Assembly (NCBI GenBank): GCA_030077755.1
Contig: JAQJZZ010000006.1
Location: forward strand, 1-64,000
DNA length: 64,000 bases
Direction of reading: 5' to 3'
Source of the DNA: Filosporella fistucella
Lineage: Eukaryota; Ascomycota; Leotiomycetes; Helotiales
Positions 1 through 64,000 of the stretch are shown here, piece by piece (the stretch's first letter is position 1; each line of letters starts with the position of its first letter). A program made the translations under genes and the position numbers. The notes beneath the pieces were generated by a model that worked only from the letters and a program-made list of their open reading frames with translations, was not told where the DNA came from and did no database searches.

Positions 1-511
1 TCCTTTACACGGTGTAACGGTTAGCGAGCTGCTGTTTCCGGGGGGTTTTGGCCGCTGTTTTTGGGGGTCTGCTAACCAGTGCTCGGCTGACCGCACACCC
101 TGTGCTCTCTGCATCCACGCACCGCTCATGCCAGGGGCCATGCCCCCATTGGCCGCCGACGCGACTGTCCGAGGTTACCCTCCTACGTCTTCTCCTGCCA
201 TCTGTTCATCCAGGCACTCGATTTCGAGAACCCCCGTTTTCTGCTGGTCAACCAAGAAGCCAAAAGAGGCTCCCTCTAGGCCCACACGATCCTAAAGATG
301 TGTTTAAAGGCTGCCCTCGTCCTCTATCCTGACTCTGCATCTATTATTCACCTACTTGCCTACCCCCTATCGATTTCTGTCACCAGAACTCTCGTGGTAT
401 CAGCGGTCCCTTCTCCTCGACTACTATCAACATTTCGACCTCCTTGATCTGGCTGGCAGCTATCTTAATGCCTCTGCCATTTTTAACCCTCCTTGATGCC
501 CGATACAGATT
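1..511. promoter_or_regulatory. Upstream region of the captain gene and candidate Starship 5' end
   Basis: No gene is supported here. The stretch lies directly upstream of a tyrosine recombinase that reads away from it. It holds a short palindrome and a TTAC-N7-A motif at its left edge and a G-rich run near base 40-70. A stop at 494-496, in the frame of the downstream start, rules out an N-terminal extension of that exon. The region probably carries the promoter and 5' leader of the captain. Whether the element boundary is inside it cannot be decided without an empty-site allele. Confidence 0.4.
5..16 (+). other. TTAC-N7-A motif, candidate Starship target-site repeat
   Basis: The bases read ttacacggtgta: TTAC, seven bases, then A. 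TTAC-N7-A is a published target preference for some Starship elements, notably Hephaestus. It lies about 500 bp upstream of a DUF3435 captain that reads inward, where a 5' boundary would be expected. With the following base it forms the palindrome TTACAC-G-GTGTAA. The motif is short and could occur by chance. Confidence 0.3.
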
Positions 512-2950
512 ATGCACCAGCCTCAACACGATGAAGATGACTTGCACGTCGATTACGAGTTCGACAGCTCCAGCGATTCCGAAGCGGACAATCTCTTCGA
601 TAGCGATGATGAGGCGAATCCATCAAGCGACAGCGATCTAGAGAGCATTCTGGAGGAAGTCGGGAATAATACCGATGACGACGATGATCTCTTTGACGAC
701 GAAATACAACACCCACCTGAGTATTATATAGCCAAATCAGACAGTCTCGATGTAGGACGACTCCGGCAAAAGCGTTACAGTCCAAAGACTCAAGATCGTC
801 TTGATTGGGTTAAGGAGCATCATGAGCAGTACGTGGCACAGAGATTCACCCTGCTTAGAATATTCCACTGACCATATTCTGCCCTTAGATACTGTACCTT
901 CATCAGACAACAACCCGCCCAGTGCTTTCACGAAGTCTCGGCCAAATTCCTCTACGGCTTTTTGTGTTGGGTCTGCGATCAGCGACGAGGTAAAGGGGGG
1001 CGGCGACGGCCTGGGATCAAGCATACAAGCTCGCTACAAACATTTTGGAAATGGTACCTCATAGTCCATCGAATCGAGACTGGCAAAAAGATTGATGGTA
1101 TGGTCCAGGTACAAGGTTTTGATGTGAGATGCCTTATGAACTCTGGCTCACCCTCTTACGGTAGAGTCTCCGGCTAACGGATCTTAGGTAGTAAAGACTG
1201 TGGCTGTTGACAAAAACCTCGATAACACAAAGCGGGAGAGTGCCACAATGTACGTCGAGGATTTGGCCGAATATGCCCGTGTACTATTGGCCACAAGAGA
1301 GATGACTTTTAAGCTTGGCTGGCTTCGGATCCAGTTGATTCTCTTTTGCCAGCTTGCAGGCATTACTGGTAACCGTCCAGAGGCTTTGGTCCAACTTCGA
1401 TACCGCGACCTCGAGTTGACTCTGATTCGGGATCACAATAGCTCTCGCCCGCGACTCTTCATTGAGCTCTCGCCCGAGTTCACGAAAGGGTTTCTAGGAA
1501 TGAAGGATGTGTACGTTGCTCTCCCTATCTTCCCTTTCGTCATGTAAGCTAAATATCCTTAGTAACAAATTCAAGATCCCAGAGATTATCTATGACCCGA
1601 CACTTGTGCTTAGCCCTCATACTTTCTTGCTCGGCATGCTCTTTTATATCCAAGCCTTCAAATCCCCTAGTATTACTTCTTCTGAAAAACTATATAGTTT
1701 GAACGTGCTTGACGGATTGAATGAGCAACAGCTCCCTCTCCGGGACGAGTTAAACGATAACTTTATATTTTGTCAAACTATCGACACGGCCTGTGGCGTT
1801 GCGTTGGCACCGTCGTTGCAGCTATCCTCTAATTCAGTCCGCTACAGGATGAAGAAAGGCGGCCAGATTACCGGCTTTGCACAGGTGACAAAGCCATATG
1901 TCCTCCGGGATGGGTCTGCTAAGGGGCTCAATGAGAGTCGTAAGTATCAACTCCAAGCTTTCCAGTTCTTCGACTAATATCATATGCCGTACAGCGGATG
2001 TTAGCGACTCAATGCAGAATTTGATCCTTCAACATTCAAGCATTGACACGTTTCTCAAGCATTACCTCGATCGAAATATCAATGTTGATGTACAAAATAT
2101 CTATCGCGGCCAAGCGCCCCAAAAAGACCTGATGAGATTCGCATGTTCTATGAGCCGTTCCATTGATCCCCGCCGACCACGGAAATTAACCGCCCGACAA
2201 TCAGCATCCATCAATCGCCTTCCATGTATTCTCAGATTGGAGAGCCGAATCGCGAGATCTTCTGGGGTCCGAGAACGCCCTGAGGGAGAGAAAAAGTATC
2301 AGCAAGCTATTCGTCGCCTTCGCAGTGAGAAGCAGCGGCAGCGGAGGCTCCTTTTGCTTGACCTTGTGGAACGTTTTAAGAGGGAGCAGCCGGTGATTGA
2401 TAGCGAGCGGCAGTTATCTGGGAAGGTGGTCGATGAGGACACACGAGACGCACTACAGCGAACAGACCACTTCCCGCCGGAACACCTACTTTTGATAGAC
2501 GCTATCTTGACCCTCCCGCAGACAACTCTGGAGAACGAAACTAGACGGAGGATCGCAGCAATCAACGCGGTAACATCATACTGTGGCATAGAGGAAGGGT
2601 CTCGCTTTCATCCAGTGGATGATGACAATCTTGTGGTTGCCAAAGCCGAAGAGACTGATGCTCTAAGCAAAGCGATACGATCTATCGAGGGGCAAAAGAG
2701 GCCGACCACATGTTGGATCTGTCTTGGGAATCCGGGGTTGACATTGCGCGAGAGGGTTGTCTCTTTCGCGACCCCAGGCTCCTTAAGCAGGCATTTTCTT
2801 AGGAAGCATGTGAGCAAGCTACAAAGAGGGGGTCATGTTGACTGTCAGACTCACAACGTCAGGCTGGAGGACCGAGTACAGCTACTGGTTCACGCAGAGA
2901 TGTTTCACGGAACCATTTCACGCGGTCCGGCTGAGAGATTGATCACATAA
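512..2950 (+). CDS. DUF3435 tyrosine recombinase, Starship captain, five exons
   Basis: Members of this family are captain integrases that mobilise giant Starship transposons by DNA strand exchange in the nucleus. I infer exons 512-828, 889-1108, 1188-1510, 1563-1939 and 1995-2950. All junctions are GT-AG and keep one open frame of about 730 residues; stops in the raw frame fall inside introns. After an acidic N terminus come the core motifs: GNRPEAL with Arg about 242, LRDGSAKGL with Arg about 402, LQHSS with His about 426, and FLKHYLDR with candidate nucleophile Tyr about 436. The family motif SMSRSIDPRRPRKL follows. The C terminus has a basic helical stretch and a Cys/His-rich segment starting CWICLG that looks like a degenerate zinc finger. 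No disabling change was seen. Family assignment is strong; catalytic residues are assigned by eye. Confidence 0.88.
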
Positions 2951-3473
2951 ATCATGGTTCGGTGACGGTGATAGAATATATTTCTAGAAGGTTGCCAAAT
3001 TTTGCATTTGTTCTTAGTTGTTCAGTGTAATTTGGTCATATATCTAAGTTGCCTTTTCCCTATCCATGTGTAGCACTAGGGCAAATAACAGGCCCCGTAT
3101 TCTCGTCTAGGTTATTTAAAATGTTCTATAATATCTTCGTGCATCATCGTCTCCCTTACAACTTCCTGTTCTTGAGCAAATGCACTTTCACAACCATCTT
3201 TGGAATCACCAAATTATTTTAGTTATCGTCCTTGTTTGTTTATAATGTTTATCTGAATCTTGATTGCATAATGAGGGAGACTTTTGACGGGTCCATTCTC
3301 AATATATTTCCTTTCTTTGCCCGTACTGCGCAAATTGAACAGTATCATTCTTTTAGCACGAAACATTTTTCCGTGTTCTGCAAAGTCGCACGACTGCACT
3401 GTTCAAATCAAACCATACAACCTCCCCGATATTGAGCCACAACAGTCTTGGTCAGAGCTTGCGAATTAGATAC
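2951..3473. other. Intergenic, no gene seen
   Basis: AT-rich sequence downstream of the captain. It holds only short ORFs without recognisable motifs and probably contains the captain's 3' untranslated region. Confidence 0.5.
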
Positions 3474-3791
3474 ATGATGGAGGCTTCGACACAACCCAAG
3501 ATCTTTGTCGTCTCCCTTGGTAGTGCCTCACAATCGACCCTCCTACGGGATGTCCACGGTCACCTAATGGATGCGCTAGCAGCCAGGACTAATCTCAGAC
3601 AAGCCACAAACGCGGAGGAGGCCTTAGAACTTTTCAACGGGAACGACCATCCAAAAGTTTCACTTGACGAGCTAGCATTAACGCCGGGATATCGAGGCTT
3701 AAAGGCGACTCTCAAACGGCCCGCTAAGAGGATTCTGCGAATATTGTGTCGAGAAGTGGGGCTATGGGGGACAAAATATTCGAACTGGTAA
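3474..3791 (+). pseudogene. Short remnant of an unidentified fungal protein
   Basis: The ORF starts with two methionines and reads PKIFVVSLGSAS, then VHGHLMDALAAR. This looks like the first strand and helix of an alpha/beta domain. It stops after about 105 residues, short for such a fold, and no continuation was found in the next 300 bases. I do not recognise the family with confidence. It could be a truncated copy of a larger gene or a chance ORF. It sits between the captain and the NLR. Confidence 0.25.
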
Positions 3792-4106
3792 AAGGAGAGG
3801 TGGGTGCATTAGAACGGGCCATGCAGTGGGACAAAATGATACACAAAAGTATACATTCCTTCTAGAAAGCAGTGCGGGGAAAGGTTTTACCACAAGAAAT
3901 TCCACCCAGATATCCTATCTGTTTCTGCAAATTTCCGCGTTACACAAGTAGATATGAAATGATGCTTAGGTGCTCTTTAGTCGACCACGTCTTACTAACG
4001 TGCTCCCGTACTACCTATCATCAGTAAGTTGATGTTGTGCTACTAGCAAGGTTATACCTTTTGAGATGAAGCACCTACGATCTAGCCCAGGATGGCGACC
4101 AGGGAT
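3792..4106. other. Intergenic, no gene seen
   Basis: Short AT-rich stretch between the remnant ORF and the 3' end of the minus-strand NLR. Nothing recognisable was seen in it. Confidence 0.4.
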
Positions 4107-7100
4107 TCAGATCGATATTTCATCGGTATGCGCACGTAATAATTGTAATATGGCAAACATATTCTGCCCGTCCTCGGAAGTCACGTCCTTCAAAACTATC
4201 TCTCCATCGTCATCACGTCTCAGGGCTGAGAGCGGTTTCACTTTGCCAATGCAGATCAGGATGCGGCACATTTCTAAATCGCCGAGCCGCACAGCTACCC
4301 GTAATGGGTCTTGTCGCTCGTCCCCACAACGATCATCCCCAATGGCACCGCCTTCCAATAGCAGTATCTGTGCCGACTCATACCGGTCTTGTGAAGCTGA
4401 AGAGAGCCGAATAATCCGTACTAAGGCTGTTTCTTTCTGATAGTCCACCTGGTGTATACCTTCCTTGAAATGGGAAACTAAAAGTCGAAACATAGCAGGA
4501 TTGCAGAGTCTGGATGCCAGGTGCAGAACGTTCTCACCAAGCGAGTTACAGTGTCGAAGGTGTGCTTCAATGCCCTGTTGCCCCAACAAGTACTCCACAA
4601 CATCAACGTGGTTACCCAAGACAGCCTCTCCAACCGATTGATTTACTGGCTTGCCAAAGGACATAAGTTGCGGTTTGCGTGGAGACTCGTGCAGTAATGC
4701 AGTCTTAAGCTCTGCGTTGGTTTGAGCTCTATCCATCAACCGCCGGATTATTGGCATGCAGCCTGTGCTGGCAGCCATACAAAGGAGCTCGTTGCTCCAT
4801 CGCTCCTTTACCATTATGTCTAGCACATTATCGATGAGATCAAATACTATGTCCCAGTTTTGGCGTGATGCATCAGAAATAGACCACTGCTTCACGACGA
4901 GTCGGAAAAACTCAAGGGTCCAAAGCTCATGTCCAATATTACTCTCTGCAAAGAGAATCCTGAGTCTAGAAAGATCACCCCACTGGAGAATTTGGTCAGC
5001 GGCCCCCATCGCGGGTTGAGGGAGAAACATGTCCTTGTCGAAGTTCGACCTCGCAAGCATATCTCGTAGCATTTCCTCTGAACCGTAGAGCGAGGTGATG
5101 CTGAGGGGGTCATAAAGACTACTGTCAAATAAGAATCTAGCCTTGATTGTGCATTGTGGGCGACAGTATTGTTTGATCCAATTCTGTAGTCGAGTTGAGC
5201 GCGCTTGGCATAGAGTCTCTATGTCCTCGAGGCTTGGTAGTGGTTCAACCGTGATGGCGCCGAAGTGCTCAAGCCAATGGCAAGAAGCGTATACGAAGAG
5301 CTCACCAAATCCACGAGCCGTCGGATCATAGCGGATCATCTTTTCTTCCCAAGCTTCCCACGTGCAGAAAGGATCGTAATCGGTTAATTCCTCATCGTCT
5401 TTGAATAGATCAGATTCCTGGGGCAGTTCTTCGATTGCCACCTGCTCTTCAGAAAACAGATCAGTGTAGCCAAAGTCATCCAATAGAAGATACCTGGTAC
5501 AGATATCCAAGATGTTTGCCTCTAGGCTCCTTTTATGTTGATGAGCGAGCCCTTGATCTGTGGTTGGTGAGATAGCCTGACCTCGCAGGCAAGGCCAATT
5601 CGAGGCCCATTGTCTTATGACAAACTCCTTCACCGACTGGTGTACTAGTCTAACTTGACGCTTCTTCACGTCATCAAAATCGATGTGAGCAACAAGTGGT
5701 TGAATTAGACTCATGACTCTCTGGTAATCTACTAGTTTAGCAAGAGCGGCCACGGTGGTAACCCCCTTTCGAGCCGTACCCATCGTGACAGCCCAAGCGA
5801 CCTCTAGTATGCTAAGAGGTCTTCGGGTGGTGGCAAGAACCTCCAAGGCTGTAGTGGCAAGCTTCTGATTTTCAGCATCGTTTGAAGTGCATTGTGAAAA
5901 CAGATTGACGTAGAGTTCTGAGAGCTGCTCAGGGAGCGGTATTTTCTCCAAGAAATCCTGCATTGGGCCAAGTGCCCTGATTCTACGGACTTCGATGAGT
6001 TCAATTATCATCTTCGTCCATATACCACTTCCTTGTGCCAAACGGGATAGTGTCTCTATAACGAGTGCTCTAACGTCCTTCGATAAATTGAATAACTTCG
6101 TCTCGACTGTCTTCTCAACGATAACTCTGTCTCGCTTAGCATCAAAACCCAAATCAATCTTGGATATTCCGTCTAGCTGCCCCAGGACCTCTTCTTGGGG
6201 GCGGGAAGATAAAATAACCTTGAGTCTCGGAGTCTCTTGCGATAATGCTCTCAACGACTTGAGAAGGGTGTTCCTAGATTCTCTATCGCACTCATCCAAG
6301 CCATCAATGAGAATGAAAAGTGGGCGATCGATCATTTTCAGGATGTTTTGCAAAAACTCTTCTAGTTTCTTAACATCTGTCGCTGGCTCAAAATTTCCAG
6401 ATGCCCCGGCCTGCTTATACCATTCGAAAAATGTCCTTTTGAGGCCCGAGAGCTGTTCCAGGAGCGAAAGAAGTAGGGCCGAAAATATGTAGATAGCCTG
6501 GCCAGTCTCGTCGTCCCGGCAATAGTGGTAGCATATCTTGGGCTGAGGCAGTTGGTGCTCATTTCGCCGCCTTAGTTCGTCTACCAGAAAAGCCATCGCA
6601 ACACTTTTCCCAGAGCCCATATCACCAAGGATCACCAACTGCTGGGAATCCGAGGCACGATACCAGCTCATGAACTTGGAATCTGTAAGCAAAAACTCGC
6701 ATGCTTGATCAGCTCGAAGATTCCGCAAATCGCTATGGTGTTTACTCTGCTGACTCATCTTGCCACTACCTAGCCACCTGGCAACTAAGGTTAGGTTAGA
6801 ATAAATCCAACAGAATTCAATCCTAAAACGTACTTTCTTGGTCATAGAGCATAGATTTAATATCTTCAACAATCTCCCACGTCGCTTTCTGGACAAGTTT
6901 TCGGAGATTCTCAGCGTGGCTCAAAAATTCCTGGACAATGTTGGGCAAACGGTCGCTTTCCAAAATCATTTTCATGACCAGTTTTGCTCCTTTCCTGGTT
7001 AAGATCTCAAATGCAGCACTATAGAACTCTAGGAGGTTCTGATATACCAAAACGAGTGCCTGAAAATTGTCAGAAAGGCCTCGAAAGAACACTGCAAATT

Positions 7101-8022
7101 ACTTTGTGGATATCTATCTTGTTTGATTTCTGGCCGAGTGTGTCACAGTCATCAATGTAAGAGATTTGCTCAAGCATTTCCCCAATTTGTTTCGCGAACT
7201 CGAGATCAGCAGTTGCAAAGCTGATAGCAATCTGTGTAGGTTGGAGTCAGTGCTCCCGATAGAATCACTCTCGCAGAGGGTATAACGCGTAAGGTTTCTG
7301 TCAAATAAGCTCACCGCTGTCACGCTTTTCACCACACCGAATACCATTGCTGTGGTGGGTTCAACATTCGTCAGTGGGCTCGCCAGGTCCAATGCTAGCT
7401 TGAATCTCTCCAACGGTACTTGAAGAGAATGCAAATATCTCACACCCCTCAAGAAGACAGACTCCTGAGTCGCCTCTTTATCAATCTCTTCAAGATGTCT
7501 GAATAGCTGCGCGACATTCTCGCCTTTGAGAATAGCAACGTCTATATCTTTCCCAAGACTATCCACTGCCTCGCAATATGCTGTGCTCCAAATGTCCGAA
7601 GAAACAATGACTACGTCAATGTCGACACTAAGAGTCGAATGGTCGGCAGAAGAACTCTGTTTAGGTCCGCCTGTATGAGCTACCGTAAGGAGAGTGCTCT
7701 GATCGGTTTGAGTTTGAGCTACATCAGTGCTGGTGGTGGTTGATTCTTCCGGGGTATCACGTGGTCGGATGAAAGATAGCGAGCTGGCAGTTGATGTGGC
7801 ATGCTGGGTACTTGAATATAGGCTGCTTACCTGATCAGCATGTTTGGATTCGGACGGTATGAACACTCACTTGACCTGAGCTGTTCGGCCTCCTTGAGTT
7901 CCCGGAGTTGGATTAATATTGGCGTCGTGCTGCGGACGATCTCGAGATCGGTGTCGAAGTCGATTCAGTCGGTCACGTAGTCGGTGCCCGAGGCTTCCAT
8001 TTTGCGTTGCTGATGATGGCAT
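4107..8022 (-). CDS. NACHT-ankyrin NLR-like STAND protein
   Basis: Fungal NLRs are signal-transducing NTPases linked to allorecognition and programmed cell death. I infer exons 8022-7876, 7830-7315, 7231-7103, 7059-6834 and 6784-4107, giving about 1231 residues. The first junction needs a GTCAAG donor and is the least certain; the others are standard GT-AG. The low-complexity N terminus is followed by a helical effector-like region (about 60-330). The NACHT domain starts near 340, with Walker A GDMGSGKS (about 393-400) and Walker B FILIDGLDECD (about 496-506). A winged-helix and linker region comes next, with LVHQSVKEF near its end. C-terminal ankyrin-type repeats include NVLHLASRLCNPAMFRLLV. 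The reading frame is open throughout, unlike many neighbours. NLRs are known Starship cargo. Confidence 0.88.
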
Positions 8023-8806
8023 AATTCTATTGGAATTGCAAACGTGGTCGAGCTTCAGTAGCCTCACCGGATGGAGGAAATAAACGAGTGAGAAATCAAA
8101 TGCGTTTATACTCTGCCAGAACAGCTACTTTGCGGAGAGAGAAAGCTAAATCTCGAGGAACTCATTCCTACATACGAGGCAGGTAAATCGTCGAAATAGA
8201 GTATAGCGAGCTGGCATGTCGACTCGATGGTATACATGTATGTGACGCCAATGATCGTGCTTGGCTAGCCGCCGGGAAATGACCCCGCACTGAGAATTTT
8301 TTAATTGGGTAGCGCTCTTATCCACGCGCTTCATAACGCACTTCTGCCTACGTCTGCAAGCTGTTCAGGTTCCTCTCTTCTTCATTTGTAAAACTCGAAA
8401 GGACGGAGCCTATTGTTAACACTCCTTCCTTCATTGGCCACACTAGTAGTGTTGGTGTGTAATCGAAGATTTCGGATGCGACACGGAGTGCCCCACTGTC
8501 CACTCATTTGCAATCGGTATGTAGATAAATATTAAGCATCGTACGCGAAGATGGTCTGATATAGCAAGGACAGCCTGCGTTCGCAAATAGAGTGTTGATC
8601 GATACACATTCTAAAAGAAGTGGATGGGTAATATTCAACCGAAACACAAGGTTAGTTATCAAACATCCAACTTTTGCATTCGCCACTCACTTCTTCTTCG
8701 TCAATCTTTAGCATCTGTGGTATTTATCTGACCGTTAGCAGTCGAAAAACTCCCTTGGCCTCCTTTATATTTTTCAGAATATTCCGCACGCTCGACTTCT
8801 CTTGCT
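8023..8806. other. Divergent intergenic region between NLR and 2EXR-type gene
   Basis: About 780 bp separates the minus-strand NLR start from the plus-strand gene at 8807, so it probably carries both promoters. Only short ORFs without recognisable motifs occur. An in-frame upstream ATG for the NLR at 8067 is an alternative start. Confidence 0.4.
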
Positions 8807-9563
8807 ATGGATGCCGAAAAGAGCAAGATGATGAACCCCTCCACATCACCTGTTTCTGAGACCGTGGGGGTGGGGGTGGGGTGGGGGTGGCGCTCTCTCA
8901 CAACAACCGAGCTCAGTTCCGATCAGCCTTTTTAGGCTCTCTCGCGACATCCGCGATAACATCTACCGAAGGGTGCTTGTTGTACCACATCCACTCTTTC
9001 TTTTCCAGGAAACAGGTTCTCAAGTCATAGAGATCTTTGCACCAGACAGACCATTTCGATGGCTTGCATTGCTATATGCCAATCGACAGACACACGCTGA
9101 GGCTAGCGAAGTGCTATATGGTTTGAATTGTTTTCACTTCATGGATACCACGCAGCACCAAAAGGGCCTTTTACAATCATTTTTCAACTGCATCGGATCT
9201 GTGAACACAGGTCTATTGTCTCACTTATGCATTAACTTCCCCGTCGCGGAGAGTGTAGATGGTCAACCAGGAAATGTCATCCTTAGGGAAGATGACTTGG
9301 GCAGTTTGAAGCTTCTTCAAGAGGAGTGCACCAAGCTAACGACACTGGAAACTCTCATCTATAGTCAAAACTCCGGGCTTCTGACCAACCAAAGGCACGA
9401 CGCCTCTCATTTCGTTCGGGATGTATTGTCGCAAATTGACGTGCAGCTGAAAGCTATCCCTTCGCTGAAGAAAGTCATCGTCAGGTCCTACGGTGTAACT
9501 CCAATTCCTTCGGTGATGCAGCTGATGCAAGGCCTTGGGTGGGTAATCTTGCCTGGGCGATAA
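8807..9563 (+). CDS. 2EXR/F-box-like fungal protein
   Basis: The inferred exons 8807-8880 and 8927-9563 give 236 residues. The second exon opens with the family signature LSRDIRDNIYRRVLVVPHP, then LYANRQTHAEASEVLYG, typical of the 2EXR/DUF7730 domain of fungal F-box-like proteins. Their biochemical role is unknown. The rest predicts alternating helices and strands ending in GLGWVIL. The join uses a GTGGGG donor inside a G-run, which is unusual. Without splicing, the ATG frame runs into a stop at the TTTTTAG just before the conserved part. A frame error in the G-run is the alternative explanation. Confidence 0.6.
8866..8890 (+). repeat. G-quadruplex-prone G-run
   Basis: Five runs of two to five G are separated by single T: G5 T G5 T G4 T G5 T GG. 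This fits the classical G-quadruplex pattern. It straddles the inferred exon 1-intron 1 junction of the gene at 8807, so it may affect splicing or be an unstable site. Confidence 0.6.
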
Positions 9564-12500
9564 ATACCAATGGGGGTAATCGGAGGAAACCGCATGCGCT
9601 GTTTCTTTGCTCGCTGATTTAATTTCGAAGTTGCCGTATCGACGGGTTACCGAAAGGACGTCGGACTGGGGGAAGTGGTTCAGGAGAATTCGGGCTTGTT
9701 GGAGGCGCGTCCTGATGTTTATTTCTTATATCCGTGGGCAATTTCCAAGGGACGGCGGTTAAGTACGACACAGGGAAGAACGAGAAAGGGGTAACAATTA
9801 GATGGTAGTTAAGAATCTTAAATTATGTCAACCTTTGTTAGTACGGGACTTGCCTCCTTACAAATTATGATGTAGAGGCATCTAGTGGTATAACGAGCTT
9901 TGTTCTTTTTCTTTGGAAGTTATGACAATGGCGACGACGATGGCGGCGACGGAAGAATGGGCGTCTATTATTCGGCTTTACTTCCATGAAACTATTAGAA
10001 TAATATCGATGCATAATAGTCGAAAAAGCAAATTTGAGCCCCGTCACGTTCAAAGAAAAATAATGCCTAAAGTCAATTCTTTATCACTGACCCTCCTTGA
10101 CAACCTTCTTTCAATCAGCACCATTTCCAAAACATCTCCGGCTTGCTCAGTGGTAGAGCACGTTATGATCTCCACTAAATCGACATAGATGGACGAGCTT
10201 GTAATCATTTCATGTGACGCCAGCTTACATAAGCCAACCAAGCGTGAATCGCTTCCTGAAACTCACCGAATGCATCACACGGGTTCGAATGCATCCAAAT
10301 AGCGATAACCTTCCACCATCTTGAGGGTCCATCGCTGATAGCAGCGGCAAAAATATGAGCACGCAAAATGCTAGACCCGTCCTTCCTTCCTCCGCCAATC
10401 CTAACCAATGCTATCAAGCCTATGGTGGCCTACTTGGGCTTGTCAACACTTCCGCTTCACGTACTCGCGTTCATGACGTCATCCTCGGATGGAGGTACTT
10501 TCGTACGAAAGGTACTATCATCTCATCGACACGATTGTACTCTGTATTACCTGTCGTCTCGACTTGGCTCTTCTCCTCAGTCTACCCTCGCCTACCAGCA
10601 CGAACAATGATAAGTTGGAATATACACGTCACGTCATTGATACAATCCCGTTTCATCACCGTCTTTGCCTTGTTTGTGATATGGAGGGACGAGGAGAGAA
10701 AAGCGATGGATTGACGGGGGAGGATTTGGGGTTATACTGGAGCTGGAGGGGCTGTCCAAGGTTTTGCTACTGGGTATTTTCTGTGGATTTGATAACCAGT
10801 ATAGTGCACATCAAGGTGCTGGGCTGGGGATCTTTGGCACACGCAGCCAGTGCACTGCTCGTAAGTTATTATATCTATTTCTATTGGTACTTTTTGTTAT
10901 CTCCTGGTGTAAGATAGTTGGCTGGTTCTTTGCGTATTCGGTAGGCATCTGCCGGGACGAATGTAACGATACTCTACGTGCCGATGCTCGTATGGTTCTG
11001 ATAAGGGATAGGTGTATCACAAAGACGGTTCTGATTACCATGTTACTAAGTATAAAGAATACTATTTGAAGTTGAGCACGAAGCTGCTATTTAATGGCAG
11101 AAGTGCCAGCCTTATATAGAACCTTCGTTCGCAATGGATCCCAAGATCCCTAAGATCCAGGACGTGACAATACTCACTATCTGGGAGCTATCTGGGAGCC
11201 AGCTAACCTGTCTCACAAGATACCCCACAAAGCTGCAGGGGTTGCCCAAGACAGCTGCCAGTAAAGGTTCCGCTAAGGAAAGCCTGTAAATAATATCCTC
11301 CACTCCAAGAAAAGCCTATTTGGGGAGGGTCTATTTTTGGTTTGAAGACCGTTAGTATTGACCTATGTAAAACAAGGCTGATTCTTAAAATAGAACGGAA
11401 CCGCGCTAACCTTGAATGGGTAGTTCAGATACCAGAGTACCGATAGGACCCGAATCGGACCAAGCAATCAGAGTCATTTTCGATCCCTACTTATTTCTAT
11501 CTCGTCTCTGCCGACGCCCACGTAGTAAAGCATTGTCGAAAACCAAGCGCAGTGTATAGTGCGGGGTACGGCGATGCCACGGCTGTCGTTCTTCGGCCGG
11601 AACGCCACTGTCCATTTCTTAAGGTTTCCCATTAAACTTTCCCTTCCTTGTCGTCATTTGCCGGTCGAGGTAGTGCGAACGTAACTTCGAGCATGAGGTT
11701 GTGGGCTTTACCAATTCCCTTTCATAGATAAGCTTTCTAAACACTGATTTTATGATGATGCGTGCAAATCTACCTATTTCCACGAAAGCAAGACAGAAGG
11801 AAAATCTTTCAAGAAAAATTTGAGAATGTGCACGGTCATGTGCCAGAACGATACCGCATTCGTTACTGCCACGTGGTAGCATTCATAAGGCTTTTCTATT
11901 AGTCCAAACGAGAAAAGCATAGCTTGAAGCAAAATTTCGTCTTTCTATAAGGTTTGCAAGGAGAAGCCTCCGCTAGGAGAATTTTCTCCGGAACATCGCG
12001 ATGTGCAACAAAAATCAGAAATCAAAATCATTTTTATATTAAATTTCTGTAGACGTCACCTTCAGTGTCTGGGTCCCGAACTCCCTCTCTGATTGTCCAT
12101 GCACGGAATTCATTAATTCAACCACTAGCCATAGAGTTTTGTTGCGCATCGCACTTTTCAGATCAGACAATTGATCAGGTAAGAGCGCTTGATAACGGCC
12201 AGTTTTTGCTGCTCAGGAAAAAAAACCCCCAGCGACATCATCAGACCAGCTCGTCTGGGGCAATCGACCCAACCTCATCCCTAGGGCTGGAAATGGATCT
12301 TGGTTTAAAAACTGCTTCCTTGGGCTTTGGATATATTATAGTTTGGCTGCTGCTCCCGGATTGGTAACTCGAACACTTTTGAACTCTGGGATAAGTAATC
12401 TATGAATTTGCCTACAGTGGTAGATCATGAATACTTCACTCGAGGGGAGACATTTTCTGATGTTTGGTTCGAAGCTGCTACATCTCCTACTGCTGAGGAA

Positions 12501-13545
12501 AAATTAAGGCTAGCTCCCGCCGCAATAAATATCCGAAAACCCTCCGAGTCTCCTCTCTCTCCTTACAAATTATTAGCCGTTTGAATCTCTTTGTTTTTTG
12601 TCATTCTCATTTTAACCCTTCATTCGGCGAATAACGAGAGCTTTTGACTCCTTCAAGCAAGAGACCTCCCCATTTTATTTCGTATTTTCTGATGCACGAG
12701 CTCTGCATTACAGACAGCTCTCTAACCTCGAAGTGGGTTAAAGGTGACCAAAACGACCTTCCTGACATCCAGAAATCAGGATAATGAATGCTCCACAGAT
12801 TATACGAAATAACGAGAGGATTAAAGAGGAACGGGAGAATGATAGGATAAGCAAGAGGCAGATGGCTTTTTAACGAAAGCGTTTCAGTTAGGGGAGTTCG
12901 ATGGTATTGATGTGTCTCTGGTCATTTGCAAGCATGGCCGATATACTATAATCAAAAAATTTGGCCACTGTCCATGGCAGAGATTGTCAGTGGTTACTAG
13001 CCCGATGTTTTGTACGGCTCGTCTTAATATCTAATCTAGTAAACTTCCTATCCTCTCCCGAAGAACACAGCACGGGAAGAAATCGAGAGACGCCTCTTCA
13101 AAGTCAAAAGAGAAATTCAATGGTCGAGAGAGAGGACAGGGGATGAAACAGCAGTTAGCTACATTACAAGCGATCGCACGTTCCAAGGTACGGCAAGCAA
13201 CATTACAGCTTAAAAAAAACGAATCTCGTGGGCGCTTGAAGAGGACGCGATAGTAATCAAAATTAGGCAGGCAGATGGAAGGTTGCTCATGGGGAGAGTT
13301 CCATGCGGCTCTTCCACACCGGGCTAAAGAGGCGATCCAGGTGCACTAAGTTACTCGACCAAAATCCAGGAGTAGCTGCGGTGGAAGTAATACGTCAACA
13401 TATATTCGAGATTCTACGAATTCTTATGCCCGATGTTTTGTGCTTATCCCCTCCCTCGCTCTCCTATTTTATTTTGTACGCGTGATATTTGGAGACAGCC
13501 TCTCTATTTTTTGAATTTCTTGAAGCGGCGTGGAAGCCTAGAGGC
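9564..13545. other. Gene-poor region of about 4 kb
   Basis: Both strands hold many ORFs of 60-140 codons, but none shows a recognisable domain, a convincing splice pair or consistent coding character. Features are a short tandem duplication of ctatctgggag near 11176-11200 and a tRNA-like pair of boxes near 10145 and 10280 that does not fold as a tRNA. AT-rich stretches lie around 12000-12060 and 12580-12700. It may be decayed transposon or spacer DNA. Confidence 0.4.
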
Positions 13546-13730
13546 TGTGTGGAGTGAGTCATGAGATAATGAGTCATGTGCCTTGCACATGACTAGGAAT
13601 GGATTGTATTTATATGGAGATCTGTCATACGACGCTCTTTAGTTCAGTCAATATATTCAGAACCTGTCAAAAGTAATCCTTAGGCACTAGAATCCTTACG
13701 TTCTCAAGATCATCTCCGCATCAGTCCAAC
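13546..13730 (+). mobile_element. Probable solo LTR of a retrotransposon
   Basis: The stretch begins TGTGTGGAGTGAGTCATG and shows the layout of fungal Copia-type LTRs. It has a promoter-like tatttatatggag, then TTCAGTTCAGT-like and AATATATTCAG motifs, then a region ending near AGTCCAAC. It contains a 10-bp perfect hairpin. No internal retrotransposon coding sequence or second LTR was found, so a solo LTR is most likely. The ends are approximate and no target duplication was established. Confidence 0.4.
13572..13594 (+). repeat. Perfect 10-bp hairpin in the candidate LTR
   Basis: AGTCATGTGC is followed by a three-base loop and then GCACATGACT, a perfect inverted repeat. It lies near the 5' end of the candidate LTR and could be a regulatory-factor site or an RNA stem. 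Confidence 0.7.
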
Positions 13731-13739
13731 TAATAATAA

Positions 13740-14338
13740 TCAATCTGCAGCCTCATTGTCCTGACCGAGCCCTAGTTTACCCAACCTATCACCAAGAGTA
13801 CTGCCAACATCTTCATCCACAAATGACCGATCCACCAGGTCAGCAGTAACTCTATATTCCTCTATGAAATGCTCTGCCTCTTCTCGTGATTTAAAAACTT
13901 TATGGCACGAGTGCGGGTACCTCGTAATTTCTCCCTCGGCCCCGCCTCTATATCACAGTCAAAATGTGCCGCGATAGGGTTATCAATTAGCTTACTGGTA
14001 GTATTCATATACTCCAACTTGTTTACCATTCGCCACAGCATACCATAGTGGCTCACCTTTCTTAGGCGCTCTCTCACCTTCTGCACTACCCCGGAAGAAT
14101 CTATAATTGGAATGTCCCCGTCCTTCTAGGAACGAGGCGGCCTCTTCGTAGGTAAAGAACCCTTTCTGATTGTTATTGCTGTAGCCACTGACTAGAGCAT
14201 TGGTTACACCCCTATTGAATTCTAGTCAGTATGTCAAAGGACTTTCGAACTGCAAGAGACAAACCATGATGCGCAAATCGCTGGAGCGATACGACCCTCA
14301 ACAACTGCATAGTAGTTCTTTTTTTTATGCTTCGCCAT
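13740..14338 (-). CDS. Small protein with tandem viroplasmin/RNase H1 hybrid-binding domains
   Basis: Exons 14338-14265, 14187-13996 and 13947-13740 join in phase and give 157 residues. The protein begins MAKHKKKNYYAVVEGR, a typical viroplasmin / RNase H1 N-terminal (hybrid-binding) start. A first unit ends in GFFTYEEAASFLEG. A second unit reads PLWYAVANGKQVGVYEYY and ends KVFKSREEAEHFIEEYR. The YAV...G and K-F-x-EEA signatures occur twice. In RNase H1 these domains bind RNA-DNA hybrids or dsRNA. No RNase H catalytic domain follows, so binding alone is expected. Introns of 77 and 48 nt have GTTTGT and GTAAGC donors. The stop lies about 10 bp from the candidate solo LTR. Confidence 0.65.
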
Positions 14339-14821
14339 GTCAACTTATGGAATGTACGCGTTGAGACTTTATTGCTAAGAAGATGAGTAATACACAAAGA
14401 TGAAAGCGTCGATGTTGCTGGAGCCGCGAGGAGGATGGTTGTTTCTCCCAGTTTTCTAGTATTTCTCATGTTACACGAAGGTGAGATTGGTAGCGACGAT
14501 GCCACGTCAATCGAGGCTGTCAGCTTCTCGCATATCGAACAAGGTGAGCCCAGCGCCAAAAAGGCACAGCAACGATCCCGTGAAGATGCTCTTGGCGAAC
14601 ACCCCGCGATTCTCGAAACCGATGCGATACCGCGATCACATGTCAGCCAAGCATCGGGTGAACCGTACTAGTCCCTCCCCGCTTTCCACTAGGGACGGAA
14701 GCCTGTTCTGGGTCCTAGATTGCGGCTCAGTGGTGATAAAGGTGATAATCTTTCTGCTACCTTAGACATTTGCGAAATGATTGTTGTCTACAAGTAGTTC
14801 GGCCCACAGATTGACGCAGTA
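14339..14821. promoter_or_regulatory. Divergent intergenic region
   Basis: About 480 bp lies between the minus-strand viroplasmin-domain gene and the plus-strand BTB remnant. Short overlapping ORFs on both strands are probably chance. Confidence 0.3.
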
Positions 14822-15300
14822 ATGGATGACCCCGAGACTTATGCCCAAAGCAGATCTGCCTCTTCACCACCTTCAAACAGCAGACAGATCACCCTCCAAG
14901 TTGGGGAACGACGGTTCGTCACGGTGTCAAAGACTCTGACGCACGAGAGCTTTATACCTCGACTGGAGAACTGGCTCAAGAGAAGGTACCTCGAAGCCAT
15001 CAATATCAGGTACTTAGGCGACGTGAGAGAGGGGATTCATCTTGATACGAAAACCCTGGCGACGGATGAACAAGTGGAGTATCACCAGAGTTCGCAGACT
15101 ATGAGGGTCTCCATCTGCCCACGGGGAATCTCAGCTCATAGGGGAACCAGACTGCGCGCGGGAGGCAGTGTAGAAACGCACAAGGCGACGACGAAAGGAT
15201 ATATGAGGATGTGCAAAGCTTAACGACGTTGGTAATTCGAAAACGACTGCTTTTTGAACCAGCAACTCTGACTGGAGAATTGAATCACGACTCATCATAG
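14822..15300 (+). pseudogene. Decayed BTB/T1-type protein with internal deletion and frameshift
   Basis: The start reads QITLQVGERRFVTVSKTLT, the first strand and helix of a KCTD/T1-type BTB domain. The sequence then jumps to a distal part (RRYLEAINIRYLGDVREG, later VEYHQSSQTMRV), so most of the BTB core appears deleted. The first frame ends near 15223. A second frame from about 15170 reads CRNAQGDDERIYEDVQSL and ends at 15300. It resembles a natural C terminus, so a frameshift lies near 15150-15170. BTB domains mediate oligomerisation and cullin binding; this copy should not fold. Confidence 0.5.
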
Positions 15301-16397
15301 GGAATCAAGGAGTATTAGGGTAGGGCTGGGACGGGCCGGTGATGGATATTACGGATGCCAACACTCTTTGTAAATTGATCTGATCTATCCCGCCTTATAT
15401 ATTTGTTTGTGAGAAGATCGATGGTAAATATGCAAAGGAAATAGTAGAATCCTTCGGCGATAGGTTCACCACGCTTACTAGACAAGTCTAGAAGAATCAG
15501 GCAGACGCTCTAAGGACAGACTTCACTCGGTAATTTGTAGAGGTGATTGACGTAGGACGAAGGGCGTGAACCAGTATATGACTTTTTCATATATGTTATT
15601 CTCGTGAGTTTTCTCTTTGATTTTAGTGCCGGATGCTGCCGCTTCACGAAGCAGTAAGCCTAAGAGGCAACAGAGATATCATTCGACCTCGGGAGGACAC
15701 TACGCCCCGGTTGGACTCGCCATGTACTTGAAGGTGAGAAAATTCTCGACGACAAAGACACAACGCTCTTGATTCCAGGGCTAGAACATGTGACAGCAGG
15801 TGGATAAAGTAATAAGCTAGATAAAGCTAGTGCCACAAGATTATGACGTTGTAAGGACAAGTAATAGAAACAATCCCAAGCGACCAATAGGAATATATGA
15901 AGGCACCCTTTGCACAATACCAATGCCCTTTCATGATGGCTCTCTCAAGCCCTTCAGTCTAGAACCCTTTTGTAGGCAAGGTAGCGAAAGAAATCAATTT
16001 AGCCCATATAAGGGTCAGCTCCAGCATCGTACCAAGGTGATGTTTTTGCAGGCAAGCCCGAATTCTCTATAATATTTGTGTCATATCCAGACAATCATCT
16101 AATTAAGGTTTTGATTCGGCACTAAACTCGACTCTTGTCTTTATTCATGATAGTAGTCCTGATCTACGTATTCTCCGAATTGCATTGCCAACACTTTATA
16201 TATCCGCAATCCGGGCAAAAAAAAGGCGATTTCGCAATTATGTCACAAGATTGACATGCTTTACGAACCTTACTCTTCCACCAACCCGAAAGGTGATCGC
16301 AACCAGACCTAGCCCAAAGATCCTATCTACCTCGTGTGGAGTCAAACCATGTGACTGTTGCAATAGCCGTGGTTCGTGCTGACCCATGCAATACAGT
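15301..16397. other. Intergenic with a possible short coding remnant
   Basis: The region is mostly AT-rich. An open stretch at 15685-15807 on the plus strand reads TLRPGWTRHVLEGEKILDD and looks protein-like, but it has no start and no match I recognise, so it may be a gene fragment. The rest holds nothing identifiable. Confidence 0.3.
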
Positions 16398-16834
16398 AGT
16401 GGCTGTCAGAAATTCCGTGCGCATGGTCCAGGGAACATCAAAATCCCACCAAAAACAGCACAATTTCAGTAGAATAGGCATATTATATTAAATCAATGCT
16501 GTGCTCTATTGCTATGATATCCAGCTTGTGAGTAGAAAAAAGAATTAAACTGGGGTCACTTATCAAATTTAATCGTTTTTGCAATTAAATTAAAAGTTAT
16601 TCGCATGTTTCAAAATTTTACATAACAAACTAAATAATAGACTTTTCTCAACTTCCAACGCATTTAACAACTTTAAACTAGATATATACGATAATAGTAG
16701 CTATTCAAGTACTTCCGTCAATTTCTTTGACTTATTAAAATATCTCGATAATTTGATATAAGCTATTAAAGCTGCTAGTTTTGGGTGAGAATCGCTTCCT
16801 TTTGGCCCGTGCGCACGGAATTCTGACAGCCACT
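16398..16834. mobile_element. MITE with near-perfect terminal inverted repeats
   Basis: The left end AGTGGCTGTCAGAAATTCCG and the right end, read on the other strand as AGTGGCTGTCAGAATTCCG, continue into GTGCGCA on both sides. They form inverted repeats of about 27 bp with one inserted base on the left. The 437-bp interior is very AT-rich and non-coding, as in miniature inverted-repeat elements mobilised in trans. The terminus resembles fungal Tc1/pogo-type ends but no clear TA duplication flanks it. ATGCAA occurs on both flanks and could be a duplicated target. Confidence 0.7.
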
Positions 16835-16954
16835 TTGCATGCAACAGCATGTATCATGTAAGCTTAGTCAGCTGGTGTCAGCTAAGCTACTTTTTAATTT
16901 GGTACAGAGAAAGTAACTCTGATCTATCACGAACTGCCCACTCGCCATACAACC

Positions 16955-17416
16955 ATGCGTTATCTAGGCGACCTACTTCTGAAACGATGGCACAAAATGC
17001 TAGGGCTATCACTACAATCCCCACGGTCCTGGTACAGAGACCGACTTCGGGAGGAACTGCGAGAGCGTCGGGCAGCAAACACGCCGTTGCAAAAGCTCAG
17101 CGAGACGTCGGATGTATTCTTCTCCATTAGTCGAGCTCGGTGTGATGGTTTTCCTGTGCGAGACCTACCCCACTTCATTGCCTCTCGTCATGTCCTGGTA
17201 TACGCGTACATGTTAGTAAAGTATACTTCGCGTTGGAAGTTCTACCGGACGGTCGCTACTCTTTGCAACACTCCTCAGTACAGTCAGGTGTGTGAGGTGG
17301 TGAATCCTAGCAAGGACCACAAGCTCGAGGAAGTCGCTCGCCGTCACCAGATCGATCCGGTGAAGTTCAGGCGAATCAGTTCTCGCCTGCGACGAGTTTG
17401 GCCACTTCTGCCATAG
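16955..17416 (+). CDS. Conserved short fungal protein of unknown function
   Basis: A single-exon ORF of 153 residues. It is rich in Arg and Lys near the N terminus (SPRSWYRDRLREELRERR) and has a middle segment FFSISRARCDGFPVRDLP. It ends with DHKLEEVARRHQIDPVKFRR and LRRVWPLLP. It resembles a family of about 150-residue proteins found widely in filamentous ascomycetes that I recall without a named function. No signal peptide or membrane segment is visible. The intact frame and the downstream position relative to the MITE suggest a live gene. The function is not known. Confidence 0.6.
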   Translation: MRYLGDLLLKRWHKMLGLSLQSPRSWYRDRLREELRERRAANTPLQKLSETSDVFFSISRARCDGFPVRDLPHFIASRHVLVYAYMLVKYTSRWKFYRTVATLCNTPQYSQVCEVVNPSKDHKLEEVARRHQIDPVKFRRISSRLRRVWPLLP

Positions 17417-17715
17417 AAATGCATGGTCTCGGCAATTGGGGCACCGAGGAACTACATGTGTTAAATAAAGGTGGAATAGGATGCTGGAGGAATGGCTTTG
17501 TGAGGCACCGCCTTTTCTTTGCAATTCTTGCGTGTAAACAATACTAATTATTTTCTCTCTCAAAGGACCTTCCCTTTCTAGCATCTCTGGAGACTCAAAG
17601 CCGGTTCTCAATCCTAATGTCCTTGCCCGCACCCGCCTCCTACCCGAGCTCTGGCACCGATATTAGCCAACGACTCTGTCTCATAACATATAATACGTAC
17701 AGCTCTGCCATGTTG

Positions 17716-19815
17716 TCATGGCATATGCGTTGTGTTGAAGAGACGATTGCCAGTATCGGTGGTGCCTCTACCAGTAAACTTATTGTTGGAGAGACGAAGA
17801 GCAATAATGTCAAGCTTCTGGCTGCGAGCAAGCCCACAGATAGGGCTACCCTCAGAGACGGCCTCGGCCTGGACAACACCGGCAATTATCACGATGCGAA
17901 TAGTGGGATTCAATCTTCGGACGTGTTGCTCGAACTGTACCACGGTTGTGCCATTGTTCACCACTGAATCCACTAGCACTACGGTAGATTGTCCTTGCAA
18001 ATGGTGGAGCTTGATGTCTTCTGGACAACTTGCGTGAACAAACATGGCCAGCGGCAAGATGTCATTAACCCCAAAAGCCATCGGTTCTCCGCCGCGCATG
18101 AGCGCTACAATCGACGTCTTTTGCTCATTTAGCAGTCGATAGCCGCTTGTATGATAACCCTGGACGTGAGATATCGAAAACTCTTCGATGCCAACCACCC
18201 GAGTCAAAAACCTGGTGGCTAGATAATGCCCTACACGGCGATGACTTTCCCTCAAAGCTGGGCCACCAACATCTGCATCTCGCATCGGCGTCATCAGGAG
18301 CTTCGTACCGTTCTGATCCGTTGCGTGATGCACTTGGACCCCAGCTTGTCGACTGCGGTGGCCAAGGACAGAATCGACAAAATCTGGGTCCACTATAGAA
18401 ACCAAGGGAAGCATATTGGTGTTCAGACGGGGCACCGAATCGCTGGGCAGCACAACCTGGCGTGCTTGGAGACCGCCGTCTCGGATCACGTTGAACAACC
18501 CCAAATCCATCGTTCTACTTCTGGTCTTCTCGTCGCCCACGACGACAATAGCCTGGTCTGCCGTGCTCAGCATCTCCAAGTCGAGCAGACTGTCCCCGAA
18601 TGCCCAAACATACATCTGGTGATGATGCTGCAAACGAGCCACCAACGCTGCCTTCAATCCAGCCGTAACGACAAAGCCATCTGCGATACGTCCTCCGGCG
18701 ATGACCTTGACCGCTTTGGAGAGCCCTTCTCTCTCCAACACTTTCTCCCAAACCCGACGCAGTCCACAGCTAATAATCACTGCACCAACATGGCTCTCTT
18801 TCATTACCAATTTCAACAGGGCCAAAAATTCGGGATACATGGTCACCACCGATGCCACCTCGTGGCAGATGGAATCAAACTCTTCATCACCAGCTATCTC
18901 TTCATACAACAAAGTGGCCTGGCGAAAGGCCGTGTAAGAGTAACCCAACGAGCTACCGAATAACGTCTTCAAAGGGGCGTCCCTCCCTGCTGGCTGAGAA
19001 ACGGGAATCTTCTGCCAGAACAACATGCCAGTATCCATTGCAGCCAAGGTCCTGTCGGCGTCCATTACCAACACCGTCTCCAGCTCGGGTTGGCCAGTCA
19101 CTACGGACTCATCCAGAAATCTTTCGGCAAGAGACAAGTTGTAGTCCTCTGTATGATACTGGAAGTCACGTAGCAGCATCAAGACCTTGTCGAGTGGCGT
19201 CGGCTGTGAGACAAGCGAGAACAGAATTCCATGATTGCGGCAGAGACTGCGCAGCTGCGTCTTTTCTTCCTCCTGCCACTTTGATAGATGGCTCAGGGAC
19301 GCAGAAGGGCGATCTCTCGTCGTGTCACCTTGGCGACGTTGCAAGACGATATGGATAGGAACGTCCAGGTAAAGAACGTGCGTAAAGGTTTTGAGGTCGT
19401 TTTGGGTATATACTGGCCTTCCAGCTTCCTCCTCCTCTGGCCAGAACATGAAATGTCCAGCGACAACTGCAACTCGCCCACTAATGGCACACTCATTCCG
19501 AATTGTATCAATAGCAAGCTGCCGCCATTGTACTTTCTTGCCTTCCTCTAGACCCTGGAATGCTTCAAGACCGCCAGGAGAGATCTTGGCAATCATCTCG
19601 GACCCATCATAGAACTCGAAAAGCTCTCTGCGAAGCTCATGCTTCAACAGGTTCAGCAAGAACGTCTTACCAGACCCCGGAAGTCCATATATGCCGACAA
19701 CTACTACTCTCGAGCTAGTAGTGGATGGACTGTTAAGAGTAGCTGAAGGGTCAATTCGAGAATCTGTGGTTGGACCAAGCTTGGTGTTTGATGTGCCTTG
19801 GGAATCGGCAGCCAT
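17716..19815 (-). CDS. P-loop kinase, HAD phosphatase and uracil phosphoribosyltransferase fusion
   Basis: One uninterrupted 699-residue frame carries three enzymes of nucleotide chemistry. Residues 37-215 are a small-molecule kinase-like domain with P-loop GLPGSGKT (44-51). Residues 245-450 are a HAD hydrolase related to phosphoserine phosphatase, with motif I DADRT (252-256) and the late motif GDSLLDLE (407-414). The C-terminal 180 residues match uracil phosphoribosyltransferase: a PRPP-loop-like VLVDSVVNNGTT and the terminal GRGTTDTGNRLFN. Uracil PRTase makes UMP from uracil and PRPP; here the base may differ. I chose the first true ATG at 19815 over an upstream GTG. A second PRTase fusion and a GTP cyclohydrolase lie within 11 kb. 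Confidence 0.85.
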   Translation of the reverse strand: MAADSQGTSNTKLGPTTDSRIDPSATLNSPSTTSSRVVVVGIYGLPGSGKTFLLNLLKHELRRELFEFYDGSEMIAKISPGGLEAFQGLEEGKKVQWRQLAIDTIRNECAISGRVAVVAGHFMFWPEEEEAGRPVYTQNDLKTFTHVLYLDVPIHIVLQRRQGDTTRDRPSASLSHLSKWQEEEKTQLRSLCRNHGILFSLVSQPTPLDKVLMLLRDFQYHTEDYNLSLAERFLDESVVTGQPELETVLVMDADRTLAAMDTGMLFWQKIPVSQPAGRDAPLKTLFGSSLGYSYTAFRQATLLYEEIAGDEEFDSICHEVASVVTMYPEFLALLKLVMKESHVGAVIISCGLRRVWEKVLEREGLSKAVKVIAGGRIADGFVVTAGLKAALVARLQHHHQMYVWAFGDSLLDLEMLSTADQAIVVVGDEKTRSRTMDLGLFNVIRDGGLQARQVVLPSDSVPRLNTNMLPLVSIVDPDFVDSVLGHRSRQAGVQVHHATDQNGTKLLMTPMRDADVGGPALRESHRRVGHYLATRFLTRVVGIEEFSISHVQGYHTSGYRLLNEQKTSIVALMRGGEPMAFGVNDILPLAMFVHASCPEDIKLHHLQGQSTVVLVDSVVNNGTTVVQFEQHVRRLNPTIRIVIIAGVVQAEAVSEGSPICGLARSQKLDIIALRLSNNKFTGRGTTDTGNRLFNTTHMP

Positions 19816-19982
19816 CTTGATAATATTGCAAATGATCACGATTTATGAGTAGTAGAGGTGAAAGAGTATCGGGAGCTGGTTTCATTTATCACTGTCTCCT
19901 TGTTCTTGTCTAACAGGGCATGTATAACCTACTAAGCTGCTTAGTGCATCCCTGGCCGATGAATTAAGACTATACAGTAACG

Positions 19983-20630
19983 ATGTCTAAACCATACACT
20001 GGCTATCTCCAGTCCTACTCTTGTTCATCGCTACGCGCCTGGGCCAATACATTTCACCACGCCTGCAGGAGTCATTACATTGCAGAAACGAATTTCGCCA
20101 ACTTGGGGCCTGTAACTTACTTCGCCGAGTTCAATTTTGTCGGCCTCATAGGCGAGCAATGGATACAGCTGAATCCAGATGTTCTGCCAGTTCGCTACGT
20201 CAAGCGCAATTTAAACGCACTAATCCTTGAGGCCTCCAACCACTTCGAGGCTTGGTACCGGCAACATACGCCCTGCCGTGTAAAGCTGCATCACGATCAA
20301 ATCGAGGACGACAACCACATGCCAGACAACATAAGGCCTACAATTGGGCTGCTTGGTGGACTGCATCGGAATGCTTATTATGGCATCACACTAATTTTGA
20401 GGCCTACAATCGCATTTTCTCCGTGGTGCAGCCCCCACCCATCATATCCAACAGAGTCCGGGATCATGATGCATTACAAAGTAATCCCGCAGATTCAAAA
20501 TGAAAGAATTCGGCTGCAGGATCCACATATTATGCCGGCTAGTGAAGAATGGCCACGACCCTTGGCCCGTCTCGTCTTGTACTCCCACACATGTTGGTTA
20601 TACTTATGCTACCCCAATGAAGTATTTTAA
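19983..20630 (+). CDS. Hypothetical protein, divergent from the UPRTase fusion
   Basis: A 215-codon ORF whose start lies 168 bp from the start of the divergently read kinase-HAD-UPRTase gene. The translation (for example LGPVTYFAEFNFVGLIGEQW) looks protein-like for its first 140 residues and less so later. Unrecognised introns or frame damage are therefore possible. I recognise no domain, signal peptide or membrane segment. A shared promoter with the UPRTase fusion is plausible. Confidence 0.3.
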   Translation: MSKPYTGYLQSYSCSSLRAWANTFHHACRSHYIAETNFANLGPVTYFAEFNFVGLIGEQWIQLNPDVLPVRYVKRNLNALILEASNHFEAWYRQHTPCRVKLHHDQIEDDNHMPDNIRPTIGLLGGLHRNAYYGITLILRPTIAFSPWCSPHPSYPTESGIMMHYKVIPQIQNERIRLQDPHIMPASEEWPRPLARLVLYSHTCWLYLCYPNEVF

Positions 20631-20771
20631 TTTTCAGGAGAGAGATTTTATCATATTTCGTCTTTGATGCATTTGGGAGCAGCCAAACAACTCGCCGCCA
20701 AGTCTACTAGTCTCGGCCTTGTTGACCACCGGCTCGGCGCATCCCTTCGTCTACATCCTCTTTTGCCTATT

Positions 20772-21236
20772 CTACGTCAAGATCCACGCAGCAATCAGGA
20801 AGCCGTCTTCCATTTGCAAGACAGTAGTGCTTAGCGCCTCCTTCTCAGTATCAGCGAGCAATGTTGCCGCCTTCTTGGAAGTGGCAGTGGGCAGCGACGG
20901 CGACGTGGGCAGCCCTACACGGAACCCCTCTTCCATAGTCGATTCATTCAGGGTCATGACTGTTTCGATAAAGCGCTTTTGCATCAATAGCATCTCAGGA
21001 AGTTGCACGACCTTGGGCTTCGGGACTGTCGCTGGACTTTCTGATCCGCACAGCATTATCTCGAGCTGTTGATTGGCCTCGATTAGGACGTGTTGGTTCT
21101 TGTGCATCTTGAGCACCTGTGCAAGCTCCAAAACAGATAGGGTGACAGGCTGGCGTCTTCTGATAAGGATTGGAGTGCTATAAGATTCAGTTTTCTCATG
21201 AGTGACCGTAGTATCGGTCGGACTTGAATCCCCCAA
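20772..21236 (-). CDS. Hypothetical protein, possibly partial
   Basis: An open frame of 154 codons on the minus strand with a Ser/Thr-rich N terminus. A helical segment (LSVLELAQVLKMHKNQHVLI, later PEMLLMQKRFIETVMTLNES) could form a short coiled coil. There is no ATG at the beginning of the frame, so an upstream exon may exist within 21240-21420. No family is recognised. It sits convergent to the ORF at 19983 and divergent from the RNase III-like gene. Confidence 0.25.
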   Translation of the reverse strand: MGDSSPTDTTVTHEKTESYSTPILIRRRQPVTLSVLELAQVLKMHKNQHVLIEANQQLEIMLCGSESPATVPKPKVVQLPEMLLMQKRFIETVMTLNESTMEEGFRVGLPTSPSLPTATSKKAATLLADTEKEALSTTVLQMEDGFLIAAWILT

Positions 21237-21634
21237 GTGATCGTTGTGCAGATCCCGTTAGCCATCGCGCATATGAAGCGAGGATGATACGGAGTGTGGT
21301 CGGCAGATTGGATGCTTCCCACAGGGTCTCGGACGAGACGAACCAGTGTGAAAATGAAGTGAGATTGGCTCATGTACAGACCGCCATAGCCGTGCAATTT
21401 ATGTGAATCGTCCCACCTCATCTCTGGGATGCATCATGGCCATCTGGCACATCAACACCCAGCTCACTAGGCCCAATGCGGGACTAAATACAGCATGCCA
21501 AAATTTTCTGTAGTTAGCTCTCAAAATAGATTAGCGCTTTATCGAGAGCCTTGTAAGTTGGCGACCACTTTTTAGCACGAAATCCCACAGCTCTTGTGAA
21601 TTCAGACTTGCTTCAGATTCCTCCTAACAAAAAG

Positions 21635-23381
21635 ATGGATACGACAAATTATTTAGAAGAAGTTCTTGGTTATCATTTTCGTGCAAAGTCTGTGCTTGCC
21701 AAAGCCTTGACGGCGCCAGGTGCAGAAGGAGACAAAGAAGGGACAGCAGAAGAGAAAGTCAAATACGAAGGTAATCGTTTGCTTGCTGACTCTGGTAAAT
21801 GTGTCCTTCCATTGTTGGCTCTCAGAAGGAATTACTCGGAAAGAAACTCGGAAAATGGTATGTCTGGGAATAGCATAATCAAATTCGTCTTGACAGCCTG
21901 CAGGCAGCACTACAAAGAACGCCTTAGAGTGTGCTATAGCGGCGAAGGACTATACAGATAGAGCAACTGCGCTCCACATCCCTAGCAACATAAAGCTCAG
22001 CCCTAGACAGCGCGGCGTCGCAGCGCCGGGAACACTACGGCAAGCTATCTACGCTCTTATTGGCGCGGTCTGGCAAGATTCGGGCGAGAATTTTCTCTGG
22101 ACAGAAAAGGCTGTTGAGCGTCTCTTGTGAGTATTCGATGCTTGTGGTATATAGACTATTGACAATGTCGTGCAAAGTATCGGTACAGAGGTGCCGCTTG
22201 AGATAAATTCCGGAAGAGTCGCTTCGAATCCCACGAATCTCAACTGTGCCAATTCTGGATCGCCTCTTCTACCTCGACAGAGAACATTAAGTTCTGGATC
22301 ATACAACTACACTTCGACAATGACAGAAGGACTGGAGGGAAACTGGCATCAGCTCCAACCTGGCCAAGACTCGGCGATTGAAACGGCTCCGAAGAAGCGG
22401 AAAACTTGGACAAGCAGTTCCGAGTCACGACAAACGATCTGGTTGAATAGGTGCTTGGCTCGGGAAGAGCAAAGATGTCTAATGTTTGGAATACCCTTCT
22501 GTCCGATGGACATTGGTATAGCGGTCAATGGTTTGCAAATCCCTCCAGGAGACAGTGGTTTGGCGATTAAGACCTTGTCTTACGTGATTGCAAGCCCCGA
22601 ATCCATTGTTGCCCTGCAGGAGGTTATCATGGCGCAACGAACGTCTATTGCAAACAAGCAGTTCACATGTGACTGCGACCTCTCGCTCGCAGATCGATTG
22701 AAGGCCATTGAGGATGCAGGATCTGAGATTGCCTACCTTGTCTTCCTCAAAAGGTGCCACACATATCAGCTGTTTGTTGATTGCAGCAAAGGCTCACGAA
22801 GAACAAGCGACGGTTTTGTTGTAGACACGGTACAAAGCGTCTCGAAACAAACAGGTTCTCGGCTTGGAAATCCTCAGAACCTCGAAGATTCTACGATTGC
22901 CGAAGAGATCATCAAGGAGGTATATCCTAACCTGAATCCAGGCACGGTCCTATACCAGAAAAAAAAGCGATTCGTTCACCGATTGCGCAAGCTTGGAGAA
23001 CGCCTCGATGTGTTAGTAAAGAGCTTTGGTTATGGTATACTGGGTCTGCTTTCTTGGCCGCGAGGCCACTTACTTGATCCGCCAGCCTTTTCGAATACTG
23101 ATGAGCTGTATGTCATCCATTTCTATGTTATGATGCCATTACTAACAGTACCAAGTATGCTATCTCTCTCCGACAAGGCATTCAAGTCACTAGTTCTTTA
23201 TCTCAAACAGGTACAAAACGATTCCATCTATGCGACTAGTACTGCAGTTTCCGAGCTCGTGATAGCACTTTTCCGCGGCACATTGAACCCCACAATAGTA
23301 TCGAGTCTCGAAATGACTGATTCGTTGAGAATTCTAGAATATCCAAAGGGATCTGCGATGCTGCTTGATTTAGTTTCTTAA
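21635..23381 (+). CDS. RNase III-like domain protein with degenerate active site
   Basis: Exons 21635-21857, 21904-22126, 22178-23107 and 23156-23381 give 533 residues with all introns GT-AG (46-51 nt). The last intron is a multiple of three and may be retained. Residues 1-175 match fungal RNase III-like domains: VLGYHFRAKSVLAKALTAPG at the start, then KYEGNRLLADSGKCVL, and ALIGAVWQDSG near the end. Where active enzymes have a GDA/GDS motif this protein has GKC. The usual Glu before ALIGA is Tyr. It is therefore probably a non-cleaving dsRNA-binding or dimerising module. The remaining 360 residues have no recognised fold; they contain a basic PKKRK segment that could be a nuclear signal. Confidence 0.6.
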
Positions 23382-25876
23382 CCCAGGTAGATTGAATAGC
23401 AAGTTCAACCATTATGGCAGGAACGTAGGCATGTCTCTGATACAGCTGAGTGGGAAGTTGCCAGACCAAATGCAATATATTTGGGTTTGGTTGAGGACTA
23501 GGAGGTTGATCCACACGGGACCTCTGGGAAGAGAAGGAGGGGCTTGCGAACTCAGCTTTTTCTGATGGGGTTGGGAGAAGCCGGGGCTCTTCATATAACA
23601 TAACGTAGGCTCATGGTGCTCCTCGACGGCCAACTGCTTCCAATTTTTGAAATGCTGGCTATCTGCTAACCTCGGTTCTTGTGATATGATGCAGGGCACG
23701 AACATTACCGCCCCCACCACCCGTTCTCGCCGGACAATCACCAGCGTAAACAAACAACGTTGTACTACCCTGCCTTCGTATACTTCTATACTAATCGACA
23801 CTGAAGTATGCACATCTCAAGTCACCGCGCACCTACACCCTACGTCCCTACCAAAGGTTACGTTCCACTAAGCCTTCTTCCAAGCGATGGCTGCTACTCT
23901 TGCATAATCTACACCCGGCTGAATATTCTTCGCAATGGTCTGAATATTCGATTTCGGAGAATTGGGAGAATAGGCTTAGAAGCTCCATGGTGTCCAACGA
24001 CTCGATCTTGGGCCATAGTATAGTTAGTAATCCTCGGCGCTGCTTCGTTTACACCAAACACCCCGGCGAACATTGTAGTATTGGAGTAAAGAACAAGCGA
24101 CGGAGAAGAATTGAGGAAAAACTTATGACCTCCTTTATGCGGAGGTGGAGTGATGCCGGCTTTGTTGTGGATTGTACTTCGGAACACTAGCTATATAGCC
24201 ACCATGAGCCATACAAAGATCAAGAGTTCCATATTCATCTTCAAATCGATTAATCTTGCAGAGCGCGCCAGTTGCTGCTTACATCTCATCTCCAATCTCT
24301 TGCATTATTTGGTAGGATTTGGCCGTAGCTCTTCCTATGGGAGTGTCAGCTCTTGGTTTTAAATGCTGGAAATGTTCGTCTCCTTTGAATTCTTCTGTCC
24401 CTTTGATGTATATCAGCTTTTTTTATTGCGGCCTTCTTTGCGAGAATTGAACGGGCATATGCTTTAAGTTCCTTAAGCACGGCATAAACTAGCTCTGTCT
24501 AGGGAAGGTGCTGGTAGAAGATTATAATAGGTGACGGCTTCATGACTGAGCCAGTCTCGATGACTTCAACAGGGGCTTTCAACTCGATTACATAGATTGT
24601 CCTTATCTATGTCGAAGATACGAGAAATAATTAGTTACTTAAATCAGGATAAGGATGTTTAGCTCACTAATTTTCCGGGCTCATTTTGCTGAGGTTGGGT
24701 TTAGGTGAATGGAAATTCAACAAGAAAGAGCATCTTAGCAACGAGCTATTTTGGTGTTCTCGAACAAGACGATTCAATGCGTTGTTGGTGTGGTGGTACA
24801 GGGTCACGTTTCTCACAATTTTGTCCCCATTTGCCAAGCGGTGCATTACAATCCAACACTCTCATTGGAACTGTCACTTGATTTGGTCATCTTGTGGTCA
24901 GAAGCGGCATCAGCCCTTCTCAGGTATTGGGTTTCGTATTACCACGAATATTGCAGAGCATATGAGCTGTCTGCCCCACTCTGGACCACTCCGAGAAAGC
25001 CATGGACTAGCATTGAAGAGGTGCGGTTGCTCGACCCAATGCCATCCTGCCTTGAACTTTTTCATTTCTCTCTACATGAGAGCTCGTTCCCTTACAGATC
25101 AAGGCACCCGTCACACATTCAGATCAATGATCGAATCTACAAACAGGCACGTTCATTGCATACATTTGAACGTGTCTGGGGTCGACTGTCTATGTTGGGT
25201 TGATTTTAAAGGTTGATGATGCCCTGGCTATTAGGCATATATTCAGGACCCAAGTTAGTACATGAGGTGTTCAGGAGCTCGTCGAAAAGGCAGACCTTTT
25301 TTCCGGAGTACAAGATGGTTTGGTTCTACGCCGCAATATCAAATCAAAGATTCGTTTCAGCTGTAAACTACCTTTGGCGGGAGGGTGTGCCTTCCGCCGA
25401 CGTTTTTCCAAACTTGTATCGCACGTCACTTATCTTCATCAACCTCCACAGGTGTAGCAATCTCCCTTGGAGGTGCTCACTATTCCGGGTAATAACAACA
25501 CTGTCCGCAGAATAATCTCGTCTGCTGGTGAAGCTCAATCGAATCACTGGGCTCGGCCTAGGCAGACCGGGCACGCCCAGCTCGTCCATAGGCGCAGCCT
25601 GCAGCCATTCAACTGTCCAGGCCAAAGCTGGGTTTCTGGCCCCCGGGCACGAAGATTACTACATATATGTGTGAAACTCCTGGTCGCGGGTCGAAGAACG
25701 TTCCACACCACAACTTCTCGTACTCTCTTTTCACCTGATGAACCTGTATTTAACTTGGCCACCCAATATCCCAATAAGCTAGTCACAGGCTCTTGGTATC
25801 CGAAGATAAAGATATCAGATTGTGAATTCGGTGTTTTGCACGGGTAGTCCCCGAAATCACGCACCTAGGCGCGAGT
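23382..25876. other. Intergenic 2.5 kb with a possible minus-strand remnant
   Basis: No intact gene is supported. On the minus strand about 24360-24650 reads YVIELKAPVEVIETGSVMKP, then after one stop VYAVLKELKAYARSILAKKA. It is protein-like and may be a decayed gene. Two overlapping plus-strand ORFs at 24686-25216 compete in different frames and neither is recognisable. Confidence 0.35.
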
Positions 25877-26725
25877 ATGAATAACAGCAACAACAACCAT
25901 GGCGCGACTGACGACGAAGGATACAACGACAGTGATGTAACGAAAAGACTGCCAGTTACGAGCTGGGAGCCAGATCCCAATACTCAGCACGCGATCAATT
26001 CTGATGGTTTGAGTTGGCCCAGTAGGTGAAGTCGCGAGCGTGCAGCTACAGCCTTACTGACAGATCAAGGCCGAGGAACGCTCAAGCGAAAGGGGGCGAC
26101 CAAGAAGGAACAGGAGGAACGGCTGAGCAAGCTAGCAGCCGCTGTAAGGACGATCCTGGAGTGTGTGGGCGAGGATCCTGACCGAGAGGGGCTGCTTGAT
26201 ACACCCGAACGCTACGCAAAAGCTATGCTCTTCTTCACCAAGGGCTACGAAGAGAATCTACACAACATTGTGAATGGTGCTATCTTCCACGAAGACTATA
26301 ATGGGATGGTTATTGTGAAAGATCTCGAATTCTCTTCGCTGTGCGAGCACCACCTCGTGCCGTTCTCCGGGAAGGTATAATGACGGAGCATATTCCACAT
26401 TTTTGATGGCTAATAACGATAGATGCACATCGGATATATTCCCAACCGCCAAGTCATTGGGCTCTCCAAAATTGTTAGGATAGTGGAAGTATTCTCGCGG
26501 CGACTTCAAGTCCAAGAGCGGCTCACAAACCAGGTCTCTTGTGCCCTTTCCCAGATAATCCAACCGCATGGCGTTGGCGTAGTTGTGGAGTCCAGTCACC
26601 TCTGCATGGTGATGCGCGGGGTTCAAAAATCCGAAGCAATCACAACCACTATCTGCATGCTCGGCCGGCTGCAATCGACTGTTAATTCGAGGGAGGAATT
26701 TTTAAACCTTATTGGCCGCAAGTAA
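25877..26725 (+). CDS. GTP cyclohydrolase I
   Basis: This enzyme opens the GTP ring to 7,8-dihydroneopterin triphosphate, the first step of folate, biopterin and 7-deazaguanine pathways. Exons 25877-26021, 26070-26374 and 26423-26725 give 250 residues with 48-nt introns. Family landmarks are all present: [20 protein letters not shown], the zinc site [10 protein letters not shown] with Cys and His ligands, HIGYIP...[16 protein letters not shown], and the second zinc Cys in [12 protein letters not shown]. The N-terminal 60 residues are low-complexity. It looks functional. An extra copy next to two PRTase fusions suggests a dedicated pathway rather than housekeeping folate synthesis, but whether the genome has another copy cannot be seen here. 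Confidence 0.93.
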
Positions 26726-27189
26726 GAGGATGCGACTGAATAATAGAGCCATATCGGGAAATTAGGTAGCAAATAAATCCAACTAGTAAATGGAGAAAGA
26801 CAATATGATCATCACCATCAGAGCCACACTTCCTTGTTGACAAACCGCGCAATTTGATGGCTATTGGAATGAGAGTTGGTCGTAGTATTCTTCCGCTCAG
26901 GCAAACGAAAATACTTATGAACGTCGCACAGCTTCCAGCAGGGTTCTGATCATGGCATTTAGCAGCCTTGATTGTTGGTTGGTGTGGGTTGTGTTGGTTG
27001 AGCATTCATTTACACGAGATTGCTCCCGATTGAGCATAGCGTTGCTGCATGAGGTGCAGCAGTCAGCCCTCCTTTTTGCTGGCTCATCAACTTCTTAAGG
27101 TCTGTTTCGAAGCCCGAAGGTTTGCCTCGAGCACATATCAACCATAATCGCTATAAGTCTTGCAATATACTTTCATTCTTAGATCGGAG
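26726..27189. promoter_or_regulatory. Intergenic between GTP cyclohydrolase and the large fusion gene
   Basis: About 460 bp between two genes on the same strand. It probably holds the 3' end of the first and the promoter of the second. No conserved element was recognised. Confidence 0.35.
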
Positions 27190-30100
27190 ATGACGACCCT
27201 CGAATCCCTGAAACAAGCACTTAGAAATGAAGTCGAGATATCGGCATCATCACTCAAACAACCATTGTCTGACATTCAATACAGAGCCGGCTTCAATATC
27301 TTGGTTAAAGGCCCAGGATGGAAGACCTACCAAGAATTCATCATTCCTCAAATATCTCAGCTGCTATCTCCTGTCTTCAACATGCGTCTCCAGATCTCGG
27401 TTCTAGAAATCGGGCCAGGCCCGAAGAGCCTCCTTGGGTTTCTTCCGGAATATCTTAGGAGGAAGATCAAAAAGTACACTGCGTTCGAGCCTAACGGCTT
27501 GTTTTCCGGGAGCTTGGGAGAGTGGTTCAAGATTGAGTCACCGTTTCCTTGCCTAGAAAGTTCCCCAAACATCCATCACTCCCCATTCATTCTACAGGAT
27601 GATGTAAGGGTGGACCTCGGACCAAGTACAATGAATAATGACTCACGATACGACATCATCTTATTCTGCCATAGCATGTATGGTATGAAGCCCAAAAACA
27701 AGTTCATCGAGCAGGCGCTGGGAATGCTCGTGCAGCGGCCACAAATCGGAATGGTGGTAGTTCTACATCGTGATGGAGCTTTGCACCTCGACGGCTTGGT
27801 GTGCCACCGGACGGCTTGTTATCCTACTGGAGTGGTCAGTGTAGCAGATGATGACGAAGTGCTAGATTGTTTCGCCTCTTTCGTTGCAGGATTTACTATG
27901 AAAGATGCGGGATTGAACAATGATATTCGAGTCCGTTGGCGCAAGGTGTGCCGAAATTTGAGCCGTCAAGAGGAAAACCCCCATGGCCATCTCTTGTTTA
28001 GCTCGCCAAACATCATGGTGGCATTTACCCAACGCTCCAATAGCCTACCGGAGCTACTGGCCCAAGTACCACAGGCAGAGAGACACGGGGTTGTCAAGAA
28101 CTGGGAGGCTCGACTCCACTCTCCTGGCTCAACCGTGAGGCCGGCTGGAGTGGGAGACGTCCAGAAGTGCGTTAGATGGGCTCTAGAGAACAAAACTGGC
28201 CTGGCCGTTATTGGTGGGGGTCACAGCGGCCACTGTCGTTGGCCCAACGTCGTTTCAATCGATATGGGGGCTTTCAACCACGTACACGTTATCACGGCCA
28301 GAGGTGACGAAGAGAGCTCCATTTCCAATCCCGGTTCAGTGGTTGTCGCCGAAACTGGCTGCAAGGCAGGGGATATCATCAGCAAGGCCATGACGGCAAG
28401 ATTAACAATACCTCTAGGGGCACGCCCGAGTGTAGGTGCAGGACTTTGGCTGCAAGGTGGCATTGGACACCTGGTAAGACTGTACGGACTCACCTGCGAC
28501 GCAATCGTCGGTACAGTGGTAGTTAGCGTCAAATCCGGCCAGGTCCTCTACATCGGCGATGTCCCAAGCCAGCATCGGCCAGCTGGTGCTATACGCCCGG
28601 AAAATGAACGTGATCTCTTGTGGGCGATGAGAGGCGCTGGGACCAATTTCGGCATCGTGGTCAGTGTCGTTTTTAGAGCGTACGAGGCTCCGACTTATTG
28701 CATTCGAAATTGGGTTCTGCCGGTGGGCGACAAACTTAAGGCGCGGCTTATGCTTAGCAAGTTCAATACACTTGTCGCTAGTGAGCTTCCACGAAATTTT
28801 TCTGCAGACGCATATCTCTATTGGGACAAGGACCAGCTACATCTTGGCGTGACCATGTTCGAAGCTTCGACATCCATGCTTACCCTTGAGTTGCCAATAT
28901 CTATAAGTCAAACTCTAGGGCTGGAACGCAGTTCAAAGGTTGTAGACAGCATCGGTCTATTCGATGCCGATATGTACATGTCTGGAATGCACGGCGGGCA
29001 TGGCAACGGTAAGACTTCCTCGTTCAAGCGGTGTCTGTTCTTGAAGGAGATTGGGGCGGTCGATGTCGCCACTATCTTGGTGGAAGCTATTGCGACTCGG
29101 CCCTCACCCCTATGCTACCTCCATCTGCTACAAGGTGGGGGGGCGGTCGGTGATTTGGCTGTTGATGCCACTGCTTTTGGCTGTCGAGGCTGGGACTTTG
29201 CCTGCGTCGTGACTGGTATATGGCCTCGTAACCAAGATGGTGCCGATGCCTCTCAAGCTGTTGTGCGGTGGGTGTACAGTGTTGCTACGAGCCTCTTGCC
29301 GCTGAGTAGCGGAGCTTATGGCGCCGACCTTGGGCCAGATCCACGAGACGCAGCACTGGCGACTGTTGCTTTTGGACAAAACGGTCCACGCCTGGCGGAT
29401 CTAAAACACAGCTTAGACCCGCAGAACGTGCTGGCATACGCGTGTCCGCTTCCAGAGGCAGCCATACAACCAAAACTTATCATTCTTGTCACAGGCGAAA
29501 GCTGTGCTGGTAAGGATTTTTGTGCCGCCGTGTGGGTCTCTATGTTCACCAGATGCACACACATGAGCCTCACGGCACGGGCCGTGAGCATCAGCGACGT
29601 AACCAAGCGAGAATACGCAGCAGCTACCGGTGCTGACCTGAATCGCCTGCTGTGGGATCGTGCCTACAAGGAGCAACACCGGCCAGCGCTGACGACATTT
29701 TTCGAGAGCCGCGTGCGGCAAAAACCACAGCTGCCAATTGAGAACTTTCTATATGTTGTGAATAGTGCGGCAGATGTCGACGTGCTGATAATCACCGGCA
29801 TGAGAGATGAAGCGCCCCTAGCAACCTTGTCGCACTTGGTTTCAGATAGCAGACTGCTCGAGATTCGCGTTGAGGCTAGCCATAAGACGCGGCAGATTCG
29901 CCGTGGTGATGGTAGTAGTGACAGCAACCACGATGACAACACCGGCAACAATAGCAGGCCAAATTCCGTGGCCATGGACTTCCAGCCTAGTCTCATCTTC
30001 TTCAATAACACGACAGGACACGATGCTGTAAGAAGCTTTGGCGAAGAATACCTGCTTCCGTTCGTTGGCTTGGAGCTGAAGCGATTGTGCAGTATGGTGA

Positions 30101-30654
30101 GCCAGGTAAACGGCTTCCCTCACTCGGGCATCAACTTCCGCCATGTTCTGGGGATCTCCCAGAAGCCGGGCGGACTGGCCTTATGCACAACTCTACTTCG
30201 AACACACTTCATTGGTGATTGGGCCAAAGTCGGTGCCATTGCGTGTTGCGAGGTTGGTGGCTTTGTCTTCGCGTCAGCTCTGGCCTCATGGATCGATGTT
30301 CCCTTGTTACTCATACGTGAAGTGGGCAAGCTTCCTCGCCCTACTTTATCTGTCACCAAATCCTCATCGTACATCTCGTCATTTGGATCTGACGATTTGG
30401 GAGAGGAGCGTTTCGAGATGGGGAGGGATATAATTCCTAAGGACGTATCAGTGGTAGTAGTGGACGATGTACTTTCTACAGGTAAGACACTTTGTGCGGT
30501 ACTCCAACTGTTAAAAAACGATGGCATCTCTATTGAGCGTATTAGCGCCATGGTCGTGGCCGAATTCCCTATACATCGTGGCCGAGGTCTGTTGCGCGAC
30601 CGAGGATTTGGTAGAGTTCGTATTCAAAGTCTTCTAGTCTTTAGTGGGGCTTAG
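27190..30654 (+). CDS. Methyltransferase-like, FAD-linked oxidase, P-loop kinase and phosphoribosyltransferase fusion
   Basis: A single intronless frame of 1154 residues. Residues 1-290 are class I methyltransferase-like, with VLEIGPGP (71-78). Residues 310-765 are a PCMH/FAD_binding_4 flavoenzyme: GGGHSGH near 341 provides a His for covalent flavin, ARPSVGAGLWLQGGIGHL follows, and the domain closes with a BBE-like LADLKHSLDPQNVLAY. Residues 768-960 are a P-loop kinase with TGESCAGKD, resembling phosphomevalonate-kinase-type folds. Residues 990-1154 are an adenine-type PRTase with PRPP loop VVVVDDVLSTGKT near 1087. Combined, it could methylate, oxidise, phosphorylate and ribosylate a base. 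The ORF begins with an in-frame TTG at 27160; the first ATG is used. The same pairing of kinase and PRTase occurs in the gene at 17716. Confidence 0.82.
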   Translation: MTTLESLKQALRNEVEISASSLKQPLSDIQYRAGFNILVKGPGWKTYQEFIIPQISQLLSPVFNMRLQISVLEIGPGPKSLLGFLPEYLRRKIKKYTAFEPNGLFSGSLGEWFKIESPFPCLESSPNIHHSPFILQDDVRVDLGPSTMNNDSRYDIILFCHSMYGMKPKNKFIEQALGMLVQRPQIGMVVVLHRDGALHLDGLVCHRTACYPTGVVSVADDDEVLDCFASFVAGFTMKDAGLNNDIRVRWRKVCRNLSRQEENPHGHLLFSSPNIMVAFTQRSNSLPELLAQVPQAERHGVVKNWEARLHSPGSTVRPAGVGDVQKCVRWALENKTGLAVIGGGHSGHCRWPNVVSIDMGAFNHVHVITARGDEESSISNPGSVVVAETGCKAGDIISKAMTARLTIPLGARPSVGAGLWLQGGIGHLVRLYGLTCDAIVGTVVVSVKSGQVLYIGDVPSQHRPAGAIRPENERDLLWAMRGAGTNFGIVVSVVFRAYEAPTYCIRNWVLPVGDKLKARLMLSKFNTLVASELPRNFSADAYLYWDKDQLHLGVTMFEASTSMLTLELPISISQTLGLERSSKVVDSIGLFDADMYMSGMHGGHGNGKTSSFKRCLFLKEIGAVDVATILVEAIATRPSPLCYLHLLQGGGAVGDLAVDATAFGCRGWDFACVVTGIWPRNQDGADASQAVVRWVYSVATSLLPLSSGAYGADLGPDPRDAALATVAFGQNGPRLADLKHSLDPQNVLAYACPLPEAAIQPKLIILVTGESCAGKDFCAAVWVSMFTRCTHMSLTARAVSISDVTKREYAAATGADLNRLLWDRAYKEQHRPALTTFFESRVRQKPQLPIENFLYVVNSAADVDVLIITGMRDEAPLATLSHLVSDSRLLEIRVEASHKTRQIRRGDGSSDSNHDDNTGNNSRPNSVAMDFQPSLIFFNNTTGHDAVRSFGEEYLLPFVGLELKRLCSMVSQVNGFPHSGINFRHVLGISQKPGGLALCTTLLRTHFIGDWAKVGAIACCEVGGFVFASALASWIDVPLLLIREVGKLPRPTLSVTKSSSYISSFGSDDLGEERFEMGRDIIPKDVSVVVVDDVLSTGKTLCAVLQLLKNDGISIERISAMVVAEFPIHRGRGLLRDRGFGRVRIQSLLVFSGA

Positions 30655-32276
30655 TAGGAAGAGGGTATCTCTTATATATTGAGTCTGTAGGGATCCCTAC
30701 TATATGTGATATGGGCAACTTAGAAGATAGTTCAACCTTCTTTGACTCAGATGGGTTGATATTTGGTTGAGATACTTCTTGCCAGTCAAGGAAAGCGGCA
30801 TGAGCAGATCGAGTCCAAGAGACACTTCATCAGATTCTCAGCAGTGCTCATCCTATTCGAGGATGCAAAGCTATTCCTGTATCATCCATAAACCTGATGC
30901 TTGAGCAACTTTTATTCTTGACATGGGCGTGAACGTAGGCAGATTATGCCAAAAGTGTCCGCCTCAATTCACGCAACGTGATTCGATTCTTTGAGAATCA
31001 AAGTTAAACCTGGAGCTGATCATTTCCGCCCATGAGATGAAGGAGGGTAAAAGGTCGACTGAAACGATTTCTCAACCAATCTTCCAAATTGATTCATGAA
31101 CGTTTCCTGGCTGTAGGTTGATTCCTATCCAGCGCGAGCTTTCGTTCCGCCTCTTATTTGTGCTCGACTCCACATAAACCAGAAGGGACCTGCCCAATAA
31201 TAATAGTCTCAGATGCCATATCCAGAAAGAAACGGTCATATTGCTTGTAAGAGCTAGAGGGTACACAGATGAAGCCATAACCGCCATCTTGCCGTCGTGC
31301 GTTGAGTTCGATAGAGATGGCGACATAATCCTCTTCACAATATCCAGCGGACGTGATCCAAGAATCACGTCTTCCTCAGTGCAGATTTTGACTTAGTCAT
31401 AGCTCTCTGTGTCTATATTTGGAGGCGAGTGCCTTCTACAAAACACAGCCCAAATCGCCACTGTGGAGGGAATCTTCGTGGATTTGGATAGTTCGCATAC
31501 TCCCTGGTACCCAAGGTTGTTCATTGCAATTACCATACCAATGCATTGCAAAAAGAGTGCCGCCTCAAATGTGTACGTGGTCATGCTCGATTAAGGTGCT
31601 TGTTTTCGTCGCTCATGTAAGTTGGAATCGTTTCAGCCGGGGAACTCGATTGGTTTGAGTCTAAAGCTTTGTGATTGTAGATGGAAGAGATTCACACTCC
31701 TTGGGAGCAGGAATGTCTTGTTATAGGAGGATATTTCTTGCTACCACCAGCACTCATTCTGCTTGTGGTCGGCTGTCGTTTCTCATCGATGGTTCGACTG
31801 AAGGTGGTGGTCGTGCTCGTCACTGTGGAGAAAGCAAGTCAAGCGTTCCAGAGCTCGGTGCCGAAACCAGCGCATTCGAAGGATCTGTCGATCACCAGAC
31901 CGGAGTGATGATGATGGTGATGTTGACGGTAACGATGGTGGTCAAAATTCTTTAAAGAGATTAGGAGAGCGCATCCGTGAACTTTCCTTACCTGATCTTT
32001 GGCGGGGAAATCAAGGTGCATATATTCGATTACGTATGCAAACTTACTGAATCTGTTGGTCCAACCCCTTAGTGAGGTTGAACGCAACAACACTGGGATC
32101 CTCCAATCGCATATATGATATGAGTACAACATGCTGTTCAAATGCTGGTCATTGGCGTGGTGAGAAATTGGTGTATACTTAGACAGATTCTGAGTTGCGA
32201 ATGTCACTAAGCGTAATAAAAACTATTTGGTGCTGAGTGAACCTATCAGGGACAGCTATGGTACAAGTAAAACTCA
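30655..32276. other. Intergenic 1.6 kb, no gene supported
   Basis: Short hydrophobic ORFs occur on both strands (for example near 31100-31370 and 31390-31590 minus, and 31720-31790 plus). None forms a consistent gene. A His-codon-rich stretch near 31900 is a simple ATGATG-type repeat. Confidence 0.35.
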
Positions 32277-33002
32277 TCAACGTGTAATCGAGACCCCTCC
32301 CTTACCACATTTGATACACCGTGCCTGCAGTGGTTCAGCAGCCTGATTTGGGCCACAGTTGTAACAGTGACCTGTCAAAGGAGTGTTGGCAAACAGCTCA
32401 AGTAAATCCAAAGCAAACTCGGGCACATCCAGTAGCGTGGCTCGGAACCTTTCAGTATGGCTTTGCATCATGTCTCGGGAGTTATTCCTGCCATGGCGGA
32501 CGGCGGTGACTCGTAGGGAATTGGTTGATATAGTGAGAGTATAGATATCTGCAATGATAGATAGGAATTCTTCCGGTGAAGCATCCGTGACGAGAGTAGT
32601 TTTGAACCTCTTTTCAACAAGTCTCATCAACGTCGGTATGTCGTATTTATCAGCCAGAATATACGCTAAAACCTGAACTTTTAACTGAAGGTTAAAGTCT
32701 TGGCTCTCGTTACTTGGCTCGTTGTATTTGCCCGTGTAGAAGTATCTTAACATGACTTCAACAGCGGCCGGATCATCGTCATGTAAATCAATGATGCCTG
32801 TGTAAGCCTCCTAATGGAAGTGAGCTTTTGAGCTTGATGTAATCGGACTAGAGAAAAATACCTTGAATCCTGCCGTGCATGCTGCATGTAAAACCTTCGA
32901 TTGCGAGCAGACAATAAGGCGGTGAACTTTCCAAGATTTGTCGCGGCAGTTAATCGTAAGATCAGAATAGTCATCGGTGTCGAAGGATCTATCCTCTATC
33001 AA
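32277..33002 (-). CDS. BTB/POZ domain protein
   Basis: BTB domains mediate dimerisation and substrate-adaptor roles for cullin-3 ligases. The domain begins DTDDYSDLTINCRDKSWKVH, then LIVCSQSKVLHAACTAGFK. A 51-nt intron (32861-32811) joins it to EAYTGIIDLHDDDPAAVEVM and LRYFYTGKY. A helical back half and a C-terminal CYNCGP...CIKCGKGG zinc-knuckle-like pair follow. The frame is intact across about 225 residues. No ATG was found at the expected beginning, so a short first exon upstream (about 33010-33070, where MSLLDTIA is possible) is likely but its splice phase did not resolve. Confidence 0.7.
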
Positions 33003-34351
33003 TCCAAAATCTACCCAAAGTCAGCAATATCGTGCTATACCTACTGCGCAATAGTATCGAGCAAACTCATCGTTGAGGACGTTTGAAACTAGCCGACCAA
33101 GAAGTGGAGGTGGGCATCGCGAGATATTTCTAGATAAGTCCGTGCGCACTGTCGTACAGTACCAAACGAGTCCACGAGGTACGTGAGCGGCAGCAAGGAG
33201 CCAATCAGCTTGTGCCACACTACACAGGGAAGATACTCTAAGTCTCATTGCCGAAATGCTTCGCTATTATCATTGCAATATATTGAGCACAGACACCATG
33301 AATAATATACTAAGTAGATGAGGCATCGTTTGAAGATATACAGTATGGGTACAAACGAATAGCACACAACTAGTGTCCCTTTGCTACGGATTATGCAAGC
33401 TCAAAAAGCACCATATGGTCAAACTTATCTCAATTAACTAGATTAGTAAAGCTCATAGCAATCTTCGCTAGGGGTTCGACATCCTCGCACTAAGGATCTC
33501 GACTCAATGGCAGGGTCGATTTTCCACAAGTTCTCGTTCGGCAAACTAGCTCCAAGATTTCAATTCAGGGCAACGTCGTGACGAAACAGCGTTGTTTCTA
33601 GTTACAATATACACAAAGGACAATCAAGACACATTAGCCAAACCAGCGACAGGAAGATTGAGTCTAGTGTATCTTCTACATTCGGATTTTTATACATCTA
33701 ATCTAATATAAAGATCTCCGCTGGTTTTCACAATAGTTCAATGGAGGGACTAAATCATACCATAACACGGACTGTATTCGCAAGGATGAATTAGGTCTCG
33801 GTATTCGGTTGATTTGTGCTTGTCATTCAGAAAATTTGACCAAATGGACTGCATGAGATGCGCAAAGAGTGCGCTCGCGAAGTTGAATACCACAACAAGG
33901 CATATCTAGAAGGAGTTCACAAAAGCACCCAGGTATCTAAACCATCCACCCCACCTTACATTCTATGTCCACAAGTTCACCACGGATGAGAGATACGGAT
34001 GAAGGCAATTAGTTCGACATCACCGTCAAAAACTTCACTCCTGGCCCGAGAACACACAAAGAGTCCGCGGAGAGGAGGCACTTTGGATAGTCTCTGTACC
34101 TAGGAAGCTTTACTCCTGGGAGAGTACGACTCATGTATATTTTCTCCTAAACTCCCGAAAGGGTCCCAAGTTACATATTAGGGGATGTAAAAACCCCGGC
34201 AGTGCGTGCCCACGCAACGGCTTTACCCCCTCCCCCCACCGATCGCCTAATTTGGCTGACGTACAATGGAAGTTGAAGTTGATAGAAAGCCCGTTGGATC
34301 ACGAAAGCAGTGCGCGAAAGAGTAAAGAAGCTCTGTCCATTATCTTCCCCG
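33003..34351. other. Intergenic 1.3 kb, no gene seen
   Basis: AT-rich with scattered short ORFs. A C-rich run at 34225-34240 is the only compositional feature. The first 70 bp may hold the first exon of the BTB gene. Confidence 0.4.
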
Positions 34352-34705
34352 ATGGTTAAGTGCTCAGTCAGCCTTCACATAAGAAACGATAGTGATATTG
34401 ATCCTATTCCTACTAGAAGATTAGAGTTTCTAGCTCAAAGCAAAGTAATATCAAGCCTGCCTGCAACAAAAATCAATAATATCAATAAACTATCCCAAGA
34501 GGCCATATTTCATCCCTCTTTCTCTTCTAGCTTGGGCCCCCCTCGTCTGATTCCGTTGAACTCCCATCTCTATGACAATTGGGACAGGGAATCTTTGATT
34601 TTTGCATTGATCCTTGAGAAATCTGAAATTGGCGACAGGTGGAGCCCGCTAGTAGCACGCCAGTTGGAGGGCTTTGGTGGGCTCGGAACAATGTTGACCC
34701 ACTGA
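34352..34705 (+). CDS. Small hypothetical ORF
   Basis: A 117-codon ORF from the first ATG. No domain, signal peptide or membrane segment is recognised. Its codon content is AT-biased and it may be chance. A C-rich run (34711-34730, repeated ccccg) follows it and precedes the J-domain gene. Confidence 0.15.
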   Translation: MVKCSVSLHIRNDSDIDPIPTRRLEFLAQSKVISSLPATKINNINKLSQEAIFHPSFSSSLGPPRLIPLNSHLYDNWDRESLIFALILEKSEIGDRWSPLVARQLEGFGGLGTMLTH

Positions 34706-34809
34706 AACCCCGCCCCCGCCCCCGCCAAAGGTTCGCAAAGCTAAACAGATTTGACCCTCTCTTTCTTGCACAACCTGTATAATAACTAGCAAAATCGGCT
34801 CTAGTCAGA

Positions 34810-35941
34810 ATGGATCCGGTAAAGGGAACAGATGACTACTATGCTATACTCAAAGTACACCAGACAGCAAGTATAACAGATATCAAAAAAAGCTATCACC
34901 AGCTAGCTATAATACATCATCCAGATAAGAACCAGAATAAGCCCGACGCTACAGCCTCGTTTCAGCTCGTAAGAGTTTCCTCTACTAAAAACCTTACCTT
35001 GAGATAATGCACAACTAATCTTATTATTTCAGCTGATTAGAGCATACGAAACCCTAAAAGACGAAAATTTGCGACGCAATTACGACATCGAACGGCTGCA
35101 GATCCCAAAGACACATCAAGAAGCAGAAGGAAGAGCGAAACGAGACACGAAGGCTACTAGAGAAGCTGAGACACATCAAAGCAGATCTACAATCGAAGGC
35201 TTAGCGAAGAAGAAACAAGTCCTCGAATCAGAGATTCCTACGGTTATACATGCGATAACGAGACTGAAGTCAGAATTGAAGAACTTTCAGACACTTGAGG
35301 AAAAAGCTCTTGCGGAGGAGAGGGCACGAAACAGATGGTCCAAACGTGCGTTTTCTTTTGTCTTTGATGCATGTGAAAAGCTAGAGGATGCGAGGCGAGA
35401 AAGAGAGATACAGCGCTTACAGAGACTTGCGAGTGTGACTATCAAGGAAAAGGAATTATCGAGGGAGTGGGGCAAGTTTGAGGATTTGTATAGTCTGTTG
35501 TCCAAAGTGGAGAAAGAAATTGCCGCAGAAATATTGATCAGCCAAGAGAGAGAGGAACGCTGGCGACGAGAGGAGCTTAGAACCCAGATAAAACGAGAAA
35601 AGGAATTCAGGGAACAAGGACGGGCTGCGCAAGAGCAACAAGAAAAGGAGGAAGAATGGCGAAAGAAGAAAGAAGAAAAGCTAAAGAGAGAAGAAGAATT
35701 GCGAAAGAAGGAACAAGAGCGGCTAGAGATAGAAAAACGGCGTAAGAGAGAAGCAGGACAAGCAGAGGAGCGGCGCATAATAATGGCTGAAATAAAGCGA
35801 GAGAAGGAGGAATATGAACGGCGAAAGAAAGAGAGGAAAGAAGCAGAGAAACGGTGCCAAATAATGGCTGAAATACTGGTACAGAAAGGAGAGGAGTATG
35901 AACGGCGGAAGAAGGAAGAAATCCAAGAATGGCTCGCTTAG
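34810..35941 (+). CDS. J-domain (DnaJ-like) protein with long charged coiled coil
   Basis: J-domains stimulate Hsp70 ATPase through an HPD motif. Exons 34810-34968 and 35033-35941 (64-nt intron) give 355 residues. Residues 1-70 are a J-domain: DDYYAILKVHQTASITDIKK, HHPDKNQNKP with the HPD triad, then YETLKDENLRRNYD. From about residue 85 to the end the sequence is almost entirely Glu, Lys and Arg heptads with runs such as EKEEEWRKKKEEKLKREEEL, a long single coiled coil. No zinc-finger or DnaJ C-terminal domain is present, so it is a type III J-protein. The coil may be a scaffold that places Hsp70 on a partner. Related J-plus-coil proteins are common in filamentous fungi. Confidence 0.85.
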
Positions 35942-36106
35942 CTCGGACAGGTCTGGTCCAGAGCCACTGACATCTGCATTCGAAATGTCCAATTCCCTCA
36001 AATATTCTCTCATCAAATCTCAATCCAACCTTTGTCCCTGCTAGTCTAATTGGGAGCAGTGGTAAGGTCCTTCTTGCTCAAGCTTCCCGTATATCTTAGC
36101 GGAAAA

Positions 36107-36403
36107 ATGGGGAGTCAAGAATCTGGAGATGTTGGTTCTATCCAAGTTACGCTAAACGCTGAGCACGCTTCGCCTCGATGCGTCCAAGAAATCATTGATC
36201 TTGCACTGTACACGTATTTGGATAGTTCGACTCCAGATTTAGAAGCTGATATCGGTGGATTGACAAACTTAATCTCCTTCTCTATCGCTACTAACTTCGA
36301 AATAATCTCAGAGCATACTTCGTATGTGGAATTGGTTGAAGGTGGGGGCGCCTTTGCGCGGGATATTTGGAAGCGCGTAGTGCCTAGGAAGCCTACTGGG
36401 TAG
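36107..36403 (+). CDS. Small hypothetical ORF
   Basis: A 98-codon frame from an internal ATG; the open frame extends upstream to 36050. The translation includes VQEIIDLALYTYLDSSTPDL and is acidic. No family is recognised. It may be an exon of a larger lost gene. Confidence 0.2.
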   Translation: MGSQESGDVGSIQVTLNAEHASPRCVQEIIDLALYTYLDSSTPDLEADIGGLTNLISFSIATNFEIISEHTSYVELVEGGGAFARDIWKRVVPRKPTG

Positions 36404-36775
36404 ATGACAAGGTTAGATGGTTAATAACACTAGAGAGATGACGATATTGAAGCTATTCCAAAAGTTCTCATATCTATGCAAGTCCACATGCCGTCTTAGT
36501 GGCCGAAGAGATTCAGTCATCTTCAGTCTATAAGCATTGATATCAGCTGTGACATTGCATTATCTGGTGAGACTTCGTTCTTCTCTCCCACTGTTGCACG
36601 CTAACCGAAATTAAAAATATGAAGTTAAAGCGAAAATTCTGCAACTTCGATATAATATATCGAGAAGAGGTACAACGTACGCCAGTTGTATTGTCCAAGG
36701 ATACCACGAAGGGAGAGCTATTGCCTCGAATAGCCTATAACACTTCAGGAGGAATATTTTAAATCTATTTGAAGC
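36404..36775. other. Intergenic, no gene seen
   Basis: About 370 bp without recognisable coding or repeat features. Confidence 0.4.
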
Positions 36776-36985
36776 ATGGAGAAGGTGCGATGTCAACAGC
36801 GCTCGACAAAAGGCGTAATAGACAATTCTCCGAGAAGGAAGATCACCTTGATGGAAAAGGCAGACGAGCTAAGGAGCGAGTTTGGTTGTGACATTTACGT
36901 TTTGGGACAGAGAAACGGAGAACTTCTAAAGGATCATCTAGAGATGGACCTTAGTCTCACACATCTGGGGGTGTTCGTCAAATGA
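36776..36985 (+). CDS. MADS-like miniprotein, probably truncated
   Basis: A 69-codon ORF containing SPRRKITLMEKADELRSEFG and CDIYVLGQRNGELL. This follows the layout of the SRF/MADS DNA-binding helix and first strand (R-R-K-T-x-x-K-K-A-x-E-L, then C-D-x-x-V). Fungal genomes carry small divergent MADS-like proteins of this type with no known role. The beta part is cut short compared with the copy at 59655, so it may be a fragment or have an unseen second exon. Confidence 0.4.
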   Translation: MEKVRCQQRSTKGVIDNSPRRKITLMEKADELRSEFGCDIYVLGQRNGELLKDHLEMDLSLTHLGVFVK

Positions 36986-37600
36986 CGTTCCCAAGAGTCC
37001 TTCGGGCCATCGTGGGAAATTTCCTGCGGTAGCCCGTGCACCGTCCTAGTGTCCCGCATATCCTCAGCCATCTCGTGGCTCCAGGCCCCTTGAGCTGCAA
37101 ACCTTTCCTCTTGGAATTGAGATCGCAGAAGATGATGGTTTCTTCTTGGGATTTAACGACGGACCTATGGAGAGCTGCGAAATTCCCTAGTCTTACCGAA
37201 GCCATACACATCTCTGCGGAAACACTATTTACATTCCTCGAGTGTGCCGACGTCAAAGCGAAAAGAGTGAAGCAAGGCAAAGGCTTAACCAGGAGCGCCA
37301 AACCTTGGGTGAGAACATGGCGCAGTACCCCAGCGGAGAAGCTCGAGTCAGACCGGGAGGTCGTAGAGGAGGAGCAAAGGGCAGCGAAGAAAGCTATGAG
37401 AAACGACGTTTCTTACAAGGCCAGCTCTTCAGACGCATATTTGGAATAATGTATGCTCTCTCTCTCCGTCGTGAACACAGATATGCGTAAGGAGGTCTTG
37501 TAGGCAGTGTGAGGTAGATCTTATGAAATTTAAAGAATTGGCTAGACCGGTCGTTCATCCATTTTATTTTATCATACCTCATTAGTCAAGCGGCTCATCT
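36986..37600. other. Intergenic with unassigned ORFs
   Basis: Two overlapping plus-strand ORFs (37036-37449 and 37242-37490) lie in different frames. Both are Lys/Arg/Glu-rich and show no recognised domain. A coding remnant is possible. Confidence 0.25.
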
Positions 37601-38920
37601 TCAAGGAAACGCCTGTCTGCTGCCAATAATGTCCCGCAACTGTCGACTCACGGCTGTTTCCATCTCAAGTCGCCCTTTCACAGCTTCATTAATAGAAACC
37701 AAGAGAGCTGAGTCTTGGTGTTCCAAACTCTGGTTCATTGCGAATATTACTGCATGGCGGAGCTGGTTCTCGGCTGCCCCAACACGGCCTATGCCTTCTT
37801 AGTACTTATCTTTAGTTGGGAGTTCTGGTAACAAAAGGTTATCCACTAGCAACTTACTTCTGAGCTCCGTGACACAAAAGTCTTCATAGACGCTCCGCAT
37901 AATCTTGCTGAATTGTTCTACCTCGGGCAAGCTATCGTGAGCTACTTTGGTCCTTAAGGGGGAGGAGTTTTCTCTATCGTCATCTAGATATATCAGCTTG
38001 ATCTTATTTCCAGGGAGAACAAGCAGACCTGTGAAGGTGTTTGCTCTGAATGCCTGTATATTGGCGATGTTTTCTTCTTGTGGAGGAAGCAAAGCTGCGA
38101 GATTGGCTGCTACAGGAAGCGTCCAGTGCGGTCCGAAGAGCTGTGCAATATTAACCGCTACCTGTATTTTCTCTTCGCTGTCCTTCGAGCGTTCGATCTG
38201 GTACAAGACCCTACGGAGGTCAACTACCGGCCTTGCCCAAGGAGGCTTTTGGGAAATCTCCCAATGTGAAAAATCCTCAAATTCGCGCCGCAGGTCATAT
38301 ACACCTCGATCAATCATCGCCTGAGCTGAAACGATTTGGCACCTATCTTCGATCTTTAATGCACCTTGCGACAGTTATTCTCCAAAGTACCAGTCCTTCC
38401 TTAATCGAAGGCCTCTGAAATTCTCTAAGGCTGCATCAAAAGGGGAATAGACCTGGATAAAGTCCATGTCTCGAATAAACGTCGCCTTGGGGAACTTGGT
38501 GGTATCGATGATACACAAACAAATGTCGTCAAAGGCCGATCCATCGTTAGAATTAGCGTGGAGGTGGAATATATACACAAGCGCAAAAAGAAGCGAGCTA
38601 GTCCATGAGACTAAGTTATCTTCGGGGCCTTTCCACCAGCGAAGGTGCCTATGCAGCATGCCTGCCACTTGCTCCTTGTTTTCCCTCGCAAATATGTCCA
38701 CCCTACTGTTTTGGGCGGCATTCCTGGCGTCCATGGACTTTGTCCAGGTCCTGTTAGTCGTACCGCGTGAATTTGGCGTAAATACTCGGAATAGATACCG
38801 GGGGATGGTATCGAACTTTCTCCGGAGCCAAGCTTCGTCACTGCTCGGGCAAAACAAGAGATATTCGGGATCCGAGAGGCTTAGTGCCTGGAGTGCGTCC
38901 GCGATCTCTGGGAGTGCCAT
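37601..38920 (-). pseudogene. DUF7587 protein gene with two in-frame stops
   Basis: DUF7587 is a fungal domain of unknown function. From ATG 38920 one frame of 440 codons shows IPRYLFRVFTPNSRGTTNRT, SVDIFAR-like and VSWTSSLLFALVYIFHLHAN segments, the domain core. The frame then stops at 38375-38377, exactly after WYFGE. It resumes in the same frame as LSQGALKIEDRCQIVSAQAM and DLRREFEDFSHWE, which fits a former Tyr codon changed to TAA. A second in-frame TAA at 37799-37801 precedes EGIGRVGAAENQLRHAVIFA, again a natural continuation; a CAA-to-TAA change would explain it. No intron bridges either stop. Readthrough or sequencing error are alternatives. Confidence 0.6.
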
Positions 38921-40497
38921 GTTCAGGCTCGCGAAAGAATATGCCAAATGCTTACCTAGAATATGTAAGAAAAGGGAAGAAGATAAAAACACATCATGCG
39001 GGGTAAAACAACAGTGAGCACGTGTATATGTTCTGAACCTCACATTATAGGTAAGGCAACTAAACGACAGCATTAGCTATATTCAGTTTAGTGCTGATAT
39101 AGTGTGGCACAGATGAAATCAAAGTGAGTGTATGAAGTAGGAGCGTTGGGTGGGAGTGTTAATGAACCAGCATGCGTGGTAAACTCCGAATTAAATTGTA
39201 TTGTTCTAGGGGCGAACGTCGCAATGTCATTCGATGGCAGGGCCACATAAAGAGTGTCGGGAGTTCTGCACGTCGCTATATTGCTTAATCCAGTGACATG
39301 GCCAACTCACCTAATTATTCTCAACACATCCAAGATCAATCACAACGCCAACAGACTCTACAATACTCTAGCACCAACGATTTCCCCTACATCACGATTT
39401 CCGTAATGGGCGACCTGGCGCCAAGAGGGAATTGGGAATCGCACATTGTGCTAGCATGTATAACCTGCGAAAAGGTCATTCTGCTCTCGAGGAACGACAA
39501 AAGTCGCAGTGCGGTTCGCGCACCTTTATAGAAGATTATCAACTTTCTGCCACTGAACCTTATCGACCTTGATCACCGAAAAAATGGCGATAATACAAAT
39601 AGTTTGTTTCTGCCTACCATCTGTGCTTCATGCAGCAAGTTATCGTCATGGACGTCACTGTCGATAAACATGAGATATATGGAAACATGGCAGCCTTACT
39701 TGGCTATGAGCGCATTTTTAGAAGGGGATATGTCACTATTGGGGTCGTCTACTCACCAACCTTGCCCAAGGCTGTACTTCCCTCTTCTGGCTAACCACAT
39801 ATTCGTCCGTCGGCAGAGCTCATAGCTCTATAGAAATCCGGCTATGGAGATATGGCTCGACCTTTGCTGCAGTTTCTGGTGTAGGCTTCATTTTGACGCT
39901 ACGAAGCACATAGGCGGTGCCTACAGCATCCTTAAGCTTGTCGTGATGCACCAGGCTTATTGGATGTCGGGAAAAACATGTCGATAAGGTCGATCCAGCA
40001 AAACACTGCATTGCGGGAATGGTGCCATCGTCGCGTGGTATGAGTTCTGTGGCAATGCGGGAGGCAGATGAGGAGTAGATCGCAAACAATTCGTATGACT
40101 AAGCGTTGTCGTATCTCAGGCCGTAGATGGCGGAACAAAGAACATTCATTCAGAATCTCAAGACTTGGCAGAAGAGCAATCTAACGGTGAACCAAATCAC
40201 AATACCTTGCACCCATGGACACCACACCATCACAGCAGCGCATAATTCTGGCTGTCAATACTTAGATCATCCCGGCGCCGAGAATGCTAGACGCATTTCC
40301 AGAGGAGACACGTATACAATGAGGCGAAGGATACCATTCCAACGGTCTTATGCCTCCTGTTCTACGGGTCAGTGACTGTAATCAAGTCGTCAAGCGTAGC
40401 CTCAAAACTACCACCTAGCTCCTTACAGCCTATCATTGATAGCTGATCTATTTCTTTCCTGATCCAACCTCACGATAGGCACGCTTGGAAGCAGCAG
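38921..40497. other. Intergenic 1.6 kb with short unassigned ORFs
   Basis: Short ORFs at 39298-39531 (plus), 39820-40089 (minus) and 40127-40375 (plus) show no recognised domain. The last may include the damaged 5' end of the following BTB pseudogene. Confidence 0.3.
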
Positions 40498-41516
40498 GTG
40501 ACCTACGTGGCAATTTATCTTAGCATTTTTCTTGCATCGCCAGTATTCAGAGCTATGCTACGTTCCAACACATTCATGGAAGGCAACAAGCTTCGCTCGC
40601 AAGGAAATTTGATTATTGAATTATCTGATGATCCACTCGCCCTAATTATCCTGATGCATATCATCCATGGGGCGACAAAGAAAGCTCCCTGCGAACTTAC
40701 TCTTGATGTTATGGTTAGACTGGCAGCTTTAGTGGACTACTACCAACTCCACGAGGCTGTAGAGCATTCTCCGACACATGGACAATGAATTTGCAAGAAA
40801 GAGCCTTCCCAAAAGTTGCACTCTTGACGCGGTGCCCTGGCTATTCATTTCTTGGGTGTTTCAGAAGGAGGACGCATTCGTGAAAGTTACTGAGCTCTTA
40901 ATTCGTCAAGGTGACGATAGATCAATGGACCTGGAAGATATCCCTATCCCTTCAACTATCTCTGGTAAGTTGTGCGAACTTCTTGTTCGGTATAAAATTC
41001 TCACAATCCTTACTAGACAAGATAAAAGAGCAACATAATAAAGCAATTGAATCTATCATCACGATCGTACATGACTATATCACGAAGAACCTGACCCCGG
41101 ATGTTCTCTGCTCTCAGGGCGGGCATTTTGCCTGCGATGCGAATATACTTGGTTCCGTGCTCAAAAGTTCGGTTATCATTGGACTTTGGCCACGACCCCT
41201 CAGTCCATATCATGGCATGAGTTTCAATAGTCTGGCGACGCGGATCCGAGAAATAGGCGTTCTGGACGATTGCCCTCAGCAGAATAATTATCGTAGTTTC
41301 GGAAATGGCAGTATGCACGGAATCAAGGATACAATCAGCGCATCAATAAGATCTCTAGAAGATCAGTATTGTGGTCTCAAGTGGGACCTGTCTTGCACCG
41401 GTGGAGAAGTACAGATCAGGTCAAAGGAACGTAGAGGTGAAAAAGAAGAAGGAGGGAAAACGGGTCTAAATCTGGGTTTGTACCGAATGATCACGAGCTT
41501 TTGCAGTCAGTTTTAA
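40498..41516 (+). pseudogene. BTB-domain protein with frameshifts
   Basis: The first readable part is BTB-like: LASPVFRAMLRSNTFMEGNK, then DPLALIILMHIIHG and LVDYYQLHEAVE. The preceding exon is not recognisable. After HEAVE the family sequence continues in a second frame (FSDTWTMNLQERA) and then a third (PKSCTLDAVPWLFISWVFQK), so two indels lie near 40765 and 40800. A normal intron (about 40964-41017) leads to KIKEQHNKAIESIITIVHDY and LKSSVIIGLWPRP, the usual C-terminal half of these fungal nuclear BTB proteins. The copy is probably dead. Confidence 0.6.
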
Positions 41517-42929
41517 CTTGGTTTACTCGGGATGACTTGTTACCTATTAGCTCCCACTATTTGAAGAAGAACCCAACAGATTTCGAAGCAATGAGTACCC
41601 AAAGTGTCCAACCTCAACTGAACCATCTACTTTCACGAAAGGCCGATTCCAGAACAGCTGACAGGTCGCATCGTAATCGTCAGGTAACAGAGATAGCATT
41701 TAGCCGCATGGCGAGACTAGCGGAACATGGAGTTGATAGCCTCTGCAAGCTCGGTGTTCTTTGACTTGTCGACACAGCACATATCCACCCAAAAGCATTA
41801 CAAGCCATGAACCCCAGCTTGTTCTCCGCAAGATAAGATCTTGCTATGGCTAGTGTTTCCCTTGCCCGTGCTATCTGCCAGGTCTCTAAAGGTAACCTCC
41901 TCTACACCCGCTTGTCATGTATTCGATAGGAATGTTATCGATGATATCCTTGGTAAGGTGAAATCGCCGTCGTTATTGCCTTCCAAAAGACGTGTTATTC
42001 AGCCTAGATTCGAGCGCCGAAAGGGATAAGTTTTATCGATGATCCTTAGGTCGAGATTAGGGCATTTTGGTTGGAAACCTTACAGAATCTTTTGAGGAAA
42101 TAGGCTACAGGCGCAAAGGCAAGTCAAGCTGTGTCGGGTCGACTCAAGTGTGTCTGTGCCAGCATCATCATGTAGATCTGCTCACTGACTTGTGATTGAA
42201 GTATCGACAGCTCTACCCATCAACATTCCAACAATTCTGCAAATGTTTATGATTCCGGTATCAATTCGTTTTCTAGTCACGATGACCACTCATGGGCCAT
42301 TCATGATTGGGACCTTTTTAATTACATAGACTGGGCTTATGATGGGAACTTGCCCATATAGCTAGCCAATAACACTCTTAACTAGAATATCTGACGCGTG
42401 CCGCTGGCTCGGGGTTTAATTATATCAGCTGTCTGTTTGGTCGCAATTTACCTCTTGTTGAAGTTGTAGCTGGCGATTGCAGCATGGTATATTGGCGCTT
42501 TGAATGTCAAGATCGCTTCATCGGGTCCTCCTTGTAGCAACGTAAGGATCTCGTGGTGAGCATATGTTTGATTCAATTTCTCCTCCCAAATAGAAGAAAA
42601 TAATTCAAAAACGGACACAAGGTCCTGAAGTTTCCTCGGATCTATCTGAGAATACAGTTATGGTTATTGAAGTCGTTGGGCTTTGGGATAAAAGCCTTGG
42701 ACATGCCGCCCCAGGCTCTCCGTGCACACAATTTTCATGGAAGCGTGTGAGTAAATTAAAAGGAGGCCACAATCTTGATTGTTTCAGTTGTTGGATATGA
42801 TCTAACCACCCTCCAATCCACCAGTCCTGAGTAATTAGCCATGCATGTCAACTCCCCACGCAAAATCCTTGATATAATCACTTGAAGACGTGAGCGGCTA
42901 CATCTCTCATGTTCGTCTCTCCCAGGTGC
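41517..42929. other. Intergenic 1.4 kb, no gene seen
   Basis: An 87-codon ORF at 41501-41764 and a 62-codon ORF at 41841-42029 show no recognised features. The rest is AT-rich and closed in most frames. Confidence 0.4.
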
Positions 42930-43193
42930 TTACATTCTCTCCTGCGATGACCCTTGGTCAAGTTGACATTCCATGCATATTCCGTGGCCGCATTTTACAC
43001 AAATGTTACTAGAAAGACCAGTATCGGTATCGCATTTGCAGCAGAAGATCCCTTGACTCGTCGCAACCTCTTTCTTTATACCCTGCGGGATTTCCAGCGC
43101 TTTCGGTTTTGCCGTAATACTACCACTCTCCTTTGATCCCTTGTTTCCCCTTTCCAACTCCTCATGGGTAGGTCTGTGTCCAAGCATTTTCAT
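42930..43193 (-). CDS. Small zinc-binding protein of treble-clef type
   Basis: An 87-residue ORF. Its C-terminal half reads GIFCCKCDTDTGLSS, then CVKCGHGICMECQ. The pattern C-C-x-C ... C-x2-C-x-H-x2-C-x2-C is typical of small fungal treble-clef or ribbon zinc proteins of unknown role. The N-terminal half is Lys/Glu-rich and unstructured. The ATG at 43193 follows an in-frame TTG. An upstream exon cannot be excluded. Confidence 0.5.
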   Translation of the reverse strand: MKMLGHRPTHEELERGNKGSKESGSITAKPKALEIPQGIKKEVATSQGIFCCKCDTDTGLSSNICVKCGHGICMECQLDQGSSQERM

Positions 43194-43835
43194 CAACGGA
43201 GTTTGTAAATGAAGTGAAATTGTTTCGCAGTGTGGACGCCCTGGGGATATTTAACAGAAGTCCAGAAAGGTGGTTTTAATTGATACAGAGATTACGTCTC
43301 CACTTATGAGCTTCACCTCACCCCTCAAAACACATCATGCCTTCGGCAGAAGTTCACCTCCGCCCCTGGATAAGAATGGAAGGAAGGTTATTGGCACGGC
43401 CGGAAACATACTCCTGCAAGCATCACACGTTCTTGGCCTGGATTGTGTATCTTGCCCCGCCTGTTAAGATCCCAGAAGCGTCAAAATATTGCCACATTTG
43501 AGGTCGTTAAGCCAGGTTGCACGCCAGTGCTTACCACACAGCACAACGGTAGGGCTAGCTGAAAAATACCATACGGGTCGTAGAGGTTAGGGTCAACCAA
43601 TTTTAGTTACAAGCTCAATCTAAGCGGCTAATTCCGTGCTAGAATATATATAATAACATTGAAGCTCAATCTCGAGCAACTTCAATACCATCGATCGCAG
43701 TTTCCTTTCTTCTGACACAACGCAATGTTTCTCGCAGAAAATATATATCACTAGGATACTTCAATAGGACAATGTAAGTGTGTTTTGAGATTCCTCGCAA
43801 TAAAAAATAGTAGGGCTAAGATTAATACTAGCATT
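43194..43835. other. Intergenic, no gene seen
   Basis: About 640 bp, probably a shared divergent promoter region for the two small zinc-protein genes on either side. A plus-strand ORF at 43270-43467 is not recognisable. Confidence 0.35.
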
Positions 43836-44081
43836 ATGGAGACAACTCAAAAGCGAAACGCTATAGTAGCTAGCCTACTCCTGGGTGTTTGGCCTATAAT
43901 GAGATCGATGAACTTCAATTGGTGGATATGCTGCGAGGTAAGATTCTCTCCTTGGGGCACCTGGCACTTACTAATACTAGAGGGTATATAGTGTGAACGT
44001 AGAAACAGTGTTGTCAACACCTATTGCTTGGGAACTTGCGACGTCCACCATATATGTGATGATTGCAGAAGGCATAACTGA
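43836..44081 (+). CDS. Small Cys-rich zinc-binding protein, two exons
   Basis: Exons 43836-43937 and 43992-44081 join in phase through a 54-nt GTAAGA...TATATAG intron with a CTAATA branch-like site, giving 63 residues. The joined sequence reads NWWICCECERRNSVV, then TCDVHHICDDCRRHN to the stop. The CCxC and C-D-x-H-H-x-C-x2-C ligands match the same miniprotein type as the gene at 42930. The N terminus has no signal peptide. The function is unknown. Confidence 0.5.
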
Positions 44082-44447
44082 AGAGACGATACAAGGTTGA
44101 AATAACATTACCATATAATATTCGGAATATCAAAATAACTAAGAGGGTCAAACTACCATTCCTTCGTGCAGACGCCCGTTAGCATTTTGGACACAAGCAC
44201 GTCTTTTCCTATATTCAATCTTCTATCAAGCCTCCGGACGAATTTCCATCCAGTGATAACGGGTGACTCTTCATGTCCGCTATAAATTTGATGAGGTACA
44301 CAAATCATGCCTTGCATGTTTGGCAATAGGATCTTGACAGTCGTCCTCGGCCAAGATTACAACCAAATTTGTGAGACGATGCTCCATGAGAAAGCTCCGG
44401 AGGCGATGCAAAAAGCTGCGCCTGGTAAAGCTCTTTGATCTCCAAAG

Positions 44448-44792
44448 TCACCTGTCGTAATCGTAGACCTGGAACCGACCCTTCGAATTGAGAGAGAACA
44501 AGTGAGGCATTCGACTATAAGGATCCCTATTCACTACAGACGTCCACGTCATTGATGTACCGCGTGTGAACCATAATATGTCCCCTGATGGGATACCGCG
44601 ATGTCGATGTAAGATACCAGCAGTATAAGTATAGTGCATTTTAGTCCGAAAGTATATCTCTGCGATGTCTTTCAGGTGACTAGCATGAATAAATTGCACC
44701 TCTTTAGAGCACTGGATCCCATCGTCGTCGGAGGCGGTAAGAGATTTGGCTCTAGTAATGTATTCCACATCTAAATCCACATCTAAATCCAC
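44448..44792 (-). CDS. Hypothetical protein, 5' end missing
   Basis: An open frame that reads LHRHRGIPSGDILWFTRGTS and HLFSLNSKGRFQVYDYDR to its stop and looks coding. Its beginning has no ATG and includes a short DNA repeat encoding DLDVDLDV. An upstream exon or a truncated start is likely. No domain is recognised. Confidence 0.25.
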   Translation of the reverse strand: MDLDVDLDVEYITRAKSLTASDDDGIQCSKEVQFIHASHLKDIAEIYFRTKMHYTYTAGILHRHRGIPSGDILWFTRGTSMTWTSVVNRDPYSRMPHLFSLNSKGRFQVYDYDR

Positions 44793-45535
44793 ATTAGCCA
44801 GATACCAAGACCAATAAGTGGAGATCTCACCATGCTATTCATTCCTGGTCTTGTTCTAGATAGAAGCTTGGGAAGTTTGAGGGGAATGCACATCGGGCCT
44901 CGGCTTAAAATAATCTCGTGCGGCCAATTGTTTTCCCGCTCCACTCAACTGATAACAGCCACTTTAATGTTGTGCATCAATACCGTCACATGATGAGTCC
45001 GAAACAGTCAGGAAAACAGGTCAGGAAGTAAAGTCTGCTGGGTATCAAAAATTGTATGCCTTAATGCAACGTCGACTGATACTCTTAGTAGTTGCCTGCA
45101 ACCCATAATTCTATCATTAGATCATATGGGGTTCAGGCCTTAGGTCTCTCTATTCAATAGATGGGGCATGTGAAGCTGCGGGGCCAATCTTTAGCTCTGT
45201 TCATGTAGCGCATTGCTGCTTTCGCTGCGGAACGCATCTCGCCATATTTCAAAATCAGATGACTGTTCTGCCTGACGGTGGACCGGACACTCATAACCAG
45301 GCACCAATATTTTAGGTAAGGCATCATTTCGTTTTTGCCAGCAAATCTGCCACCGTAGCACACGCAAGCAAGCCTTTTACTTATCTATCTTGACCCGCCT
45401 GTATGCCAGCACAATATTTCTTCTTCCATTTGCAGAATCACACTGCCGTCCCATCGGAGCCTGCACCTCACCGAAATCGTCTGCTTTTAGCACACGGCGC
45501 TGAGCAACAAAGGTTGCCTCATTGAGCTTAATCAA
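44793..45535. other. Intergenic with unassigned ORFs
   Basis: A 69-codon minus ORF at 45154-45363 and the antisense frame of the next gene (45377-45646) are the only open stretches. Exons 5' of the gene at 45536 may lie here: its frame is open back to a TTTTAG acceptor near 45489. Confidence 0.3.
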
Positions 45536-45913
45536 ATGCCCGTCGAAAGCCCTATCAAACCCACAGATTCGGAGGGTCTCCGCACCAAAATCCTGGCCAC
45601 AGCACCTGGCCAGGAGGCTATCATACTGGCGGATGTCAAAACTCATGTGAGTATGGCCCGAAAGCTAGAGATACCCTCGACTAACACTGTGTCACCATAG
45701 CTCGACAAATTGGGAAACGCAACTTACGAGCAGACGATAAATGATACGAGAGAGGTGGCGCTAAACAGGAAGTGTATAGTCTTTCTGATAAGAGGTTCAT
45801 TTCAGGCTGGTGGAGATACTGTAAGCCGGAGTGGAGTGGGACACCCGGTGCATGATGAGGAGCGTCTTCTGTTACAACAGCATACTGCGTTGGTAATTAT
45901 TGATACAAATTGA
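45536..45913 (+). CDS. Hypothetical protein, two or more exons
   Basis: Exons 45536-45646 and 45701-45913 join in phase through a 54-nt intron with GTGAGT donor, CTAAC branch and CCATAG acceptor, which supports this strand. The product is 107 residues or longer. It contains GLRTKILATAPGQEAIILAD and NRKCIVFLIRGSFQAGGD. The open frame continues upstream to a possible acceptor, so more 5' exons are likely. No known family. The antisense ORF is judged a shadow. Confidence 0.4.
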
Positions 45914-45995
45914 GTTGCTTTCGCATAGCACCTCCTCGATCGTATGGAGTTTAAAGTCCTTTTAAACCTGTCCGTGTCAGACGTTCCCCGGACCC

Positions 45996-47827
45996 TCATC
46001 TTCTATCCTCATATGTAACCAGTGGACAAAGCCCTGGCCACGCCTCTGGCCCTCCGGTCTCATGTCCTGTGGTCGGTCGCCCGGACAGGAAATCTGCGGG
46101 TACAGCCCAGTCCTCGAACCTTACAGTCTCTTGTCGCCCGTCAACAAAATTTGCGGGGATGAACCAACTTTCCTCTTCGGGGAGGAGCCAGCCCTCCATC
46201 CCTACAGCCTCTTCTCCCGTGGTTGGCCTGCCATGGACAAATTCTGTAGGAATCGTCCAGTCAACTGACGGCTCTTCTGGTGGCTGAAACACCGTGTCGC
46301 CGGGCTCGTTGCCACATACGTTCTTGCTGGTTAGTTCTGCTCGAGGAGGTCCTGTTTGTCTAGGAGATAGGCAATCAGGAGCAGATACAGCTCGAGAAGG
46401 AATGGTCTGGTTAGTAGCGGCACCAGAGTTTCCTATTTAAGAATTAGCTGGTTAGAAAATTCCCTCAAGCTCCAATTACACATACCAGGAAAACAGTCCA
46501 GATTTCTGCCATTCTCCACGGCTGAAGCCACAGCTCGTTGTTGGTCTAGTTCGCCGGTCAAATAATGTTTATGCAACCAACAGAACAGAATAGACATCTA
46601 CCTGAAAATATTGCGGCTTCATAAAGAAGGTCCAACTCTGTAAACAATCAATCAGCCGTATCGCTGCGGCGGGGACTTTGCAGTGATTCTCACGGGACGG
46701 AATGAGAACAGTATTCTTCTTCCCTGGTGATTTACGACATACCACTCCGCGCGACATCTCTATATCCAAGCGCCGCTTTTTAGCCCGCTCTACCTTCCCG
46801 TCTCCTACACTATGGTGGGCCTCCTGAATCGCCGATAGATTCCACCGGAACGGTTCAAGCCTCCATGCTCGGATTTCGCTGCCAAGAGTATCAGCCTTGA
46901 TTTTGCGCGACGTGTCGCGGATTCCAGCCTCGATAAGAGCCGTGATTGCTTGTTCAAACGACAAACTAGATAGCAAACTCTCGCTCTCCCATCTAGATCA
47001 TTAGCCAGGGTGCTCAATGTAGAATTTAGTGGAGAACATACAATCCATCGGAAGATGGCGGAAGGAGAAACAGTGCACCGTCATCAAGAGCCTTGCAGAG
47101 TTTCCAATACCTGTGCCCAATTGCACACCAAGCTAGCACGTTTTCTTTGATAATGTCAACATCATCAGTAATCGCGTTAGACGTTGTCAAAAGGCAGAGA
47201 AGGCCTTTCAGAAGTTTTGCAGTTATTCGTTCTTGACCATTTCCTATCAATAAGGCGAGATCGTAGAAAAAGAGTGTGTAGTATCGCCACATAATAATGT
47301 CCCATCGTCGTCGACGCTGAAGGTTTTGGAGGTCCAGATAGACATTGGATACGGACTTTGCGATTGATTCTGTGGATTTCGAAATTGGCGACGTTGGAGG
47401 GATACATACTTGCCAAAAAAAACTCACGTTCCCCTTACAATTTTCAAATAACTCTCGGACCTCTGAGGGAAGTTCGGTGCGCGTCGTTTGACGTATAATT
47501 GCTACCGCAGGTGAACATTTCTCCTTTGTCGTGCCGCTCGAAACCCTGGCATGCTGAATCCATTTTCGGGCTGCTTCTTTTCTTTGCGGAGACAGGGCAT
47601 CGAAAATACTGCTGAGAAAAGATTGAGACTTTAACCGGTTAGCAGAGGTCATTGACAGTGGGTGCGATACCTGCCTCTGGGCGTTCCAATACTGCCTCGA
47701 TGGACTCATCTGGATCAAACCTCTCAAGCCAACGTGATAATTCCCGCACTGAGATTTCTTGTCCTATTGCTGTTTGCATATTCGGGCAGTGTAAGTTGCA
47801 GAGAAGTTGCCTGTCCGTCGAGATCAT
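45996..47827 (-). CDS. Multi-exon fungal protein of unknown function with W-P-F-GR repeats
   Basis: Four coding blocks follow each other on the minus strand: 47827-about 47690, about 47640-47042, 46992-about 46590, and about 46550-45996. The 49-nt intron 47041-46993 (GTATGT...CTAG) joins in phase. An intron near 46435-46485 also has good signals. The first and third joins did not resolve in phase, so splice sites or frame damage are uncertain. The N-terminal block has VRELSRWLERFDPDES. The middle is helical with a basic stretch. The C terminus carries three degenerate repeats: DWTIPTEFVHGRPTTG, SWFIPANFVDGRQET and DWAVPADFLSGRPTTG. I recognise no family. Confidence 0.45.
46011..46268 (-). repeat. 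Three-unit protein repeat W-x-(I/V)-P-x-x-F-(V/L)-x-G-R
   Basis: The C-terminal part of the gene at 45996 encodes three copies spaced about 25-30 residues apart. Trp, Pro, Phe, Gly and Arg are kept while linkers vary. Divergence at DNA level suggests selection on the motif rather than recent slippage. Confidence 0.6.
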
Positions 47828-48354
47828 ACTTCGTCCTGTAACGCTAGTCTAAATCAATCAATAAGGTCGAACGACCAAGTCTAATGATGCTTTAAGAATA
47901 GCGTCGAAGGTGCCGCGCCGCATCCCTGAAAGCACCTTTTGAGCCGATGCTAACATGTGGAGTTTAGAACGCCATGAACTCCAATTAAACGGATCTGCGC
48001 GCAGAACGCACATAATTTTTAAGCCATGTTTGAATTAGTCAGACTAGTTGAAGAAGAAAATCAGGTATTCTTCTTCTGCATAGGCATAACGTATAAGAAG
48101 GAGCTTCAGAATGAGGCAACCTGCATGCGCCCTCCTCATCTTCTTACTTCTCACCGCTGCCGTGGTTCGCCTCACCCACTCATTACACCCGTCTTGCCCT
48201 GCCAATTCGTCCTCGAACAACAAAACAAGGGATCATCGCCGTGCCCGCCTGCCCTGCTACCATTCAAGCCAGAGATACAAGTGCCCAGCACGAAACACGA
48301 ACCCATTCGAGCCAGCTCTCTGTCCCCTGATTCCGTCCTTCATTTACCAGCTTC
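47828..48354. other. Divergent intergenic region
   Basis: This lies between the minus-strand unknown gene and the plus-strand 7-TM gene. A plus ORF at 48111-48380 begins with a hydrophobic signal-like MRQPACALLIFLLLTAAVV but overlaps the 7-TM start in another frame. It could be a tiny secreted protein or chance. Confidence 0.3.
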
Positions 48355-49494
48355 ATGCATACCTCCTCCCAAACGACTAAGTTGCCACCTCTCATCTACC
48401 TGAGCCTTTCCCTTGTGATCCTGGGAGCTGCAATATTCCAGTGCATCCTGGCGGTTCTCCAAAGCTTTCTCGCCAATCGAGCTACCAGCAATACCCATAA
48501 TGCCGGTGATATGCGTACCATGTTCATATATCGCTGCGAAGAAGTTCTTGCTTTCTTGCTCTCTATTGGACTTGTTGTGTTCAGTGGACTGTTATTCCGC
48601 TCTCTAAGTAGTTTCGACTGGGATAGATTTGACGCTATTCAGCTGGCTTTCCTGGTCGCCATTCTTAGGGTACATCTTGTTTGCGAGGTACTTTACTTGA
48701 GATATATTCACGGACACGAGAATTAATCTTATGCAGTTACAGTTCATACGGTTCACCCTGAATAAAACAAACAACCTGTACCAATACGCGGTATGGATAG
48801 GATACGGCTATTGTGTAATCTTGCTTGTGGGACTCTCCAGGTACGTTCCATTCGCCTCTGTAGCATCGGTGACTAATAGTGGCAGCTTGATTGGGCTCGG
48901 TATTAGTAAGATTATTGTAATAGAGATCTCACTTGGGTTGTCTTCTGTGGAATACATCATTACTGCCTTTGGACATGTTTCAATTTACCGCCAGTTTCTT
49001 TACCCTCCAGGGCGACGACTTCTCTTTTTCTTTATTGGAAATATTACCTTTTGTTTTGCAGCAGGAGTTTTCGCTCTCGTACCTGTTATTTCTAATCTTT
49101 TGGTCAATATTAATCTCGAACTATTTCAATGGGTAAGAATTATACGTATTCCACTGAATTACGCCTGTTCTAACTTGATACATAGATATATACTATCGTT
49201 GCTAGCATATTCATGCTTCGCTTCCGAGTTTTCACTCACACGAAAGATATGCTTATCATACCCTCACCTACCTATGCTACTAGGGACTTAAGTACAAGCC
49301 TATCAGACCTGATAGACTATGAAGGAGGTAGACCAAAGGTGAAATCCAGATTGGCTATCACAGATCGCGAATGGGTTCAATTTACTGCATATAGGTCGTC
49401 GGTCGACTGGGTAGAGATTAACGAAGGAAGTACTCAGTATTGCGCAAACGAGGCAAAATCAAAATCAAACGATATCGCAAAAGAACTCGCATGA
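48355..49494 (+). CDS. Seven-transmembrane fungal membrane protein
   Basis: Exons 48355-48669, 48737-49132 and 49186-49494 join in phase (67- and 53-nt introns) and give 339 residues. Hydrophobic segments include LIYLSLSLVILGAAIFQCIL, FLLSIGLVVFSGLLF, LAFLVAIL, AVWIGYGYCVILLVGL, IVIEISLGLSSVEYIITAFG, FFFIGNITFCFAAGVFALVP and IYTIVASIFML. That is seven in total, followed by a polar tail of about 85 residues. The layout resembles fungal integral membrane proteins or orphan receptors, but no signature of PTH11 or a named transporter was seen. The frame is intact across all junctions. Confidence 0.65.
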
Positions 49495-49945
49495 TCAGTA
49501 TCAGGCTGCACTTTTTTCCTTGGAATGGCAGAACGGAACGCGGTTCCAACTTGAAGAATAGACACCGTAAAATGATAAATGAGATGTGACTTGATATACT
49601 TTTAGTGCCGAGGCGCAGAAAAGGATTTAGTATAGCATTCCTGCTTTTTGTGATTTTCTCATTCTTTATTATATCCAAATTTGTAACTCTGTTATATCCC
49701 TCGTGCCAAGGAAACGTGAGAATCCAGCAGGATATATTTTAGGATATGTGAATGAATACTACAAAGTTTTGGTTTTAATACTAGATTCCAAAGATCTATG
49801 AACTCACCTGCATCCAAGATGCGCCAACGAATTCGACTTGTATATACCTGTGCCACGCTCAAACTTTTGTGGCAGACAAGTGGGTGTGAATAGTCAAAAG
49901 GCGAACGCAAACGGGCCTACCCCATCAAATATACTTGCCTGCGAC
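49495..49945. other. Intergenic, no gene supported
   Basis: Short minus-strand ORFs at 49418-49678 and 49692-49910. The second (SLSVAQVYTSRIRWRILDAG) could be a 3' exon of the hypothetical gene at 49946, but no clean junction was found. Confidence 0.25.
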
Positions 49946-50455
49946 CTAAAGGTTGCCAAGATTAAATGCGCTGGTTCGAGCGAGTGTTATTGTTATTAAA
50001 TTGATGAAGTACCGTCCCAAATGTTCCTGTTTCAAGACCAAAGGGTTGATCGACAGCTGCTCTGGAGCTGCAATAATCAATTGAGCTCTTGCCAAAAGCG
50101 CTACCACGTCTCCAAAATATCTTAGTAGATCACCAAAGCTCGGCGTTGGTGAACCGGCCTTTCCTTGATTCAGAGGGTCTGCCAAGACCTCAGTGCTTGG
50201 TCCTATAAATTCCCCGTATGATCCGCACACATTAGACCATTTCACACGGCCAAGCAGATCGGACGGCAGAGATTTTTCAGGAGGCAGGCTCGCATGTCTT
50301 ATTCGATAATCCCAGAAGATGCTTAAGAATACAGATTGATGTATCAAGAGAATCCGCATACGCCCACAGCGCATGTCAATGACATCCGAGTCCAGGGAAG
50401 CTGCAATGTGCGTGATGCGAGGACACCGATGGGGGCAAGGTGTAGATTGTTCCAC
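49946..50455 (-). CDS. Hypothetical protein
   Basis: A 169-codon ORF with an ATG start. The C-terminal half (FGDLLRYFGDVVALLARAQL, then GRYFINLITITLARTS) is helical and hydrophobic in places. The N-terminal half contains RITHIAASLDSDVIDMRCG. It looks coding but belongs to no family I recognise. It may have further 3' exons downstream on the minus strand. Confidence 0.3.
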   Translation of the reverse strand: MEQSTPCPHRCPRITHIAASLDSDVIDMRCGRMRILLIHQSVFLSIFWDYRIRHASLPPEKSLPSDLLGRVKWSNVCGSYGEFIGPSTEVLADPLNQGKAGSPTPSFGDLLRYFGDVVALLARAQLIIAAPEQLSINPLVLKQEHLGRYFINLITITLARTSAFNLGNL

Positions 50456-51517
50456 TTAGACAGCGACAGAAGTTTTTTCAAAAGGATCAGCTAAGAGGCA
50501 TTTATTTGAGAAGCTGGCTGGGGCAAAGCCCACTCTATCACTGGCTGGCTTTGCAAATAGCCCCAGCAAAGATCCAATACATTTCTAGGTCCTCCTCTGT
50601 TGCGTCTGATATCAGGGCGGCAGGGGTAGGGCCTGGATTCCAATCATGCCCATCGGCCTTTTTCACGCCAGTGGCATGCCGGAACTACTATCCCACCTGA
50701 AAACCATTACCAAGCAGTGAGCACAAGGTGCGTTACCCAATGGTGACAGATGTGAGCTTGCCAGTACCCCAGAATTTTCAAAATTAGCTTTGTGAGGCAT
50801 GGAGTTCTATGCCCACACTTTACCTAATTGATGAGTATATCAAAAGTGGGAGAATTTTGAGCGCTAAGAATTACCAATTACGGAGCTGAAGCTCAGGCAG
50901 TTATGCATTGCTATAAGTTGACTGGAATCTCTACCTCGTAAGCCTTAAAGCTACAACAATATTAGTAGCTAGCATCGATAGGGTTTCGAAAGACCGGCAT
51001 AGTGCCCTTGCGAAGAAGAAGGGGCATGTGAGAAGACAAATATGCACGCTACGAGTATGAAATCCTGATTGGGTTCGATATATGGACTAAACCAAATTAT
51101 TTGTGCTCGTATTTTCTTCAGGAAATCAACATCAGAAAAGCAGGACCGGGTAGGGACTTCATAGGTACCATCCGGCCCACTGTCGGGAAAATCACAGCTT
51201 AATGGAGCGAGCTGGCTGCGGGGGCACACGGCAGCACCGCATTAGCTGGGACAAGGAGGCAGAGGGAGACCTGGCGCCTTGCCAGTAGATAATCCCCGAG
51301 CAGCGTGTCGCATCTGATAATAATTTAGTTCACATGATCAGTTGAATATAGCTCATATTATATGTCTCCAGGCGCGGTTAAGATGCTCGTGTCGAGGGTT
51401 ATTCAGCCCCTTCTGGTCTCCTCCTCTTTGCACACTGTTTCATGCCCAAACTGTTGATTTTCAACTACTGAGTCCATTATCATATCTGAGTGAACTTATT
51501 CAGAAATCTCAATCACA
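50456..51517. other. Intergenic 1.1 kb, no gene seen
   Basis: Only short ORFs without recognised motifs. No repeat was noticed. Confidence 0.4.
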
Positions 51518-52503
51518 ATGGTCCGTCTAGTTTTTTGCGCCAAAACTATCACCGGATCCCAAACCAGAACACTTCATTGGTCTGAGGAAATCTCCCTCAA
51601 CCTTGAATTCTGCCTGGTTTTGATTATGCCACCCGTAGCTCTGGGAGAAAGCGGTCTGCTTCCGGTATGCCAGACGGCAATCAATAATAGCCAGCTCACT
51701 GAGTCTTCGCGCGAATGGGCAAACGCCAAATACACACAGTTATCCCGTATGAAAAGCATGGATCAAAACTTGAAGGATGAATTTGACGTTCTCATTAGCA
51801 CGATTCAGCTTTCGAGGTTTAAGGATCATTCTCTACACGAGCTGGACATTACGATTCGTACAACCCTCTCGACGCGCCATCTTGGGCCCTTCAAGGCCCC
51901 AGATTCACCTGATCGGATTAGAACGACATATTGACACAGCCCCAACAAATATGTCATAGGGAACCATTGAGACCGCCTCCCTTACGCGATTGGATCTCAA
52001 TTTCGGTCCTGAATGTCTCCAATTTGAAGCCGAGATAGCGACATCCCTTGAATCCATGACAAATCTGGAGTCACTCGCCGTGGAATATCGTGACGAGTGC
52101 CAAGACCAGTGGATCGTACCACCTGTGTTTACCAAAGTTTTAAGCAAACAGTGGCCTAAACTCTCGAAGCTATATTTGCGATTCGACGTCGACTATAATC
52201 ATTTTCTCCTCTTCTTACAGCGACATGCCATATCACTTCGATCTTTGGATTTTTATGATATAATACTATACAACGACACATGGGCACAGCTCGTTTGAGG
52301 AAATTAGGACATTGTGCTCTGTGAAGCATGTCAATATGTGGAATCTCTGCGAAGCCCCGGATCTTGAACACGCTTTTCAGTACACAAATGACTGCATGAT
52401 GAAGGTCAACGAATTTCTGGTGGTTGGCGGTGAAAATCCTCTGAAAAATCAGGCAGAAAAAGTTGGGGAGCCTTATCGTGAGGAGTATGGGGTAGATATA
52501 TGA
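51518..52503 (+). pseudogene. F-box/LRR-like fungal protein with frameshift
   Basis: The middle part reads SLTRLDLNFGPECLQFEAEI, TNLESLAVEYRDECQDQW, WPKLSKLYLRFDVDYNHFLL and HAISLRSLDFYDIIL. This is the C-terminal leucine-rich pattern of fungal F-box-like proteins. The frame ends at 52298 after DTWAQLV, and the family sequence continues in the next frame as FEEIRTLCSVKHVNMWNLCE to a stop at 52503. One extra base near 52292 explains the shift. The upstream part (51518-51934) lies in yet another frame and may be joined by an intron or by further damage. The copy is probably inactive. Confidence 0.5.
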
Positions 52504-53043
52504 CTCATCCGTTGACCAACTCCTTGTTTCACTTTCTGGCCATCCTCGATTGTGGTGACGTGCTATGATCTGTCACGCCAAATGGAATTATATTCGGGAA
52601 TTTTGCTCGGGCGAATAATAAAAAAATATTCCTGAAATATCATATTCTTACTCTTTTTAGGCCTAGACTCCAGCTGTAGCCGAAATTTACCGTGAATATT
52701 ATCGATATCCAAGATTCCGTCCTTATGCACGACTGTTGGGAGCAAAAGGCGTTCTCTGAATTTACTTGTATTGTTGTAGCGACTTGAATGGAGCGGATGT
52801 TTCACCATTCTTCTTTTCCTTGCCCGAGATTGCGCAAACTGGATGATCTCGGATGACGATCATCTATCGTGATGACGGACCGTGGATGAGCCACTCTGCG
52901 AAAACATGCCCTAGCAGTTGATTTCATCCTGGATCATTTATAGACTTGAGTAGAGAAAAGCTGGCGGGTCACAAGGGAATGACTTTTGCTTCGACTTCTT
53001 CATTCAATCTGTATTGCAAAGGTTTAATTTTACACCAAAATCC
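52504..53043. other. Intergenic, no gene seen
   Basis: About 540 bp, with one 81-codon minus ORF lacking recognisable features. It includes the promoter of the receptor gene. Confidence 0.35.
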
Positions 53044-54570
53044 ATGTGGAACCTGTGGGCATTTGGGGCCTACCTAGGAATATGTGTACCGGCTGCCCAC
53101 GCCGATTCATATTCACTTACTGGCAACTTGCCTGCTTGTGCAGTAAGCTAGCTTCAGATACTCTGATGCGTACATACTAAGCAAAAGCAGGTGCGATGTA
53201 TCATGGATTCGGGTTCAACTTGGGTAAACACTACTGCAGACTATACACATATCTGTCAGATCGAGATACAGAATCATGATCTTGCGCGATGTATAAGTTT
53301 ACACTGCACAATCAGAGAAATACTGGGTTAAGCCATCACCAATGTCCTTAGCAGAAGGCTAATCTTGTCAGTAACGGAAAATACTGCTCAGGAGATCTGC
53401 CACCAGCCATTGCGAGATAAAACAAAGACGGTCCTAATTTCTGGAATTGTAGGAGCTTCGCTTTCTCTTCTTGCTTTTACCCTACGAATGTTGGCAAGAT
53501 TGATGCTCGGACAATTGGGAGCAGATGATTGGGTGATGATGGCCGCGATGGTACTCCGCCAAAAAAATTACACAGCCTACACAGTAGCTTACATCAGACA
53601 GGGATTTGTGGTACCTTTATCCACAATGGCTATTGTGCGTACGTCATATCTTCCCTTATATGACCTACGTCGTTTCTGAGACGCTAATATTCTGGACAGT
53701 TGCAGATCGTGGACTTGGGAAGGATATGTGGTCTATCCCATTTGAGAATATCACCTATATTCTTCATGCAAGTATGGAGAAACCCGTTTTTGAAAAGTTA
53801 TACTTATACAGAACAGATATACTACTTTGACGAAATCCTCTATCTAGGGAGTTTGATGTTAATACGCTGGTCTATCTTATGTTTTTATCTTCGAATATTT
53901 CCCCAGAAGAAGTTCAAAACCTTCACGTATATTATTGTTATATGCAACGTCGCAAACGGAATTGCGTTTATTCTCGTCTCGATATTCCAATGCATTCCGA
54001 TATATGCTGCATGGACAAGATGGGATGGTACAGTTCAAGCAAGATGTCTCAATGGCAATGTTCTCGGATGGACCAGTGGCATAATGAGTATTGTTTTGGA
54101 TATTGTAATACTTGTTCTCCCGCTGCCAGGTTTAGCAAAACTTGTAATGCCACGGGAGAGAAAGGTCCAAATCTTCGTAATATTTGGTTTAGGCTTCTTG
54201 TAGGTACATCAGAGCCAAACGTCAAAAGCGAATGCTAATAGAATGATGTAGTGTTATTATCGTTAGTATAATCCGGCTCACCTCGCTTGTCAAGTTTGCA
54301 AACACGCTAAATATAACATGTAAGGCGAAATGATGCTACTATAAGGATGCGAATTGATTACGAGTAGGGGACTACGTACCAGTAGGGTATTGGAGTATTG
54401 TTGAGGTCTGCACTAGCGCTATTTGCGCGTGTCTTCCAGCACTCCCTCCCTTAGTCCGGCGGAAACCAGAGATCGTACAGCATGGTCCTACTAGAGTTAT
54501 AACTCGGAATAATCGAGATTTGGATGACCTTCCGTTATTAAAACTAGCAAGTGCGGCACGTGTTCGCTAG
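53044..54570 (+). CDS. CFEM-domain PTH11-type receptor
   Basis: PTH11-type proteins are fungal 7-TM receptors at the cell surface. Exon 1 (53044-53142) encodes a signal peptide (MWNLWAFGAYLGICVPAAHA). Exon 2 (53191-53326) has CFEM cysteines in PACA, VRC, HIC, ARC and LHC. Exon 3 from 53372 adds EIC, the first membrane segment TVLISGIVGASLSLLAF and GADDWVMM. Later coding pieces are GLGKDMWSIPFENITYILH, YYFDEILYLGSLMLIRWSIL, ANGIAFILVSIFQCIPIYAA, then IIVSIIRLTSLVKFANTLNI and DYVPVGYWSIVEVCTSAICA, ending at TAG 54570. The joins between about 53550 and 53830 are not fully resolved; one may use a GC donor. The gene otherwise appears intact. Confidence 0.75.
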
Positions 54571-54877
54571 CTATAAAAATTTATACGAGCAGCGTTCAGA
54601 ATATTTGATAGTAGGTGTTGAATCTTTGTGTAGATCCTTACTATAATAAATTGTAGTTTCCTTTGATCCTTGAAACCACTAAATAAGTGGTAGAGTCTCT
54701 TATATATTCAATATCGTTAGAAGCATCAACCGCCCGTCAAATCATTTCGATCATCGAATGTTTCTTGACATCTAGCTAAGCTAAGCTTCAACACAAGATA
54801 TTCATTGAATCTATCACGTTCGCAAGAGTCCAAACCGACCATCTGCTAGTGTCCCCTATCACTGAGATCTGTAAAGT
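54571..54877. other. Intergenic, no gene seen
   Basis: AT-rich stretch of about 300 bp between convergent genes. Nothing recognisable was seen. Confidence 0.4.
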
Positions 54878-55117
54878 CTACCATAACCCAAAGTAAAAGT
54901 GGAGAGTAGAGCGTTCATAGAGATTTCGCCAATATGGGTCTTTATCCCAGTTTGGTCTTGGGAAGAAGAAGCTAAAGGCATTAAAAATAGGTGGCGTGCG
55001 GGAACAATCTGACCAACCTTTGTAATATTCGTAAATGAACATGCTAATGAAAGTAATGACAAATAAGATAAGAATGATGCCGACGACAAGAGCAAAAATG
55101 CTGGATTTGTATTCCAT
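54878..55117 (-). CDS. Small single-pass membrane protein
   Basis: A 79-residue ORF with a clear membrane span (SIFALVVGIILILFVITFIS) after a six-residue N terminus. A polar tail with FFFPRPNWDKDPYWRNLYER follows. No family is recognised. It lies downstream of the DUF3723 gene on the same strand. The hydrophobic profile makes chance less likely, but there is no other support. Confidence 0.35.
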   Translation of the reverse strand: MEYKSSIFALVVGIILILFVITFISMFIYEYYKGWSDCSRTPPIFNAFSFFFPRPNWDKDPYWRNLYERSTLHFYFGLW

Positions 55118-55335
55118 TTCTTAGGTATTATGTATAGGAGCATCGAATTTTCAATAAATAATACCAAATGTGTTTATGAGCTCATTTGCGTTCCCTACAA
55201 GAGATGCAGGATGTAAAAAAAGAAAAAATCCACAAGATCATTCGAAAGTCATGTGGTATATTCCATCTAGATCATCCAGAATGTGGGGCAGTGGGCAAGG
55301 ATGATCTCGCAGCTTCAGAGGGAGATCATCTCACT

Positions 55336-57503
55336 TCAAGGTTCAGACTCTTCCCTTGTCAGACTTCGGCGCCGCTTACCACTAATGGGCGGCATGGGCC
55401 GAGCAGCATCGGACACGATCACGGTTGAATGGCCGGCTCGGACAAGAATATCAAAACAGGTCCGCCAAAAAAATGTGCCACCCTGTATCAAAGATAGACT
55501 CATTCCGTGATTAGCATATTCTCTAGCTTGGTTGGTGACGGCTTCGCGTTCAAGTGGGACTTCTTGAACAGCGGTATTCTGTATGAATCTCACTACTCGT
55601 CGGTCAAGTAAATCAACCTGGTCCATGCTTTCGGAATCTGAAATGACATCTGGGTGTGGTCTCTCAAGAGGTGACTTTGGGCTGGTCGATTCTTCAACGG
55701 AGCGATGCATCTGCGTTGTATGCCGCACAGGATTCACTACAACCGGTCTTCTAGGCCCTAAAAGTCCGAAAAAGGCAATGTGCCGTGCGCGCTTTACATA
55801 AAAAGAGCTGATTTCATCTCCCGTTCTCTGGTACTCTCGTAGAGGAGCATATATCGTGCTAAGGAAGAGATGATTAAGGTCTTGATTATCCATGCGGCTG
55901 TAGCCGCATCGACGATTCAAAGGTTCCCCTGATCCAGCGACGGTAATGAGAGGAACGTTTTGTTCTATAGGTGCTTCTAAGATCTTGTTCAGGTAATCTT
56001 TCAGTGAATTGATGACGGGTTTCGCCTGGCTGGGGTCCAAGACGAAGGTCTCATTTGGTCGGAGAACTTTGAGTGCTTCATGGATGGCATTTCGTACTAA
56101 GTCTGTGGCGGGATCCTGGTCCAATCCTCGCTCAATTATCGGACTTGAGAAGCCGAGTTGGTGAGCCAGAGTAGTGAGTTGCAGTGAGCCGTAGGAGCTG
56201 AGATTCTGCGAAATCCGATAGGAGCAGAACCATAGTTGCTGATATGAAAGCTCAAAAGCATCAAAGTCGCTCAATTGGAGAGTCTCTTCGGAAGACACGG
56301 TTTGGATCCCTATGGCATTGCCGTTTGGCTTGGTAAAGATGGAACGGAACCGCTCGCGAAGCGTCTTTCTTGTTCTGGTTTTACCCTTTTTGGGTGATGG
56401 TGGCAATAGCGTTTTCAACGTCTTTGCTGGTTGTTTCATATACCTGATATCGCTAAGTAATGTCCAAAGACTGGGGATGATTTCTTTGGTAGAGAGCAAA
56501 AGGGCAGTGATTTCGTCCCTCCTGGTGTGGTTTGTTATTTTCGAAAAGAGTTGTCTTGATTTCATACCTTCCTGGATATACTCGTAGTCGCTTTTCGAAA
56601 GGGCAGGAGCCCTTGATTGGATTGATTCGACGGTGTAGGGGTCGATATCAGTATTGTCACCAAGGAATCGTGTCCAAGTAGTCTTTATAAGTAAAATGTA
56701 GCAACTGATCTCCTACGACGCATTAACACTTCTCTTCGAAAGGGATACATGTACTAACCTCATCGCAACCTAGACATATACAATCGTTCAAAGATCCTAC
56801 ATAAAAGGTTCTCCATAAACCGGATATATGCAAAATAGAATCCAGGGCGCTAATAAGCAATGTTCGTCCTAGAATTATATTAAGATACCTTTCCTGGTGC
56901 TCGCTCAGCCTTGCTCGCCAACACTGTTCTCCTGCATTATCTTGATTGTAGTGGCAGAGCCGGATTTCACGAAATATGTCGCCGGATGCATATGGTGCGG
57001 AATATGAGTAACCTTCTCGTAGGGCGCGCTTGGTTTCAGGCTCGAGATCTTGAACGCGTGAGCATTGAATGATATCAAGATGTCAGACCGGAGCACTAAC
57101 CCTCGCCGTAAAGATCGATAGCCCACAGCTTCTGAGATGCATGAAAGATCTCTTTGGCAGCCAAGATCCTGTGCTGTCCGTGGAGGCACTCCAACATCAT
57201 ATCGCGATCAAGATGTACTTCCTGTGGGTTATCTTTTGAGGTAGTTCTGAAAACCTCGGCAGTCTTCCTCAGCTTGTTTAGCCATGTTAGGAGGATTGCG
57301 TTATCGACAATGGCGGGAATCCGGTTGTTTGGACTTTGATTCATGCATCCCTCGCCTTCAAAATCTCGCTTTAATCTTTCAATGACCTTTCGGTCCACGG
57401 GACGAGAGGGTTCTGGGAAGTCCAATTGTGAAATTGACACTAGAACTGTGCCCTTAAACTTCGCGAGCTGATCTCTTGAGATTTTTTCCTCGATAGTTTC
57501 CAT
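55336..57503 (-). CDS. DUF3723 protein, recurrent Starship cargo family
   Basis: DUF3723 genes are repeatedly reported inside Starship elements; the biochemical role is unknown. Exons 57503-57101, 57048-56759 and 56682-55336 join in phase (52- and 76-nt introns, GTTAGT-type donors) and give 679 residues. Family landmarks are RPVDRKVIERLKRDFEGEGC, LECLHGQHRILAAKEIF, LWAIDLYGED with LEPETKRALREGYS after the first join, and SGDIFREIRLCHYN. The long helical C-terminal region ends in a Pro/Arg-rich tail. No stop or frameshift was found. Its start lies about 70 bp from a large minisatellite, which may affect its expression. Confidence 0.85.
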
Positions 57504-57570
57504 AACAAATGGTAGAATTGGTAAAGGTGAGCAGGAGGATGAAGCTGCGGCGGTGCCAAATCGAATGACG

Positions 57571-58134
57571 TGTACAATGAGTAGGTGTACAAACTGGGTA
57601 GGGTGTACAAACTGGGTTGGGTGTACAAACTGAGTAGGGTGTACAAACTAGGTTGGGTGTACAAACTGAGTAGGGTGTACAAACTGAGTAGGGTGTACAA
57701 ACTGAGTAGGGTGTACAAACTGGGTTGGGTGTACAAACTAGGTGGGTGTACAAACTGAGTAGGGTGTACAAACTGAGTAGGGTGTACAAACTGAGTAGGG
57801 TGTACAAACTGAGTAGGGTGTACAAACTGAGTAGGGTGTACAAACTGAGTAGGGTGTACAAACTGAGTAGGGTGTACAAACTGGGTTGGGTGTACAAACT
57901 GAGTAGGGTGTACAAACTAGGTTGGGTGTACAAACTGAGTAGGGTGTACAAACTGAGTAGGGTGTACAAACTGAGTAGGGTGTACAAACTGAGTAGGGTG
58001 TACAAACTGGGTTGGGTGTACAAACTAGGTTGGGTGTACAAACTGAGTAGGGTGTACAAACTGGGTTGGGTGTACAAACTGAGTAGGGTGTACAAACTGG
58101 GTTGGGTGTACAAACTGGGTTGGTGTACAAACTG
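57571..58134. repeat. 18-bp minisatellite, about 31 copies
   Basis: The unit is gtgtacaaactgagtagg. Variant units have gggttgg or aggttgg in place of gagtagg. Variants are interspersed rather than clustered, as expected after unequal exchange. Because 18 is a multiple of three and no unit contains a stop in several frames, long false ORFs appear on both strands. A one-base-short unit near 57742 shifts the frame. The array fills the space between the divergently read DUF3723 gene and pseudokinase gene. Confidence 0.95.
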
Positions 58135-58213
58135 AGGGTATAAAAACTGAGTAGATCATCCCAGATGGTCTATGAACCTAATTTCGATCATCTCGCTTTA
58201 AGCCCCAAATATC

Positions 58214-59275
58214 ATGTCGTACCTTCTTTACTTTCCCACAATTTGCTACATGAACTTTCAACAATTGGCTATGGCAACAATATCTCGACCAAAAACCGAG
58301 TTCCCTAGCCCAGATGAATCTACAAACCTCGTGCTTCGTAAAAAGAAATTTGATGATAGTCGTCTCACCAAGTTTCCGGGAGGTCTAGGGATGCAGAAAC
58401 TCGAATTACCAAGCGCGACGCACCTAGAGAGAGAGCAAGCCCTTGCAATCCAGGTACCTCTGAAGATCAATCCGCCTGATTCGGTATCTACCAGACCACC
58501 ACCAGCAGAAAAGGTTAAGAGCACACAACAGTCCCCCAAACTAGAGAGTCCATGGGATGCGTACACCATTCTCCGTCCTCTCCAGCGGGGTGGTGAAGTC
58601 ACGGCAGCATGTACACAAGCAGCCCCAGTCAAGATGGTAGCTATAAGGAAGCTCTCATCCGAACATCTCAAAGACTTCAGAGATTGTCGCCATAAAACCT
58701 TACTTGAAACCTTTGACATATACCGATATAAAGGCCAGTTCTTTGTAGTCACCGATTACACCGCTACAACTCTCCAGCACATCCTCGCTATCCCTCTTCC
58801 ACTTCAGGAGTTCCATGTGTCAGCAACTTGTCGGCAGGCAAGCCCTCCTTTCTGCTTAAGAAGCGCCTGTAGGAATAACAAACTTATAGGTCTACGAAGG
58901 AATGCAGTACTTATCTAGATTTGGTATCTCCCTCAAAGGACTCAATAGTTCGAAAGTTCTATTTTTGTCAGATGGACATGTGAAGCTAGGTAGGTGATTT
59001 AATATAGCTCTGCTTCATACCACTAAGATGAAAACCAAGCATACTTTGATGATTGTCAATCTACAGAGTCCGCTTCAGCTCATTCCCTTGCGATTGTTGC
59101 GATAGAAATGATGCAGAACGGAATCTCTCCTGCACTCGATGAAAAATTAGTCTTACAGCAGACTAATAAATGGTCACCAGAAGCTTCTAATTTTATCGAA
59201 GTCGCATCCTGGGCTACACTAAAAGAGATCCAAGATGTTAGAAACCACGCAATACTGATAACCCCATTTTGCTAA
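58214..59275 (+). CDS. Pseudokinase-like protein with a GC-AG intron
   Basis: Exons 58214-58837, 58890-58989 and 59067-59275 give 310 residues. The first intron starts GCAAGC and ends TATAG, a GC-AG intron. The N-terminal 120 residues are polar and proline-rich. A kinase-like fold follows: WDAYTILRPLQRGGEV for the glycine loop (glycines mostly lost), VAIRKL at the lysine position, CRHKTLLETFDIYRYKGQFF for the alphaC-beta5 region, and YEGMQYLSRFGISLKGLNSS where HRD should be. No DFG is present. SLAIVAIEMMQNGISP fits the C lobe. It is therefore probably catalytically dead, perhaps a scaffold. A related pseudokinase lies at 63019. Confidence 0.6.
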
Positions 59276-59654
59276 TAGACCTTAGCACAGATTTTTGACG
59301 TATGTATCGCCGACAGTCATGATTCCATTTGTAGAATATGCTCATTGGGAGACACTTGAAGACCACTACTTGCAAAGCGACTCTTCTATTGTGGCAGTGA
59401 CATAAGTTCAGGGCCGTTGTACTGCCTATTGGGGAAGTGGATAAAATCATGAAGCGACGAATTCCCAGGCTTAGTGGGTCGTCCCTACTGCTAGGATCGT
59501 CGGGTGGTTATTCAGATCATCTCTGTAGCCCGTAGCCCCACAAAATGTGAGGAGATCAACGAGAGACTAAATAACCCACAATTGCCTTAAATTAATACAT
59601 AAAGACTTTAGGAGTACGATCTTGAGTTATTAGTACTTGACTAAACAGATTGCA
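59276..59654. other. Intergenic, no gene seen
   Basis: About 380 bp without recognised features; probably the promoter of the following MADS-like gene. Confidence 0.35.
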
Positions 59655-60005
59655 ATGGCCGCGATAAAGAACAAGCAAGCTTTGAAAAACAAGAGGGAGA
59701 GGGACGCGATTAGCAAAAAAGTGAAAACCTTAATGAGGAGAGCCAATAAATTAGGAGATCTCCCCGGCATTGATATAGCTTTGATAATTTACAACCGTGG
59801 TCGATACATTACCCTTAATTCCACAGGACGGGAGTCATTCCCGCCTCCTATGGCTGAAATTGTAAGTGTGGTCCAAATGGCCGAATACTCGACCTAATCC
59901 GTTATTTAGATGATGTCTTATCCCCTTCCGAAGATTTTCTCACCAGGCGACTTTAAGGACAAAAGCCAAACCGTAGATCGGGAGAATGTTCTAGGTGGAA
60001 AATAA
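59655..60005 (+). CDS. MADS-like miniprotein, two exons
   Basis: Exons 59655-59861 and 59910-60005 join in phase through a 48-nt GTAAGT...TTTAG intron and give 100 residues. The N-terminal part, KRERDAISKKVKTLMRRANK, corresponds to the MADS recognition helix. IDIALIIYNRGRYITLNS is the following strand pair. Then FPPPMAEI and, after the intron, SYPLPKIFSPGDF form the tail seen in small fungal MADS-like proteins. DNA binding is likely by family; partners are unknown. It has no K-box or activation region. Confidence 0.6.
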
Positions 60006-61017
60006 GAGTAATTTAGGCAAATAGTTTGTTTGGAGGCGCGATGGATCAGGTCTCTCGATCAGCCTCCACTGGAGAGGTGAAAATATATGGGTTATTGATG
60101 CTCTTGGTGATATCATCTAGGCTTCCGAGAGCGTAGCTCGAAGTACAAGTTGCTGCAAACTTGCTACGACCAAACCCAAATGAGAGTGTGCGATGTATAT
60201 CACAGAAGCTGAAGGAATGCTTCTTATAAAATCATATGGCTCTCTTGATGTGTTTTTTCTGTTCAGCTTCCATCATCGTCGTGGCATGCTGAGAACTTTC
60301 CATCATCATAGTTGAGCCATGTGCTTAGAGTAGAAGTTCTGGCTGCAAACCACAAGATGCGCCCTTTTCGCTGAGCTAAATTGTTGGTGTGATAATGTTC
60401 AAAGAAAGAGAATGGGCAATTATTTCAGGTGACAGATCAATAGCTAGAGAGCTTCCTCCCCAATCTTAGTTGCGGAGATCGTCACAGGTGTTGAGATGAC
60501 TTTATGCGCCTTTCCCAAACCTGTTAATTCCCAATATTTATTCGCCATTTGGGCTTTCTCCCCTAGAAGAACAAAACAAAAGCAACGCATTGCTGTTTCC
60601 AACCTCATAGGGATATTACAATATTCAGATTTGAAGTTTTTTTTAATCTAATGAATGATCGGAAATCATCTTGTTCGGCTTTCAAAGTGGAGCGAAGTGA
60701 TCCGTGCCTCCGCTCTGGATCATCTCGTCTCGCCACCCCTCACAAGAGATGGCCCTAAACAGGATGGATCATTTTTCCAAATCTTCTATATATATGAATC
60801 AATTTTGAGTATTCTTTTGAGGAGCGTGGTGATTACGCTGCTGTCAGCAAGAACGTTTCATACCATCGTAAAGATGTACTCTAAAGTGGTCGTGTAAGCT
60901 GAACTTCACTACGCTTTTCTGGAGAATTTCTGACCTCCCTATCGAACAGGTGTTACGCTCTCCGTGTTAACTCATGGGCTCCAAGCAGTTGCACTCCTCG
61001 GAAGCCCCGCCCGCGTC
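60006..61017. other. Intergenic 1 kb, no gene supported
   Basis: An 80-codon ORF at 60655-60897 could be a 5' exon of the gene at 61018: a GTAAGC...AACAG intron-like stretch lies between them (about 60895-60949). The phase did not resolve. Confidence 0.3.
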
Positions 61018-61461
61018 ATGGAGCGCTCAATGAACTCCTCCTGTGGCCAAATGTATATCTTCGGGTATCCAGCTCCCAATTGCGACTCAACAGAATCAGT
61101 CTTTACACCAATTGAGTCTACACATGGAGTTGTCACGCCTTTGCTATGGGGTGTTCCAGATATTAAAAGTATTAGATATATAGACACACCCACACGTTCA
61201 TTTTGTTATAATGTTACACGTCCACAGTATCCTACTCAGTATATGTTCTATAACCAGGAAGATCAGATCGCAGGGGTGGCATATATAGCTCTCGGCCAAA
61301 CCGACAAAAGATGTTATGACTTCGCCAATACTTCAATTACACGTTATAATGGAGTGGATATGCTTGTGCCATTTCAGGTGGTGATACAAGAATCGATTCG
61401 TAGGAATTTTCGAAAGGAGAAAATACTGATGCTTGGGGGTTTGAATGCGTGGGTTTTCTGA
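61018..61461 (+). CDS. Hypothetical protein, possibly partial at 5' end
   Basis: From the first in-frame ATG the ORF encodes 147 residues; the open frame extends upstream to 60964 and includes a hydrophobic VLTHGLQAVALLGSPA. The protein contains SSCGQMYIFGYPAPNCDS, FCYNVTRPQYPTQYMFYNQE and KRCYDFANTS. It has four to five cysteines and N-glycosylation-like sites, which would suit an extracellular protein. No family is recognised. Confidence 0.4.
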   Translation: MERSMNSSCGQMYIFGYPAPNCDSTESVFTPIESTHGVVTPLLWGVPDIKSIRYIDTPTRSFCYNVTRPQYPTQYMFYNQEDQIAGVAYIALGQTDKRCYDFANTSITRYNGVDMLVPFQVVIQESIRRNFRKEKILMLGGLNAWVF

Positions 61462-61695
61462 TAGTAATAACTATATCTTGCTGCTGTTTCCAACCTCAAA
61501 TATTACAAATTGCATCCGGAAATATGAGTTCGCTACCTTTCAAGTAGTCTGGACTTATCTCGGGCCTAAAATGTCACTTGATAACAAGAATTCGATTCCT
61601 GAATAGAGTCTGTTAATAAGCGGACGGAAAATCTTGCAGAATCTAAATTTGATGCAAAGACTGACGTTCAGATCAAAATATTAAATTCACCGCGT

Positions 61696-62640
61696 CTAAT
61701 CTTCCTCCTCTTCCTCCTCCGCTGCATCCTCCGCTGCATCTACTTCTTCAATAGTAATCTCTTCATCCTCTTCTTCATCCTCCTCTTCATCATCCTCTTC
61801 TTCATCCTCTTCTTCATCATCCTCTTCTTCATCATCCTCTCCATAAACCTCTTCAATAAGAATCCCTTCATCTTCTTCATCTTCTTCATCTTCTTCATCT
61901 TCTTCATCTTCTTCATCTTCTTCATCTTCTTCATCTTCTTCATCTTCTTCATCTTCTTCATCTTCTTCATCTTCTTCATCTTCTTCATCTTCTTCATCTT
62001 CTTCATCTTCTTCATCTTCTTCATCTTCTCCATCAATGTCAATATCTTGAACTCCATCTTCATCAGATACGTCGCTATCTTCTACCACCCATGACAAGCA
62101 CTCGTCATCGCCTGTATCTTTGCTGTCTGCGTCCGTGAAGCCTTCAAAATCTAGCTTCTCGTGTGCCACCCACAGGTCCATCGTGGAAAGGTTGGGCTCA
62201 TCTACGTTAGTCCGTACAAGCTGGAGACCTAGGCTAGTTAGATTATACTTGGGGGATATCGCAGAAAGCTTGCATTCGGTGCCAATTTCTGCGTGAAACG
62301 GCAGTAACATAAGATTGATCAAGCAATCCCGGTTGAAGTCGGCACAGTTGTGTGAGAGATGCCCTCTTCTCTCCCATCCTCGCTTCTCGTCACAGAGATT
62401 ATTCCACTCGAAGATGACATCACCATCTATAGCCGTAAATTCAAGGCATCCTTGATCAAGCTGAGATTGCAGTAGGGTATTGATGCTATGCCAGGAATAA
62501 TTCCGTCCTTCCATAATATTTCGCAGTTCGGAGAAAAGTTGATCATCGGATAATGCTTCTATTCGTAACACGATCTGCTCCAACCAAGCATCGGCGTCAT
62601 TATGACTTAGCTCGTTTCGGGATAGAGTATTCCAAGACAT
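61696..62640 (-). CDS. Protein with extended acidic repeat tail
   Basis: A 314-residue single-exon ORF. The first 190 residues are an ordinary mixed sequence (MSWNTLSRNELSHNDADAWL, later SWHSINTLLQSQLDQGCLEF) with no domain I recognise. The rest is Asp/Glu only for long stretches, mostly repeated DEE, ending in a second acidic block separated by ILIEEVYGE. Such tails bind histones or other basic partners in chaperones, but nothing else supports that role here. The tail is encoded by a nine-base repeat and its length is probably variable. Confidence 0.5.
   Translation of the reverse strand: MSWNTLSRNELSHNDADAWLEQIVLRIEALSDDQLFSELRNIMEGRNYSWHSINTLLQSQLDQGCLEFTAIDGDVIFEWNNLCDEKRGWERRGHLSHNCADFNRDCLINLMLLPFHAEIGTECKLSAISPKYNLTSLGLQLVRTNVDEPNLSTMDLWVAHEKLDFEGFTDADSKDTGDDECLSWVVEDSDVSDEDGVQDIDIDGEDEEDEEDEEDEEDEEDEEDEEDEEDEEDEEDEEDEEDEEDEEDEEDEEDEEDEGILIEEVYGEDDEEEDDEEEDEEEDDEEEDEEEDEEITIEEVDAAEDAAEEEEEED
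61869..62027. repeat. (ATCTTCTTC)n repeat encoding poly-(D-E-E)
   Basis: About 17-18 tandem copies of a nine-base unit, written atcttcttc on the plus strand, encode D-E-E on the minus strand. The units are nearly identical, so recent slippage is likely. Another frame reads K-K-M and is a shadow. Confidence 0.9.
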
Positions 62641-63018
62641 TTTTTCGAAGATAGCTCTATGATCAATGGATGGAAACGGTTGGTTTATAAGTAAAAACCC
62701 ACAAGGGTAGTATCAAATTCTCCACTCACACTAATAACCGAGGGGATCATCCAATTCTAAAAAGTAGAGATACTAAAGATCATCTATCTACATCTTCTCA
62801 TTATTTATGGAATAGTGTTACGCCACTGGGGTATTTTAAAGGAATTTTCAATCCGTATTTAGATACTCGATAAGCTTTCCTCAATTCCAGAAGACCCTAT
62901 GCGTGACCTTTCGAAAGTAAATCGAATCCGCGGGATTAATCTTTTAGGAGATGCGGCGATATGTAGGAATGAATGCTAAGCATGTCAGCGTTATGTTAAT
63001 ATTTACAGCCGACTACTC
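62641..63018. other. Intergenic, no gene seen
   Basis: About 380 bp between two minus-strand genes. Nothing recognisable was seen. Confidence 0.4.
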
Positions 63019-63873
63019 TCACACCTTCATTAGGGTCTCCAAGGATTCTGACAGCGTGCAAGAGAGAAAGCTAAGAGCTTCTTCAGATAACTTTGCGTCA
63101 CTAGATATAAGATGATAACGAGGGAGCATCATTTCCTCGATGATTTCAGCTAGTATGGGGAAGTCTAGGATTGCGTGCGACAGTTTTGAGGTGTCTTGCA
63201 AGTTCTCGTAGCGAAGCTCGTGAAAATCTAGAACTAAAGAACATATGTTAGGCAATTACATCACGGGTCATAACCTTACTGAGTTTAATCTCTCCGTTTA
63301 GAGATAGTCTTATATTCGCTACTGAGATTTCTCTACAAGAGAGTTTTAACGAAGAGAGATGAACTATTCCCTTAAGTACCTACTATTGTAAGCTAATTAG
63401 AAATCAAAAATGTTGACTCGTACCTCCACAATGATTGTGGCCATCTCCCACTCCTCTGTATAGTATTTCTGGACCTCTAGTTGAGGGAAAGATACAGGAA
63501 GATGCTCTGCAACTGTGAAGATGTTGTTGCCGTCACAGTAGATTGCATAGACTGCAGCAATATTAGGATGTTGGATAGTCGAAAGGATACGAGTTTGTTC
63601 CATCGCGTCGGAAGTCCGACTTTGCCGGATTCTAACAAGCCCATAGTATGAGGATTTGCGTGTTGCAATCATGTCTTGCCCGAGACGGTCGATATATTCA
63701 TAGTCGCTCCACGGATCTCCGACTACGATAATAAGCATTTTACTGATCTTCCCAGTAAGTGTTGACGCCTTCCTGTCAGATTTGCAGAAAGATTGAGTCG
63801 TTTCACCGTAATGATCCAGAGGAGAAACCAAATTCAACCTCTCTAGGAGACGTGCTATTGTCGATTGGTTCAT
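63019..63873 (-). CDS. Pseudokinase-like protein, three exons
   Basis: Exons 63873-63424, 63379-63280 and 63233-63019 join in phase (44- and 46-nt introns) and give 254 residues. After a short N-terminal region the kinase-like fold runs DPWSDYEYIDRLGQDMIATR (degenerate glycine loop), QTRILSTIQHPNIAAVYAIY (alphaC to beta4), NNIFTVAEHL (hinge), VLKGIVHLSSLKLSCREISV with CRE in place of HRD, ANIRLSLNGEIKLILDF with the Asn kept and DFG lost, and a short C lobe. The catalytic Asp is replaced, so phosphotransfer is unlikely. It is shorter than an active kinase. A related copy lies at 58214. Confidence 0.6.
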
Positions 63874-64000
63874 GTTAGTCAGATTGAGTCGGATCTTGCA
63901 AGTGAATGAATCTGGGCACCATTTTTACACATTATCTTCATATTGATAAGGTGATCACTGCCGTGGTGGAAGATCATCCACGCTCATTTTGAAGACCATC

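What the first reader, a model, noticed from the sequence alone, without database searches (positions are those of the whole stretch)
17716..30654. Candidate undescribed nucleotide-chemistry island
Within 13 kb lie a kinase-HAD-uracil PRTase fusion, an RNase III-like protein, GTP cyclohydrolase I, and a methyltransferase-like-FAD oxidase-kinase-adenine-type PRTase fusion. GTP cyclohydrolase, PRTase and HAD phosphatase are the recurring enzymes of pyrrolopyrimidine nucleoside pathways (toyocamycin ToyD, ToyH, ToyI). QueD/E/C-like enzymes are not seen here. The set could make, salvage or destroy a modified base, or act as a nucleotide-based defence.
Basis: partly seen in the sequence, partly recalled or inferred. 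Interest (0 to 1): 0.9.

Follow-up and report, generated by a model that had tools for sequence, protein, structure and literature searches.

The report
Nucleotide-enzyme cargo of a giant transposon
The unusual nucleotide-chemistry genes look like cargo of a complete giant fungal transposon (a Starship); two of them form an old, undescribed gene pair kept in several distant fungi, and the third is a fused relative of a rare gene cassette found near defence-type genes and in phage contigs of bacteria and archaea.

Summary
The window is the first 64 kb of a 179,086-bp contig (C5) that looks like a Starship transposon from end to end: captain recombinase first, both ends matched by a second, chromosomally inserted relative on C15, plus DUF3723 and NLR genes. 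The island is its cargo. The GTP cyclohydrolase is a second copy, not the canonical one (on C11). Its orthologues lie on the same contig as the methyltransferase-oxidase-kinase-PRTase fusion (P0002) in 8 of 8 testable fungi, so these two are an old pair. The kinase-HAD-PRTase fusion (P0001) is widespread but shares a contig with P0002 in 3 of 8. In 16 prokaryotic and phage loci its parts occur as separate or part-fused genes, with a radical-SAM gene beside them in 10 (three of these called by eye, one below cut-off), and PIN-ankyrin or Mokosh-type helicase genes in several. Best reading: Starship cargo for making a ribosylated pteridine-like metabolite; the Starship part is strong, the chemistry inferred (about 0.35). 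7-deazapurine synthesis is not supported. The RNase III-like label is weak. Literature searches found no earlier description.

The parts
3..26 (.). left end of the Starship: homology with the second element (C15) starts at nt 3; TTAC(N7)A motif at 5-16; inverted 10-mer ACGGTTAGCG at 17-26, its reverse complement at contig C5 179065-179074
1254..2581 (+). captain tyrosine recombinase (DUF3435); matched stretches 1254-1538, 1564-1944, 1991-2581 cover profile 1-418 without stops inside the matches
4107..6920 (-). NACHT/ankyrin NLR-type protein, a gene class noted in Starships
   Evidence: PMC12134995 passages
17716..19815 (-). P0001: adenylate-kinase-like kinase + HAD phosphatase + UPRTase-like PRTase fusion, 699 aa
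21635..22130 (+). weak RNase III-like ORF, 149 aa, one intron modelled at 21858-21903; not shown to belong to the set
25877..26725 (+). GTP cyclohydrolase I, second copy of the genome; exons modelled 25877-26006, 26064-26374, 26423-26725
27190..30654 (+). P0002: methyltransferase-like + flavin oxidase + phosphomevalonate-kinase-like + APRT-like fusion, 1154 aa
55339..57347 (-). DUF3723 protein, a gene class reported as prevalent in Starships; one stop inside a matched stretch
   Evidence: PMC12134995 passages

Best explanation
The island is cargo of an apparently complete, about 179-kb Starship transposon. Shown: captain first and pointing inward; both ends conserved with a second element inserted in C15; the cyclohydrolase is a paralogue whose orthologues lie on the same contig as P0002 in eight other fungi of several classes. 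Inferred: the cyclohydrolase and P0002 make a pteridine- or purine-like base from GTP (cyclohydrolase: dihydroneopterin triphosphate; P0002: methylation, flavin oxidation, phosphoribosylation from PRPP, phosphorylation). P0001 carries out a second PRTase, phosphatase and kinase step, so that the product is a ribosylated pteridine-like metabolite. A fungal compound of this type exists (asperopterin A of Aspergillus oryzae, a pteridine glycoside), with no genes known to me. Sub-confidences: Starship cargo 0.93; cyclohydrolase plus P0002 an old functional pair 0.85; ribosylated pteridine-like product 0.35; P0001 in the same pathway 0.3.
For: Starship: DUF3435, DUF3723, NLR; both C5 ends match both ends of a 123,862-bp span of C15, to within 2 nt of the contig ends; inverted 10-mer at the ends. 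Pair: cluster-type cyclohydrolase and P0002 homologue have the same species and contig length in Leptodontidium, Cadophora, Sarcosagium, Orbilia, Lineolata, Zopfia and Stipitochalara (7, the latter over all 120 rows of each list), and form one gene model in Rutstroemia (P0220): 8 of 8 testable. Canonical-type cyclohydrolase rows of species in both lists: 0 of 5. All 9 linked copies (window and Rutstroemia included) fall in one 19-row group of the 123-row tree (SH-aLRT 85). Function kept: 16 of 373 near-invariant P0002 columns differ in the window; by eye none is a P-loop, PRPP-motif or SAM-motif residue or the flavin His345, though 350 lies beside it. Chemistry: FolE equivalog; APRT-like with an intact PRPP motif and a BBE/6-HDNO-like flavin domain. 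Asperopterins: PMC6208954 passages.
Against: No product is known. APRT-type enzymes make N-glycosides, whereas asperopterin A is an O-glycoside (recalled). P0001 shares a contig with P0002 in only 3 of 8 species, so a common pathway is not shown. P0002 (end branch 0.4) and the cyclohydrolase (0.88) of the window evolve fast while P0001 does not (0.047), which speaks against one tightly coupled unit or suggests relaxed constraint; both differ at more near-invariant columns than any other listed row (16 vs at most 14; 20 vs at most 15). Label clustering on the cyclohydrolase tree was not significant by the tool's measure (91 of 500 shuffles as low). Linkage in 7 of 8 genomes is by contig, some of them megabases long, not by coordinates. 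P0002's structure model is poor (mean pLDDT 53.5) and its methyltransferase assignment is sub-threshold. C5 has no flanks, so insertion site and target duplication were not seen; no clear direct repeat was found at C15 either.
Confidence: 0.4

Rival explanations
1. P0001 is independent of the cyclohydrolase-P0002 pair: a fused eukaryotic form of a prokaryotic conflict cassette (radical SAM, kinase, HAD, PRTase) that makes or removes a nucleotide analogue, or acts on damaged RNA ends, and serves defence in fungi or on the Starship.
For: Each P0001 domain separately matches the corresponding gene of the prokaryotic cassette, in the same order. A radical-SAM gene adjoins it in 10 of 16 loci: L045, L047, L050, L051, L055 (of the 11), L068, and L064-L067 (the 4). 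Above the Pfam cut-off in L047, L050, L055, L064, L067, L068; below it in L045; L051, L065, L066 called by reading the ORFs. Conflict-type neighbours: MkoA-like helicase in L050, L051, L055, DrmD-like helicase in L055, PIN-ankyrin in L047, L064, L067, L068, Roc-COR-Schlafen in L053. Patchy spread: 3 of 392 genomes of one archaeal phylum at 1e-30, two of them loci already in hand.
Against: No radical-SAM-like gene seen on C5 by a motif scan, which could miss split exons. P0001 occurs in many fungi of several classes, which looks more like metabolism than a patchy defence gene. The radical-SAM proteins are not shown to be viperins: maturase families score higher, and every match lies below its cut-off. 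No radical-SAM gene seen beside the trio in L048 and L052; unresolved or truncated in L046, L049, L053, L054. No phage test exists.
Confidence: 0.3
2. The cargo boosts ordinary pteridine/folate and base salvage: an extra cyclohydrolase, two salvage PRTases and, about 105 kb away on the same element, an extra FolC-type folylpolyglutamate synthase.
For: FolC-type gene at C5:135777-136664 (-), 259.9 bits against a cut-off of 162.65, one stop inside the matched stretch; the genome holds 5 such matches. The cyclohydrolase is a FolE equivalog.
Against: Both PRTases and the mevalonate-type kinase fall far below the equivalog cut-offs for upp, apt and phosphomevalonate kinase. Plain salvage does not explain a four-domain fusion with a flavin oxidase. 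The extra folC is far from the island.
Confidence: 0.2
3. A toyocamycin/queuosine-like 7-deazapurine pathway.
For: Cyclohydrolase, PRTase and HAD phosphatase recur in those pathways (recalled). In one archaeal relative locus QueE/QueD/QueC-like ORFs lie about 2.5 kb upstream of the trio (L051:589-2857, read by eye).
Against: No QueD-, QueE- or QueC-like domain among the 46 of 80 larger C5 ORFs scanned (count of ORFs) and no radical-SAM-like gene by motif scan. The L051 Que-like ORFs lie on mixed strands with other ORFs between, and none was seen in the fetched part of the closely similar L050 locus.
Confidence: 0.06

Closest known systems
Starship giant transposons (captain DUF3435)
   Same: captain as first gene at the left end, DUF3723, NLR-type and GH18 cargo, inverted ends, TTAC(N7)A motif resembling the Hephaestus-family target, size 179 kb
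   Different: this cargo (GTP cyclohydrolase, PRTases) did not co-occur with the word Starship in 2 full-text searches; the contig ends at the element ends, so target duplication is unseen
Asperopterin A/B of Aspergillus oryzae
   Same: fungal pteridine glycoside; fits cyclohydrolase, methyltransferase, oxidase and PRTase plus phosphatase chemistry
   Different: genes unknown to me; glycoside type and producer differ; structural details recalled
Toyocamycin cluster / queuosine precursor pathway
   Same: cyclohydrolase I, PRTase and HAD phosphatase together (recalled)
   Different: no QueD/E/C-type enzyme or radical SAM seen on the parts of C5 scanned
URC uracil-degradation pathway of yeasts (recalled)
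   Same: a UPRTase works with a GTP-cyclohydrolase-family enzyme
   Different: that is a cyclohydrolase II type; here type I; not tested further
Mokosh and prokaryotic viperin defence systems
   Same: the prokaryotic cassette of P0001's relatives lies near MkoA-like helicases in three loci and beside radical-SAM enzymes
   Different: the radical-SAM enzymes match maturases better than viperins; the HAD and PRTase proteins tested matched no PADLOC model at E<=0.01

Membership tests
Starship | captain DUF3435 tyrosine recombinase as first gene at the 5' end, pointing inward | tested here: met
   profile 1-418 covered in C5:1254-2581 (+)
Starship | discrete element boundaries, shared between copies | tested here: met
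   C5 nt 3 and 179084 match C15 1660360 and 1784221
Starship | flanking short direct repeats | tested here: inconclusive
   C15 flanks read, no clear repeat by eye; C5 has no flanks
Starship | terminal inverted repeats (18 of 20 A. fumigatus elements, PMC12153272 passage) | tested here: met
   10-mer at 17-26 and 179065-179074; only partly kept in C15
Starship | mobility or presence/absence polymorphism | not testable with these tools
   one genome only; no other strains held
GTP cyclohydrolase I (FolE) | NCBIfam TIGR00063 equivalog cut-off | tested here: met
   249.1 vs 181.6 bits
uracil phosphoribosyltransferase (upp) | TIGR01091 equivalog cut-off | tested here: not met
adenine phosphoribosyltransferase (apt) | TIGR01090 equivalog cut-off | tested here: not met
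   76.8 vs 185.85 bits; PRPP motif intact
animal-type phosphomevalonate kinase | TIGR01223 equivalog cut-off | tested here: not met
   22.9 vs 188.15 bits; Pfam PF04275 met, 74.8 vs 33.8
queuosine/toyocamycin 7-deazapurine pathway | QueD-, QueE- or QueC-like enzymes with the cyclohydrolase | tested here: inconclusive
   none among 46 of 80 larger C5 ORFs scanned and no radical-SAM-like motif gene; small exons not scanned
prokaryotic viperin (for the radical SAM beside P0001's relatives) | NF038283 equivalog cut-off | tested here: not met
   L050 rSAM2 52.3 vs 180 bits; PapB maturase scores higher, 128.6

The most novel reading that the evidence does not exclude
A Starship carries a fungal nucleotide-analogue system: the cyclohydrolase-P0002 pair supplies an exotic base, and P0001, a fused relative of a phage- and defence-associated kinase-HAD-PRTase cassette, turns it into an active nucleotide that protects the element or its host against viruses or rival elements.
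Probability: 0.1. Interest if true: 0.92.

Novelty: new variant of a known kind. Interest (0 to 1): 0.66.

Why it matters
It links three things that I did not find linked in the literature searched: a giant transposon, an old conserved fungal gene pair with no assigned product, and a rare prokaryotic and phage cassette whose function is open. It offers short testable questions: what the pair makes, and what the cassette does to phages. If the product is a ribosylated pteridine, it would give genes to a class of fungal compounds known since the 1960s.

Tried and rejected
Viperin reading of the radical-SAM neighbours: suggested by PADLOC pVip hits, dropped after NCBIfam put peptide and sulfatase maturases or MoaA first. 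Deazapurine reading: see rivals. P0002 in prokaryotes: 8 genomes that hold the P0001-like genes gave only single APRT-like or flavin-oxidase matches in 6, none in 2. P0001 in plasmids: none at 1e-10; cassette PRTases in plasmids and phage records: none at 1e-20 and 1e-15. With the fungal profile, 1 of 195 genomes of the Myxococcus phylum at 1e-15, the starting genome itself. P0002 fold model poor. A spliced captain model was tried by script and failed; its exons are given by profile match only. Papers: full-text searches gave 0, 0, 0, 0, 2, 1 and 0 papers; nothing that I saw of them describes these fusions. Searches (17, 4 and 132 papers) were for Starships and pteridines and were seen as listings. 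Passages only were read of PMC12153272, PMC12134995, PMC6208954, PMC11291487 and PMC13092281.

Linkage counts: species in both top-120 lists of P0001 and P0002 with apparently one assembly are Cadophora, Venustampulla, Rutstroemia, Zopfia, Glonium, Lepraria, Icmadophila and Chlorociboria (for Glonium the listing does not prove one assembly). Dropped before counting because the assemblies differ: Trichoglossum and Hyaloscypha variabilis. One search compared only part of the rows; one search repeated it with all 120 rows of each list and changed no named pair. Of the 5 canonical cyclohydrolase rows, the Trichoglossum one may come from another assembly than its P0002 row. The lists are cut at 120, so these are not surveys. 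DUF3435 and DUF3723 also match elsewhere in this genome (12 and 19 stretches), so each alone is not specific to C5.
Full report

The setting. The window is nt 1-64000 of contig C5 (179,086 bp) of a 45.8-Mb genome in 19 contigs. DUF3435 is covered in full at C5:1254-2581. A second captain lies on C15 at 1661650-1662977; further DUF3435 and DUF3723 matches lie on C7, C9, C10 and C15. C5 aligns from nt 3 to C15:1660360 at 86%, and C5 178753-179084 aligns to C15:1783894-1784221 at 71%. Homology therefore stops within 2 nt of both ends of C5, and the C15 relative spans 123,862 bp inside a chromosome-size contig. ACGGTTAGCG and its complement lie at 17-26 and 179065-179074; TTAC(N7)A lies at 5-16, a motif that occurs about 9 times per 10 kb of C5 and is weak alone. 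The paper passages read name captain, DUF3723, NLR genes and the TTAC(N7)A target. Other cargo includes GH18, JmjC-SET, C2H2, chromo, PD-(D/E)XK and 2EXR proteins (46 of 80 non-overlapping C5 ORFs of 150 aa or more were scanned in all). No other copy of the island genes was found in the genome except degenerate P0001-like copies on C18 and C7, single-domain matches to P0002, and the canonical cyclohydrolase; none of these lies inside the C15 element.

An old pair. P0002 has 1079 homologues at E<=0.001 among 7999 scored; all 120 listed carry the three Pfam domains at 64-71% identity, from several classes (classes recalled). The window cyclohydrolase is not the canonical one (C11). Of species present in both lists with a cluster-type cyclohydrolase, 8 of 8 have it on the contig of P0002: seven by species and contig length, Rutstroemia by one gene model that runs from a cyclohydrolase into the P0002 homologue (P0220; probably two adjacent genes merged by the annotator). 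Canonical-type rows from Zopfia, Lineolata, Glonium, Lindgomyces and Trichoglossum share it in 0 of 5. All nine linked copies, window included, sit in one 19-row group of 123 (support 85, unstarred). The tool's own clustering measure for that label was not significant (91 of 500 shuffles as low); the group also holds ten rows whose linkage is unknown. The window copies are long-branched (0.88 and 0.4), P0001 short (0.047). Near-invariant columns that differ in the window: P0001 1 of 172, P0002 16 of 373 (other rows: median 5, most 14), cyclohydrolase 20 of 135 (other rows: median 0, most 15).

P0001 and its prokaryotic counterpart. P0001 has 1328 homologues at E<=0.001 among 7996 scored. It shares a contig with P0002 in Venustampulla (locus tags 06853 and 06877), Rutstroemia (62.5-kb contig) and Lepraria (tags 121 apart), 3 of 8; no contig length is shared between the P0001 and cyclohydrolase lists. 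A scan of prokaryote genomes gave 11 loci; a phage-contig scan gave 4; one more archaeal locus came and was fetched as L068. The kinase, HAD and PRTase parts are separate or part-fused neighbouring genes where they could be read, each matching the corresponding P0001 domain (24 translated genes tested). Radical-SAM genes adjoin in 10 of 16 loci: above the Pfam cut-off in L047, L050, L055, L064, L067 and L068, below it in L045, and called by reading the ORFs in L051, L065 and L066. None was seen in L048 and L052; L046, L049, L053 and L054 are truncated or unresolved. Conflict-type neighbours. Spread is patchy: 3 of 392 genomes of one archaeal phylum at 1e-30, of which two are L047 and L049 again.

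Reading. Starship cargo is the firmest part. The pair is old and, by conservation, functional. What it makes is inferred: cyclohydrolase fixes a pteridine start; P0002's oxidase keeps the likely flavin-binding His (345) but has Arg where bicovalent enzymes have Cys (alignment; motif knowledge recalled); its APRT-like domain keeps the PRPP motif. Asperopterin A, a pteridine glycoside of A. oryzae, shows that such compounds exist in fungi. P0001 may belong to this pathway or may be a separate conflict-derived enzyme; the data do not decide.

Novelty. No paper found in the searches listed describes the fusions, the pair or this cargo. The element is a Starship; the cargo and the prokaryotic link are new to me.

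Noticed in passing
contig C5:135777-136664 (-), outside the window (L030:1792-2682): Extra FolC-type folylpolyglutamate synthase gene on the same Starship; the genome has 5 such matches (C1 two, C18, C9, C5).
   Followed up: partly
G000:C15:1660360-1784221: Second, chromosomally inserted Starship of the same captain type, about 124 kb, with a DUF3723 gene at 1681602-1683104; no island gene match inside it.
   Followed up: partly
G000:C18:469672-470658 and C7:162890-164365: Degenerate P0001-like copies (73-75% and 40-47% protein identity; the C18 copy lacks the middle, the C7 copy has a stop).
   Followed up: no
L064-L067, L047, L068: Phage-contig and archaeal cassette of (HTH-)PIN-ankyrin, radical SAM, kinase-HAD and PRTase; no name found; serine recombinases by eye in L065-L067.
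   Followed up: partly
L051:589-2857: QueE-, QueD- and QueC-like ORFs about 2.5 kb upstream of the kinase-HAD-PRTase operon in a Lokiarchaeota MAG (read by eye).
   Followed up: no
57570-58154: Tandem array, 18-bp unit GTGTACAAACTGAGTAGG, 32.9 copies, 90% matches.
   Followed up: no
L053:1386-4115: LRR-Roc-COR-Schlafen protein gene between the HAD and PRTase genes of the cassette in a Bacteroidetes MAG.
   Followed up: no
contig C5:69307-72174 (L023:5307-8174, -): JmjC-SET fusion protein among the Starship cargo.
   Followed up: no
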